A program made the translations under genes and the position numbers. From the NCBI GenBank assembly GCA_913055825.1, contig CAJXKB010000012.1, positions 1 through 51,929 on the forward strand: a DNA stretch of 51,929 nucleotides, in the 5' to 3' direction. This DNA comes from an uncultured Bacteroidota bacterium (GTDB lineage: Bacteria; Bacteroidota; Bacteroidia; Bacteroidales; F082). The notes beneath the pieces are model-generated. The model saw only the letters and a list, made by a program, of their open reading frames with translations. It had not been told where the DNA came from and searched no databases. Position 1 is the stretch's first letter. Every line of letters begins with the position of its first letter. Shown here in pieces: positions 1-51,929 of the stretch.

Positions 1-1032
1 CGTAAAGTACAAAGGGAGCGTGGGGCCCGGTTGCTCCACTGGCAAAAACCCAAAAAAGCGGGAAGTGGCCCGGGCCCGGTAAAAAAAGGCATTGGGGTAG
101 CCCAGGCACATTGGCCGAAATTCGTTAATCTTGATTCAACTGTTGAAATCAGGGTAATGCGTGACGGGGCAGTGGAAGTCCGGTCGGCAGTACAGGATAT
201 CGGCACGGGAACAAAAACAGTACTGGCTCAGGTTGTTGCCGAAGAACTTGCTCTTAAAGCCGAAGACGTTACCGTGCTGATCGGAGATACCTTGTTTCCG
301 ATAGGCCCTCCTTCGGGTGGTAGTGTGGTCACTGGTTCTATAACGCCTCCGGCAAGAAATGCAGCACATAAAATTAAGATGCAATTGATTGATTTGGCTG
401 CCAGAGAATTGAATGTTAATGCGGATAATATTTTAGCGGATAATGGCTGGTTTATTTCCAAACCTGATAAGTCGAAGAAAATCTCATTCCGGGATTTGGC
501 TGGAAAGCTCCGCGTGGAACAGATCACTGCAACTGCAAGCCGGTCGGATGATTACGGTGGATTTATGGTGGGTACTATCGGGTTTGAAGAATTGGGCGCC
601 GTACAGTTTGCAGAAGTATCGGTAGATACGGAAACGGGATTTGTAAAAGTGGATAAAGTACTGGCAGTCCACAGTTGCGGGCGGCCCATCAATATTGGCC
701 AGATCGAAAGCCAGATCAACGGCGGAGTGATCATGGGCATTGCTTATGCACTATACGAAGACAGGGTTATGGATAAAACAGCCGGCCACCAGATGAACCC
801 CAATATTGATCAGTATAAAATGCCTTTTATGTTTGAGGTACCTAAAATACAAATAGAATTGATCGAAAAATACAGCGCCCGGTCTTCCACTGATGCCACT
901 GGTATAGGTGAACCGGCAAATATAGCAACAGCTGCCGCCGTTGCCAACGCAGTCTATAATGCCATCGGGGTGAGGATTACCGAATTGCCGATCACGCCAG
1001 CAAGGATATTGGCAGCGTTGGGGAAAAGTTGA
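1..1032 (+). CDS. Molybdopterin-binding (large) subunit of an aldehyde/xanthine oxidoreductase, 5'-truncated by the window
   Basis: This is the C-terminal part of a molybdenum hydroxylase large subunit, which binds the molybdenum cofactor and oxidises aldehydes or N-heterocycles with water as oxygen donor. The frame is open from base 1, so the gene begins upstream; the first in-window start-like codon (TTG at 31) is not a real start. Family signatures include VQDIGTGTKTVLAQVVAEEL, the glycine-rich GPPSGGSVVTGS stretch and, near the end, GIGEPANIA. The Glu of that last motif (codon at 910) matches the catalytic base of the family. The next gene encodes a FAD subunit of the PaoB/YagS type, which suggests a PaoABC-like enzyme. 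The [2Fe-2S] subunit is not in the window and may lie upstream. The substrate cannot be told from sequence. Confidence 0.9.
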   Translation, partial: RKVQRERGARLLHWQKPKKAGSGPGPVKKGIGVAQAHWPKFVNLDSTVEIRVMRDGAVEVRSAVQDIGTGTKTVLAQVVAEELALKAEDVTVLIGDTLFPIGPPSGGSVVTGSITPPARNAAHKIKMQLIDLAARELNVNADNILADNGWFISKPDKSKKISFRDLAGKLRVEQITATASRSDDYGGFMVGTIGFEELGAVQFAEVSVDTETGFVKVDKVLAVHSCGRPINIGQIESQINGGVIMGIAYALYEDRVMDKTAGHQMNPNIDQYKMPFMFEVPKIQIELIEKYSARSSTDATGIGEPANIATAAAVANAVYNAIGVRITELPITPARILAALGKS

Positions 1033-1040
1033 TAACGGAC

Positions 1041-1089
1041 AACCTGACGGGGTTTCCGAAAGCCCCGTGCGAAGGCAACCCGTCAGGTT
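1041..1089. terminator. Strong hairpin between the two oxidoreductase subunit genes
   Basis: An 11-bp perfect inverted repeat (AACCTGACGGG at 1041-1051, CCCGTCAGGTT at 1079-1089) encloses a smaller GGGG/CCCC hairpin. It starts 8 bases after the stop of the large subunit. No T-run follows, so it is more likely a processing or mRNA-stability element, or a partial terminator, than a full intrinsic terminator. Confidence 0.55.
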
Positions 1090-1167
1090 TAAAGACAGGT
1101 ATTTAAAACAAATCAGTTTACCCAGCTATTTATGGCTGGGAATGCAGAGCAAAAGAACAATAAAACA

Positions 1168-2226
1168 ATGAATAAATTCAAATGGTACGATGCTGCTTCT
1201 GTTGAAGAGGCACAAAAAGTAGTTAATTCCACAGTTTCAGAGACTATACAACCTGAAGCTGACCCAAATGCTTCCGTATTCAAAGCCGCGGGTATTGATT
1301 TGCTGGACCTGATGAAAGAGGGGTTGTCACAACCCGGAAAGGTGGTAAACATCAAGAATATTCCTGGCTTTGATGAGATATCTTTCAGCCCGGAGAAAGG
1401 ATTGATACTGGGAGCGAATGTTACCCTTTCGCAAATTTCTGCCGATGGAAACATTAAAACACATTATCTGGCTTTACATCAGGCTGCTTCGCAGGCAGCT
1501 ACACCGCAGATCAGAAATATGGCTACTTTAGGGGGTAACCTGGCGCAAAGGACACGCTGTTGGTATTTCAGGTCTAAAGACTATTTCTGTTTCCGGAAAG
1601 GGTCATCCACCTGTTTTGCACACATCGGCAAAAATGAGTTTCATGCTATCATGCATTACGGATATTGTGTCAGCGTACATTCTTCCTCGCTGGCTACCGC
1701 ATTATTGGCGTTCGATGCCATCGTTGAAATTAAAGGTAAAGAGGGAAAGACCAAACTCGTCCCGATAAAAGATTTTTTTGTTTTACCGACTGTTGACAGG
1801 ACAAAAGAAACCATTTTAGGACCCGGTGAGTTGATTACTTCGGTAATCCTTCCCAAACCAGTATCCAACTGGAAAAGTAATTACATCAAAATGGGGAGCC
1901 GTAAGTCGCAGGACTGGCCTATAGCAGAGGTGGCTGTGGTGGCAGAACTTTCAGAAAATGTTTGTAATTCAGCCAAAATTGTGCTGGGCGCTGCAGCGCC
2001 GGTACCAATCGCTTCAACGCTGGCGGCTGAAGCCATTACGGGAAAAACCATTGATGACATCACGGCGGCACATGCGGGTAAAGCGGCCATGGAAATTGCA
2101 GTGCCCTTGTCTGAAAATGCCTATAAAATACCTGTTTTTGAAACGATAATTAAGCGGGCGGTACTTGCGCTTGCAAAACCACCGGGAAATACGAAAAACA
2201 GGGGCTTACAAGGAACGAAGGATTAA
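1168..2226 (+). CDS. FAD-binding subunit of molybdenum hydroxylase, PaoB/YagS type with Fe-S insert
   Basis: This is the medium subunit that passes electrons from the molybdenum and Fe-S centres through FAD. The N-terminal FAD-binding domain contains ATPQIRNMATLGGNLAQRTR, the usual flavin-binding loop. Directly after it is a Cys-rich insert, CWYFRSKDYFC followed by a third Cys (STCFA) and a fourth in HYGYC. This pattern is known from E. coli PaoB (YagS), where it holds a [4Fe-4S] cluster that xanthine dehydrogenase FAD domains lack. The C-terminal CO-dehydrogenase flavoprotein domain follows. The frame also opens at 1132, but ATG 1168 (MNKFKWYDAA) fits the family N-terminus. The gene lies 135 bases after the molybdopterin subunit, with a hairpin between them. 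Confidence 0.88.
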   Translation: MNKFKWYDAASVEEAQKVVNSTVSETIQPEADPNASVFKAAGIDLLDLMKEGLSQPGKVVNIKNIPGFDEISFSPEKGLILGANVTLSQISADGNIKTHYLALHQAASQAATPQIRNMATLGGNLAQRTRCWYFRSKDYFCFRKGSSTCFAHIGKNEFHAIMHYGYCVSVHSSSLATALLAFDAIVEIKGKEGKTKLVPIKDFFVLPTVDRTKETILGPGELITSVILPKPVSNWKSNYIKMGSRKSQDWPIAEVAVVAELSENVCNSAKIVLGAAAPVPIASTLAAEAITGKTIDDITAAHAGKAAMEIAVPLSENAYKIPVFETIIKRAVLALAKPPGNTKNRGLQGTKD

Positions 2227-2365
2227 GGTCTGTTTTTATTTTAAGCTCAATGGTAATTATTTAACAGCCTCAAATCTACTGAAAAAAACTATTTAGCAGA
2301 AAAAAATAGAGTTGTTAACAATATGAGTTGTGTTCACAGCTTCAGATAGTTATATTATAGACAGC
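2227..2365. other. Intergenic space between convergent genes
   Basis: AT-rich spacer of 139 bases. It holds a 10-bp palindrome TTGTTAACAA at 2312-2321 and no convincing terminator or gene. Confidence 0.5.
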
Positions 2366-2854
2366 TTATTTTATCTGACTTTGTTTTGTAAGCCGGTGCA
2401 TAGCCTGGAGTAGTTGTGAGGTGTTTTGGCTGGGAAAGAAGAGGTGTTTACCATTAACCAGTTCGAGGTATAACCCTTTGGTGGAGCCTGGTTTCTTTTT
2501 ATTGCCACGTCTGCGAATATAATATTTGGCTATTTCACTGCTCTCGATAAGATGTCCTTTTCGTTCCAGCGGGCTCATCTTGTAAAAAAAACCTTGCCGG
2601 TTAATCTGAATATGTAGCCGTATAAATAATAAGGAGAATATGGGTAAAATAAAAAGTATTGAAATAATGATGACGCCTGTGTCGGTTACCGGATAGGGGC
2701 CAAATGGCATCCCTTTTATGATTTGAAAATAAATTACTGTGGCAAAGAAGAGTATTTCCAGTGCCAATATTATCAAAATCCATTTCCGGCGAATGGGCAT
2801 GTTTTCACGAAAAAAGTTTTGATTTTTAATGATTTTGGTGTGCTTTTTTTCCAC
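2366..2854 (-). CDS. Small two-helix membrane protein, function unknown
   Basis: A 162-residue protein with a basic N-terminus, two predicted transmembrane segments (about residues 25-46 and 60-80) and a cytosolic tail of about 80 residues. The tail has a mixed beta-rich composition (INRQGFFYKMSPLERKG, KGLYLELVNGKHLFFPS) that recalls small bacterial PH-like domains. That resemblance is an impression, not a demonstrated match. The start could also be Met19 (MPIRRKW). It is convergent with the oxidoreductase genes and divergent from idi. I do not recognise a specific family. Confidence 0.6.
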   Translation of the reverse strand: MEKKHTKIIKNQNFFRENMPIRRKWILIILALEILFFATVIYFQIIKGMPFGPYPVTDTGVIIISILFILPIFSLLFIRLHIQINRQGFFYKMSPLERKGHLIESSEIAKYYIRRRGNKKKPGSTKGLYLELVNGKHLFFPSQNTSQLLQAMHRLTKQSQIK

Positions 2855-2887
2855 TATTGCTTTTTTTAGATTTGACTCTTATTATGG

Positions 2888-2915
2888 TTTGTATAATTTT
2901 ATATTCATATCTTTG
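2888..2915 (+). promoter_or_regulatory. Candidate Bacteroidota promoter for idi
   Basis: TTTG at 2888-2891 and TATCTTTG at 2908-2915, spaced 16 bases, match the Bacteroidota -33/-7 consensus (TTTG...TAnnTTTG). The -7 box lies 28 bases before the idi start codon. Confidence 0.6.
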
Positions 2916-2943
2916 CATTCTTTAACCGGTAAAATTATACAAA

Positions 2944-3471
2944 ATGGACGTTGAATACGTAATACTTGTAAATAATAATGATATGCCCCTGGGGACAATG
3001 GAAAAGATGGAGGCGCATGAAAAAGGAGTGTTGCACAGGGCATTTTCGGTATTTATTTTTAATACGGAGGGTAAATTGATGCTTCAACAGCGAGCACACA
3101 GTAAATATCATTCACCCGGCTTGTGGACCAATACGGTATGCAGCCATCCCCGTGTGGGTGAAGACGTTTTACAGGCTGCACACCGCAGGATGGAAGAAGA
3201 AATGGGCTTTGACTGCGAATTAAAAGAGCTCTTTTCGTTTGTTTATAAATCGGATGTAGGACAGGGTCTTCGTGAGCATGAATTCGACCATGTCTTGATG
3301 GGTGTTACTGATAATCAGCCTGTTTTAAATCCTGATGAGGCTGCCGATTGGAAATATGTCGATTTCGACTGGGTGTTGAAAGATGTTGGGATTAATCCTG
3401 AAAACTATACTGTTTGGTTTAAAATTGCCCTTGCCGAAATGAAAAAACACCGATCGGAATTACCATTATAA
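2944..3471 (+). CDS. idi: Isopentenyl-diphosphate delta-isomerase, type I (Nudix)
   Basis: It interconverts isopentenyl and dimethylallyl diphosphate for isoprenoid, quinone and undecaprenyl synthesis. Length (175 aa) and motifs fit the type I enzyme. The catalytic Cys66 lies in WTNTVCSHPR and the catalytic acidic pair in EHEFDH (Glu111/Glu113). His25, His31 and His68 match the metal ligands. The degenerate Nudix helix AAHRRMEEEMGF is also present. The gene is preceded by a good promoter and followed by a small hairpin (TGCCTTA/TAAGGCA, 3477-3495) without a T-run. Confidence 0.95.
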   Translation: MDVEYVILVNNNDMPLGTMEKMEAHEKGVLHRAFSVFIFNTEGKLMLQQRAHSKYHSPGLWTNTVCSHPRVGEDVLQAAHRRMEEEMGFDCELKELFSFVYKSDVGQGLREHEFDHVLMGVTDNQPVLNPDEAADWKYVDFDWVLKDVGINPENYTVWFKIALAEMKKHRSELPL

Positions 3472-3562
3472 ATTAATGCCTTATGGGGTAAGGCAGGCCG
3501 GTTGATAGGGTGCCCGAATAGTGCCTGTTTTATTATTTTTTTATGATATAATTCACGGTCTT

Positions 3563-4444
3563 ATGCAATTTATTTCTGCTTTTTTCTTTAGGGTGATGGT
3601 TTTTATACTTCGCTTGTTGCCCTTTCGTTTGATTTATTTGTTTTCAGATGGCTTTGCATTTTTGTTACACCATATCATTGGCTACCGGCGGTCAGTGATG
3701 ATCTCCAACCTGCACATGGCCTTTCCCGAAAAGGATAAGCACGAAATTAATCGGCTTGTTCGCTTGAGTTATCGTAATCTGTCAGATATTATTGTGGAAA
3801 GTGTGAAGGCCTTTAGCTTTACTCCTTCAAAACAAGTGAAAAGGTATAAAGTCATTAATCCTGAGTTTTTAAAAACTTATGCCGATAAGCAACAATCGGT
3901 CATTATGGCAGCCGGGCATTATGGAAATTGGGAGTGGGGTTCGTATTTTCTTACTTTTCAAATATCTTTTTTTAACATTTTGGCGTTGTACAAGCCTTTG
4001 AAAAATAAATTTATTGATGCTTATATGCGGAAGAAACGCGAAAGTACCGGATATTTAATGCGATCGAATACGGATAAAAGGGTATTTGAAGCCTGTAAAA
4101 CGACACCGACTATTTTTACGCTTATTGCCGACCAGAGCCCATCAAATCCGGCTCGATCGTATTGGATCAAATTTTTGGGAAGGCCCACTGCCTTTTTGCG
4201 CGGGCTTGAAGTGTACGCCAGGAAATATAATTTGCCCGTTGTTTTCATAGATATTCAAAGGGTTCGACGGGGTTATTACGAACTTGAACTTTCGCATATT
4301 GCCAACGATCCAAATTCACTGGCCAAAGGTGAAATTACGGCTCGTTATGCCCGCAAAATGGAGGAGGTGATTCGTAAAAAACCGGAAGATTGGCTTTGGT
4401 CGCACAAACGATGGAAGCATCAGTCACCTGAAGATAAAGTCTAG
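3563..4444 (+). CDS. Lysophospholipid/lipid A acyltransferase, LpxL/HtrB family
   Basis: Members acylate lipid A precursors or related lipids at the inner membrane. The N-terminal hydrophobic segment ends in LLPFRLIYLFSD, as usual for this family. The catalytic HX4E motif is GHYGNWEWG, followed by the family stretches IADQSPS and WIKFLGRPTAFLRG, then DWLWSHKRWK near the C-terminus. The frame opens at GTG 3521, but ATG 3563 (MQFISAFFF) places the conserved LLPF at the usual distance from the start, so I prefer it. The stop overlaps the stop of the convergent MscS gene within a CTAG tetranucleotide. Whether it is the lipid A enzyme or acts on another Bacteroidota lipid is not decided by sequence alone. 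Confidence 0.87.
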   Translation: MQFISAFFFRVMVFILRLLPFRLIYLFSDGFAFLLHHIIGYRRSVMISNLHMAFPEKDKHEINRLVRLSYRNLSDIIVESVKAFSFTPSKQVKRYKVINPEFLKTYADKQQSVIMAAGHYGNWEWGSYFLTFQISFFNILALYKPLKNKFIDAYMRKKRESTGYLMRSNTDKRVFEACKTTPTIFTLIADQSPSNPARSYWIKFLGRPTAFLRGLEVYARKYNLPVVFIDIQRVRRGYYELELSHIANDPNSLAKGEITARYARKMEEVIRKKPEDWLWSHKRWKHQSPEDKV

Positions 4445-5712
4445 GATTCTTGAATGAACCTGGAAACATCACCGCTTTTGGGATATTGATAAATCTTTAA
4501 ATTAAATTCCGGGATTACAGCCAGGATATGATCGAAAATATCAGCTTGTATATCTTCGTATTCAGCCCAGGCTGTGGTTTTAGTAAACACGTAAATTTCG
4601 ATAGGAATACCTTTTTCGCTAGGTTGGAGTTGTCTGACGAGGAAAGTCATGTCGCTGTGCAAATCGTTGCGGTTATGCAGGTAAACTTTTAAGTAGGCCC
4701 TGAAAATACCCAGATTGGTTTGACGCCGGCCGTTTATCAAAATATCCGGATCGACTTTAAATTTTTTGTTGTAAGTTTCTATTTCCTTTTCTTTTTTATC
4801 GAGATAGGGTTTCAGCACTTTTATTTTTCTGAATTGTTCCAGCTCTTCTTCCCGGACAAAATGTATACTGTCCATATCGATGTTCACGGAGCGTTTGATA
4901 CGTCGGCCTCCCGATTCTTCCATCCCCCGCCAGTTTTGAAACGAGTCTGAAATAAGGCTGTAAGTGGGCAAAGTGGTGATGGTTTTGTCCCAGTTTTGTA
5001 TTTTTACGGTGGTTAGCGTAATTTCCGTTACAACCCCGTCGGCATGATGTTTTGGGACGCTCACCCAGTCGCCTATTCTGATCATTTTATTAAAAATCAG
5101 TTGTAATCCGCCAACAAAACCGAGGATAGGGTCTTTAAAAACCAACATTAAAACAGCCGACAAAGTACCCAGACTGATGAATAATGAGGATAGGTCGCGA
5201 TGCATCAGTGTACCAATAACAAAAAGTAAAGCAACAAGATAAATGATAATTTTCGTTATCTGTATCAGGCTTTGAATGGGATGATCTTTTGATATTTCAA
5301 AACGGTTGTAATAATCGTTAACTGTTGATAATAAGCTGTCAATGATCAGAACGGCAATTAATACAAATGAAATATTGAGCAGTGTTTTAATCAGGTTAAC
5401 AAGAAGCGGTAAATCAAAAAGGGCTCCTTCCGCAAAATAATATAGCAGTAGGGCAGGCACCAAAAATGATATTTTCTTGAAAAAAACATGTTTTAATAAA
5501 ATGTCATCAAACTGATTTTTACTCCGTTGCATTATTGGAATAAAAATCCTTTTAAATAAATACCAGGCAAGCCGGTAAGCGAGGTAGGAAAAAAGGATTA
5601 ATAAAATAAGCACGGAAATTTCGCCAATGTAAGAAGATAAAGGTGACGAAACGCCTGCTTTCTCCAGCAGGCTAATAGCATAAAGACTCAGTGTTTTGAG
5701 TGAGAGTTCCAT
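4441..5712 (-). CDS. MscS-family mechanosensitive ion channel (YbdG-like)
   Basis: A 423-residue inner-membrane channel that would release solutes on hypo-osmotic shock. There are about five predicted transmembrane helices in the first 190 residues. The pore helix and beta domain signature follows (FKDPILGFVGGLQLIFNKMI, then RIGDWVSVPKHHADGVVTEI and TTVKIQNWDKTITTLPTYSL). The insert rich in Lys/Glu around residues 265-300 and the long C-terminal domain resemble E. coli YbdG rather than the short MscS. It is the last gene of a leftward run that starts at 8361, and its start is 17 bases from the preceding stop. Confidence 0.9.
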   Translation of the reverse strand: MELSLKTLSLYAISLLEKAGVSSPLSSYIGEISVLILLILFSYLAYRLAWYLFKRIFIPIMQRSKNQFDDILLKHVFFKKISFLVPALLLYYFAEGALFDLPLLVNLIKTLLNISFVLIAVLIIDSLLSTVNDYYNRFEISKDHPIQSLIQITKIIIYLVALLFVIGTLMHRDLSSLFISLGTLSAVLMLVFKDPILGFVGGLQLIFNKMIRIGDWVSVPKHHADGVVTEITLTTVKIQNWDKTITTLPTYSLISDSFQNWRGMEESGGRRIKRSVNIDMDSIHFVREEELEQFRKIKVLKPYLDKKEKEIETYNKKFKVDPDILINGRRQTNLGIFRAYLKVYLHNRNDLHSDMTFLVRQLQPSEKGIPIEIYVFTKTTAWAEYEDIQADIFDHILAVIPEFNLKIYQYPKSGDVSRFIQES

Positions 5713-5729
5713 AATTAATTGATGTGGAA

Positions 5730-6434
5730 TTAAAGTTTACCGATAAAATCGAGATACTTATTGCGAATAAATATCAACTTGCCCAATTTGAAGTTTTTAT
5801 CATAAATCCTGACAAAATCGAGCAGGCCGTTTGCATCGTATACATGTCCCATTGCAGCATCAAAATTATTATCCTTGATGTTATATTTGATTTGCATGGT
5901 TATTTTCTCAAACGTATTCCAACGCATGGCACAGGGAATTTGCAGGTAAGAAAATTCCTTTGTATCCATATCCTGATAAATACCTTCCACGCTTTCTTCC
6001 ATCCGGAAATGTTTTCTGATTTTAATGAGTGAGTCGTAAGGGTTAATCCTGCGTTTTTTCATAAAGTCGATCTCATGGTCTTGAAAAATTTCTATTAATT
6101 CGGGCACATGCTGATACGGGAGGAATTTTATGCGAATAATGTTTACCGGTTTGTTGTTGAGGGATAAACTACCCGGGGCGGCATCAAAACGGAAAGGAAA
6201 AGTTTTTTTTACTGCCATGATGGCCCTGATAATTCTGTCATCATTGTAAGCGTACCTCGTTACGAGAAAAATGGAATCGGGATCCAGTCTGTCAGGAACG
6301 GTAGTGCCATGATAACCGGGAAATGGTTCGGTAGATTCCAGAATTAGTGATTTACAGTCGCCTATCTGTTCTACAAGTCTAAGCTTCTCTTTTTTGGTGA
6401 TGTTTCCGATGGATTGGATGATTTTTTTAGTCAT
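5730..6434 (-). CDS. Conserved-looking protein of unknown function
   Basis: A 234-residue soluble protein without signal peptide or membrane segment. It is charged throughout, with segments such as FPGYHGTTVPDRLDPDSIFLV near the N-terminus and CAMRWNTFEKITMQIKYNIK near the C-terminus. I recognise no catalytic motif. It sits inside the leftward run between the methyltransferase and the MscS channel, 17 bases before the channel gene, so translation is probably coupled to the channel. A role in envelope or osmotic physiology is only guilt by association. Confidence 0.6.
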   Translation of the reverse strand: MTKKIIQSIGNITKKEKLRLVEQIGDCKSLILESTEPFPGYHGTTVPDRLDPDSIFLVTRYAYNDDRIIRAIMAVKKTFPFRFDAAPGSLSLNNKPVNIIRIKFLPYQHVPELIEIFQDHEIDFMKKRRINPYDSLIKIRKHFRMEESVEGIYQDMDTKEFSYLQIPCAMRWNTFEKITMQIKYNIKDNNFDAAMGHVYDANGLLDFVRIYDKNFKLGKLIFIRNKYLDFIGKL

Positions 6435-6486
6435 GAATAATAGGTTTATAAATGTTTATATCGAATAGCTAATATATAAAATAATT

Positions 6487-7080
6487 CTAAATAACAGTTT
6501 TTTTTCTTAAAAGAAGAAAAATTTCCCGGCCTTTTCTGGGTTTAATTGAATTTATGGCAGTTTCAAAAATTTCTATTTCAAAAAAAGGTGAAAAAAGCTG
6601 TTTGTATTCCGAAGGGCTTCCACCAAAAGGAGGAAAATCCTGATGGAATTCATGATTAAAAAGTAAACCTGTCAGTTTTCCACCTGGATTCAGCAAATGG
6701 TGAACCTGACGTGCATAATCAGTTCGCCGGCTTTTGGGCAGCGAGCTGAAAAAAGTTTGCTCTACAATTAAATCATAAGTTCTGGTATGTTTAAAGAAAT
6801 CCTCAGTAAATATCTGATTTGAAGGAAAATCAGGAAAACGAGAGCGAAACCTTTCCACCGCCTTTTCAGAAAAATCCAATAAAAAAGTATGATGGAAACC
6901 GTTTTTATACAAGTATTCCACTTCCCAACCATTACCGGCCCCCGGGACCAAAATTCGCAGGTTTTTGTTTTGAAGTTGGTCAAAATAAGCCTTGAGAGGA
7001 GTGGAAACATATCCCACATCCCAGCCTAACCGGTTATGTTCATACAGCTTGTCCCAATAGGCTTTTGGATAATCTTCCAT
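6487..7080 (-). CDS. SAM-dependent methyltransferase, thiopurine methyltransferase-like
   Basis: A 197-residue class I methyltransferase. The N-terminus YWDKLYEHNRLGWDVG and motif I LVPGAGNGWEVEYL are typical of the TPMT family. Later motifs are LLDFSEKAVE (acidic SAM-ribose ligand) and DLIVEQTFFSSLP. Bacterial TPMT-like proteins act on thiols, selenium or tellurium compounds or halides; the substrate here is not known. It is in the middle of the leftward run, 59 bases after the SUI1 gene. Confidence 0.8.
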   Translation of the reverse strand: MEDYPKAYWDKLYEHNRLGWDVGYVSTPLKAYFDQLQNKNLRILVPGAGNGWEVEYLYKNGFHHTFLLDFSEKAVERFRSRFPDFPSNQIFTEDFFKHTRTYDLIVEQTFFSSLPKSRRTDYARQVHHLLNPGGKLTGLLFNHEFHQDFPPFGGSPSEYKQLFSPFFEIEIFETAINSIKPRKGREIFLLLRKKTVI

Positions 7081-7139
7081 GGTAAAAAATGATAATATAA
7101 TAGGAATATCAGCAGGTTAAGTTTTTGATTTGTTAAAGG

Positions 7140-7478
7140 CTAACCGCCGGATATTTTTACTTTAAAACCTTCGTTTTCAAGCAGCGTCTGTACTTTTTCG
7201 CGAAAATCGCCTTGTATGATAATTTCGCCATCTTTTGAAGAGCCTCCCACACCGCAACTTGATTTTAGTTTTTTTGCCAGGCTTTTCAGATCGTTTTCTG
7301 TACCGATAAAGCCTTTTATCAAAGTAACTTTCTTGCCTTTACGCTGTTTTTTATCCAGTGATACAGTTAGTTTTTGCCGGTTTGGTGGTAGTGTCTCAAT
7401 TTGTTGTTCTTGATCTTCAAACTGATAATCGGGATTGGTAGAATACACCATCCTGTTGTTTTTTTTATTTGATTTCAT
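7140..7478 (-). CDS. yciH: SUI1/eIF1-like translation factor (YciH family)
   Basis: A 112-residue protein with a flexible, charged N-terminus of about 40 residues. The SUI1 domain follows: KGFIGTENDLKSLAKKLKSS, then CGVGGSSKDGEIIIQGDFRE. It is homologous to eukaryotic eIF1 and E. coli YciH, which affects initiation fidelity. The start codon (7476-7478) overlaps the end of the upstream lipid-kinase gene by 14 bases in a different frame, so the two are almost certainly co-translated. Confidence 0.88.
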   Translation of the reverse strand: MKSNKKNNRMVYSTNPDYQFEDQEQQIETLPPNRQKLTVSLDKKQRKGKKVTLIKGFIGTENDLKSLAKKLKSSCGVGGSSKDGEIIIQGDFREKVQTLLENEGFKVKISGG

Positions 7479-8361
7479 GTTGCGGAATGATGATTTTTAA
7501 GGATTGGGGACTAACTTTAATGTTTAAGGTTTTGCCTATTTTGACGGCTTCTCCATCAATATTCACCACACGGCTTTTCTTTTGTTTGATGGTAAACTCG
7601 CTACTTCGGATTGTTTTTACATATTGTGACTTATCGATAGCACGCAACAATAAAAGATTGGCCACAATGGGAAGTTCGAAAATATTGGGCTTCTGAACGA
7701 TACAAACATCAAGCTTGCCGTCGCGTAAACGTGCATTGGGTGCAATGGTAGTGTTGAACCCGAATTGATTGGAATTGGCAAAACTCACAAATAAGGCTTT
7801 TGCTTTCAGGCTTTTTCCTTCACTAAATTTTATTTTGTATTTTTTAGGTTTGTAATGCATATAATTATTGGCAATGATGTGTGCGTAGGTCAAAAACCCA
7901 CGTCGCTTATCTTTTGCAAAGTGTTTGGCAACCAAAGCGTCAAATCCCAAACCCGCAATACTTATGAAAGGTCGCCCGTTGATAGTTGCCGTGTCAATCT
8001 CAGTAACATTACATTGGTTTATTAGTTTAATGGCCCAAGGTATAGAACGTGGAATTCCGAGGTGCCTTGCCAGGCCATTGCCCGATCCCAGCGGAATAAT
8101 CCCGAGTACCGAGCTGCTGCCAATCATTTGTGATGCCACCTCATTGATGGAGCCATCGCCCCCAACGGCAACGATGACATTGATGCCCTTTTCGACAGCT
8201 TCACGACTCAAATGTACGGCATGCCCGGCATATTGGGTAAACCTGATTTCAGATTGAAATTTCTTTTTGTTAAGATGCTTGTTAATTAGTGTGCTGATGT
8301 TTCGGTGACGCCGGGCACCTGAAATAGGATTGATGATAAAAATTATTGTTTTGTGCTCCAT
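7465..8361 (-). CDS. Diacylglycerol/lipid kinase, DagK/YegS family
   Basis: It phosphorylates diacylglycerol or a related lipid at the membrane face. The DAGK catalytic domain begins FIINPISGARRHRN, with the nucleotide loop VAVGGDGSINEVASQM and then LGIIPLGSGNGLARHLGIP. The C-terminal beta-sandwich (VVNIDGEAVKIGKTLNIKV) is also present. The frame extends to a TTG at 8388, but that codon lies inside a -7 promoter box (8386-8393). ATG 8361 (MEHKTIIFI) is therefore the likely start. It is the first gene of the leftward run of five. Confidence 0.88.
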   Translation of the reverse strand: MEHKTIIFIINPISGARRHRNISTLINKHLNKKKFQSEIRFTQYAGHAVHLSREAVEKGINVIVAVGGDGSINEVASQMIGSSSVLGIIPLGSGNGLARHLGIPRSIPWAIKLINQCNVTEIDTATINGRPFISIAGLGFDALVAKHFAKDKRRGFLTYAHIIANNYMHYKPKKYKIKFSEGKSLKAKALFVSFANSNQFGFNTTIAPNARLRDGKLDVCIVQKPNIFELPIVANLLLLRAIDKSQYVKTIRSSEFTIKQKKSRVVNIDGEAVKIGKTLNIKVSPQSLKIIIPQHEIK

Positions 8362-8385
8362 TCTCCGGCTTTTTGTAAAACCAGG

Positions 8386-8393
8386 CAAATTTA
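8386..8393 (-). promoter_or_regulatory. -7 promoter box for the leftward lipid-kinase run
   Basis: CAAATTTA on the plus strand reads TAAATTTG on the minus strand, a match to TAnnTTTG, 25 bases before the ATG at 8361. I see no clear -33 TTTG. Confidence 0.45.
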
Positions 8394-8487
8394 AGAAAAT
8401 TTACCGCTTTAAATCTTCTTTACCGTCAGCCGGGTTTGTTGTTTAGCCATTTTGTTGTAGGTTTATTTTCATTTTGATGGAATATCC

Positions 8488-8495
8488 TATTTTTG
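8488..8495 (+). promoter_or_regulatory. -7 promoter box for the M23 peptidase gene
   Basis: TATTTTTG matches TAnnTTTG and lies 38 bases before the ATG at 8534. The 8362-8533 space thus serves two divergent transcripts. Confidence 0.5.
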
Positions 8496-8533
8496 TAGTT
8501 TGTGCCAATAATAATTTAATGAAACTTGCCTGA

Positions 8534-10306
8534 ATGAATTTATATAAGGTCTTTGTTTGTAGATATCTGAAATACGTATTAATAGGGGGCTTGTTGATAG
8601 CGGCTGGTATATTGCCGGCTCAACAAGTTGTGCCTAAAGAAACTTTTCGGTCGCCTTTAAATTCTCCGCTCTATTTGAACGGAACCTTTGGAGAATTGCG
8701 TTCCGGTCATCTTCATGCCGGAATCGATATCAGTACCGGTGGGGTACAGGGTAAAAAAGTTTATGCTGTGGACGGCGGCTATATCTCCCGAATTAATATA
8801 TCGCTTGGTGGATATGGAAAAGCCCTGTATATCACACATCCAAACGGGACTACAAGTGTTTACGGGCATTTGCAAAGGTTTAATAACCGGCTGGAAAATT
8901 TTGTGAGAAGTATCCAATATCAGCGCGAACGTTTTACGGTAGAGATTTTTCCCGAAAAAGGGAAATTCCCGGTAACAAAGGGGCAACTTATTGCTTATTC
9001 GGGAAATACAGGGGGCTCGGATGGCCCCCATTTACATTTAGAGATTAGGGATTCAAAAAGCCAGAACCCTTTGAATCCGTTACTGTTTAAGGGAATTAGA
9101 ATTAAGGATGTGCAGGCACCAAAGTTGGTACAATTGGTTATTTATCCGGTGAATCATTTTTCAACCATTAATGGTAAGCGGGATACTGCTTTCTATTGGA
9201 TTGCGGGAAAAGGAATGCACTGTTTTATTAAAGGGAATCCATTAATTAAGGTGGCCGGACCGGTTTCTTTCGGCATTAGGACTTACGATGTAATGGGTGG
9301 CAGGCCTAACCACAACGGTATCTATCAAATAGAATTATTTGAAGATGCACGTCGTGTTTTTGATATTACTTTTAACCGGTTTTCATTTCAAACAACGCGT
9401 TATGTCAACAGCCTGATCGACTATAATTATTTTCAGAAAAAAGGAAAAAGAATTGTCAGGACACAGGTGGACACCAATAATAGGTTACCTGTTTACAAAA
9501 AGGTGCAAAATCGGGGAATTTTTCCTTTCCGGGATACGCTGGTGCATCATTTTGAGTTTAGGGTGAAAGATGCTTATGGCAATGCTTCCAAGGTGCCGTT
9601 TCGGATTCAATGGCTTGGCAATGTGGCTAATACATTGCAAAAAAAGCCAAATCCGGTATCCGCTGATGGAAAGTTTATTAACTTCAGAAATGCCTGCCGG
9701 ATAAATTCGGGGCGCATACACCTGACTTTTACACCGAACACGTTTTACCGATCGTTTACTTTTTATCTTCACAAGAAACCTGAATCCGGGCGAGGTTTTG
9801 CACCTATTTTCGTCCTTCATAACCGTTTTGTCCCTGTTCAGAAATATTTTAAAATAGCTATACGGCCTGATTCGGTGGGCGATTCGTTACACAATAAATT
9901 ATTTATTGCTTTTCTCCCGCCTAAAGGGCAGGATGCTTTTAATTATGCAGGCAGCCGCTGGAAAGACAATTGGTTAACGGCCCGCGTACGTCAGTTAGGT
10001 ACTTATACAGTGATGGCTGATACGGTTTGTCCTGAAATAAAAGCCCTTAATTTTCATAATTTGGACACGTTGGATCATCAAAAAAGTATTCGCTTATCCA
10101 TAAACGACCATGAAACAGGTATTAAAAACTATAGGCCAAGCCTGAACGGACATTGGATATTGATGGAATATAATCCGAAGCTGCATACATTGACTTATCA
10201 TTTCGATCAATATTTTAAAAAGGGGAAAAACGAATTGCAGGTAGTTGTAAGTGATGAAGTTGGAAATATTTCACGGTTAAAAGCGGTTTTGTATCGAAAT
10301 GATTAG
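8534..10306 (+). CDS. M23-family peptidoglycan endopeptidase, exported
   Basis: A 590-residue protein with an N-terminal signal peptide (hydrophobic core at about residues 14-27, likely cut after PAQ). The LytM/M23 domain spans about residues 45-180. The zinc site is complete: His61 and Asp65 in GHLHAGID, and His166/His168 in GPHLHLE. The remaining 400 residues are beta-rich, end with a DxETGI-like Ig-type segment, and have no recognisable enzyme motif; they are probably substrate-binding or spacer domains. It likely trims peptide cross-links in the periplasm. It converges on the small anchored protein gene at 10315. Confidence 0.9.
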   Translation: MNLYKVFVCRYLKYVLIGGLLIAAGILPAQQVVPKETFRSPLNSPLYLNGTFGELRSGHLHAGIDISTGGVQGKKVYAVDGGYISRINISLGGYGKALYITHPNGTTSVYGHLQRFNNRLENFVRSIQYQRERFTVEIFPEKGKFPVTKGQLIAYSGNTGGSDGPHLHLEIRDSKSQNPLNPLLFKGIRIKDVQAPKLVQLVIYPVNHFSTINGKRDTAFYWIAGKGMHCFIKGNPLIKVAGPVSFGIRTYDVMGGRPNHNGIYQIELFEDARRVFDITFNRFSFQTTRYVNSLIDYNYFQKKGKRIVRTQVDTNNRLPVYKKVQNRGIFPFRDTLVHHFEFRVKDAYGNASKVPFRIQWLGNVANTLQKKPNPVSADGKFINFRNACRINSGRIHLTFTPNTFYRSFTFYLHKKPESGRGFAPIFVLHNRFVPVQKYFKIAIRPDSVGDSLHNKLFIAFLPPKGQDAFNYAGSRWKDNWLTARVRQLGTYTVMADTVCPEIKALNFHNLDTLDHQKSIRLSINDHETGIKNYRPSLNGHWILMEYNPKLHTLTYHFDQYFKKGKNELQVVVSDEVGNISRLKAVLYRND

Positions 10307-10314
10307 AATATCGC

Positions 10315-10803
10315 TTAAATACTGTCCCATTCCGTGGCAAAATTTTCTTTGCGACCAGGACACATATCCGTTTTAAGCTTTAAGATTAAATGTCCTTTTC
10401 TTCTTGTAAAGAAATAATGACCGGGCTTTCCTTTACACAAAGAGTTGCTGTCGGTATAAGTGAAAGTAACGACATTTCCGCTGATGAAAACATTTCCTTT
10501 TTCAACATGGTTACTTTCCACCGAAGGATGTTCAATGCTAAATGATGCTCCGTAGATATCAAGAATAGAGCCGTCGTAGTCGCTTGCCCACGTTCCGTTT
10601 AAGGGGAAGTTTGCCTGGCTTGCGTTTGTTTTTGTTGTTTGGGCCGGATAAGCCGGGGTGGTAGTTGCCGATTTTTCCTGATGCTGTTCAGACTGTGTCA
10701 GGAAATACGCAATGATGATTGAAATGATGGCCAGGACAAGAAAAAATAGCACCAGATTACCCAGCGTAATTCGTTTTTTCCTTTTTTTTGATTTTCGTTG
10801 CAT
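10315..10803 (-). CDS. Small N-terminally anchored envelope protein, unknown
   Basis: A 162-residue protein. It has a very basic N-terminus (MQRKSKKRKKR), one transmembrane helix (about 14-35), a Ser/Thr/Ala-rich linker and a compact extracytoplasmic domain. That domain starts at FPLNGTWASDYDGSILDIYG and ends with two Cys (NSLCKGK and DMCPGRK) that could form a disulphide. The GTW start of the beta domain recalls lipocalin-like domains, but this is only an impression. It is divergent from the yigZ gene. Confidence 0.6.
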   Translation of the reverse strand: MQRKSKKRKKRITLGNLVLFFLVLAIISIIIAYFLTQSEQHQEKSATTTPAYPAQTTKTNASQANFPLNGTWASDYDGSILDIYGASFSIEHPSVESNHVEKGNVFISGNVVTFTYTDSNSLCKGKPGHYFFTRRKGHLILKLKTDMCPGRKENFATEWDSI

Positions 10804-10876
10804 GTTTTTTTTGCTAAGGTAAGCAATAATATTTTGTTTTGGAAGATGAAGCGCTCATTGATAGGGTAATAGCACG

Positions 10877-10907
10877 TTCACAGTTTATTAGTATATAAAA
10901 CTGTGAA
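10877..10907. promoter_or_regulatory. 31-bp dyad, probable operator
   Basis: Perfect 10-bp inverted repeat TTCACAGTTT (10877-10886) and AAACTGTGAA (10898-10907) separated by 11 bases. Half-site centres are 21 bases apart, two helical turns. It lies between divergent genes and immediately before the yigZ start. No T-run follows, so a protein-binding operator is more likely than a terminator. Confidence 0.5.
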
Positions 10908-10924
10908 ATTTCATATATTTGGCT

Positions 10925-11524
10925 ATGGAAGCATTAGATCGGTATAAAACCATAAAAGGTACTGCCGCAGGACTTTATAAAGAGAAAGGGAGTAAATTTA
11001 TTGCCCGTGTAGTTCATGTGACTACTGAAGAAGATGCTAAATCAGTGATTACACAAATCAAAAATGAGTATCACGATGCGCGTCACCATTGCTATGCTTA
11101 CCGTGTAAATCCTGAAAATATCCTGTTCAAAAGTAGTGATGACGGTGAGCCTTCCGGTACGGCAGGTAAACCGATTTTAAATCAGATTTACTCCAATGAA
11201 TTGTTTAATGTCTTGGTGGTCGTTACAAGGTATTTTGGCGGCACTAAGCTGGGTGTTAGTGGTTTAATCAGGGCATATAAAACAGCTGCATCAGATGCGC
11301 TGTCTAATGCCGAAATTGTTTATGAGATATTAACCCGGAGGTTGCGCCTGCATTTTAACTATCCGCTTATGAATAACGTGATGCGGATTGTTAAGGAAGA
11401 AAATCTTACGGTAATCCGTCGGGATTTTGCACTGGATTGCAGTTTGGAAATAGAGGTAGAGAAGAGCAAGAAAGAAAAATTGGAACAACGCTTTAGCCGT
11501 ATTTTCGGTTTAACTGTAAGTTAA
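10925..11524 (+). CDS. YigZ/IMPACT family protein
   Basis: About 200 residues with the UPF0029 (Impact N-terminal) domain. The signature stretches are KEKGSKFIARVVHV, DARHHCYAYRV, SSDDGEPSGTAGKPIL, VLVVVTRYFGGTKLGVSGLI and RAYKTAASDAL. The small C-terminal domain (DUF1949-like) follows. Homologues bind ribosomes or nucleic acid; the bacterial function is not settled. A TTG at 10919 is also in frame, but ATG 10925 is preferred. A TATATTTG box at 10914-10921 sits almost on the start, so if it is the promoter the transcript would be nearly leaderless. Confidence 0.88.
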   Translation: MEALDRYKTIKGTAAGLYKEKGSKFIARVVHVTTEEDAKSVITQIKNEYHDARHHCYAYRVNPENILFKSSDDGEPSGTAGKPILNQIYSNELFNVLVVVTRYFGGTKLGVSGLIRAYKTAASDALSNAEIVYEILTRRLRLHFNYPLMNNVMRIVKEENLTVIRRDFALDCSLEIEVEKSKKEKLEQRFSRIFGLTVS

Positions 11525-11740
11525 AAGGTTTACAGTTAGTTATGCCTTTTGTTTTTGTTGTCTCTTATACGATAAAAAAACATAAAAGTCAAGAGTTAAT
11601 ATTCTTTTTTTCAAACTATTTATGTTATTTATTTGTTAAGAATTATTCAGGATACCCAAATTAACTTTCTGGGTTGATTTTTAAATAATTATATTTTTTA
11701 CTTACTTATTTTGTAATAAATGAGCAACCCTTACTAGCCG

Positions 11741-13180
11741 ATGAAAAGTAAACATGTTGAAGTTTGGGGTAAATGTTTGGCCGTTATCAAGGACAACATT
11801 CCTTATCAAAGTTTTAAAACATGGTTTGAGCCCATCAAACCCATGAAGATTGAAAACAATGTGTTGACTATCCAGGTCCCAAGCCAGTTTTTTTATGAAT
11901 GGCTTGAGGAACATTACATCAACTTGTTGAAAAAAACAATCAAAAAGGAAATGGGTCCGGCCGGACGTTTGGAGTATAGTATAATTATGGATTCTTCTCG
12001 CTATGAAAACAAGGCCCCGATTACTGTAAACTACCCCACTGCTAACCGGAAAGCGGTTCAAAATAAATCGGTTGCCATGCCTATTGACTTGAACCATGGT
12101 AAATCGCGCGAGATTCCTAATCCGTTTATTATTCCTGGTCTGAAGAAGCTGAAAGTAGAGTCGCAATTGGTTGACAGCTATTCGTTTGATAATTTTGTGG
12201 AAGGCGACTGTAACCGTTTGGCACGCTCGGCAGGTTGGGCTGTTGCTGAAAATCCAGGTAAAACCGCTTTTAACCCATTGTTGATTTACAGCCAGGTGGG
12301 TTTGGGTAAAACACATCTGGCTCACGCCATTGGGTTACAGGTAAAAAATAATTTTCCTGATAAAACCGTGTTGTATGTACAAACCGAGCAGTTTATCAAC
12401 CAGTACATCGATTCGGTGAGGAATAATAATCAAAACGATTTTGTTCATTTTTATCAAATGATTGATGTTCTGATTTTAGATGATGTTCAGTTTTTGGCAG
12501 GAAAGGAAAAAACCCAAGACATCTTTTTCCATATTTTTAATCATCTCCACCAAAGCCATAAACAAATTATTCTTACTTCCGATAAAGCTCCGGTTGAATT
12601 AAAAGGATTAGAACCTCGTTTGCTATCGCGTTTTAAATGGGGATTGGCGGCCGATCTGCAGGTGCCCGATTTGGAAACGCGTATTGCCATTTTACAGAAA
12701 AAATTATATGCTGATGGTATCGAAATGCCCTATGAAGTAGTTGAGTATCTGGCATATAATATTACAACGAATATCCGTGAGATGGAAGGTGCCCTTATTT
12801 CAATTTTGGCACAGGCCTCTCTTAACAAGAAAACCATTACACTGGACTTGGCCAAGCAGATGATTGATAAATTTGTGAAAAATACAACCCGTGAAATTTC
12901 TATTGACTATATTCAAAAAGTGGTTTGTGATTATTTTGGTATTACCATCGATTTAATCAATTCAAAAACCAGAAAACGAGAGATTGTTCAGGCTCGTCAA
13001 TTGGCAATGTTTTTTTCAAAAAAACATACCAAAAATTCGTTGGCAACCATTGGATTGCAATGTGGTAATAAAGATCATGCTACTGTTTTACATGCCTGTC
13101 GCACAATTAACAACCTGATAGAAACCGACAAAAGGTTCAGGATTTACGTGAGTGAAATTGATAAAAAACTAAAACTTTAG
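11741..13180 (+). CDS. dnaA: Chromosomal replication initiator protein DnaA
   Basis: The 479-residue initiator melts oriC and loads the helicase. Domain I covers about residues 1-85 (HVEVWGKCLAVIKDNI, FKTWFEPI), followed by a short domain II. The AAA+ domain has Walker A SQVGLGKTH (184-192), Walker B VLILDDVQFL, the arginine-finger region LEPRLLSRFKWG, and sensor 2 TTNIREMEGAL. Domain IV ends with the DnaA-box reading helix CGNKDHATVLHACRTI. The first Walker A position is Ser (Ser184) rather than the usual Gly. The 216-base upstream space is AT-rich but has no cluster of TTATCCACA boxes, so I do not call oriC here. A near-consensus -7 box, TTATTTTG, is at 11706-11713. Confidence 0.96.
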   Translation: MKSKHVEVWGKCLAVIKDNIPYQSFKTWFEPIKPMKIENNVLTIQVPSQFFYEWLEEHYINLLKKTIKKEMGPAGRLEYSIIMDSSRYENKAPITVNYPTANRKAVQNKSVAMPIDLNHGKSREIPNPFIIPGLKKLKVESQLVDSYSFDNFVEGDCNRLARSAGWAVAENPGKTAFNPLLIYSQVGLGKTHLAHAIGLQVKNNFPDKTVLYVQTEQFINQYIDSVRNNNQNDFVHFYQMIDVLILDDVQFLAGKEKTQDIFFHIFNHLHQSHKQIILTSDKAPVELKGLEPRLLSRFKWGLAADLQVPDLETRIAILQKKLYADGIEMPYEVVEYLAYNITTNIREMEGALISILAQASLNKKTITLDLAKQMIDKFVKNTTREISIDYIQKVVCDYFGITIDLINSKTRKREIVQARQLAMFFSKKHTKNSLATIGLQCGNKDHATVLHACRTINNLIETDKRFRIYVSEIDKKLKL

Positions 13181-13309
13181 TGTTTGTTCAGAAATAAAGT
13201 TTACAGAATTGACGCAGTTATTTTTTTTATAGATGATGAAAATTCTTCTCTATAGCTACAGCTATTCGGAAAAATGTGTAACTTAGAGCATATTTTAAAA
13301 AGTACTGCT

Positions 13310-13771
13310 ATGAATATTTTATTTGTCGATTTAGGAAATGTATGCCGATCACCAATGGCCGAAGGGCTACTGAAAAAGAAATTTGATGACCATGAAATTT
13401 CAGGGAATGTGGATTCAGCAGGTTTTGAGTCATTTAATATAAATGAACCACCGGAGAAACGTGCTATCAATATTGGTCTAAAATATGGATATACGGTTGG
13501 TGGTCTTGCCCGAATTTTTCTTAAGAAAGATTTTGATCGTTTTGATAAGATTTTTGTGATGGACTCAAAAAATTATCGTGATGTGATGGATCTTGCCAAA
13601 ACAGATACTCAACGGGCAAAAGTGGATTATCTTCTGAATGTACTGGAACCAGGTTCGAACAAAAATGTTCCCGATCCACATAACAGTGTGGTTGACAATT
13701 GCGAAACCATATTCCATTTGCTTGACAAAGCCACGGATAAAATTATTGCTTCGATAAAAGCCGAAAAATAA
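13310..13771 (+). CDS. Low-molecular-weight phosphotyrosine phosphatase-like protein lacking the catalytic Cys
   Basis: The fold is clear: NILFVDLGNVCRSPMAEGLL at the N-terminus and VPDPHNSVVDNCETIFHLL near the end, the latter carrying the general-acid Asp. In active family members the loop is C-x5-R-S with the first Cys as nucleophile (V-C-L-G-N-x-C-R-S). Here codon 7 is GAT (Asp), while Arg13, Ser14 and the second Cys are kept. The protein should therefore not work as a Cys-based phosphatase. It could be a phosphotyrosine- or arginine-phosphate-binding pseudoenzyme, or the change could be a sequencing artefact. ATG 13310 is chosen over 13274 because family proteins start right at this strand. 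It is first in a three-gene run, 10 bases before the next gene. Confidence 0.85.
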   Translation: MNILFVDLGNVCRSPMAEGLLKKKFDDHEISGNVDSAGFESFNINEPPEKRAINIGLKYGYTVGGLARIFLKKDFDRFDKIFVMDSKNYRDVMDLAKTDTQRAKVDYLLNVLEPGSNKNVPDPHNSVVDNCETIFHLLDKATDKIIASIKAEK

Positions 13772-13781
13772 AAGTTTTGCT

Positions 13782-14732
13782 ATGGAATTTCCTTCAGCAG
13801 ATGACATAAAAGCAGCTGCAAACCGTATTTCCCCGTGGGTTCATTACACACCGGTTTTAAGCTCTCAAACTTTTAATAAGCGTTTCGAAACGCAATTATT
13901 TTTTAAGTGTGAGAATTTTCAGAAAGTGGGGGCTTTTAAATCCCGGGGAGCGGTGAATGCTGTTTTTTCAATGGAACAAGCCCGCGCTGAAAAAGGGGTG
14001 GCTACTCATTCGTCGGGTAATCATGCTCAAGCTCTTGCGCGAGCAGCTGCATTGCGGAACATCCCTGCTTATATCGTTATGCCCGAAAATGCCCCAAAAG
14101 TGAAAGTTGCTGCAGTGAAAGGATATAGAGGACAAATTACTTTTTGTAAACCTACTTTGGAAGCACGTGAAACGACATTGAAAAAAGTGATAGCCGAAAC
14201 AGGTGCTACCGAAGTACATCCCTATGATAATTTACAGGTAATTACCGGTCAGGCTACTGCTGCACTGGAATTAATTGAAGAGAAACATGATTTGGACTTG
14301 ATCTTATGTCCGGTAGGTGGTGGTGGCTTGTTAAGCGGCACAGCACTTTCGACACATTATTTTTCACCAAAAACACGGGTTGTTGCCTGCGAGCCGGCGG
14401 GTGCCGATGATGCCTATCGCTCCTTCGTTAGTGGTAAAAGAGTTCTTAGTGTGAATCCTCAAACCATAGCCGATGGTTTGCTCACTTCATTGGGCTATTT
14501 TACCTTTCCCATTATGCAACAATTTGTTGATGACGTGGTTACTGTTGAGGAGGAGAGTATAATTGAGGCTATGCGCCTGATTTTTGAACGGATGAAGATA
14601 GTGATTGAACCTTCGTCAGCTGTACCTTTTGCTGCTATTCTTGAAAACAAAGTGAACGTGAAAGGGAAAAAAGTAGGGGTAATTATTTCAGGAGGTAACG
14701 TTGATCTGGAAAAACTGCCCTGGCAATCCTGA
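13782..14732 (+). CDS. PLP-dependent threonine/serine dehydratase or serine racemase-like enzyme
   Basis: A 316-residue fold-type II PLP enzyme. The Schiff-base Lys53 is in GAFKSRGA, the substrate loop is HSSGNHAQA, and the phosphate-binding loop is VGGGGLLSG. A C-terminal SGGNVDL binds the pyridine nitrogen side. It has no C-terminal ACT domain, so it is the catabolic, unregulated kind (threonine/serine ammonia-lyase) or serine racemase rather than IlvA. It starts 10 bases after the phosphatase-like gene and is probably co-transcribed. Confidence 0.87.
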   Translation: MEFPSADDIKAAANRISPWVHYTPVLSSQTFNKRFETQLFFKCENFQKVGAFKSRGAVNAVFSMEQARAEKGVATHSSGNHAQALARAAALRNIPAYIVMPENAPKVKVAAVKGYRGQITFCKPTLEARETTLKKVIAETGATEVHPYDNLQVITGQATAALELIEEKHDLDLILCPVGGGGLLSGTALSTHYFSPKTRVVACEPAGADDAYRSFVSGKRVLSVNPQTIADGLLTSLGYFTFPIMQQFVDDVVTVEEESIIEAMRLIFERMKIVIEPSSAVPFAAILENKVNVKGKKVGVIISGGNVDLEKLPWQS

Positions 14733-14779
14733 TTTATTCATGCATCAGACTTGAAAAGTCTCCAATCCGAAAGTGATTT

Positions 14780-15490
14780 ATGAAAAAAGCTAAACTTTAT
14801 CTTATCCCGACGACCTTAGGGGAAACTGAATCGTTGTCGAACGTTTTTCCCGAATATAATTTAAAGATTATACATCAGTTAAAGGTATTTATTGTTGAAA
14901 AAATACGGACAGCAAGGCGTTTTCTAAAAGCAGTAAAGCACCCTGTCCCTATTGAAGAGATGCAATTTTTCGAGCTTAATAAACATACTCCTGAAGAAGA
15001 AATTGCTACTTTTTTGCAGGCTGCGGGGAAAGGGATTTCCATCGGCTTGATTTCTGAGGCAGGGGCACCGGCTGTGGCCGATCCGGGAGCATCTATAGTG
15101 CGCCTGGCACATCAAAAAAATATTCAGGTAGTGCCTCTCGTAGGCCCCAATTCTATTATAATGGCATTGATGGCCTCCGGTTTTAACGGCCAGCAGTTTG
15201 CTTTTCACGGCTATTTGCCCAAGGAGCCATCTGCACGCATGCGAAAAATAAAACAATTGGAACAAGAAGTTTATCGTAAGGATGTTACACAAATTTTTAT
15301 CGAAACGCCATTTCGAAATAATCAAATGCTGGAAAGCCTGACTAAAACCCTGCAAACCGGTACTTTGCTATGTGTGGCAGCCAATATTAGCCTGCCTGAT
15401 GAAACCATTGTTACAAAAAGGGTGGCCGACTGGAAAAAAGAAAAGGCAGACTTTAATAAAAAGCCTGCCGTATTTCTGATTTACAAATAA
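14780..15490 (+). CDS. RsmI-like tetrapyrrole-methylase-family methyltransferase
   Basis: A 236-residue SAM-dependent methyltransferase of the tetrapyrrole methylase superfamily. It opens with KLYLIPTTLGE, in place of the VATPIGNL of RsmI. It retains SEAGAPAVADPGASIVRLAH and VPLVGPNSIIMALMASG, and later has FHGYLPKE and FIETPFRNNQML. RsmI methylates C1402 of 16S rRNA at the ribose. This short variant common in Bacteroidota could do the same or act on another substrate, so I give no symbol. It is third in the run after the dehydratase gene (47 bases). Confidence 0.82.
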   Translation: MKKAKLYLIPTTLGETESLSNVFPEYNLKIIHQLKVFIVEKIRTARRFLKAVKHPVPIEEMQFFELNKHTPEEEIATFLQAAGKGISIGLISEAGAPAVADPGASIVRLAHQKNIQVVPLVGPNSIIMALMASGFNGQQFAFHGYLPKEPSARMRKIKQLEQEVYRKDVTQIFIETPFRNNQMLESLTKTLQTGTLLCVAANISLPDETIVTKRVADWKKEKADFNKKPAVFLIYK

Positions 15491-15493
15491 ATT

Positions 15494-16000
15494 TTAGTGG
15501 TGATGTCCTTCGGGTCCGTGTGCATGACCGTGCGAAAGTTCTTCATCCGATGCATCACGAACGTCGATGATACGGCCCTCAAAATAAAGGTTTTCGCCTG
15601 CTAACGGGTGGTTAAAATCCATAATCACACTGTTTTCCTTGATGGCCATTACTTTACCATCGATAGGATTGCCATGCTGATCCTGCATGGTAACCATTTT
15701 ACCTTCGGCTATCATTTCGGAGTCTATTTTGCCGTCAATTTCAAAAATTTTCTTTTCGAGTTCAAGAATAGCTTCTTCAGAAGGATTGCCGTAAGCTTCC
15801 CCGGCATCTAAGTGAAACCCGAAAGTCTCTCCTTTGCCCATCCCGGCCAAATTGGATTCAAAGGCCGGCAATAATGCGCCAACCCCAAACATCTGGACAA
15901 AAGGCCTGCTTTCGTCAACTTTTTGAATTACTTCCCCATTCTCGTCGTTGAAGTGTAAGGTATATGTCATAGTAACTACCTTGTTGTTTCCTACTTTCAT
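15494..16000 (-). CDS. slyD: FKBP-type peptidyl-prolyl isomerase, SlyD-like
   Basis: A 168-residue two-domain prolyl isomerase/chaperone. The FKBP half has FGVGALLPAFESNLAGMGKG and FGFHLDAGEAYG. The insert-in-flap domain follows (KMVTMQDQHGNPIDGKVMAI), then the FKBP end MDFNHPLAGENLYFEGRII. The tail, SHGHAHGPEGHHH, is His-rich like SlyD's metal-binding tail, suggesting nickel or zinc binding. It ends 3 bases from the convergent methyltransferase gene. Confidence 0.92.
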   Translation of the reverse strand: MKVGNNKVVTMTYTLHFNDENGEVIQKVDESRPFVQMFGVGALLPAFESNLAGMGKGETFGFHLDAGEAYGNPSEEAILELEKKIFEIDGKIDSEMIAEGKMVTMQDQHGNPIDGKVMAIKENSVIMDFNHPLAGENLYFEGRIIDVRDASDEELSHGHAHGPEGHHH

Positions 16001-16194
16001 AATTTTATATTGATAAAGATTTAGTTAAAGAGTGGCAAAATTAAAAAAAAACATTAAGCCATTCTAATTTTCATTATTATTGTAATGTTTCTCACGGAGC
16101 ATCGTCTTTGTAAGAAAACTGACGGTGCATAACTTATTGAAGACTATTATTTATTTTTTATTAACATAGCGACAGAATTTTTAAAAGAGATATT
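16001..16194. promoter_or_regulatory. Divergent promoter region of slyD and the ABC operon
   Basis: AT-rich, 194 bases. CAAAATTA at 16036-16043 reads TAATTTTG on the minus strand, a -7 box match 36 bases before slyD. I see no clear promoter for the rightward ABC genes. Confidence 0.4.
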
Positions 16195-17106
16195 TTGGAA
16201 ACTGATATACTTGAAATACAGGGACTTACTAAATCGTACGGACGATTAAAAGCGCTTGATTCACTTTCGTTAAAGGTGGAGCGTGGCAATGTTTTTGGCT
16301 TGCTGGGGCCAAACGGAAGTGGCAAAACCACCACATTGGGAATATTGCTCGATATAATCAACATGGATAGCGGATCGTTTAAATGGTTTGGAAAGCTATC
16401 GTCGCCGCAGGTACGTAAACGAATTGGTGCTTTGCTGGAGCAACCTTTGTTTTACCCATATCTATCGGCAGTTCAGAATTTAAAAATCATTGCTGATATA
16501 CGCGGTGTCCCTTATCGTGAAATTGACAATGTGCTCCAACTTATCGAACTTACAGCGAGAAAAAATGGAAAATATAAAACCTTTTCATTGGGGATGAAAC
16601 AGCGGCTGGCTATTGCAGCCGCGATGCTGGGAAACCCTGAAGTACTCATTTTGGATGAACCAACCAACGGCCTTGATCCGCGTGGAATTGCCGACATACG
16701 CGATTTGATAATCCGTATTGCAAATACGGGTATAACGATTATTTTAGCCAGCCATTTGCTTGATGAGGTGGAAAAAGTTTGTACTCATGTGGCTGTGCTT
16801 GATCATGGTAAGAAATTATTTTCAGGTGCTGTTGATGAGGTGCTTTCGGGAAAGGCTACGCTTGAATTGGCAGCTACGGATATGGCTTTGCTTGAAAATA
16901 CATTGTCCGGCCAGCCCTGGGTTTTAGACCTGAAAAAAGAGGGACAATGGCTGGTCTTGCGCCTCGCTGACGATTTTGGCCCGGCCGGGGTTAATAAATA
17001 TTTATCGCAAAAAAATATATATCTGACTCATTTGGCAGCGCGAAATAAAACCCTCGAAAAATATTTCCTTGAACTTTTATCTGAAAATCATGTTCCGACT
17101 CATTAA
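16195..17106 (+). CDS. ABC transporter ATP-binding protein (BcrA/NatA type)
   Basis: A 303-residue ATPase. Walker A is GPNGSGKTTT, the signature is FSLGMKQRLAIA, Walker B is VLILDEPTNGLDP, and the switch His is in ILASHLLDEVEK. The C-terminal 80 residues are the extension usual in export-type ABC proteins. The start appears to be TTG (16195): there is no in-frame ATG before Walker A, and the sequence ETDILEIQGLTKSYG begins the domain at the normal point. It overlaps the permease gene by 17 bases. Confidence 0.9.
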   Translation: METDILEIQGLTKSYGRLKALDSLSLKVERGNVFGLLGPNGSGKTTTLGILLDIINMDSGSFKWFGKLSSPQVRKRIGALLEQPLFYPYLSAVQNLKIIADIRGVPYREIDNVLQLIELTARKNGKYKTFSLGMKQRLAIAAAMLGNPEVLILDEPTNGLDPRGIADIRDLIIRIANTGITIILASHLLDEVEKVCTHVAVLDHGKKLFSGAVDEVLSGKATLELAATDMALLENTLSGQPWVLDLKKEGQWLVLRLADDFGPAGVNKYLSQKNIYLTHLAARNKTLEKYFLELLSENHVPTH

Positions 17107-17893
17107 AATAGATTTTAGAAAATACTTTTACAACCGCAGTTTCTGGATACTTACTGCTTTGTATTTATTACTCATCGTATTGGTTTTTGCAGGCTCGGAA
17201 GGTTTCATAAACAAGATTATGACGAACGCCGGTAAAAATTCGCCCATTGCAATTCCCGGCTTTAGCTTATATAGCTTTCCGTTTGTTTGGCATAATTTGG
17301 CCTTTTTAGCGGGATTTTTTAAAATTTTCCCCGCTTTGATTGTTGTGATTTTTGTAACCAACGAATTTAGTTATAAAACGATCCGTCAGAATGTGATGTC
17401 GGGCTTAAGCAGAAATGAGTTTTTATTTTCTAAAGTGATTTTTGTTTTTCTGTTTTCACTCATTTCCACCCTGGTTTTGTTTTTCTCGGCATTGTTCCTC
17501 GGCTTAACACATACTGATATGGTTAGTGTGGGACTTGTGTTTGATAAAATGTTTTTTGTGGCAGCCTATTTCCTGGAATTATTTACTTTCTCCATGTTAG
17601 CACTGATGATTGCTTTTCTTGTTAAAAAGCAGGGCCTTGCCATTGGTGTGCTGGCGTTGTACTTTTATGTTATTGAGCCGTTGGTGGCCTATAAACTTCC
17701 CGATTACGTCAGCCAATATCTTCCGGTAAAGGTGATGGGTCATTTAATCGATATTCCCAACTCATCACTAATGAAATTATTTGGGGTAAATTTTAGGGAA
17801 TATGTTTCTTTACAGGATGTCGTATTGTGTATGGCTTATTCGGTTTTGTTTTTTGTTGTAATATATTGGTTTTTAAAACGAAGTGATATATAA
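17090..17893 (+). CDS. ABC-2 type permease subunit
   Basis: About 267 residues with six predicted transmembrane segments, typical of ABC-2 exporters such as BcrB or NatB. It begins MFRLIKIDFRKYFYNRSFWI and includes the cytosolic coupling segment TNEFSYKTIRQNVMSGLSRNEF. The frame also opens at TTG 17069, but ATG 17090 is better. It forms a transporter with the preceding ATPase; cargo is unknown. The stop and the next gene's ATG share a base (TAATG). Confidence 0.88.
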   Translation: MFRLIKIDFRKYFYNRSFWILTALYLLLIVLVFAGSEGFINKIMTNAGKNSPIAIPGFSLYSFPFVWHNLAFLAGFFKIFPALIVVIFVTNEFSYKTIRQNVMSGLSRNEFLFSKVIFVFLFSLISTLVLFFSALFLGLTHTDMVSVGLVFDKMFFVAAYFLELFTFSMLALMIAFLVKKQGLAIGVLALYFYVIEPLVAYKLPDYVSQYLPVKVMGHLIDIPNSSLMKLFGVNFREYVSLQDVVLCMAYSVLFFVVIYWFLKRSDI

Positions 17894-18939
17894 TGAGGGC
17901 TAAGTATTGGTTTTTGGTATTTTTGGGATTATTTGTTCTTTCGGGATGGTCATGTGCCCCCAAAATATATCAGGCTGCAAAACCTGCAATGCTTACCGAT
18001 GGACGATACGATGCTTATCCTTACGGCGATGTGTCATTTGCTTTAAATAAAATATCACAATCAATATATAAATTGAATGTGATCACTTTTTATAAAACCT
18101 ATTATTTTTCAAAACACCAATCTTTTGTTAAGCATAATTTGCATGATTCGTTGATGTTGTCGGAGGCAGTGGCGCAGGCGGTAACACACGAAACTGCTCT
18201 TGGAACAGCTACTGTAGTGTATCTTGATAATTATCTCGCCGGCTTGTTAACCTGTGCCCACGTTGTTCATTTTGCTGATACATTAGTTCGCTATTTTCCT
18301 GATGCACAGGCAAAGGTACAGAGCGTATCGGTTAAGATCAAGCAAAAAATATTTGTGTCGGGAATGCAGGGAATTGAACCCGAAGTTGTTGCTACTAACA
18401 CAAAAAGTGATATTGCATTGTTAAAGATGGATGTGGAATCATTGCCTGTTGAAGAGATGCCTGTAAAGCTGCCTGTTCCGGTTGGGAATTCTGCACAACT
18501 CGGCTGGGGGAACTTTGTTTATATCATGGGGTTCCCACTGGGACAAATGATGCTTAATCATGGAATTGTAAGTCATCCTTCACAACAGCGAAAAGGTTTT
18601 TTTCTTACAGATGCTGTTTTTAATAAAGGAATTAGTGGGGCCCCTGTATTTGCTATAAGGGATGGCGCCCCTTATTTTGAATGGGTTGGAATGGCAAGTT
18701 CAGGCATGGTAGATAAGCTGGTTTATCTTGAACCTGCACTGGATAAGGATGAAACATATACACAATCGGAAGCTTTCTCCGGCAAAATACTTATTAACAG
18801 AAAAAAGATAATAAAATATGGTTTAACCTATTCCGTTTCGATTGAAGAAATACTTAAGTTTGTCAATCAACACCAGACTGAGTTATCTGAGAATGGATTT
18901 CGTGTGGATGGATTTTTTCAAAGAGATGTTGGAAATTGA
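17893..18939 (+). CDS. Lipoprotein with trypsin-like serine protease fold
   Basis: A 348-residue protein. The signal peptide ends in LSGWSC, a probable though imperfect lipobox (Cys21). The chymotrypsin-fold triad is visible: His in LTCAHVVHF, Asp in NTKSDIALLKMD, and Ser in FNKGISGAPVFA (the usual GNSGGP is GISGAP). YIMGFPLGQMM is the second-barrel strand. No PDZ domain follows, unlike DegP. It is likely tethered to the membrane and acts on envelope proteins. Its position directly after an ABC exporter suggests it works on, or protects against, the exported cargo; that is inference. Confidence 0.82.
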   Translation: MRAKYWFLVFLGLFVLSGWSCAPKIYQAAKPAMLTDGRYDAYPYGDVSFALNKISQSIYKLNVITFYKTYYFSKHQSFVKHNLHDSLMLSEAVAQAVTHETALGTATVVYLDNYLAGLLTCAHVVHFADTLVRYFPDAQAKVQSVSVKIKQKIFVSGMQGIEPEVVATNTKSDIALLKMDVESLPVEEMPVKLPVPVGNSAQLGWGNFVYIMGFPLGQMMLNHGIVSHPSQQRKGFFLTDAVFNKGISGAPVFAIRDGAPYFEWVGMASSGMVDKLVYLEPALDKDETYTQSEAFSGKILINRKKIIKYGLTYSVSIEEILKFVNQHQTELSENGFRVDGFFQRDVGN

Positions 18940-18954
18940 CATTCAGATGGGAAG

Positions 18955-19797
18955 GTGGAAAAATTTATTTTATTATTAATTTTTAATCATTTGAACCGGA
19001 GAAGAAGTTTTAAAAACAGGGAATCATACGAGCATTTCCGCATCGGTTGGGGTAAGCGGTTGTTTGATGTTACGTTCTCCCTGCTCGCCTTGATTTTTTT
19101 CTCCCCCCTTTTATTGATTCTGATTATTGCAATAAAGATAGAAAGCAGGGGACCGGTTATATTTGCTCAAGAAAGAGTAGGTACAGGCTACGACATATTT
19201 ACCTTTTATAAACTCCGTACTATGGTAAAACATGCCGAGAATCATATCGGGCAGTTGGAAGGGCTTAATGAATATTTGAATGAACTGAAAAAAGAAGGTA
19301 ATTTGGATAATATTGAGGAATGTCCCGACTGTAAACGTCTGGGACACCCGTGTTCCCCATTGTTATATTTAGATGGTATTGAGATGTGCGAAAATAATTA
19401 TCTGCGCATGAAAAAATCTGAACTTTTACAAAAAGCATTCTTTAAGGTTAAGGATGATCCACGTATCACTAAAGTAGGAAGAATAATCCGGCAATTTCAT
19501 TTTGACGAGATCCCTCAATTTTATAATGTATTAAAGGGAGATATGTCGGTGGTGGGAAATCGGCCTTTGCCACTTTACGAGGCTGAACATTTAACTACCG
19601 ACGAATGGGCTTACCGTTTTTTGGCCCCGGCCGGGATTACAGGTTTATGGCAAATACATGCTTCGGAGCTTCATAGCCCGGAAGAGCGTATCGCCCTTGA
19701 TAATCAATATGCTATGATAGCTAATCCGTGGACAGACTTGAAGATTGTTATCCGTACTATCATAACATTTTTTAATTTTAAAAAGACTTCTTATTAA
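18955..19797 (+). CDS. Polyprenyl-phosphate sugar phosphotransferase (bacterial sugar transferase)
   Basis: A 280-residue initiating glycosyltransferase. It begins at GTG 18955, with a monotopic hydrophobic helix at about 45-66 after GWGKRLFDVTFS. It keeps the catalytic stretches GPVIFAQERVG and FYKLRTM, then KVGRIIRQFHFDEIPQFYNV and MSVVGNRPLPLYEAE. Between them is an insert with four Cys (EECPDCKRLGHPC and EMCENN), seen in a Bacteroidota subgroup, that could bind metal. It would load a sugar phosphate on undecaprenyl phosphate to start a surface polysaccharide or glycan. It is the last gene of the ABC run, 15 bases after the protease gene. Confidence 0.88.
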   Translation: MEKFILLLIFNHLNRRRSFKNRESYEHFRIGWGKRLFDVTFSLLALIFFSPLLLILIIAIKIESRGPVIFAQERVGTGYDIFTFYKLRTMVKHAENHIGQLEGLNEYLNELKKEGNLDNIEECPDCKRLGHPCSPLLYLDGIEMCENNYLRMKKSELLQKAFFKVKDDPRITKVGRIIRQFHFDEIPQFYNVLKGDMSVVGNRPLPLYEAEHLTTDEWAYRFLAPAGITGLWQIHASELHSPEERIALDNQYAMIANPWTDLKIVIRTIITFFNFKKTSY

Positions 19798-19804
19798 CCC
19801 GATT

Positions 19805-19855
19805 AACCTGAGCCCGGCATAAGCTGTGAAGTAAATCTTATGTCAAACTCAGGTT
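19805..19855. terminator. Two-part hairpin between convergent genes
   Basis: Outer arms AACCTGAG (19805-19812) and CTCAGGTT (19848-19855), inner arms CATAAG (19818-19823) and CTTATG (19837-19842), with symmetric 5-base internal loops. It lies between the sugar transferase stop and the M48 peptidase stop, so it can serve both strands. The outer arm shares AACCTGA/TCAGGTT with the hairpin at 1041-1089. Confidence 0.6.
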
Positions 19856-19862
19856 GTTAATA

Positions 19863-21095
19863 TTATGAATCCTCTATTGCATTTTTCCTTTGTAATAATG
19901 TGGGATGCGAATAATAAAAAAACACATATGCAGGATGAGGTTGCAGGTTGCTGAGACTTTTAACTGATAAGTTAATGAGTGCATTAACGAGTGATTTCCC
20001 AAGCCCATACATTTTGGCAAAAGCATCGGCCTCATATTCGTGCTTTCGCGAGATAAGCTGATTTGGAATATTCAATAAAAAAGAAATTGGAGAATATAAA
20101 AGACTGAATGCAAGCAGGCCCATTTGGAAACTTGCCTGCTTTGCCCCAAGTGCCATTGATAAAGCAGGATTATTTAGTGCCCACCATAATAAAATCAACA
20201 TAAAAGCCATTTGTAACAATGACAATGCAAGCCCTTTATAAATGTGTTTCTTTTTGTAATGACCTACTTCATGAGCCAGAACTGCTACAATTTCTTCCTT
20301 ACTTAAATCGTTGATGAGGGTGTCGTAAAGAATAATCTTCTTTTTGGGCCCCAATCCGCTGAAATAAGCATTGGCTTTGCTGCTGCGTTTTGAACCGTCC
20401 ATTACATAGATGTTATTGAGCCCGAAGCCGGCTTGTTGTGCAAAATCCTCAATGGCTGTTTTTAATTCTCCGTCTTCAAGAGGTACTAACCTATTAAACA
20501 ATGGAACAATAAGGCTGGTGTAGAACATAGCCATAAAAATGCTGAAAAATCCAATTCCTCCCAATGCTATAAGCCAAAATAACGAGCCCCCGTTTAGATA
20601 AGCCCACTGTATAAACAGCAGCGCTCCTCCTCCCAGCAATAAACCCAGTATCCACGATTTGAGCTTGTCAAGCACAAAAGTGCTAACAGTGGTTTTGTTA
20701 AACCCAAATTCATCTTCAATAACAAAGGTTTGGTAAAGTTGAAATGGGAGGGATAAAATATCAAATCCCAAACCCAATACCCCAAAAAATAGCAAGCTCT
20801 GCAAATAAACTGAATTACTCAGGTTAGTTACCCAATCATTAACAATTGCAAAACCCTGAAGGCTTAACATAAGCATGAGCAATAAAAATAAGAAACCGGA
20901 CGAAATCATCGAAAAGCGGGCATTGGCTTTGAGATAGGCCTGCGATTTATGGTACTTTTGCTCGTTGTATATCCCGGATAATTCGGTTGGTAGTTTTTCT
21001 TTAAAGTGTTTTAGATTAAGATATTCGAGGAAACGTTCCACGATGAAATCAAAAACTACAATGCCAATAATAATATAGAATAAAAAAATTTGCAT
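19863..21095 (-). CDS. M48 metallopeptidase, Ste24/CAAX-protease type
   Basis: A 410-residue membrane protease with about seven hydrophobic segments. The zinc motif HEVGH is at residues 275-279 (AVLAHEVGHYKKKHIYKG), and the third ligand Glu is in RKHEYEADAFAKMYG. The stretch SKRSSKANAYFSGLGPKK is typical of the Ste24 branch. It probably clears damaged or misfolded membrane proteins. It is the last gene of the fabG-ydcF unit, with 15 bases between it and the preceding gene. Confidence 0.92.
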   Translation of the reverse strand: MQIFLFYIIIGIVVFDFIVERFLEYLNLKHFKEKLPTELSGIYNEQKYHKSQAYLKANARFSMISSGFLFLLLMLMLSLQGFAIVNDWVTNLSNSVYLQSLLFFGVLGLGFDILSLPFQLYQTFVIEDEFGFNKTTVSTFVLDKLKSWILGLLLGGGALLFIQWAYLNGGSLFWLIALGGIGFFSIFMAMFYTSLIVPLFNRLVPLEDGELKTAIEDFAQQAGFGLNNIYVMDGSKRSSKANAYFSGLGPKKKIILYDTLINDLSKEEIVAVLAHEVGHYKKKHIYKGLALSLLQMAFMLILLWWALNNPALSMALGAKQASFQMGLLAFSLLYSPISFLLNIPNQLISRKHEYEADAFAKMYGLGKSLVNALINLSVKSLSNLQPHPAYVFFYYSHPTLLQRKNAIEDS

Positions 21096-21110
21096 TTCAA
21101 AAACTGAGTA

Positions 21111-21869
21111 TTAAATATATCCCATAAACTTATATGCTACATATCCCAACATTTCATGTGTCATACTATTCCAGATGAGAAAGTTAGATATGTTTGGTAT
21201 GAAGAGGTATTCGACATTTTGGTGTGTATTTGAATTGATTAAATTGGTGGGATATGGCATTGCATTAATGCCTTCGTGACGAAAACAGGCCAGGGCCCGA
21301 CGCATGTGAAGTGATGAAGTAATAAGAAGAACTTTCTTTAAATCAGGATGTTGTAAAAGTATTTGTTTGGAATAAACAGCATTTTCATGTGTGTTCTCGG
21401 CGAGGGTATCCATAAGGATACGACCAGGGGGAAAGTTTATACTAATTAGGAATGACCGCATGAGCCTTGATTCCTTTAAATTACGATAAATTAAATTGCC
21501 CGAGCCCCCTGTAATCAGGATACGTTTTATTTTTCCTTTTTGATATAATTCCACTGCCTGTAACAATCGGTCGATATTTCCTTTAAAAATATTGCGGTGG
21601 TATTTTTTTTCGTAGGTAATTGTAGAACCGCCTAACACAACGCCAACATCATAAGTCTGAGTGATCTCTTTTGGAGAAACAGCCCATAACCCGGTGATTT
21701 TAGTAATGAAAAACGAATTGGAAAAAAGTATCAATACCACCAAACCGCAGTAAAGGCTTCTTTTTCTTGTTTTACTGTTTTTATGGAATACAGCAAAGAC
21801 CAACAAAATTAACAGCCAAATAGCAGGCCTTAAAAAGTATGATAATATTTTGGAGATAATAAAAAACAT
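21111..21869 (-). CDS. YdcF/SanA family (DUF218) membrane protein
   Basis: A 252-residue protein with two N-terminal transmembrane helices (about 5-22 and 35-55) and a DUF218 domain. The domain has VGVVLGGSTITYEKKYH, KRILITGGSGNLIY and VLLITSSLHMRRALACFRHE. E. coli relatives (ElyC, SanA) influence peptidoglycan and envelope integrity; the biochemical activity is unclear. It lies between fabG (19 bases) and the M48 gene (15 bases). Confidence 0.86.
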   Translation of the reverse strand: MFFIISKILSYFLRPAIWLLILLVFAVFHKNSKTRKRSLYCGLVVLILFSNSFFITKITGLWAVSPKEITQTYDVGVVLGGSTITYEKKYHRNIFKGNIDRLLQAVELYQKGKIKRILITGGSGNLIYRNLKESRLMRSFLISINFPPGRILMDTLAENTHENAVYSKQILLQHPDLKKVLLITSSLHMRRALACFRHEGINAMPYPTNLINSNTHQNVEYLFIPNISNFLIWNSMTHEMLGYVAYKFMGYI

Positions 21870-21888
21870 CAGATGTATCTGTGGCGAA

Positions 21889-22635
21889 TCAGGTGCTCAT
21901 GCCGCCACACACATTGATAACCTGCCCGCTGACATATGACGAAAGTCCTGAAGCCAGGAAAGTTGCCACATTGGCCACGTCTTCAGGCTTTCCCGACCGG
22001 CGTAGCGGAATAGTTTTAATCCATGCTTCCCTTACTTCTTCTGAAAGTTTGTGCGTCATTTCAGTATCAATAAAACCCGGGGCAATGGCGTTGCACCGGA
22101 TGCCTCTGGAACCCAACTCCTGGGCAATTGATTTTGTGAATCCTATAAGCCCGGCCTTGGAGGCGGAGTAGTTTGCCTGGCCTGCATTACCGTTGACGCC
22201 CACTACAGAACTCATGTTGATAATTGAGCCGCTCCGTTGTTTAATCATGCTTTGTTGCACTGATTTTGTGAGGTTAAAGGCTGATTTTAAATTGACTGTT
22301 ATTACAGCATCCCAATCCTGTTCAGTCATGCGCAGCAAAAGATTATCGCGTGTAATTCCTGCATTATTCACCAGGATATCAATTTTCCCGAAATCATTTA
22401 AAATATCAGCAATGAGTTTTCCACTATCAGCCAGCGAAGCAGCATTGGAGGCATACCCTTTGGCTTTTACGCCTAAGGCTTTTATTTCTTCCTCGGTGGT
22501 CTTCATGTTTTCATCATAGTTCAGGTCGCTGAATGCAATATCAGCCCCTTCAGATGCAAATTTTAAAGCAATAGACTTACCAATTCCCCTTGCTGCCCCT
22601 GTGATTAGGGCTGTTTTTCCATCAAGTAATTTCAT
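21889..22635 (-). CDS. fabG: 3-oxoacyl-[acyl-carrier-protein] reductase
   Basis: A 248-residue short-chain dehydrogenase that reduces 3-oxoacyl-ACP with NADPH in fatty acid elongation. The cofactor loop is TGAARGIGKS. NNAGITRDNLLLRMTEQDWD is the FabG-specific stretch. The catalytic Ser/Tyr/Lys lie in INMSSVVGVNGNAGQANYSASKAG. The C-terminus ASGLSSYVSGQVINVCGGM is also typical. It leads a leftward unit and has a well-formed promoter at 22661-22690. Confidence 0.94.
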   Translation of the reverse strand: MKLLDGKTALITGAARGIGKSIALKFASEGADIAFSDLNYDENMKTTEEEIKALGVKAKGYASNAASLADSGKLIADILNDFGKIDILVNNAGITRDNLLLRMTEQDWDAVITVNLKSAFNLTKSVQQSMIKQRSGSIINMSSVVGVNGNAGQANYSASKAGLIGFTKSIAQELGSRGIRCNAIAPGFIDTEMTHKLSEEVREAWIKTIPLRRSGKPEDVANVATFLASGLSSYVSGQVINVCGGMST

Positions 22636-22638
22636 AAT

Positions 22639-22675
22639 AAATTTCTATTTGTTCAGGGTTCAAAGATAGAAATTT
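22639..22675. promoter_or_regulatory. Dyad overlapping the fabG promoter
   Basis: Perfect 10-bp inverted repeat AAATTTCTAT (22639-22648) and ATAGAAATTT (22666-22675), spacer 17 bases. The right arm overlaps the -7 box and the left arm is just before the start codon. A DNA operator or an mRNA leader structure are both possible. Confidence 0.45.
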
Positions 22676-22690
22676 ACACAAATCCTCAAA
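22661..22690 (-). promoter_or_regulatory. Promoter of fabG-ydcF-M48 unit
   Basis: On the minus strand TTTG (22690-22687), an 18-base spacer and TATCTTTG (22668-22661). This is a full match to the Bacteroidota -33/-7 pattern, 25 bases before the fabG ATG. Confidence 0.65.
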
Positions 22691-22715
22691 AGGAATAAAT
22701 TGCAAGTATGAAGAT

Positions 22716-23870
22716 TTAAATTTTCGGCAGGCTTAGCCTTACTTTTGCCCCACCTTCTTTTCGATTGCTGACCTGAACATTCCCGTTGTGAAAATTCATA
22801 ATTAACTTTATGGCGGCCAGTGAAAGCCCGGTACCTTCTTCGTGTAAAATGTCACCGGTTGAAAATAACTCAAAAATATTTTTGATGGATTCCTTGTTAA
22901 ATCCCGGTCCATCATCTAAACATTCTATAATTACTTCCGAATCAGTGCTTTCGATGTTTATTAAAATATGGCACTGTTCACCTGCATATTTTACGGCATT
23001 TGCCATGAGCATCTCCAATGATTGACGGATCAGGTCGGCATCAGCAGCAATCATCACTTTTTTGTCAACATTGTTAAGCCGGATGGATGCCTGAAGGTTT
23101 TTGTGCATTTCCAGAAAATGTTCAACAGCCATTTCCCCGAGATACTTTACGGCAGTGGGTATTAAATCGGGTTTGTATTTGTGCACTTTTAACTGGGTAA
23201 TGAGCAAGGCAATATCTGAAAAACGGGCAAGCCGGTCCGATACATCTTCAAGATAGGTTAAATATTCTTTTTGCTCTTCACTTAATTGGGTTTGGCTGAG
23301 CAAGGTTGTCAAACCGGTTATCCCATTTAATGGGGTGCGGAGTTCATGGCTGATGATGGCCAGAAAATCAGTTTTTGTTTTTTCGAGTTTCCCCAGGCGT
23401 TCATAAGCATTATCTAATTCTTTTGTGCGTTCTTCAACCTTTTGTTCAAGCGACTGATTTAGTTCAGCCAATGCTTTTTTTTGCTCGTGTAGTTGAATGT
23501 GTGTTTTTGTACGTGCCAATAATTCCGAAGAGTTAAAAGGTTTGGTGATATAATCTTGTCCGCCTGCTTCAAATCCTTTAATGATACTTTCCATATCGGC
23601 TTTGGCAGTGAGAAAAATAATAGGGGTTTCCCTGGTTTTTTCCTTTTTTTTCAGTATACGGCAAACTTCATAACCATCTTTCCCCGGCATCATTATGTCA
23701 AGTAAAATCAAATCGAAAGTTTGATGTTCAAGAATATTCAGTGCCTGATCGCCATCCTGGGCATAGGCAATTTGATAACCTGCATTGGACAAAATGCTCC
23801 CTAAGATTTGTATGTTTTTGGGTACGTCATCTACCACAAGGATTTTCTGTTTCATTATTTCAACTTTCAT
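22716..23870 (-). CDS. Receiver-histidine kinase hybrid
   Basis: A 384-residue cytosolic protein. The N-terminal receiver (KILVVDDVPKNIQILGSIL) has its phospho-acceptor Asp in LILLDIMMPGKDG and conserved Lys in FNSSELLAR. A coiled coil (about 130-165) leads to HisKA with phospho-His in FLAIISHELRTPLNGI, and HATPase_c with NAVKYAGEQ, CLDDGPGFNKE and GTGLSLAAIK. There is no sensor and no DNA-binding domain, so it probably relays signals from the two upstream kinases. Two ATGs are possible (23870 and 23855, MKQKILVV). It lies 14 bases after the preceding gene. Confidence 0.88.
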   Translation of the reverse strand: MKVEIMKQKILVVDDVPKNIQILGSILSNAGYQIAYAQDGDQALNILEHQTFDLILLDIMMPGKDGYEVCRILKKKEKTRETPIIFLTAKADMESIIKGFEAGGQDYITKPFNSSELLARTKTHIQLHEQKKALAELNQSLEQKVEERTKELDNAYERLGKLEKTKTDFLAIISHELRTPLNGITGLTTLLSQTQLSEEQKEYLTYLEDVSDRLARFSDIALLITQLKVHKYKPDLIPTAVKYLGEMAVEHFLEMHKNLQASIRLNNVDKKVMIAADADLIRQSLEMLMANAVKYAGEQCHILINIESTDSEVIIECLDDGPGFNKESIKNIFELFSTGDILHEEGTGLSLAAIKLIMNFHNGNVQVSNRKEGGAKVRLSLPKI

Positions 23871-23884
23871 AGTATGTTCTGTTT

Positions 23885-26800
23885 TTAAAGATATCTTTTG
23901 AATTGTTTTAAGTAAAAATCGATGTTTTCAATATCAAAATCCCGGCAGGCCGTTGCCAAATTCTTTGCAAGTTTTTCCATCGGTTTTATGTGATGTTTTG
24001 CGCTGAAAGCATGTACTTCTTTGCTAAAATCGGCTATTTCATCTATCATCATACTTTGGTACAGCTGTTCCCATCTTAGTCGGAAAGACCGTGTAAATTT
24101 TTGTTGTATTTCAGGATTTATCCGGCTCTGTTGGCGATTTGTTTTTTTGGCAGAATTTTGTTGATCGTTAGTTTTTGGATGGTTATTGTTATGTGTAGAA
24201 TCTTGCCCGGCCGATGCTTTTCCGGTTCTTTTTATGTCGTTAAAATAAATGGTAAAGGTAGAGCCTTTGCCTGTTTTGCTTTCAAGTTCGATGGTCCCGC
24301 CCATGATTTCGATGAGGCGTTTGGCAATATTTAGCCCTAAACCGGAACCCTGGTTTTTCCGGGTGTCTTTGCCGGGCACTTGTTTAAAGGCATCAAAAAT
24401 TCCCTTTTGGGCTTCTTTAGGAATTCCTTTCCCTGTATCTTCAATTTGAATTTTTATATTAAATAATTGCTTCGGTTCATCCATAGACAGCAATTCAATA
24501 GTCAGGTGGACGTGTCCTTTATCTGTAAATTTAATGGCATTTCCCACCAGGTTAAAAAGAATTTGTCTGAAACGGGTACTGTCAAGCAAGAAAAGGCCAT
24601 CAAGCTCAGGTGACAGTTGTGTTGTAAATTCCAAATCTTTTTTCTCGATAAGGGGATAAAAAATTTGATAGATTTCCGTTAAAATATCTGAAAATGAAAC
24701 AGGTTCCCAAATTAGATCCAGTTTGTTGGCCTGAATTTTTGATAAATCAAGAATATCGTTGATGAGTTGCAGCAGGTTATTACTACTGGTGCGGATAGAT
24801 TGTAGAAATGATTCCTGATTATGTGATTTTAATAATGGTTTTAGTAGTTCGGTATAGCCAATAATTGAATTCAAAGGGGTTCGTATTTCGTGACTAATAT
24901 TGGCCAGGAACAAAGTCTTTGCCCGGTTGGCTTCCTCGGCCTGGTCCTTGGCTTTCTGATATTCGATGTTTCGTTTACGTAATTCAGTGTTAATAAGTTT
25001 AAGCCGTTGACTGGTTTTTTCGGCTCGTTCTTCCGCTTCTTTTCTTTTAGTGATGTCTTCAACAATTCCTTCATAATACATCACGTGTCCTGATTGGTCT
25101 TTAATTACCCAGGCACTTTCCATTACATAGATATTACGTCCGTCAGCTGTTGTCCAGATGTCTTCACGTCCCGTGATGATTTCCTGTTCCTCCAGCATGC
25201 GGATAAACTGGTTACGGTGTGGTTTTTCCTGGTTTAAATTAATTTTCTTCAGCTCGGTTTCGGTATAACCTAAAAGCCGGAGAAGGGTTTTGTTTGCAAA
25301 CCGGATGGTTCCGTCACGTGTGGTTTGGTACAGCCCGATGGTAGCATTTTCTACAATACTTCTGTATTGTTCCCTGCTGTTGAACAATTCATTGTTTAAT
25401 TGTTTTAGCTTTATCTGTTGTTTTCTTATTTCGTTGGCTTTGGCTTGAATGAGTGCATTTTTTTTATCCTGGATTTTTTTCCGGAAGTACAAAAACAAAC
25501 TGATGATAATGATGATTACCAAGATAAAAGTAACAAATATAATCAAGAGGATTTTTTGATTTTTTTCCCTGGTTAGTCTGAGCTGATTCATAGTATCCGC
25601 TTTTCTAAGTCGTTCGTTTTCAAGGTCTTTCTGCTCGGCTTCGTATCGTACTTCCATCTCGCTTACCATTTTGCGGTTGGTTTCATTGAAGATTTCCCCA
25701 TTGACTTTTACGTAGAGTTTCAGGTAATCGTAGGCCGTACGATAATAATGCCGGGCTTTGTTAATGTCAGAAAGTAAAAATAAGGTGTTCATTTCAAGAT
25801 CTTTGGCCTGAATGCTTTCGGCATAGGACAGGGCAGTATCTGCATAATGGATTGCTGAAGACAGATGGTTTTGCTGATAATAAATCTGAGCCAAGTCGTA
25901 CATGCTGATAGCCAGCCGACGACGGTCGCCCACCCTTTTTTTAATAGGAAGGGCCAGCTCTTGGTAGTACAAAGCCGAATCGTATTTTCGAAGTTTATAA
26001 TACACCTCGCCTATATTGGAAAGGGCGATGGAATAAAGCTTGTCGTGATGAAGTTTCCTGATCAGGCTTTCGGCTGCTTTAAATTGATGGATAGCCTTAG
26101 CAAAATGTTGTTCAAGTTCTTCAATGTCACCGAGATGAAGTTGGTTGTTTATGGAGTTGAACAGATCTCCTTTTTCGTGGTAAAAATCAAAAGCCGATTT
26201 GTAAAAATAACGTGCGCGCCCTAATTTTCCCCACGATTCCATTATTGTCCCCAGTTGTGTTTGGATAGAAGCGATGCCGTCGCGATCTCCTAATTGGTCA
26301 TAAATATCTTGCGAACGTTGCAACATGCCAATGGCTTTGGCGTAATCGTTATAATTTGACCAAACACGCGCTTCGTCTTTTAATGTTTTGGCTTGTCCGG
26401 GTTTGTCGTCCATTGTTTCATACAGTGCCCTCGATTTTTGAAAATTTTCGGCAGCCAGTTTGTATTTGGTCCATTTGTAATAATTGGTGGCACGTAAAAA
26501 ATAATATTCGGCTATTATTTGCCTGTTACTATCCAAAATAATTGGAGATATTTTTTTGAAAAGAGTGTCTGCCGAAGCATATCGGCAAAGGTCTTGATCG
26601 GCTTGTGCAAGTTTTAGTGAAAGCTGGATAATCAGTTTCCTTTTCTGCATGTGTTTTGCTATTCTTAAAGCCGTTTGATAATATAATATTGCTTTTACAG
26701 GATTTGATTTTTTATTGAGATCGGCAATTTTGGTAATGAGTGTAACTTTTTCTGTTTTGCTGAGGCTCGTATCATTTACCAATGTTTCTATGTCCGAACT

Positions 26801-26941
26801 GTCAGCAATGATCTTGTTGTTATTGCCTTGTCCTTTTAGCATTTGTTGCGGAAGGATGAAGCTCAGCAAAAACAATAGCACAATCACTCTTCGCAAAATG
26901 AAGGGAAAAATTGAATGATATGTCCTGAGATGAATTTTCAT
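23885..26941 (-). CDS. TPR-PAS sensor histidine kinase
   Basis: A protein of about 1018 residues with an N-terminal signal/anchor. Around ten TPR-like repeats fill residues 60-420 in the periplasm. A transmembrane helix at about 465-485 is followed by a PAS/PAC domain (YRSIVENATIGLYQTTRDGT; YYEGIVEDITKRKEAEE). HisKA has phospho-His in FLANISHEIRTPLNSIIGY and HATPase_c has NLVGNAIKFTDKG, DTGKGIPKEAQ and GSGLGLNIAKRL. The last 80 residues are a helical bundle (ADFSKEVHAFSAKHHIKPM, DFDIENIDFYLKQF) like a degenerate Hpt domain. The start is ATG 26941, which shares one base with the upstream stop (TGATG). The ligand is unknown. Confidence 0.88.
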   Translation of the reverse strand: MKIHLRTYHSIFPFILRRVIVLLFLLSFILPQQMLKGQGNNNKIIADSSDIETLVNDTSLSKTEKVTLITKIADLNKKSNPVKAILYYQTALRIAKHMQKRKLIIQLSLKLAQADQDLCRYASADTLFKKISPIILDSNRQIIAEYYFLRATNYYKWTKYKLAAENFQKSRALYETMDDKPGQAKTLKDEARVWSNYNDYAKAIGMLQRSQDIYDQLGDRDGIASIQTQLGTIMESWGKLGRARYFYKSAFDFYHEKGDLFNSINNQLHLGDIEELEQHFAKAIHQFKAAESLIRKLHHDKLYSIALSNIGEVYYKLRKYDSALYYQELALPIKKRVGDRRRLAISMYDLAQIYYQQNHLSSAIHYADTALSYAESIQAKDLEMNTLFLLSDINKARHYYRTAYDYLKLYVKVNGEIFNETNRKMVSEMEVRYEAEQKDLENERLRKADTMNQLRLTREKNQKILLIIFVTFILVIIIIISLFLYFRKKIQDKKNALIQAKANEIRKQQIKLKQLNNELFNSREQYRSIVENATIGLYQTTRDGTIRFANKTLLRLLGYTETELKKINLNQEKPHRNQFIRMLEEQEIITGREDIWTTADGRNIYVMESAWVIKDQSGHVMYYEGIVEDITKRKEAEERAEKTSQRLKLINTELRKRNIEYQKAKDQAEEANRAKTLFLANISHEIRTPLNSIIGYTELLKPLLKSHNQESFLQSIRTSSNNLLQLINDILDLSKIQANKLDLIWEPVSFSDILTEIYQIFYPLIEKKDLEFTTQLSPELDGLFLLDSTRFRQILFNLVGNAIKFTDKGHVHLTIELLSMDEPKQLFNIKIQIEDTGKGIPKEAQKGIFDAFKQVPGKDTRKNQGSGLGLNIAKRLIEIMGGTIELESKTGKGSTFTIYFNDIKRTGKASAGQDSTHNNNHPKTNDQQNSAKKTNRQQSRINPEIQQKFTRSFRLRWEQLYQSMMIDEIADFSKEVHAFSAKHHIKPMEKLAKNLATACRDFDIENIDFYLKQFKRYL

Positions 26942-29787
26942 CAATTTGCTGTAAATGAATGATGATAAGCCCTTTCGAAAAGATTAACCTGCTGATTGAT
27001 GGCGTCAATGTCAAATTTATTAATGTTTTCGATGAGTTGGTTGGAAAAATCCAATAAGATGTTCATCTGATAATCTTTGGCTGCATTTTTGACAGTTTGT
27101 GCAAAGTGCCCGATTTCATTAAATAATCTTGAGTTTTTAGCCTTTAAAAATTCAGAAACGTAAATTTTTTCAAATACGTCTTTTGCGTCTTTTGTGTCTA
27201 ATAATAAATCTCTTTCAAACAAATGTTGTGCAAGGTCTTTCTCAATGCTGGATGTTATAAAAGTATTAATTTTTGAAATTGATTCATCCAACGGGCCTGC
27301 GAGCTTAATCTCAAAAAAATCATGCCTTAATACTGTTTTTTTAATGGCCGGATTGATGATTAATTTGGTTTCTAAACCGGTTAAATATTCATTTTCAATA
27401 GCTTTTAATGTGTTTTTGATAGTGGATTCTTCTAGACAGCACAACACGATTCCCTGACTTTGTTCAATAAGTTTGCGGGTTTTGTTCAGGTTGACACCTA
27501 CATCTATTATATGATAGCCTGCGTCTTTGAATAGATGAACAATTTCTTCCTTAGCGGGATGCGATTGGCTTAAAAACAATATGTTTTTTACTTTGACAAG
27601 TCTGTTTTTAAAGTGCACACGCCGTGGCGTGTCTGACTTTGATTGTACTGAGGATACATGCTCAAAATAAAGGGTAAAAGTGCTCCCGCTTCCCGGCTCG
27701 CTGTTTACTGTAATGCGGCCTCCCATTGCTGATGCCAATCGTTTTGTAATGCTTAGCCCAAGTCCGGTACCTTCATGGTTTTGGCTGGTGTATCCCTGAT
27801 GAAAAGGCTCAAATATTATCTGTTGTTCTTTTTCGGGAATACCTGAACCGGTATCTTTCACCTGAATGGTTAACTTGTTTTTGCCGGGTTGTGTTTCGGC
27901 TTCGGCATTGATGCGAATGGTTACCTCGCCTTCATCCGTAAATTTAATGGCATTTCCAACCAGGTTGAGCAGGATTTGCCGTAAGCGGGTTTCGTCAAAC
28001 AAGATAATTTCAGGCACTGCTTCGTTTATCTCAAAATTTAGTTGAAGTCCTTTATTTACAGCTTTTAGTGTGAAAATATTTTTAACATCGTTAATCAGTT
28101 CATGAAGGCTAATTTCTTTAAATTGAATAACAAATTTACCGGTTTCAATTTTTGATAGATCCAGGATGTCGTTCATCAGATTAAGCAGGCTTTTGCTACC
28201 TGACTGTACGGATGCGAGGTAGGCTTTTTGAGTAGGTTCGGTAATTATACTGGACAATAAATCCGAATAACCGATTACGGCATTCAGCGGGGTTCGTATT
28301 TCGTGACTGATATTGGCCATAAACCGGCTTTTGGCTTTGGCGTTTTCTTCAGCTTTTTCCTTAGCCGCTATCAACTCCTGTGCGTTTTTTTCAAGGGCCA
28401 GTCGGGCTTTTTCAATTTCCTGATTTTTGGCAATTAGTATTTTGTTGACTTTGTTTTTTGATATCAAATAAAAACTGCCGAATGTTAAAACAACCAGTGT
28501 TAATACAAAAGCACTCAGAAAAAAGTACATCAAATATTGCTGTTTTTTACGAATTAATGTGGCAGCAATGGCTTTTTGGTTGGCAAGTTGATTTTTTTGC
28601 CTGAGCATTGCAATTTGATTTTTATCTCGTTCAACTTCGAATTTTAATTGCAAACGGGCAATTTCTTTTTGAATGTTAATATTTAATAAAGAATCATGGT
28701 ATTGCTGTTCTAATTGAAGGTACTCGACGGCTTTTTTATAGTTTCCTAATTGCTTGTAAATATTAAAAAGTGTCCCATAGGCTTCGTAAAGTGATGATTT
28801 GGAATTGATTTTTAGCGAGAGTTTAATTGCTGAATTTAAGTATTTCATTGCTTCTGGGAAATCTTTTAAGCGGGTGTAAAGTTGCCCTGCTTTTACATAG
28901 GAGTAGGCCAGATTGTTGTTGTCGTTATTTTGTTTTGTAAGTTTAATGGCTTTAAATACAGCCGGGAGGGCAAGTTTGTATTGGCCCATTTTCATATATA
29001 CATCAGCAATATCGCTACTGCATATGGCAATTCCACGTTCTGAACCCAGATTTTGATTAATGTTAAGCGAAAGTTTGTAGTAATGCAGGGCCTTTTGTAA
29101 TTCACCCTTTTCCTGATATACATGCCCAATATTGTTCAGGTTAATGGCAACCCCTATCAGATTTTTACGACTGTGTTCCAACTTGAGGCTTCGTTTGAAA
29201 TAATTAAGGCTTTCGTCGGCGTTACCAATTAAAAGTTCAATATTTCCTATGCTGTTAATGGCCATGGCCATTTCGAGTGAATCATGTATCGATTCTGCGA
29301 GCTTCAGGGCTTTAAGATGGTTGTCAAGTGCTTTCAGGTAATTGTCGATTCGCCGGTAGGTTACACCGATATTATTGTAGGTAATGGAAAGCAGACCAGT
29401 GTCGTTTAGTTTCTTGGCAATGTTAAGACTCCTGATGTGGAGGCTTAACGACAAGGCGTAGTTGCTGGCATAACGTTCGCGTACACCTTGTCGATTTAGT
29501 ATTTCTGCAACTTGCAACAGCAGGCCTTTCTGCTGTGCAAGATTGATAGCCTGTTCAAAATATTCACGATTCTTTGGGTTTCCCTGTTTTTGTAATTGTG
29601 CGCCCAAGCGAATCAAACGACTGATTTTTAAGCTGTCGGTCAGGTTTCGAATCGAATCGGAAATTTTGGCTGTATATCCTGTACGGGCTGTGGCATTTTG
29701 CACAAGTGTTCCCATTAAAAATAATATGAAAAGTAGTGTCAATAACAGGTGACGGGATTGCTTATGTTGTTTCTTTAAAAAGGGCAT
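26941..29787 (-). CDS. TPR sensor histidine kinase with degenerate receiver
   Basis: A 948-residue protein with a signal peptide (core at about 13-33). TPR repeats cover about 60-380 (LSITYNNIGVTYRRIDNYLK and similar units), followed by a coiled coil and a transmembrane helix near 420-440. HisKA has FMANISHEIRTPLNAVIGYS and HATPase_c has LVGNAIKFTDEGE and GTGLGLSITKRL. After the kinase, VKNILFLSQSHPAKEEIVHL starts a receiver-like domain lacking the acidic pocket and phospho-Asp. A helical tail (EIGHFAQTVKNAAKDY, KFDIDAINQQVNLFE) resembles that of the next kinase. It is the first gene of the three-kinase unit. Confidence 0.88.
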   Translation of the reverse strand: MPFLKKQHKQSRHLLLTLLFILFLMGTLVQNATARTGYTAKISDSIRNLTDSLKISRLIRLGAQLQKQGNPKNREYFEQAINLAQQKGLLLQVAEILNRQGVRERYASNYALSLSLHIRSLNIAKKLNDTGLLSITYNNIGVTYRRIDNYLKALDNHLKALKLAESIHDSLEMAMAINSIGNIELLIGNADESLNYFKRSLKLEHSRKNLIGVAINLNNIGHVYQEKGELQKALHYYKLSLNINQNLGSERGIAICSSDIADVYMKMGQYKLALPAVFKAIKLTKQNNDNNNLAYSYVKAGQLYTRLKDFPEAMKYLNSAIKLSLKINSKSSLYEAYGTLFNIYKQLGNYKKAVEYLQLEQQYHDSLLNINIQKEIARLQLKFEVERDKNQIAMLRQKNQLANQKAIAATLIRKKQQYLMYFFLSAFVLTLVVLTFGSFYLISKNKVNKILIAKNQEIEKARLALEKNAQELIAAKEKAEENAKAKSRFMANISHEIRTPLNAVIGYSDLLSSIITEPTQKAYLASVQSGSKSLLNLMNDILDLSKIETGKFVIQFKEISLHELINDVKNIFTLKAVNKGLQLNFEINEAVPEIILFDETRLRQILLNLVGNAIKFTDEGEVTIRINAEAETQPGKNKLTIQVKDTGSGIPEKEQQIIFEPFHQGYTSQNHEGTGLGLSITKRLASAMGGRITVNSEPGSGSTFTLYFEHVSSVQSKSDTPRRVHFKNRLVKVKNILFLSQSHPAKEEIVHLFKDAGYHIIDVGVNLNKTRKLIEQSQGIVLCCLEESTIKNTLKAIENEYLTGLETKLIINPAIKKTVLRHDFFEIKLAGPLDESISKINTFITSSIEKDLAQHLFERDLLLDTKDAKDVFEKIYVSEFLKAKNSRLFNEIGHFAQTVKNAAKDYQMNILLDFSNQLIENINKFDIDAINQQVNLFERAYHHSFTAN

Positions 29788-29811
29788 CGTTTAACGAAAT
29801 AGATATGATTT

Positions 29812-29851
29812 TAAAAAAAAAGCACACCAACATTGGTTTGTTTGGTGTGCT
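29812..29851 (-). terminator. Intrinsic terminator after the synthase-phosphorylase gene
   Basis: Inverted repeat AGCACACCAA (29821-29830) and TTGGTGTGCT (29842-29851). On the minus strand it is followed by a run of T (plus-strand A-run 29813-29821). It separates the glycogen cluster from the kinase unit. Confidence 0.85.
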
Positions 29852-29932
29852 AATATAGGAAAATATATCCTGAATTATCGTTTTTGCCCTAATTATTTTA
29901 ATATGAGCATTTCCGTATGGATAAAAAAATAA

Positions 29933-32900
29933 TTAAATCCATTTGATCAGGGGGCAATCCATCCGGTGGGCAAGGAGCTTATTTGTTGGAAACAGCCTAA
30001 ATGCATAATCAATGATGCCACTGTGTGTAAGGGGAAAGTCGCACCTAAAACGGACTTTTCCATTTTCGATGTTTTGGCCATGCAAGGGCTGTCGGATGAC
30101 GATTTTCCCGATATCGCCATTGGTTTTGTTGCCCATAATAACTTCGGCACCCAAATCGCAGGCTTCCAGTCCGGGAATGTTCAGAATAATCTCAGCCACA
30201 AAATGTTTACCGTATGGCATAGCTCCATGCGTAGTATCAGGTATCATTAACGATTCAACACTGATATTATTCCAGGCATTTTTGACTTTCTGTTTCCATT
30301 GAGCCAGTATCTTTGTGTTCTGGTATTGCTTTATACTCAGATTATTTGCATTGAAAAAGAGCGGTGTATAGAATTTTTCATAATAATCATTCATCATCCG
30401 TTGCATGGTAAAATGGGGAGCAATACCTGCAATAGTATTTTTTATGTGACTTACCCATGATGTGGAAATTCCCGCGGAATCTCCCTCGAAATAGGTGGGG
30501 ATAATTTTCTCTTCCAGTGTGTTATAAATGAGTTCGGCATCCAGTTCATCCTGAAGTGCCTGGTTTTCATAAGTGCGTGTTTCAGGAATTGCCCATCCTG
30601 CGCCTTTTTTGTAACCTTCGGCCCACCAGCCGTCCAGCACACTAAAATTCAGTACCCCGTTCATAATGGCCTTTTCGCCACTGGTACCCGACGCTTCCAG
30701 TGGCCGTGTAGGCGTATTCAACCACACATCTACGCCGCTGGTAAGTATTTTGCCCATAATCATATCATAATTTTCAAGGAAAATGATCCTCCCGATAAAC
30801 TGTGGCATTTTCGAAAATTCCACGATGTGTTTAATCAGATCTTGTCCGGCTTTATCGTTGGGATGTGCTTTCCCGGCAAATAGGAAAATAACGGGACGCT
30901 CCGGATTATTTACAATGGCGGCTAATCTTTCAGGATTGGCAAATAGCAGATGTGCCCGTTTGTAAGTGGCAAACCGACGGGCGAAACCGAAAATAAGGCT
31001 GTTTTTGTCCAGGTGTTTTATCGATTCTAAGATAAGCTTCGGGTTCTCCTGCCTTCGGGTGAAATCCTGTTGTAAGCGGGTTTTAACAAATTGAACCAGT
31101 TGTTTTTTTACTACTTTGCGGATTTCCCGGATTTTATCGTCCGGAATATCAAATATTTTTTCCCAGCGTGTGGCTTCGTGCTGGTTTTCTTCAAAATTTT
31201 TACCGAACGATTCGCGGTATAATTTTTGCCAGCGCCTGTCGGTCCACGTAAAATAATGTACCCCGTTGGTTACATGCCCGATATGCAATTCTTCGGCGTA
31301 ATATCCGGGATACAGTGGTTTAAACATCTCGCGCGAAACCCGGCCGTGTATCCGGCTTACGCCGTTCACTTCCTGCGAAAGCCGGGTAGCGAGAACACTC
31401 ATCGAGAATTTTTCGGAAGAATTTTTCGGGTTAAACCTGCCCAGCGCCATAAACTCATCCCAATCAATGTGAAAATATTCGCTGAAATGTGAAAGGTAGG
31501 CCCGCATCAGGTGTTCCTCAAAACTATCGTGACCGGCCGGAACTGGTGTATGGGTAGTGAAAAGATTGGTGCCCCTCACATATTGTTTTGCTGTATTAAA
31601 ATCGAGTTGTTGCTCATCCATCAGGTTTTTTATGCGTTCAAGCCCTATAAAAGCAGAATGGCCTTCGTTGCTGTGATAAATGTCCGGATTTAAGCCCAGC
31701 TCGTTCAGTAGTCTTATGCCTCCCAGCCCCAGGAGCATCTCTTGTTTCAAACGGTGTTCGTTATCACCGCCATACAACTGAGCCGTCAGTTTTTTGTCTT
31801 CTTCCGAATTTTCAGGAACATCGGTATCAAGCAGATACAGTGGAACCCGTCCGACATCAAGTTTCCATGCTTTTGCGAGCACAATACGGCCAGGGAAGGC
31901 AATGGCTACTTTTATCCGGTTTCCTTGCTTGTCGCGAACGGGAAGTAATGGTAAACGGGTGGTTTTAAGGATGATATATTCGGCTTGCTGGTCACCAAAA
32001 TGGCTCAATACTTGTTTAAAATACCCGTATCGATAGAGTAAGCCCAAACCTACCATGTTTTTGTTCGAATCGCTGGCTTGCTTTAAATAATCGCCTGCCA
32101 GCATGCCCAAACCGCCTGAAAAGATTTTTATACTGTTGTGCAATCCGTATTCCATACTGAAATAGGCCACCTGTTGTTTTTCTTTTTCTTCGGCATTTTT
32201 CATGTAACTTAAAAACCGATGATAAACTTTGTCCAGTTGCCGGCGAAAACTTTCATCTGCGACAAGCATATTTATCTTTTCCAGTGATAGCGATTCAAGG
32301 ATACGAACCGGATTATGGTCAAGATCGTCCCATTTTTCGGGTAAAATGCTTTCAAATAAGCCGATAGCATCTGTGTTCCACGACCACCACAGATTAAAAG
32401 CCAGTTCTTTAAGGGCGGCTAACGAGTCAGGAAGTACCGGCAGTACAAGGATTTTTTTCCATTGTGGATAAATCTCATTAATTGAGGCGCTTATCTTTTT
32501 GGTTTCAGGCTCTGTCCATTGGATGTTGTGTGTCGTTTTACGCTTTTCGGCGACTTTTAACGCCTGGTTCCAGGCTTTTTTGTAATTGGGTAGCAGCTTC
32601 TTCCAGGTCAGCTGACCGGCTATTTTTTTTGCTTCTTCAGAAGCTGGGCCTTTATCAGGATACTTTATATAACGTTCTATATTTTCGGCTACTTCATTTG
32701 CAATTTTGCTATCGTTCTTTCCCCTGCGGTCAATAACAATTACCGACGGATGTACAGGCTTACAAGTTTTATTTACCCAACTCCCAAAGCCGGCGTACGA
32801 TGTGGTTAGTGTGGGTATGCCATAGGCTATGCTTTCAAGTGGGGTGTAACCCCAGGGTTCGTAATACGATGGAAATACAGAATAATCAAAAGCAGTTAAA

Positions 32901-34138
32901 AAATCGTAATAATTCAGTTGAATGACGCCATCATTCTTGTTGAGATAGGCCGGCACGAAAATTACATGTACACGATCTTCCTTTTTGTTGTGTAAACCGT
33001 TTTCGGATAAGGCCTTTAATATTGGATCGTTTTCGGGATAAAGTAATTTATGTGTCAGATATGGGCTTTCCGGTTTTTTCTCAGCGTCCGTAAAACAATC
33101 CTGAAGCCCATCGTGTCCGGCAGGAACAGCAATAAATGCCAGAATCTGTTTGCCTTGTTTTAGTTGATTTAATTTTCCCAGCGACTGAATAAAAATATCG
33201 ATTCCTTTATTTTTGAACTCATAACGTCCGCTGTTCAAAATCAGAAAAACATCGTCAATATAACTTGCTCCGGTGATTTTTTTGGCTGTTTCGATTGCTT
33301 TTTGGCGGGCAGATATCTTTTTTCTTAAAAATTCCACCTGAGTTGGAACCAGGCTGTTGTCGAAACCGTTGATAGTAAGCAGGTCGGCCTTTTTGCCAAG
33401 AAACTGCTGACATTCAGTTGAAGTAACAGCGCTCACGGTAGTAAACACATCCGCCTCACGCGCGCTGATGGTTTCGAGCGAATTTTTACTCACCACATTA
33501 AATTGTCCTGAAATAGCAATTGGCTGATATTTGGTAAGTTGTTCGTATAGTGGGAGGCCGTTGCCAGCTACCGAACGGCCTAATACTGTGGCGTGGGTAG
33601 TAAATGCCGTACCCACCGCAGGGAGTTTTTCTTTTAGATATAAAATGCCTGTTCCGGTCATCCACTCATGAAAATGAGCCACAACTTTATCAGTGGGAGT
33701 CAGGTAAAAATTAAAATAACTTTCAACTACCTGCCCGGCAGCATAACCAAAAAGTGCAGGTTCAATGTAATCCCATTGTCCCGACAGTGAATCAAGCTTG
33801 TATTTTTCCCAAAAATGGGTGAAAATAAAATCTTTTTTGGTAAATAGTTGGGTGAAATCGACTAAAATTACGATGGGTTTTGATTGGATATTCCAGTGGC
33901 CAACACGAATTTTGATGCCTTGCAACAAAGCGGCTTCACGCCATTCGTTCAAAATACCGGAATCTTCAATAAAATCGGGATTTGCCCTGGTTTCTTTCCA
34001 CACATCGGGGCCGATTAGCATATAATTATTGCCATAAGCCACAGCCATTTCCGAAACTTTGGAAGAAACAACGGTATAAATTCCGCCTATTTTATTACAG
34101 ATTTCCCAACTGGTCTCAAATATATAATCTGGTTTCAT
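29933..34138 (-). CDS. Glycogen synthase (GT3)-alpha-glucan phosphorylase (GT35) fusion
   Basis: A single 1401-residue polypeptide. The N-terminal 530 residues are a GT3, animal/fungal-type glycogen synthase: FETSWEICNKIGGIYTVVSS, NSGRYEFKNKGIDIFIQSLG, and the E-x7-E motif in YEPWGYTPLESIAYGIPT. From about 560 an alpha-glucan phosphorylase of the short bacterial type follows: DUF3417-like LKELAFNLWWSWNTDAIGLF, KIFSGGLGMLAGDYLKQASD, and the PLP-Lys motif EASGTSGEKAIMNGVLNFSV. The C-terminal 100 residues are beta-rich. It thus carries both elongation and phosphorolysis of alpha-1,4-glucan. This arrangement occurs in Bacteroidota. It has its own -7 box and is the last gene of the glycogen cluster. 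Confidence 0.92.
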   Translation of the reverse strand: MKPDYIFETSWEICNKIGGIYTVVSSKVSEMAVAYGNNYMLIGPDVWKETRANPDFIEDSGILNEWREAALLQGIKIRVGHWNIQSKPIVILVDFTQLFTKKDFIFTHFWEKYKLDSLSGQWDYIEPALFGYAAGQVVESYFNFYLTPTDKVVAHFHEWMTGTGILYLKEKLPAVGTAFTTHATVLGRSVAGNGLPLYEQLTKYQPIAISGQFNVVSKNSLETISAREADVFTTVSAVTSTECQQFLGKKADLLTINGFDNSLVPTQVEFLRKKISARQKAIETAKKITGASYIDDVFLILNSGRYEFKNKGIDIFIQSLGKLNQLKQGKQILAFIAVPAGHDGLQDCFTDAEKKPESPYLTHKLLYPENDPILKALSENGLHNKKEDRVHVIFVPAYLNKNDGVIQLNYYDFLTAFDYSVFPSYYEPWGYTPLESIAYGIPTLTTSYAGFGSWVNKTCKPVHPSVIVIDRRGKNDSKIANEVAENIERYIKYPDKGPASEEAKKIAGQLTWKKLLPNYKKAWNQALKVAEKRKTTHNIQWTEPETKKISASINEIYPQWKKILVLPVLPDSLAALKELAFNLWWSWNTDAIGLFESILPEKWDDLDHNPVRILESLSLEKINMLVADESFRRQLDKVYHRFLSYMKNAEEKEKQQVAYFSMEYGLHNSIKIFSGGLGMLAGDYLKQASDSNKNMVGLGLLYRYGYFKQVLSHFGDQQAEYIILKTTRLPLLPVRDKQGNRIKVAIAFPGRIVLAKAWKLDVGRVPLYLLDTDVPENSEEDKKLTAQLYGGDNEHRLKQEMLLGLGGIRLLNELGLNPDIYHSNEGHSAFIGLERIKNLMDEQQLDFNTAKQYVRGTNLFTTHTPVPAGHDSFEEHLMRAYLSHFSEYFHIDWDEFMALGRFNPKNSSEKFSMSVLATRLSQEVNGVSRIHGRVSREMFKPLYPGYYAEELHIGHVTNGVHYFTWTDRRWQKLYRESFGKNFEENQHEATRWEKIFDIPDDKIREIRKVVKKQLVQFVKTRLQQDFTRRQENPKLILESIKHLDKNSLIFGFARRFATYKRAHLLFANPERLAAIVNNPERPVIFLFAGKAHPNDKAGQDLIKHIVEFSKMPQFIGRIIFLENYDMIMGKILTSGVDVWLNTPTRPLEASGTSGEKAIMNGVLNFSVLDGWWAEGYKKGAGWAIPETRTYENQALQDELDAELIYNTLEEKIIPTYFEGDSAGISTSWVSHIKNTIAGIAPHFTMQRMMNDYYEKFYTPLFFNANNLSIKQYQNTKILAQWKQKVKNAWNNISVESLMIPDTTHGAMPYGKHFVAEIILNIPGLEACDLGAEVIMGNKTNGDIGKIVIRQPLHGQNIENGKVRFRCDFPLTHSGIIDYAFRLFPTNKLLAHRMDCPLIKWI

Positions 34139-34326
34139 GGTGAATTGTCTAATATAAATTTAGTTAGTTTGTAAAGTTGTCATCGCTATTTTTGACAGGT
34201 GGCAAAAATAAACAATAACATCAGGTGTTTTCCTCTATTTTTTTGCCTAATGAGGTCAGCATCTATTGCAGGTAACAATCAATCAGGTGCTTGTATGCTT
34301 TAGCTTTTCCGAAATAAGATGTTGGT
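34139..34326. promoter_or_regulatory. Spacer with candidate promoter of the fusion gene
   Basis: 188 bases. CAAAAATA at 34203-34210 reads TATTTTTG on the minus strand, a -7 box 64 bases before the ATG at 34138. No -33 element or terminator is clear. Confidence 0.4.
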
Positions 34327-35907
34327 TTATTTCTTTTTGAAAAGCTTTTGCAGCTTCGATTCCACTTCCCGACGGTATTTATTAATGTCGGATTTGGATA
34401 CCTTTTTCATTTCGGTTTGTAAATCTTCATACTGTTTTTTAGCCCTTTTCCCCAGATTGGGGAGAATCTTCCCGGTAATTTCAGATTCTGCATCTTTCAA
34501 GGCTATGCCCAGGGTTTCAACATCAACCTCATGGATGAGTTTCTTAACGGCCGCGTTTGACAGATTTTTAATATCGTCAAATTTGATGTCTTTACTTTTA
34601 TCTACTGTTTTTTTAACCGATGCTGAAGCTTGTTTGGCTTTTCGTTTGGCCAGTTGGCCGGTTTTTTCAGCGAGTTTTACCGCAGTCTCCTTTATTTGGC
34701 CGGCAATGTCTTTTCCGTAAGTTGTGTTTTTTTCAACTCTGATGATAAAATCGGAGAGCACATTCATGTAATTGATAAAGGCTTCATAAGGCGTTCCGTA
34801 AGGGTTAAAATACTTATGCACATCTCCGTCCGAAAACCATTTTGTACACATGTAATAAAAATGATCGGAAGTTTGGAGGTACAGCCAGTCGTGATGTATT
34901 TGCGGGTCATCGCATTGTCGCACCTTTTCTTCCAGGGCGTACAATTTGTCGAATGCTTCATCCTGCAATTCATTTCCTAACCATGCCGTGAGGTCACGTT
35001 CTTCATCGGCCCACGAAATGGGGTAGGGCACATGGATAGGTGCCACTGCTTGCAAAGTTTGTCCCAACTCCAGGGGTGTGTTAAAAGTAAAATCGGAATG
35101 GGAAAATACCCTTGCAGGCAAGGCTTTCATAAAGTCAAATATACCGGTTTCTGCCCATTGGTGTTCGCCAAATGTTTCATAATCCATAAACAAATTAATT
35201 ACCTCTTCTTTGGGATTAATTTGGTTGAGCCAGCCCACAAATTTTTCGGTAGTCAGGGGCCACTCTTTCCAGCTTTGTTGCGAAAAACGAAAAGCAATAT
35301 CATCACTTAACTGGAAATTTTTTAGTAAAAGTTTCAGCTTTGGGTTGATGGCATTGGTGTATAGATAATTGGGGCTACGCCATCCCATCACATGTTTGGC
35401 CCCTTCGGTGAGCATCACATCATAACCTAAATCGGCAACCAAGGCTCCTATTTCATCCGAATAAATTAACTCGGTATTTCGAAAAGTTGAAGGCCTTTGA
35501 CCGAAAAGTGACTCTATTTTTGCTGCTTGCTCTTTTACCTGGCTGGTGAATTCCTGTTTACTTTTTAATGCGGAAAGAGAGTGAGAATAGGTTTCTGCAA
35601 GAAATTCAACCTGCCCGGTTTCGGCCAGGCGTTTAAAACTTTCGAGTACATCGGGTGCATAAGCTTCAAACTGGTCAAGTGCGGTGCCTGATATGGAAAA
35701 ACTAACTTTAAAGGCACTTCCGTACTCATGAATCAAATCCAGCAAAAGGGAATTCATGGGCAGGTAATTTTTTTGAGCTACTTTGCGCATAATTTGCGCA
35801 TTGTTCAAATCGTCGAAATAGTCGTGCTTTTCACCAATGTCGAAAAAGCGATAACTTCTGAGCCGCATGGGCTGATGTACTTGGAAATAGAAACAGATAG
35901 ATCTCAT
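34327..35907 (-). CDS. GH57 alpha-glucan enzyme with C-terminal FliG-like domain
   Basis: The 526-residue protein starts with a GH57 catalytic domain (about 1-395). It has His11 in VHQPMRL, the nucleophile Glu146 in FRNTELIYSDEIG, and the acid Asp242 in FMDYETFGEHQ. GH57 members are alpha-amylases, amylopullulanases or 4-alpha-glucanotransferases. A Lys/Ala-rich linker (about 395-437) leads to residues 438-526. These read like a FliG C-terminal domain: IHEVDVETLGIALKDA, KILPNLGKRA and then a SKSDINKYRREVESK helix. I am not aware of a settled function for such a tail. The gene follows the GT4 gene by 21 bases within the glycogen cluster. Confidence 0.88.
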   Translation of the reverse strand: MRSICFYFQVHQPMRLRSYRFFDIGEKHDYFDDLNNAQIMRKVAQKNYLPMNSLLLDLIHEYGSAFKVSFSISGTALDQFEAYAPDVLESFKRLAETGQVEFLAETYSHSLSALKSKQEFTSQVKEQAAKIESLFGQRPSTFRNTELIYSDEIGALVADLGYDVMLTEGAKHVMGWRSPNYLYTNAINPKLKLLLKNFQLSDDIAFRFSQQSWKEWPLTTEKFVGWLNQINPKEEVINLFMDYETFGEHQWAETGIFDFMKALPARVFSHSDFTFNTPLELGQTLQAVAPIHVPYPISWADEERDLTAWLGNELQDEAFDKLYALEEKVRQCDDPQIHHDWLYLQTSDHFYYMCTKWFSDGDVHKYFNPYGTPYEAFINYMNVLSDFIIRVEKNTTYGKDIAGQIKETAVKLAEKTGQLAKRKAKQASASVKKTVDKSKDIKFDDIKNLSNAAVKKLIHEVDVETLGIALKDAESEITGKILPNLGKRAKKQYEDLQTEMKKVSKSDINKYRREVESKLQKLFKKK

Positions 35908-35928
35908 ATTATTATGGAAATTACAGGG

Positions 35929-37215
35929 TTAACGAATCAGTAAATTCTGGTAAACATTAATAATTTTTTTAGCGGCATCTTCCCATTTTAAGTTCTCTAC
36001 CTCTTGTTTGCCGTATTTTCGGAACATTTTTGAAAGCCCTTCGTAATGACAAAGGCCATAAATTGAATCGGCCATTGCATCAATATCCCAAAAATCAATT
36101 TTTAAAGCATGGTGTAAAATTTCAGCTACACCGCTTTGTTTTGAAATGATAACCGGGACATTGGAGCGCATGGCTTCCAGCGGAACTATACCGAAAGGTT
36201 CGGAAACCGACGGCATGACAAACACATCACTCATGGCAAAAATATGATCCACATCATTACCCTCCAGGAAACCCGTAAAATGAAATTTATCGGCAATTTT
36301 TAAACGGGCTACATGTTTAATCATTTTTACGAGCATATCGCCTGATCCGGCCATTGCAAAACGAACTTTTGGGTCTTTCTTCAAGACTTTATTGGCTGCT
36401 TCAATAAAATATTCGGGGCCTTTCTGAAAAGTGATCCTTCCGAGGAAAGTAACCAGTTTTTCGTCGTAATTTTTTTTGATATGTTGTGCTTTTTTACGAT
36501 AGTTTTGGTCAACGGCATTGTGAATGGTAATCACCTTAGCAGGATCTATACCGTATTTTTCAATCACAAGGTTTCGCGTAAGGTCGCTCACCGTAATTAC
36601 GCTATCGGCCACTTCCATGCCCTGACGTTCAATTTCATAAACCTGTTGGTTTACATTGCCCCCCGTGCGATCAAACTCGGTGGCATGCATGTGTACAACC
36701 AGCTTTTTCCCGGAGGATTGTTTGGCCGCAATACCGGCCGGATAGGTAAGCCAGTCGTGGGCGTGTATTACATCGTAGTCTTCTTTTAAGGATAGTGCCG
36801 AAGCAATTAAGGCATACCGGGCAACTTCTTCCATCAGGTTGCTGGTGTATTTTCCCGAAAATTTATAATATTTCGAGAATACATTGCTTTTGAATTCCAC
36901 TCCTGTTTTGACGTTTTTCTCCATGTTCCTCGAAAATTCTTCAGGACTTACATAAGGAATGATGTTGGAGCCTACTTCGAGATATTTAATTTTGCTCCAG
37001 TATTCCTTGTATTCTTCATCTTTCAGGTCGAATGGAACTTCACTGGCACTTTTAATTTGAGCCGCTTTAGTATCCTCATCACCATAGGCTTTGGGAACTA
37101 CGAAAATGACTTCTGTTCCCTGTTTTACAAGCCCTTTTGTGATGCCATAGCAGGCCGTGCCAAGCCCTCCGGTAATATGAGGTGGAAATTCCCATCCAAA
37201 CATCAATACTCTCAT
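35929..37215 (-). CDS. GT4-family glycosyltransferase, glycogen synthase-like
   Basis: A 428-residue GT-B enzyme. The N-terminal donor/acceptor loop is WEFPPHITGGLGTACYGITK, then VIHAHDWLTYPAGI. The C-terminal nucleotide-sugar half has FLGRITFQKGPEYFIEAA and the E-x7-E motif SEPFGIVPLEAMRSN. Its place between a debranching enzyme and GH57 mirrors the order known in Bacteroides glycogen loci. It likely adds glucose from ADP- or UDP-glucose to a glucan or makes a primer; the donor is not decided. Confidence 0.87.
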   Translation of the reverse strand: MRVLMFGWEFPPHITGGLGTACYGITKGLVKQGTEVIFVVPKAYGDEDTKAAQIKSASEVPFDLKDEEYKEYWSKIKYLEVGSNIIPYVSPEEFSRNMEKNVKTGVEFKSNVFSKYYKFSGKYTSNLMEEVARYALIASALSLKEDYDVIHAHDWLTYPAGIAAKQSSGKKLVVHMHATEFDRTGGNVNQQVYEIERQGMEVADSVITVSDLTRNLVIEKYGIDPAKVITIHNAVDQNYRKKAQHIKKNYDEKLVTFLGRITFQKGPEYFIEAANKVLKKDPKVRFAMAGSGDMLVKMIKHVARLKIADKFHFTGFLEGNDVDHIFAMSDVFVMPSVSEPFGIVPLEAMRSNVPVIISKQSGVAEILHHALKIDFWDIDAMADSIYGLCHYEGLSKMFRKYGKQEVENLKWEDAAKKIINVYQNLLIR

Positions 37216-37246
37216 CTTTTTGTTCTTGAGTTGTTATTTTTGAATT

Positions 37247-39214
37247 TTACAGATCGTTGCTCTGAAGGCTTTTATGCTTATTGTTTAATAGCCAGTTTAT
37301 TCGTAATAGTTCGGCAACACTCCATGCTTGTGATATGGCCCCACCTGCTTCGTAAGGCGGATCGCCATTGTACACTTCCGAAATGGTTCCTACACCCGCT
37401 TCAGTCATTACTGTTTCAAAACCCTTATAAATAGAACGGATAAATTCTTTTCCACGTTCACCGTGGATATTCAGCCAGGCATCGGTAAACGGACCCAGTA
37501 ACCAGGGCCACACTGTCCCCTGATGGTAAGCCAAATCGCGCTCAGTTTGATTACCTTTGTATATGCCTTTATATTGAGGTGCGCTGGGCGATAAGGAACG
37601 TAACCCCCTTGGTGTGAGTAAATCTTTTTTGGCTATGGCCAGCACCCCAAATTTCATCTCGGTATTTAAAGGTGAGAAAGGCATAGCTGCTGCAATAACC
37701 ATGTTTGGCCTTATGCTGAAATCATGATACTCATATGTTGCAAAGTCTGCCAGATATCCTTTTTCAGCGTTCCAAAAAATTTCCTTGAAGGATTTTTCAA
37801 TGCGCCCGGGCCATTTCTGCCATTTTTTGACGAAAGCCTCATCACCTGATTCATGGGCAAGTTCCAGACTAAAGCAAATGGCTTCGTACCAAAGTGCATT
37901 AATTTCAACATCAAAACCTATGCGGGGGGTAACCGGTTTGCCATACACAACGGCATCCATCCAGCTTACAGCTTTTCCTGTTTCGCCTGACCAGATTAGT
38001 CCGTTTTCGTGCATTTTTATCTGATGCAGCGTTCCGGTTTTATAATGATTAAGGATACTTTTCATGGATTTACCGTAGTGATCCCATAGTTTGTCTTTTT
38101 CTCCGGACATTAACCGGAATTGATGAAGCGCCCAGAAAAACCACAGGGAAGTGTCGGCTGAATTATAGCTTGCCATTTTCCCGTGGCCTAAGTTGGGAAA
38201 AAGGCCGTTCCTGAGTTCTGTCAGCATTGTTTTAATCACTTCGTGAAAGCTTTTGGTATCACCTCTTGTTAGTGTTAAGCCGGGAAGTGCAATAAAAGTG
38301 TCACGGCCCCAACGTCCAAACCATGGATAGCCGGCTATGATTTCCGTTCGTTTTTTATTATGAATAATAAATTCTTCGGCAGCATTAATTAAGCAATGCT
38401 CAAAACTATCACGTTTGATGCGTTTTTTCACTTCTGCAGTAAATTGCCTTTTGAATACGGAAGGGCTTTTTCCCTCCAGCCCCGCAGAAATGACCAGGCT
38501 CTCACCGGGTTTTAAAGTGGTTTCAAAATATCCGGGGGTAAACAAATCTTCGAGATAATCATAACCTCTTTCCTGTTCCCTGATGTATTTTACATTATAA
38601 TACCAATCGGGCACATGGATATAATTGGCTTTTTTAGAAAATTGCATATAAACCCGTGAATAGCCCTTATACATTTGCCAGCTGGCACCGTTTTGCACCG
38701 CTTTGAATTGTGAATTTACATAGGTATTGGCTTTGCTGAGGCTGTGTACGCTCCTGTAGGCCAGAAAAGGACGAAAACGCAATTGCACCTTCTCCGGACT
38801 TTTCCTGAGTGTGTATTTAATAAGAATTCGGTCTTCTTTTTGTGCTAAAATTAATTCTTTTACCAATTCGACACTTCCCATTCGGAAAACCAGGTGCGGG
38901 TTTAGGTCTGTATTGTAATTTCTCAAATATTTGTGGCCTTTTGGTTCCATGACGCCACCTTTATACATGCGTGAGCCCAAATGAAATTCAAAATTATTAG
39001 CTGTAAGGGTTTCGTCCAGGTCAGCCAGTAAAACATGGTTGTCATCATTGATCAAGGGCTGCGGAACTACCAATAAACCATGGTAGCTTCGGGTGTTGCA
39101 ATTGATAATGCTCGAGCTGGCATAGCTTCCTGCACGATTTGTCCGCAACTTTTCCCTGTTTAAAGAGTAAGAAAGATTGATTAGTTTTGTTTTGTCTAAC
39201 TTTATGAAGCCCAT
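37247..39214 (-). CDS. Glycogen debranching enzyme (amylo-alpha-1,6-glucosidase, GH133)
   Basis: A 655-residue enzyme. The N-terminal bacterial/archaeal GDE domain includes GSYASSSIINCNTRSYHGLL and MGSVELVKELILAQKEDRIL. The C-terminal (alpha/alpha)6 barrel includes IAGYPWFGRWGRDTFIALPG, a substrate-binding, acidic-residue-bearing motif of the family, and LAYHQGTVWPWLLGPFTDAW. It removes alpha-1,6-linked glucose from branch stubs. It is the first gene of the leftward glycogen cluster, with a -7 box at 39261-39268. Confidence 0.92.
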   Translation of the reverse strand: MGFIKLDKTKLINLSYSLNREKLRTNRAGSYASSSIINCNTRSYHGLLVVPQPLINDDNHVLLADLDETLTANNFEFHLGSRMYKGGVMEPKGHKYLRNYNTDLNPHLVFRMGSVELVKELILAQKEDRILIKYTLRKSPEKVQLRFRPFLAYRSVHSLSKANTYVNSQFKAVQNGASWQMYKGYSRVYMQFSKKANYIHVPDWYYNVKYIREQERGYDYLEDLFTPGYFETTLKPGESLVISAGLEGKSPSVFKRQFTAEVKKRIKRDSFEHCLINAAEEFIIHNKKRTEIIAGYPWFGRWGRDTFIALPGLTLTRGDTKSFHEVIKTMLTELRNGLFPNLGHGKMASYNSADTSLWFFWALHQFRLMSGEKDKLWDHYGKSMKSILNHYKTGTLHQIKMHENGLIWSGETGKAVSWMDAVVYGKPVTPRIGFDVEINALWYEAICFSLELAHESGDEAFVKKWQKWPGRIEKSFKEIFWNAEKGYLADFATYEYHDFSIRPNMVIAAAMPFSPLNTEMKFGVLAIAKKDLLTPRGLRSLSPSAPQYKGIYKGNQTERDLAYHQGTVWPWLLGPFTDAWLNIHGERGKEFIRSIYKGFETVMTEAGVGTISEVYNGDPPYEAGGAISQAWSVAELLRINWLLNNKHKSLQSNDL

Positions 39215-39677
39215 TTTTTTGTATATTTACATTAAGAACAAAAGGTTTATATGCCGGTAACAAAAATAGTATAAACGATTTGATTTATTGGATAATTATA
39301 TTTAACATTGTATTAATTTTATGATAAAAAAATGCAGGGTTGTTTTCCGAAAACGATTGAAGTATAAAAATCACGATTTTTCAAACGATTGCTTTTATTT
39401 TGATGAATTGTAAAAATGAAAAAGAGACCAAATGTTTCCCAAATTGGGATTAAATTCCTAAAATAGGAAATATTTTATACAAATTGAATTGAAGAATATG
39501 CTTGTCGCTCAACATGTTATTTATAGATATTTTTTTGGTATGCATTTTGTTAGCATGAAACAATTATTGATTAAATATTTGCCGCAAGGTAAATGCCGGC
39601 AGTGGCGGGTTTTGTGTGATGAGTGAGAAATAAAATTGAAATATGGATAAATTAAAATCAATTAAATAATAAATTCT
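39215..39677. promoter_or_regulatory. Long divergent intergenic region between glycogen cluster and LruC gene
   Basis: 463 bases, AT-rich, no gene. CAAAAATA at 39261-39268 reads TATTTTTG on the minus strand, a -7 box 46 bases before the debranching gene. AAACGATT occurs three times in the same orientation (39273, 39351, 39383), the last two 32 bases apart. Between them is AAAAATCacGATTTTT (39366-39381). These could be regulator sites for either side. Confidence 0.4.
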
Positions 39678-41558
39678 ATGAAAACAAAATTAATTACTGT
39701 ACTCGGAATGCTGCTGATTAGTGCTCTCGCTTTTCAGTCGTGCAACAAAACACCAACTCCGGCACCTGATAACCAATCAGCCATGGAAAAGTTGAATATC
39801 CCTGATGGATTTACTTTTGAGTCAACACAGGTTAAGGATGTTACAATTAAAATGCCTTCCACCATTAACTTTGATCAGATGAAGAGTCGTTTTAATATTT
39901 ACACGAACGACCCTGCCAATGGTGGGAAACTGGTTACTTCGGGTAGTTTTGATCAAAACGGACAGTTTAAAGGTCAAATTCGTGTTCCTTCTGCACTTGA
40001 TTCTATTTATGTGCAAAGTATTGCCGGTAGCGTTAAAGTAGGATTAAATGCTGCCGCCGGTAAAAAGGAGGGAGGTGTAATTATCAATTTTGGCGATGAT
40101 TACGGAACAACACCTCCGGATACAACTGCTGCTACTTCTACTAAATCGGTTGTGGCTATTGGAAGTGGACTGCATTATAAGTCTTTGCTTGAGAATAACC
40201 TGGTTGGCAATGGCGACTTTGAAACTGATGATTTTGGAAGTATATATGGTTGGTATTATAACCATCCTGTTGATGGAAAATGGTATTTTACAAATTACAC
40301 CGGCCAGAAAATGCAATGGCATAATGATGGAGGAAATCATGTGATTCAGACGCCTTATGCCAATGGTTATTACTATGGCGGGGCTTCACAAATGGTTGCC
40401 GCAAATCCGGGTGATTTGATTACCTTTTCGGCAGATATAAAAAGTACGGGAAACAGAAATAGTCTTTACACTTATCTTTATTTGATTCCTAAAAATGCAA
40501 ATAATCAGGCACTTGGATATTATTACGTTTATAAATATGCACCATCAAGCCATTGGACTACTAAAACAATTGCTGCAACCATGCCGCAAGGAACTGTAAA
40601 AGTACAAGTGTTGTTTTGGCTCTGGGATTTGAGGCAGAATGGTTCAATTGAAGTTGACAATGTGGTGGTGACAGGCCCAGTGAAAGATGCCGACAATGAT
40701 GGCGTGGATGATGATTTGGATGATTATCCCAATGATGCCAGCCGGGCTTTTAATGTGTATTATCCCAATAAAACCGATTGGGGAACACTGGCTTTTGAAG
40801 ATTTATGGCCGGGTACCGGCGATTACGATTTTAATGATTTAGTTTTGGATTATCATTATAAATCAGTATTGAATTCATCCAATAAGCTCGTTGAGTTTTT
40901 TACCGATTATTCTGTACGTGCCGTGGGTGCCAGCCTTGAAAATGGATTTGGTTTGATGCTGGGTGGCGATCCAACCAACATAGCATCGGTGAGCGGAACC
41001 CATTTTACTGAAAATTATCTGCATTTAAATGCTAATGGAACCGAGCAGGGACAAAGTAAAACTGTCATTATGCTCTTTGATAATTCATTTAGTATGATTG
41101 GATCTTCAGGCTCTGCATTTATAAATACTAAAGAAAATGTGCCATACGTTGACCCGGATACCAATACATTGCATGTGGTTTATCAAACGCCGGTTTCGAC
41201 TGATGTTACAGGTACAGCACCTTACAATCCTTTTATGGTAATTAATAAAGAAAGAGGAAAAGAAGTGCATCTTGCCGGGCAACAGCCTACCGATTTGGCA
41301 GACCATTCATTATTTGGAAAAGGGGCGGATGATACCGATCCGGGAGTGGGTAAATATTATCAAACGAAGAATAATTTACCTTGGGCTATTGATCTACCGG
41401 TTTCCTTTGCTTATCCGGTTGAGCAGGTCGAAATCCTGAGTGCGTATAATCACTTTGCCGATTGGGCCGAATCGGCAGGTGCTCAGTATCCCGATTGGTA
41501 TGAGGATAAATCAGGATACCGTGTAAGTTCGAATGTTTATAAGGCACCAGCTAAATAA
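39678..41558 (+). CDS. LruC-domain surface lipoprotein
   Basis: A 626-residue protein with a lipoprotein signal (LISALAFQSC, Cys22). About 30-150 is a beta domain, and about 170-335 resembles a carbohydrate-binding jelly roll (NNLVGNGDFETDDFGSIYGW, VQVLFWLWDLRQNGSIEVDN). A calcium-binding thrombospondin-3-like repeat (DADNDGVDDDLDDYPND) leads into the LruC domain, with WGTLAFEDLWPGTGDYDFND. LruC proteins occur in Bacteroidota and Leptospira outer membranes; their role is unclear. The calcium repeat and jelly roll suggest glycan contact at the cell surface. Confidence 0.85.
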   Translation: MKTKLITVLGMLLISALAFQSCNKTPTPAPDNQSAMEKLNIPDGFTFESTQVKDVTIKMPSTINFDQMKSRFNIYTNDPANGGKLVTSGSFDQNGQFKGQIRVPSALDSIYVQSIAGSVKVGLNAAAGKKEGGVIINFGDDYGTTPPDTTAATSTKSVVAIGSGLHYKSLLENNLVGNGDFETDDFGSIYGWYYNHPVDGKWYFTNYTGQKMQWHNDGGNHVIQTPYANGYYYGGASQMVAANPGDLITFSADIKSTGNRNSLYTYLYLIPKNANNQALGYYYVYKYAPSSHWTTKTIAATMPQGTVKVQVLFWLWDLRQNGSIEVDNVVVTGPVKDADNDGVDDDLDDYPNDASRAFNVYYPNKTDWGTLAFEDLWPGTGDYDFNDLVLDYHYKSVLNSSNKLVEFFTDYSVRAVGASLENGFGLMLGGDPTNIASVSGTHFTENYLHLNANGTEQGQSKTVIMLFDNSFSMIGSSGSAFINTKENVPYVDPDTNTLHVVYQTPVSTDVTGTAPYNPFMVINKERGKEVHLAGQQPTDLADHSLFGKGADDTDPGVGKYYQTKNNLPWAIDLPVSFAYPVEQVEILSAYNHFADWAESAGAQYPDWYEDKSGYRVSSNVYKAPAK

Positions 41559-41578
41559 ATTTTTGTTTTCATTGTTTA

Positions 41579-41615
41579 ACAGCCTGTTCTGTGGTGGGAC
41601 AGGCTGTTTTTTTTT
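41579..41615 (+). terminator. Intrinsic terminator of the LruC gene
   Basis: Stem ACAGCCTGT (41579-41587) and ACAGGCTGT (41599-41607) followed by eight or nine T. Confidence 0.92.
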
Positions 41616-41779
41616 GTGCTGTTTTGGGAGATTTTTTCCAGAAATGGGAAAAATATTCTACGTCTGCTATTGATATAAACATCTAAATTACAGATACATA
41701 AAAAACAATCTTAGAAGTGGAATGATTATTGAAAAACAAAAAAGATATAAACGGAAAGCGTTTTAATTACTCAAGTAAA

Positions 41780-41813
41780 AAAAGTCCTTTGGTTAAACTG
41801 CCAAAGGACTTTT
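41780..41813. terminator. Terminator of the aminotransferase gene
   Basis: Perfect 13-bp stem AAAAGTCCTTTGG (41780-41792) and CCAAAGGACTTTT (41801-41813) with an 8-base loop. A/T runs on both sides allow function in either direction. It lies 23 bases beyond the leftward stop. Confidence 0.88.
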
Positions 41814-41835
41814 CTTTATTATTTCCGGTTATGAT

Positions 41836-43152
41836 TTAAACCGGATAATCTCGATGAAAGCGTTGAAGTCGTTCGGCCAGTGCCGGAAACTGATCGTGGC
41901 GCACCAGCGAAGTACAAGCCCTGATTCCTTCGGTATGTTCACTTCCTGTAATGAGCAACGATATGGCACTAACGCCATAATAAAGCAGGTTGTTTAACAA
42001 TTCGTCCGCATCCATTCCCGGGTAGGAGAATGTGAAATAGAAACCGTCAGCTATGGGTTGGTCAATGTCGGTGTCGTAAACGATTCGGAAACCATTATCA
42101 GTAAAGATTTTTTTCATTTCATGGGCTTTTACGCCATAATCTTTTACATAATCCACAAAATTAAAGCGACCTTCGTTGGCTGCTTTTAAAATAGCTGCCA
42201 AGGCATATTGTGCCGAATGTGAGGTGCCTGAACTTAAGGGGTATAATGTTTCAAAGATGAGAGAGTATCCCAAATGCTCGGTCGTATAAAAGCGTTTTAG
42301 ATCGGGCAAATCCATGCTGTACAGCTTGTTGGAAATGGCCATCATTCCGATGCGTTCACCGGCATAACTAAAAATTTTAGAGCTTGAAACAAAGAGGATG
42401 TAATTATCAGAGTATCTGGCTATAGTAGGCTGATAGGGAGGACGGCCCGGCTGGGCATAATCTTTACGGAAATCCATTCCTAAATAGGCCAGGTCTTCTA
42501 AAATGGCCACTTTATACTTGTCAGCAGTTTCTGCAATGATTTTTAACTCTTCTTCGGTAAAGCAGATCCACGAAGGGTTGTTTGGGTTGGAATACAAGAC
42601 CGAATGAAAACGGCCTGTTTTGAAATAGGATTCAAGTTTTGCACGTAATTTTTCGCCGCGGTAATTGTACACGTCAAAGCTTTCGTATCGGATGTTGAGT
42701 ACTTTATGTTGCATTTTATGCACCGGAAATCCCGGGTCAAGAAAAAGGGTTGAGTCTTGATTGCGGTTGGTGCGGCTCATGCACAAAAAGGCGGCAAAAC
42801 CGCCCTGCATAGAACCTACCGTGGGAATACAGCCGGCCGGATCAACATCAATATTCAGAAAAAGTTTTAAGAACCGGGAAAATTCATTCTTTAAATCCTG
42901 GTGGCCCTGGATGTTGGGGTAAATAGCTGCCACTCCTTTTTTCAGTGATTCGATTTGGGCATCAACACCAATTTGGGCCGGCGGGAGACCGGGAACGCCC
43001 ATCTCCATACGGATGTATTCTTCGCCAGTGGCTAATTCAATCTCATCTACCAGTTTTTTAATCTCACGGATAGTGGCGGTGCCCACTGATTGAAGTCCGC
43101 TTTCTTCCAGCTTTTGTTTTACAATGCTGGCATTTATTGGTGTGTTTTTCAT
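41836..43152 (-). CDS. Class I/II aminotransferase
   Basis: About 438 residues, fold-type I PLP enzyme. It has YPNIQGHQDLKNEFSRFL near the N-terminus and PLP contacts in TVGSMQGGFAAF, SNPNNPSWICF and ILEDLAYLGMDF. The Schiff-base Lys is in SSSKIFSYAGERIG. The substrate is not evident. The frame extends to a TTG at 43203, but that codon is inside a -7 box; ATG 43152 (MKNTPINASIVKQKLEESG) is the better start. It follows the ADP-forming synthetase gene, hinting at amino-acid breakdown to 2-oxoacids and acyl-CoA. Confidence 0.87.
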   Translation of the reverse strand: MKNTPINASIVKQKLEESGLQSVGTATIREIKKLVDEIELATGEEYIRMEMGVPGLPPAQIGVDAQIESLKKGVAAIYPNIQGHQDLKNEFSRFLKLFLNIDVDPAGCIPTVGSMQGGFAAFLCMSRTNRNQDSTLFLDPGFPVHKMQHKVLNIRYESFDVYNYRGEKLRAKLESYFKTGRFHSVLYSNPNNPSWICFTEEELKIIAETADKYKVAILEDLAYLGMDFRKDYAQPGRPPYQPTIARYSDNYILFVSSSKIFSYAGERIGMMAISNKLYSMDLPDLKRFYTTEHLGYSLIFETLYPLSSGTSHSAQYALAAILKAANEGRFNFVDYVKDYGVKAHEMKKIFTDNGFRIVYDTDIDQPIADGFYFTFSYPGMDADELLNNLLYYGVSAISLLITGSEHTEGIRACTSLVRHDQFPALAERLQRFHRDYPV

Positions 43153-43200
43153 CTTTTCTTGAATTTGTTGAGTGCTTGAATATTGTCCATTTATTCTATG

Positions 43201-43208
43201 CAAAGTTA
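43201..43208 (-). promoter_or_regulatory. -7 box of the aminotransferase gene
   Basis: CAAAGTTA reads TAACTTTG on the minus strand, matching TAnnTTTG, 49 bases before ATG 43152. Confidence 0.45.
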
Positions 43209-43221
43209 AGTTTTTTCTGAT

Positions 43222-45279
43222 TTATAATTTTGAAATCCTGATGCGGGCATCTACAGCAGTGACCCCTTGTTGATTTCCCAGCAATGGGTTTAAATCCAGT
43301 TCTGTAATTTCAGGGGCTGCTTCTACCAGCGCTGATAAACGAACCATCACATCGGCGAAAGCCGGTTGATGTATGCCTTCCATTCCGCGGGTACCCTCAA
43401 TAATCTTATGGCTTTTGAGCTTTTGAATTTCACGCAGCACTTCTTCTTTGCTTACAGGGGCTAATAGGTGCCGCACATCTTTTAATACTTCAATAAAAAT
43501 GCCACCCAATCCGAAAAGAATCAAATGGCCGAATTTATCTTCTTTTTTTACACCTGCAAAAAGTTCTGTGCCACTCAGCATGGGTTGGATCAGCACGGCA
43601 CGGGCATCTTTAATCTGCAGCATTCGCTTCATTTCCTGAACCAAACGTTCCTCATTACGGATATTTAACGAAACGCCTCCTACATCCGACTTATGCACCG
43701 GTCCCACAACTTTCATCACCAAAGGATATCCTGTTTGGGCCGCTAAGCTTGTGATTTCATCAATTTTATCGGTAACAAACTCCCTGGCGCGTTCTATACC
43801 GGCGGCATCCAATAATTTACCCACTTGTCCTGGACTTAAATAGCCGGTTTCGGCTTCTTCAATTACCATTCGGACGGCTTGTGTGTCGATGGCAGGCATT
43901 TTGGTTGGTTTTGGCGCGGGAGGAGGGGTTTGACTTACCCTGGCAAGTGCATTGCCCAACATAACCTCGTCCGGAAAATAGACCCTTTTTTCGGCAAAAG
44001 CCTGAACCTCTTCCCGTGCAGTTAATACAGAGGGTAAAACCGGGAAAATGGGTTTCTTACTGGTTTTCATTTTCTGGTCGAGCAATTCGTAAACATTAAA
44101 GACTTTGAACAGGCCGGGGGTTCCGAAAATGACGACCATGGCGTCAATTTCATCAAACTTGTCGTTTACGGTATCGATAATAAGACCCAGCTGTTCGGCA
44201 GTGCCTGTGGCCAGAAAGTCTATGGGATTGGCTACCGATGAACCGGGGAATAATTTCTCTTTCAGTGCGTCGGCTTCTTTCCCCTTAATTGCAGGAACCG
44301 ACAGGCCGCCCTTCGAGAGCTGGTCGGTAAGCATGACTGCGGGCCCGCCGGCATGGGTAATTACAGCAATGTTTTTCCCTTTGAGCTGCGGATGCATAAA
44401 AACCGATGCAACACTAATCAGGTCTTCGCGTCCATAGCAGCGGACAATCCCTGCTTTGCGAAACAGCGCGTCGGCCGCTGCATCGGAACCCGCCAAGGCA
44501 CCGGTATGCGATGAGGCTGCTCTACTCCCGGCTTCCGAAGCTCCTGCCTTGATAGCAGCAATACGGCACCCTTTGCGGATGAGCGAGGTAGCATGTTTGA
44601 GCAACAAACCGGGTTTGTCAATTTTTTCGAGATAGAGCAACTTTACCTTGGCATCTTTTTCAGGATCGAAGGTTTCGTCCATGTATTGTAATACCTCTTC
44701 TACACCCATTTGGGCTGAATTTCCTACCGAATACACATTGTTGAAAGTGAGTCCTTTGGGTATTCCTGCTTCCATAATGAAGCAAGCCGTTGCTCCGGAA
44801 CCACTGATAAAATCACATCCGTTTGGATCGAGCTTGGGGATAGGCTGTGTAAATACCCCGTGATATTGCGGTGTTAAAACGCCTACACAATTGGGGCCGA
44901 TTAATGAGCCATTTACGCGGTTGACGGCTGATACAATTCTGTCTTCCAGTAATTTTCCTTCATGACTCTCTTCGCTAAAACCGGCAGATAAGATGATAAA
45001 GGCTTTGGTGTTTTTATGCTGACTAAGGTATTCAACGGTTTCCGGGGTGTATTTTGCTGCAATGGCAAGGATGGCCAAATCGACATCAGGCAAGGATTTG
45101 GGGTCACGAAAACTTTTGATGCCTTGTACTTCGTCCGCTTTGGGATTGATGACATAAAGATGACCTTGAAAGTTTCCGTCAACCAGGTTTTTTAGCACTT
45201 TGCCTCCCGGTTTTTGAATATCGTTTGAGGCTCCCACAACCACAATACTTTGCGGATGCGTTAATTGTTTTGTGATCAT
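43222..45279 (-). CDS. ADP-forming acyl-CoA (acetyl-CoA) synthetase, fused alpha-beta
   Basis: The 685-residue enzyme makes ATP from acyl-CoA, ADP and phosphate. The CoA-binding Rossmann domain starts IVVVGASNDIQKPGGKVLKN. The ligase domain carries the phospho-His motif ASSHTGALAGSD. The C-terminal ATP-grasp (beta) part has YPLVMKVVGPVHKSDVGGV and HLILFGLGGIFIEVLKDV. The alpha and beta parts, separate in Pyrococcus, are fused as in many bacterial and protist enzymes. The substrate (acetyl-, branched-chain or aryl-CoA) is not decided. Confidence 0.92.
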   Translation of the reverse strand: MITKQLTHPQSIVVVGASNDIQKPGGKVLKNLVDGNFQGHLYVINPKADEVQGIKSFRDPKSLPDVDLAILAIAAKYTPETVEYLSQHKNTKAFIILSAGFSEESHEGKLLEDRIVSAVNRVNGSLIGPNCVGVLTPQYHGVFTQPIPKLDPNGCDFISGSGATACFIMEAGIPKGLTFNNVYSVGNSAQMGVEEVLQYMDETFDPEKDAKVKLLYLEKIDKPGLLLKHATSLIRKGCRIAAIKAGASEAGSRAASSHTGALAGSDAAADALFRKAGIVRCYGREDLISVASVFMHPQLKGKNIAVITHAGGPAVMLTDQLSKGGLSVPAIKGKEADALKEKLFPGSSVANPIDFLATGTAEQLGLIIDTVNDKFDEIDAMVVIFGTPGLFKVFNVYELLDQKMKTSKKPIFPVLPSVLTAREEVQAFAEKRVYFPDEVMLGNALARVSQTPPPAPKPTKMPAIDTQAVRMVIEEAETGYLSPGQVGKLLDAAGIERAREFVTDKIDEITSLAAQTGYPLVMKVVGPVHKSDVGGVSLNIRNEERLVQEMKRMLQIKDARAVLIQPMLSGTELFAGVKKEDKFGHLILFGLGGIFIEVLKDVRHLLAPVSKEEVLREIQKLKSHKIIEGTRGMEGIHQPAFADVMVRLSALVEAAPEITELDLNPLLGNQQGVTAVDARIRISKL

Positions 45280-45301
45280 AAAGCTGTAATTTGTTCAATT
45301 G

Positions 45302-45309
45302 CAAAATTA
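45302..45309 (-). promoter_or_regulatory. -7 box of the ADP-forming synthetase gene
   Basis: CAAAATTA reads TAATTTTG on the minus strand, 22 bases before the ATG at 45279. No clear -33. Confidence 0.4.
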
Positions 45310-45485
45310 AGCCTTTCCATGATTTTGACAGAGTTATTGACAAATTTAGAATTAGTTTATACAACTCCTTTTTTGGAGTGGGTTATTTGGGTGTGCGTAT
45401 CTAATATAAATATAATCAGGCTATTATGTAGTTAATCAACTCCATATCACTAATAACGAAATGGTTCCAATACCAGTGTGTGTTT

Positions 45486-47699
45486 TCACTCCACTATGTG
45501 AAGTTCACTAAAAAAACCGGAAGCTTTAACCAAGGCAACAGTTCCCAATTCCTTATACAGTTGATCTGCTCTTTCGATGAAATTTGTTTCTTTTCCCGGA
45601 ATAACTTCGGCCATCCCCATTAAAATTAAATCGGCCTGAGCTGAATTTTCCTTAATGATATTGTGAACATTGTCACCTTTTTGTTTTAGTAAAATATGTA
45701 TTTCGGCGGCCATGCGCATTTGTGTAAGCAGCGTTTGTAACTGCCTTTTTATATGGTTTTTCTTACGCTGATTATCCGTAATGATCAGCAACCGTATTGT
45801 GGCATTTCTCCATGGGTAAGATAAACGGATGAATTTTATCAGTGCGAAAATTAGTTTTCCGTTGTTTGAGCCTCCGCGAAGCCACACGTCGATTTGTTTA
45901 TAACGGCCGAATTTTTTCTTTTTGTCATAATCGAGCATCACAATATTCAGGTCTAGATTTTCAAGATACCGGAGCATTTGTGCAAAGCGAATAGGATCTT
46001 TTGTATGCCGGCCCCAACCCAGGATTACCGTATTAGGCTCTACCCCTGAAAAACCATAAACGGCCGACAGGTTTTCTATGGCCTCATAAATATTGCGGCA
46101 CGCCTGGCGACGTTTAAAAACAGCCTCGTCACCTTCCATTTCTTCTTCGGGTATGGTTACCGATGGTGTTGGAAATAAATATTTTGCATTGGGTTTTAGG
46201 ATTAAATCAAAGTTTGAGATTAAACCGTGTTTTCCTGCAATGGATTTACTAAATTCAACCAAATGAGGCCTGCTGCTTTCGCCTCCACTGAACAGCACAA
46301 TGTTAGCCCGCCAGTGGTCTTCGGTAAGTTTCACTTTGCTAAAACGTGTAAGTACACTTCGAATAAGCGATGCTAGTACGCTGGGCCATACGTCGTTAAT
46401 GTCGAGGTGTAGTTGCCGCTTACGGATAAAATAAAAAATACCGCCCAAAATAAGAAATGAGGCGAACATGGCAATCATGTCCAACTTAAACATAATCATT
46501 AAACTGGTTAAAAATCCGACAACCCCAACCCATGCCGGAATACTAAAAGAAGGACGAAAATCGGTGCTGGCCCATTTTTCTAAAGTATAAGCCAGGTTGA
46601 TGAACCCATAAGCGGTGAGGTAAAAGATAGTTACCAAACCGGCGATAGCATTTAAATTGCCGATTAAAACACCGACTTCGGCCAGCAGGAATGTGAAAAA
46701 GAGTGCATTGCGTGGCTCGTTGTTTTTACCAAAGCTTTTTTTGAAAATCCCCGGAGTAATATGGTCGTTCGACATGGCTTGCAAAATGCGGGGAGCGCCC
46801 AATATGCCTCCCAATGCCGAAGAAAGCGTGGCCCCCCAGATGCCGGCAGTAACCAGTGCCGGAAACCATGCAATTTTATATAAAAAGTTGTAATCATGGA
46901 TAAGTAAATTGCGGTTTACCAATAAATCGAAGCCGATGGCCAGTGCCAGATAAACAACCAGGCCGGTGAAGATGGCGTAAAGTGTCCCTTTCGGGATGTC
47001 TTTTTGCGGATTTTTTAAATCGCCCGACATAGCTACTCCTGCCGTAAATCCGGTGACCGCCGGAAAGAAAATAGCAAAAACCTCGGTGAAACTGAAATTT
47101 TTGAACGGAACAAAGTTCCCCGCATTTGGGGCTGCCTTCAAAATAGTATCACCTGAATGAATAAACATTCCTACAACAACAGACACCAGTGAAAGTACAA
47201 TGGCCCCCAAAATCAGAAATTGGGTTTTAATGGCGAAATTGGTACTTATAAAAGCGATAATGACCAGAATAACCAAAACGACGCTTCCTACAATTCTTAT
47301 ATTTTCCGTGCTTGGCCCCTGTAAATGAATGAATTCCTGTACCCACGCCAAGCTTAAGAAATTTTCCGAAAAGCCCACAATATAAAGCGAAACGCTAAGT
47401 GCTGTCCCTATAAATAGCGTAATGCCGATGGAGCCTCCCATGGGCAAACCCAACGAACGCGACAATATGTAATAAATACCGCCGGCTTTTATTTTTTTAT
47501 CAGTGGCAATGGACGAAATGCTCAACCCCGTGGTGATAGAAATCACATGCGCCAACAAGATGATTGCAATTACGCCCGCAATTCCGGCAACCCCGGCAAC
47601 CCATCCTAACCGTAAATACATAATTACACCGAGAATGGTGAGGATAGATGGGGTGAAAACCCCTGCGAAAGCACCGAATTTTTTTGGCTGCTGGCTCAT
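45486..47699 (-). CDS. SLC12-like amino acid/cation-chloride transporter with cytosolic tail
   Basis: About 737 residues with twelve predicted membrane segments (about 15-460) of the APC superfamily. KFGAFAGVFTPSILTILGVI and MYLRLGWVAGVAGI resemble the first helix of cation-chloride cotransporters; other APC stretches are FAIFFPAVTGFTAGVAMSGD and LSSALGGILGAPRILQAMSN. The C-terminal 260 residues resemble the SLC12 tail or tandem USP-like folds (NTVILGWGRHTKDPIRFAQM, DLILMGMAEVIPGKETNFIE). The frame begins at a TTG (47732); ATG 47699 (MSQQPKKF) is the likely start. Substrate could be K/Na/Cl ions or amino acids. Confidence 0.87.
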   Translation of the reverse strand: MSQQPKKFGAFAGVFTPSILTILGVIMYLRLGWVAGVAGIAGVIAIILLAHVISITTGLSISSIATDKKIKAGGIYYILSRSLGLPMGGSIGITLFIGTALSVSLYIVGFSENFLSLAWVQEFIHLQGPSTENIRIVGSVVLVILVIIAFISTNFAIKTQFLILGAIVLSLVSVVVGMFIHSGDTILKAAPNAGNFVPFKNFSFTEVFAIFFPAVTGFTAGVAMSGDLKNPQKDIPKGTLYAIFTGLVVYLALAIGFDLLVNRNLLIHDYNFLYKIAWFPALVTAGIWGATLSSALGGILGAPRILQAMSNDHITPGIFKKSFGKNNEPRNALFFTFLLAEVGVLIGNLNAIAGLVTIFYLTAYGFINLAYTLEKWASTDFRPSFSIPAWVGVVGFLTSLMIMFKLDMIAMFASFLILGGIFYFIRKRQLHLDINDVWPSVLASLIRSVLTRFSKVKLTEDHWRANIVLFSGGESSRPHLVEFSKSIAGKHGLISNFDLILKPNAKYLFPTPSVTIPEEEMEGDEAVFKRRQACRNIYEAIENLSAVYGFSGVEPNTVILGWGRHTKDPIRFAQMLRYLENLDLNIVMLDYDKKKKFGRYKQIDVWLRGGSNNGKLIFALIKFIRLSYPWRNATIRLLIITDNQRKKNHIKRQLQTLLTQMRMAAEIHILLKQKGDNVHNIIKENSAQADLILMGMAEVIPGKETNFIERADQLYKELGTVALVKASGFFSELHIVE

Positions 47700-47888
47700 G
47701 GTTTTTGGTTTGGTAAAAGAATAAAAAATCAAGCTGAATACTTTGTAGCATCGTTGTACGGCTTGCTTTTTCGGAGGTAAAAATAGGAAAAATTGTGTTT
47801 GTCTTTTTATTCATTAAAGGGAGGTGGTTTTCGTTTGTTCTTTAAAATGGGGGAATTGGAAAATCTTTTCCGAAAAAAAATCCATTTA

Positions 47889-47920
47889 TTTGAAAAGCAA
47901 TTGAAAAAATATTAGCTTTG
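47889..47920 (+). promoter_or_regulatory. Promoter of the acyl-CoA ligase gene
   Basis: TTTG (47889-47892), 20-base spacer, TAGCTTTG (47913-47920). This is a full match to the Bacteroidota pattern 31 bases before the ATG. Confidence 0.7.
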
Positions 47921-47951
47921 TTAGCTATAAATTCACAAATAACCCAGCCCT

Positions 47952-49601
47952 ATGTTAAAAACAAAAATTTTACCTTCTGCCAATGAGGCATATGCTTATC
48001 CTTTATTAATTAAACGAATTTTAGCTGATTCGTTGAAGTATGAGCCGAAAAACGAAATCGTATATCGCGATTTAACACGTTACAATTATTTTGAACTCAA
48101 CAAAAGGGTTCGAAAGTTAGCCAATGTTCTGAAAACATTGGGTGTGGAAGCCGGTGATACGGTTGCTGTTTTGGAATATGACAGCAACAGGTATTTAGAG
48201 TTGTTTTTTGCCGTACCCATGATTGGGGCTGTTTTGCATACGGTAAATTATCGCCTTTCGCCTGAACAAGTGTTGTACACCATGAATCATGCTGAGGATA
48301 AAATTGTTTTTACCAATACCGATTTTGTACCGTTGCTTAAAGCCATTAAACCGAAATTAACAGCTTCAATACCTTGTGTATTTATGACCGATAATGAAGA
48401 GTATCCTGAGCCGGAATTTAATATCTCGGGCGAATATGAGGACTTGCTGAAGCAAGCCAGCGATATTTATGATTTCCCCGATTTTGACGAAAATTCGGTA
48501 GCCACCATGTTTTATACCACAGGAACCACCGGAAATCCCAAAGCAGTTTATTTTACTCATCGTCAGCTTGTTTTACACACCATGGCTGTAGCTACGGCTT
48601 TTGGAAGCTATGATTCGGTTTGCCGTTTCCGCTCGAACGATGTATACATGCCCATTACGCCAATGTTTCATGTCCATGCCTGGGGAGTGCCCTATGGGGC
48701 TACCCTGCTTGGCGTAAAACAGGTTTACCCGGGCCGTTATGAGCCGGAAATGCTCCTGCGCTTGTTGTTGACCGAAAAGGTTACCTTCTCGCATTGTGTT
48801 CCTACCATTTTGCATATGCTGGTTTCAAGTCCTGTGGCCCAAGCTGTCGATTTAAGTAATTGGAAAGTGGTAATTGGTGGCGCAGCGCTGCCTGCGGGTT
48901 TAGCCAAAGCATCTCTTGATTTGGGAATTGATGTCATCACAGGCTATGGGATGTCCGAAACCTGCCCTGTTTTGTCAATTACTTATATGAACGAAAAAGA
49001 AAAGGGGATGAATGTGGATGATCAGGTGGAGATAAGAACCAAAACCGGTGTGCCTATCCCATTAGTTGATATGCGGGTGGTGGACGAACAGATGAAACCC
49101 ATGCCTAAAGATGGTGAATCGGTGGGTGAAATCGTCGTGAGAAGCCCCTGGCTTACACAATCTTATTATAAGGAAGAGGAGCGGAGCAATGAATTGTGGC
49201 GCGGGGGCTATCTTCATACCGGTGATGTGGCATACGTCGATGATAGGAACTATTTTAAAATTACAGATCGAATTAAAGACGTAATCAAAACCGGTGGCGA
49301 ATGGATTTCTTCGCTCGAACTGGAAAACCTGATGAGCAAACATGAAGCTGTTTCGGAAGTGGCAGTGGTCGGGATTCCTGATGAACGATGGTCGGAAAGG
49401 CCTTATGCAATGGTGGTTCTCAAGGAAGGAGCTTCTGCAACGGCTGATGACTTAAAGAACTTTTTACAGCAGTTTGTGGACGACGGGACCATCAACAAAT
49501 GGACGGTTCCAAGCAGGATTGATTTTGTAGCTGCTATTCCTAAAACTTCGGTTGGCAAAATAGATAAAAAACGCATCAGAGCCGAATATCAACAAAAGTA
49601 G
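47952..49601 (+). CDS. Fatty/medium-chain acyl-CoA ligase (AMP-forming)
   Basis: A 549-residue ANL-superfamily enzyme. The P-loop is FYTTGTTGNPKAVYFTHRQL, and the A5 motif is GYGMSETCPVLSITY. The adenylate-binding GYLHTGDVAYVD, the hinge DRIKDVIKTGGEWISSLELE and the catalytic Lys in PKTSVGKIDKKRIRAEY are all present. It activates a carboxylic acid, likely medium or long-chain, to its CoA thioester via an acyl-AMP. It closely resembles the AlkK/FadD3-like group. The downstream region is a decayed M14 gene beginning at its stop codon. Confidence 0.9.
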   Translation: MLKTKILPSANEAYAYPLLIKRILADSLKYEPKNEIVYRDLTRYNYFELNKRVRKLANVLKTLGVEAGDTVAVLEYDSNRYLELFFAVPMIGAVLHTVNYRLSPEQVLYTMNHAEDKIVFTNTDFVPLLKAIKPKLTASIPCVFMTDNEEYPEPEFNISGEYEDLLKQASDIYDFPDFDENSVATMFYTTGTTGNPKAVYFTHRQLVLHTMAVATAFGSYDSVCRFRSNDVYMPITPMFHVHAWGVPYGATLLGVKQVYPGRYEPEMLLRLLLTEKVTFSHCVPTILHMLVSSPVAQAVDLSNWKVVIGGAALPAGLAKASLDLGIDVITGYGMSETCPVLSITYMNEKEKGMNVDDQVEIRTKTGVPIPLVDMRVVDEQMKPMPKDGESVGEIVVRSPWLTQSYYKEEERSNELWRGGYLHTGDVAYVDDRNYFKITDRIKDVIKTGGEWISSLELENLMSKHEAVSEVAVVGIPDERWSERPYAMVVLKEGASATADDLKNFLQQFVDDGTINKWTVPSRIDFVAAIPKTSVGKIDKKRIRAEYQQK

Positions 49602-51765
49602 CTGGATATTTCGGTTCAAACAGTGCCACCCACTTTGGTTCATCTGATTTTTTCATCACCTGAAAATTTAAAAAGGCTTGATGAAATAAAAACACAGTAC
49701 ATGATGCTAAGTGATCCGGAATCACTAGCACACTTTACTCCGGAATAACATGCTAAAAAGCCACTCCTTTTAGTGGCACAAGTTCGAGCGGTTTATCCAA
49801 CCAATTCCAATAGTCAGGTTTTTAATGAAGCCTGGCCCGCGCGGACGTACCAATCATTACTGGTTCGATTTAAACCGTGATTATATTCCACTGGTTCATC
49901 CCGAAAGCCGTGGCCGGGTAAATTTTATCCAGGAATGGCTACCTAACATTTTGACAGATCACCATGAGCAGGGTTCTGATGCCACTTTCTTTTTTCAACC
50001 CGGAGTGCCTACACGCAACAATCCTGTAACGCCGAAGGAAAATTATGTGCTGACGGCAAAAATAGCAACATACCACGCTAAAATGCTCGACCAAATTGGT
50101 TCATTGTATTTTACCGAGGAGCGATATGATGATTATTATGTGGGAAAAGGTTCTTCGTATCCTGATATCAACGGGGGTATTGGTATTTTGTTTGAACAGG
50201 CCAGTGTCAGGGGATTCCAACGAGCCACTGCCAATGGTATAATCACTTTTCCGTTTGCTATAAAAAACCATTTTACGGTAACGTTATCTACGTTGAAAGC
50301 CGCCATGGATATGCGAAAAGAGTTGCTCGATTATCAGCGGGATTTTTATGTTACTGCTTATCAACTAGCTGATAAAGACCCTGTTAAAGGTTGGGTTTTT
50401 GGTGATGTAAGCGATCGTGGCAGGACAGAGAATCTGCTCCGGGTGTTGAAGATTCATCATATTAAAGTATATGCGCTGGAAAAATCGTATAAAACAGGTA
50501 GTTATGATTTCGAGCCGGGAACAAGTTTTGTGATTCCTTTTAAACAGAAAAATTACCGGCTTTTAAAATCTATTTTTGAGCCGGTACATCATTTTACCGA
50601 TAGTACCTTCTATGATGTGTCAACCTGGGATTTGTTTATGGCTTATGACATGCCAAATGTAGTCATCAAGGAGTTGAAAGTGCTTCAACGATTACAGGGA
50701 AACTTGTTCACCGGCAACGTCTTTCATGGTCATTTTGAGCCGGGCAAGGCACCCGTAGCCTGGGGCTTTGGCTGGACCGAATATTTCGCACCGCGTGCTT
50801 TGGCACGTTTGCAGGCTGCAGGTATCCTCACCAAAGTTGCCATGGAGCCCTTTACTTATGCTGATGCTAATGGAAAAAGAAAATTTCAGGATGGGACTAT
50901 CCTTATTCCTGCAAAACAAACTGCTCCGCGCGGGAAAATAAAAGCTGTTTTGGAGAAGATCGCCCGGGAAGACGGTGTTGATGTATATGCTTTTGAAACC
51001 GGTCTTACCCCACAGGGTATCGATCTGGGAAGCAGAAGTATGCTTACGGTGCACACTCCAAAAGTAATAATGCTGGTAGAGGGAGGAACCAGCAGTCTTG
51101 ATGCCGGCGAAATCTGGCATTTGTTCGATTTTCGTTTTCATAAACCCGTCACACTTGTGAAGCAAAGTATGTTTCATCGTCTGAACCTGTATGCTTACAA
51201 TACAATTATTCTTCCGGGCGGTTCGTACAATACGCTGACAGATAAAGATGTACAGCGTTTAAATGAATGGATTAAAAATGGTGGGAGGCTTATTGCTTAC
51301 AAAAGTGCCAACCAGTGGGCGGCCAAAAACTTAAAGCTGGATTTAAAATTTAAAAAGCCGTTTGTGTTTAAACCAAATGATATTCCGGTTTATTCCAAAC
51401 GTTCTGACAAAGCCAATGAGCAAGCCATCAGTGGCGCAATCTTTGAAGTTCGGTTCGACCGGACCTATCCATTGGCTTTTGGACTTGAGGGAAACAAAAT
51501 TCCGGTATTCAAAACCGTGGCTACGGCTGTTCAGGTGCCCAAAGCGCCTTATGCAGCGCCTTTTCGATATACAAAAGATCCTTTGATAAGCGGTTTTGCC
51601 TCTGACGAAAATCAAAAAAGAATTTCAGGTTCCCCTTTTGTGGTGGTAAATAAAAAAGGCCGGGGAACGATAATTTCTATTTTAGATAACACTAATTACC
51701 GTGGATTTTGGTATGCGACAAATAAGATTTTTGCCAATGCAGTTTTCTTTGGCGAAACATTATAA
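49602..51765 (+). pseudogene. Decayed M14 zinc carboxypeptidase-like gene
   Basis: A first fragment (49602-49748) has a readable frame, VHLIFSSPENLKRLDEIK, typical of the region before the zinc site, and ends at a stop. After about 75 bases, NEAWP (49824-49838) reads into RGRTNHYWFDLNRD only by skipping one base at 49839, a single-base frameshift. The frame from 49825 then runs 646 residues to the stop. It contains LTDHHEQGSDATFFFQPG (third zinc His) and a C-terminal glutamine-amidotransferase-like domain (VIMLVEGGTSSLDAGEIWHL, IILPGGSYNTLTDKDVQRLN). The segment with the HxxE zinc motif and the signal peptide are missing. The gene is therefore probably inactive, unless the gap is an assembly error. 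Confidence 0.75.
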
Positions 51766-51786
51766 TTCTACTTCCAAATAGAAACG

Positions 51787-51820
51787 GAGGCAGCGGGCAT
51801 TAGCTTACTGCCTCTTTTTT
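51787..51820 (+). terminator. Intrinsic terminator after the M14 remnant
   Basis: Stem GAGGCAG (51787-51793) and CTGCCTC (51808-51814) followed by six T. The last 109 bases of the window show no supported feature. Confidence 0.8.
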
Positions 51821-51929
51821 GTCAAAAATGGTAATAACCTGATGAAAAGAGGTGTGGATTTTGATTTTCTTTGTCCTCCGGTTTGTCTTTTCTTCTTTAC
51901 CTTTGAGGCAATTTCCGGGAAACCGTATT

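Follow-up and report, generated by a model that had tools for sequence, protein, structure and literature searches.

The GH57 alpha-amylase-type protein encoded in the window (the whole stretch of 51,929 nucleotides analysed here) ends in a domain that is, as good as certainly, a true homologue of FliG_CC (residues 442-523; Table 1). The protein carries a FliG_CC domain but is not a FliG, and this is a known domain in an architecture of which no published description was found in searches confined to open-licence PMC papers. The best explanation, to which we give about an even chance, is that FliG_CC was captured once by the GH57 enzyme and that the tail docks the enzyme to a partner by way of a basic linker. 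That a rotor piece was captured once and that its stator face now attaches the enzyme to an assembly bound to glycogen, in hosts that are flagella-less, leaving a motor part in charge of carbon storage, is put forward more tentatively, at somewhat below an even chance.

Table 1. Features of the GH57 gene and its neighbours (positions are those of the window)
Feature	Position	Strand	Remarks
GH57 alpha-amylase-type protein with FliG_CC-like tail	34327..35907	-	ORF, 526 aa
GH57 catalytic part, residues 1-390 including helices past the Pfam match, net -19	34738..35907	-	
Lys/Ala-rich linker, residues 391-441, net +7, model confidence mostly low	34585..34737	-	
FliG_CC-like domain, residues 442-523, six helices (predicted)	34339..34584	-	
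Glu146, predicted catalytic nucleophile, CSR-3 RNTEL	35470..35472	-	codon checked
Asp242, predicted proton donor, CSR-4 FMDYETFGEHQ	35182..35184	-	codon checked
Lys455 of tail	34543..34545	-	residue counts, 69 tails vs 30 FliGs
Leu496 of tail, site of FliG Asp289	34420..34422	-	alignment and residue counts
Arg488 of tail, site of FliG Arg281	34444..34446	-	alignment and residue counts
GT4-like glycosyltransferase, conserved neighbour	35929..37215	-	
Glycogen debranching enzyme (GDE_N + GDE_C), conserved neighbour	37247..39214	-	
Fused glycogen synthase (Glycogen_syn) + DUF3417/phosphorylase, frequent neighbour	29933..34138	-	

When residues 430-526 were compared with Pfam FliG_C (PF01706), the match scored 56.3 bits (E 4.4e-15; cut-off 23.3) and spanned profile positions 19-100 of 108; the entire GH57 protein scored 54 bits against the same cut-off. 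The first-pass annotation had called homology to the FliG C-terminus and placed it at residues 438-526 (34330-34596). The position was correct, and the call is confirmed by the FliG_C match, by solved FliG structures and by a predicted fold that is FliG-like. The motifs it had listed, LIHEVDVETLGIALKDA, KILPNLGKRA and SKSDINKYRREV, are all found, but the middle helix, KRAKKQYEDLQTE, is charge-mixed and not acidic. TIGR00207 (NCBIfam fliG) matched the tail with an E value of 2.3e-10, and its 35.3 bits are far under the equivalog cut-off of 226.7. Neither FliG_N nor FliG_M was found in the GH57 protein at E<=1 (Pfam). Against the PDB, the tail sequence alone returned solved FliG chains at 8.4e-8 and weaker, and a profile of 65 tails returned Aquifex FliG at 7.1e-20. 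For the single tail as for the 65-tail profile, the top 11 chains were without exception FliG, one of them as a FliF-FliG fusion, and designed armadillo proteins and annexins stand lower in the list of the profile. MgtE_N (Pfam) scored 14.6 bits on the window tail, under its cut-off of 25.9, and was found at E<=1e-3 in 14/64 members (best 3.1e-5). FliG_C matches were more numerous and stronger, reaching that threshold in 63/64 tailed members, which had been preselected as tailed with the tails' own profile.

The set behind these comparisons consisted of 120 GH57 frames. Four without an HQP start were left out and 84 tailed frames were thinned by similarity to 70, of which 64 are in alignment A1, 65 in alignment A2 and 69 in the residue counts (the fragment L161 was omitted). 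Using a control profile built solely from 30 FliG frames (L031-L060), 6,892 of the 6,900 shuffles made were scored; the tail of the window reached 38.0 bits compared with 14.4 for the best shuffle. The best shuffle was exceeded by 65/70 real tails, among which the window is included a second time under the handle L001, and the five tails below it (L095, L125, L129, L120 and L139) are divergent. Identity to the window tail goes down to 17% in divergent members.

An HMM-HMM comparison aligned the tails with FliG over 82 columns without a gap (probability 98.7%), though 82 columns are few for tracing the tail to a particular FliG lineage. The alignment runs at an offset of +207 to Salmonella FliG and makes window F443 the equivalent of FliG F236, the second Phe of MFLF, so that the tail begins at the second Phe of MFxF as FliG_CC does. 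The further equivalents are K471 = K264, R488 = R281, D495 = D288, L496 = D289 and S504 = R297, and the window thus keeps those of Lys264 and Arg281. As the match starts at F236, only FliG_CC is present, without FliG_N, FliG_M and FliG_CN. The portion of PMC6445934 covered assigns ring formation to FliG_N, FliG_M and FliG_CN and stator contact (Arg281, Asp289) to FliG_CC.

AlphaFold2 predicted six helices from the 65 tails (pLDDT 90, pTM 0.77), which is the six-helix FliG_CC fold. When this model was used to query the PDB with Foldseek, ranks 1-16 were all FliG chains (TM 0.78-0.89, 80-85 columns, rmsd 1.0-1.7 A), the TM values for 1qc7, 3hjl and 8ucs being 0.82-0.87, and ranks 17-20 (E 0.6 to 2.1) were other fragments of FliG, taken from FliG-FliM and FliF-FliG structures. 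Both profile and predicted fold therefore match FliG, the two points on which the first-pass annotation had made its call refutable, and together with the shuffle control they rule out a chance resemblance.

Unlike FliG, the tail is fused behind a GH57 enzyme, and it occurs in a genome (96.9% complete) in which it is the sole FliG_C match and in which neither FliG_M (at E<=0.1) nor an FlhA-type export gate (FHIPEP) was found. The remark in the first-pass annotation that no flagellar gene is visible thus holds genome-wide for the three markers tested, FliG_M, FHIPEP/FlhA and a second FliG_C. A flagellar remnant was rejected as an explanation, since the three markers are absent save for this domain and the domain is on GH57 in all the order loci fetched. 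In a sample of the window's family, FliG_C was found in 53/60 genomes (55 matches), and all 30 loci fetched of those 55 are GH57 frames. Of the seven family genomes without FliG_C, two gave no GH57 match and the other five have tail-less frames of this enzyme, 380-429 aa long. The tail profile detected 57 matches in 56/295 genomes of the order, the window's own included, under 33 family codes. The stronger 30 of these matches were fetched and the weaker 27 left out; in 30/30 (own included, 21 family codes) the domain is on GH57. One genome, G036, has two tailed GH57 genes (L162 and L168), which may be paralogues or the product of a mixed assembly. Across the class, the tail profile matched 1/295 genomes, the window's own, and GH57 was present in 11/60, again including it.

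In the phylum sample, FliG_C was found in 104/395 genomes, in frames mainly of 340-410 aa (plain FliG) or approximately 590-700 aa (another architecture). Among the part of these rows that was fetched, no second GH57-FliG_C fusion frame was demonstrated. The 600-700 aa FliG_C frames of other Bacteroidota were considered as the same fusion and rejected because their architecture is different. They (L141-L160, approximately 590-700 aa) are membrane proteins that likewise carry FliG_C outside plain FliG in the same phylum; however, in the 5 of 20 that were scanned FliG_M is also present and there is no GH57. By eye, an N-terminal export signal can be made out in them, then a membrane segment and, in the scanned five, FliG_M and FliG_C; examples are L141:684-2534 (+), L144:694-2535 (-) and L152:475-2571 (+). 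There are one or two such proteins per genome, and the genomes G202 and G097 that have them are without a FliG match of approximately 350 aa. L152 matches the FliF C-terminal profile marginally below the cut-off (22.3 vs 23.8). These proteins resemble rotor components in which FliG is joined to a membrane part.

The catalytic part was used to build a tree of 137 rows, 97 tailed and 40 without the tail, with other orders of the class serving as the root; it omits L183, L190, L213, L088 (broken frame) and three more frames without the HQP start. Parsimony requires at least 10 changes of the tail on this tree, and its history is probably one gain and about nine losses; parsimony alone leaves room for regain alongside losses. 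The gain branch has a support of 93 (quick method). FliG_CC therefore appears to have been captured once, by the GH57 enzyme of an ancestor within the order. Some losses are recent, as tail-less L098 lies beside tailed L171. L207, from another order, is placed inside a tail-less clade of 16. With about nine lineages lacking it, the tail would be helpful but not essential.

Of 23 close pairs listed for dN/dS, 14 duplicate others from near-identical loci. In 8 of the 9 distinct pairs, which share members and in some of which dS is near saturation, tail dN/dS was 0.019-0.108; the ninth was not computable. The catalytic part gave lower values (0.017-0.045) and the linker mostly higher ones (0.058-0.215). 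The tail is thus a part of the protein that is maintained by purifying selection. The order-wide spread, the single gain and this selection favour the idea, raised in the first-pass annotation, of an old recruited module. That the tail is a selectively neutral fusion leftover is very improbable: it has been lost repeatedly and its identity is as low as 17% in divergent members, but a dN/dS of 0.02-0.11 and its persistence across the order (a checked locus under 21 family codes, a match under 33) stand against neutrality.

Torque generation is the known role of FliG_CC, and Lys264, Asp288 and Arg297 of FliG contribute to it as well. We compared the corresponding residues of 69 tails (L001 being the window) with those of 30 FliGs of the phylum. 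The Asp289 site is acidic in 0/69 tails and 30/30 FliGs, and in 67/69 tails it is hydrophobic or Ala (Leu496 in the window). Basic residues are found in the tails at the sites of Arg281 (49/69, K or R; Arg488 in the window), Lys264 (46/69) and Arg297 (38/69), each of which is basic in 30/30 FliGs. The Arg281 and Asp289 pair is intact in none of the tails and in all 30 FliGs. Gly294-Pro295 is mostly substituted, often by Lys (33/69 and 42/69). Conversely, residue 455 is basic in 67/69 tails and in 0/30 FliGs, which have Gln there (30/30). Resting on the gapless alignment, these changes strongly suggest that the stator contact has been lost in the tails.

A Leu of FliG is lost at residue 497 and one is gained at 496, so the helix may be turned by approximately one residue. 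Acids are found at residue 494 in 51/69 tails and at 495 in 38/69, and with the helix turned E494 and D495 could lie near the old acidic pair. A contact between the tail and a MotA-like stator relative of the cell envelope (ExbB/TolQ type) could draw on these acids at 494, on the mostly basic equivalents of Arg281 and Lys264, and on the MotA_ExbB matches of the genome, three in number, of which one is weak and contains a stop. However, the residue that positions the stator is Asp289 (PMC4030992, portion covered), whose equivalent is never acidic, and the genome has no FliG_M for ring assembly. We regard such a contact as highly unlikely. Under the docking explanation, the stator face would have been remodelled, the Asp289 equivalent becoming Leu or Ile, Gly-Pro often Lys-Lys, and Gln Lys455, and the partner would therefore not be a flagellar stator.

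A Lys/Ala-rich linker between the two domains had been noted in the first-pass annotation and is plain in the composition (K 24%, A 14%). Its low confidence in the full-length model (pLDDT 80, pTM 0.70) would suit a flexible tether; residues 401-431 are, however, drawn as a low-confidence helix, so that flexibility is inferred. Mean net charge is +4.9 for the 69 tails, +3.8 for the linkers and -13 for the catalytic part. Among tail-less relatives (32 in all), 15 of the 21 measured have a C-terminal stretch with a net charge of +7 or more (+7 to +40). Lys-rich ends of net +7 or more are also found in 12/16 rows of the tail-less sister clade and in 3 of 9 measured outgroup proteins. Perhaps the GH57 protein already ended in a Lys-rich stretch before the FliG part was added, but 6/9 outgroup proteins are without such an end, so either the linker or the tail may have come first. 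Many tail-less GH57 relatives, including L107-L109, L115, L116, L118, L121-L124 and others, have long Lys/Thr/Ala-rich low-complexity ends (net up to +40).

The same charges could mean that tail and linker attach directly to a surface, anionic or of glucan (phosphorylated glucan, membrane, polyphosphate or nucleic acid), without a specific protein partner. The basic tails and linkers beside an acidic catalytic part, the fixed lysines and the basic ends kept in tail-less relatives are consistent with this, as is a weak resemblance of some linkers to phasin, YtxH or apolipoprotein helices, with phasin at 7.4e-5 in 1/64 whole proteins. However, charge varies from 0 to +11 in the tails and from -4 to +28 in the linkers. 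The linker matches are below cut-off (YtxH 17.8 bits vs 37.5 for the window; phasin at best 18.9 bits vs 28.8, in L097) and typical of Lys-rich helices, and in the known case FliG_CC contacts a protein, the stator (PMC4030992 and PMC6445934, portions covered). We consider surface binding unlikely, and phasin-like granule binding by the linker was rejected on these weak, sub-cut-off matches.

Purifying selection requires merely a structural role, and a basic tail beside an acidic catalytic part could belong to an intramolecular or dimerisation domain that stabilizes the enzyme. However, pLDDT in the full-length model is <50 at residues 400-409 and 411-438, that is, at every residue of 400-438 but one, and closely related proteins can differ in having the tail (L098 has lost it, whereas L171 next to it has not). 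This role is thus quite doubtful. In the docking explanation, FliG_CC would have been gained once at the end of the enzyme, the basic linker would act as a flexible tether that lets the compact six-helix tail reach its partner, and the docked tail would keep the enzyme at a glycogen particle or within an assembly of enzymes. The scaffold first proposed from the sequence, which would join the enzyme to glycogen or to its neighbours in the cluster, is a plausible idea.

Pfam PF03065 (Glyco_hydro_57) covers residues 6-288 of the enzyme (E 2.8e-73). E146 is invariant in alignment A1 and D242 at least 90% conserved. No solved structure was matched by sequence at E<=1e-3 (PDB), and in the Foldseek search of the full-length model the closest to the GH57 part were the 4-alpha-glucanotransferase 1k1x, GH57 branching enzymes and amylases, the structures matched including 1k1x, 3p0b and 2b5d (E 1e-13 and weaker, TM near 0.5). 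In GH57 alpha-amylases, according to the portion of PMC6037648 covered, CSR-3 starts with Arg/Glu and CSR-5 ends in Tyr-Tyr. In the window protein, with the regions placed by eye, R143 opens CSR-3 and Y351-Y352 end CSR-5 (LQTSDHFYY). With PF03065, the catalytic Glu and Asp and these marks shared with the GH57 alpha-amylase group (CAZy), the enzyme is probably of the alpha-amylase type, acting on alpha-glucan; it differs from that group in the extra linker and FliG_CC tail.

The debranching enzyme (GDE) and GT4 genes lie upstream on the same strand in every locus whose flank is long enough, whether or not it has the tail. GDE is present in 47/47 tailed and 24/24 tail-less loci, GT4 in 51/51 and 24/24, and the synthase-phosphorylase is next in 34/45 and 17/23, respectively, counting only loci with enough flank. 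Of 80 similar loci, a set chosen by similarity to the tailed query, 25 are tail-less. A link between the tail and the neighbouring genes was rejected, as tailed and tail-less loci show no difference; with the GDE-GT4-GH57 cluster unchanged whether or not the enzyme is tailed, its neighbours give no pointer to the partner, and no partner was found. The survey of homologues that the first-pass annotation proposed found the tail widespread in the order but its presence unlinked to the glycogen neighbours. The same three genes (GDE of GH133, GT4, GH57) adjoin in the archaeon P. torridus (PMC11046441, portion covered); here, by contrast, the tail is added and the fused synthase-phosphorylase is often next. 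FliG is unmentioned in the portion of that review covered. In the window, the glycogen genes are followed immediately downstream, on their own strand, by two adjacent TPR-bearing histidine kinases (1019 and 948 aa; 23885-29787, minus strand).

The covered portion of PMC11046441 also asks if GH57 amylases could be missing branching enzymes. A GlgB-like branching enzyme (TIGR01515, E<=1e-50) was found in 0/5 genomes of the window's own genus. TIGR01515 matches at that threshold occur in 48/55 other genomes of the family, all 48 under the model's own cut-off, and at E<=1e-5 GH13 is matched 10 times in the window's genome. GH57 might do the branching in this genus.

The FliG_CC fold has thus long been under selection in bacteria without a flagellar FliG, on one glycogen enzyme in the order loci fetched. 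A single gain followed by about nine losses, next to a gene cluster that is otherwise unchanged, would amount to a natural experiment. If docking is true, the tail would illustrate how a motor contact acquires a new target and would provide a handle on the organization of the glycogen enzymes of Bacteroidota.
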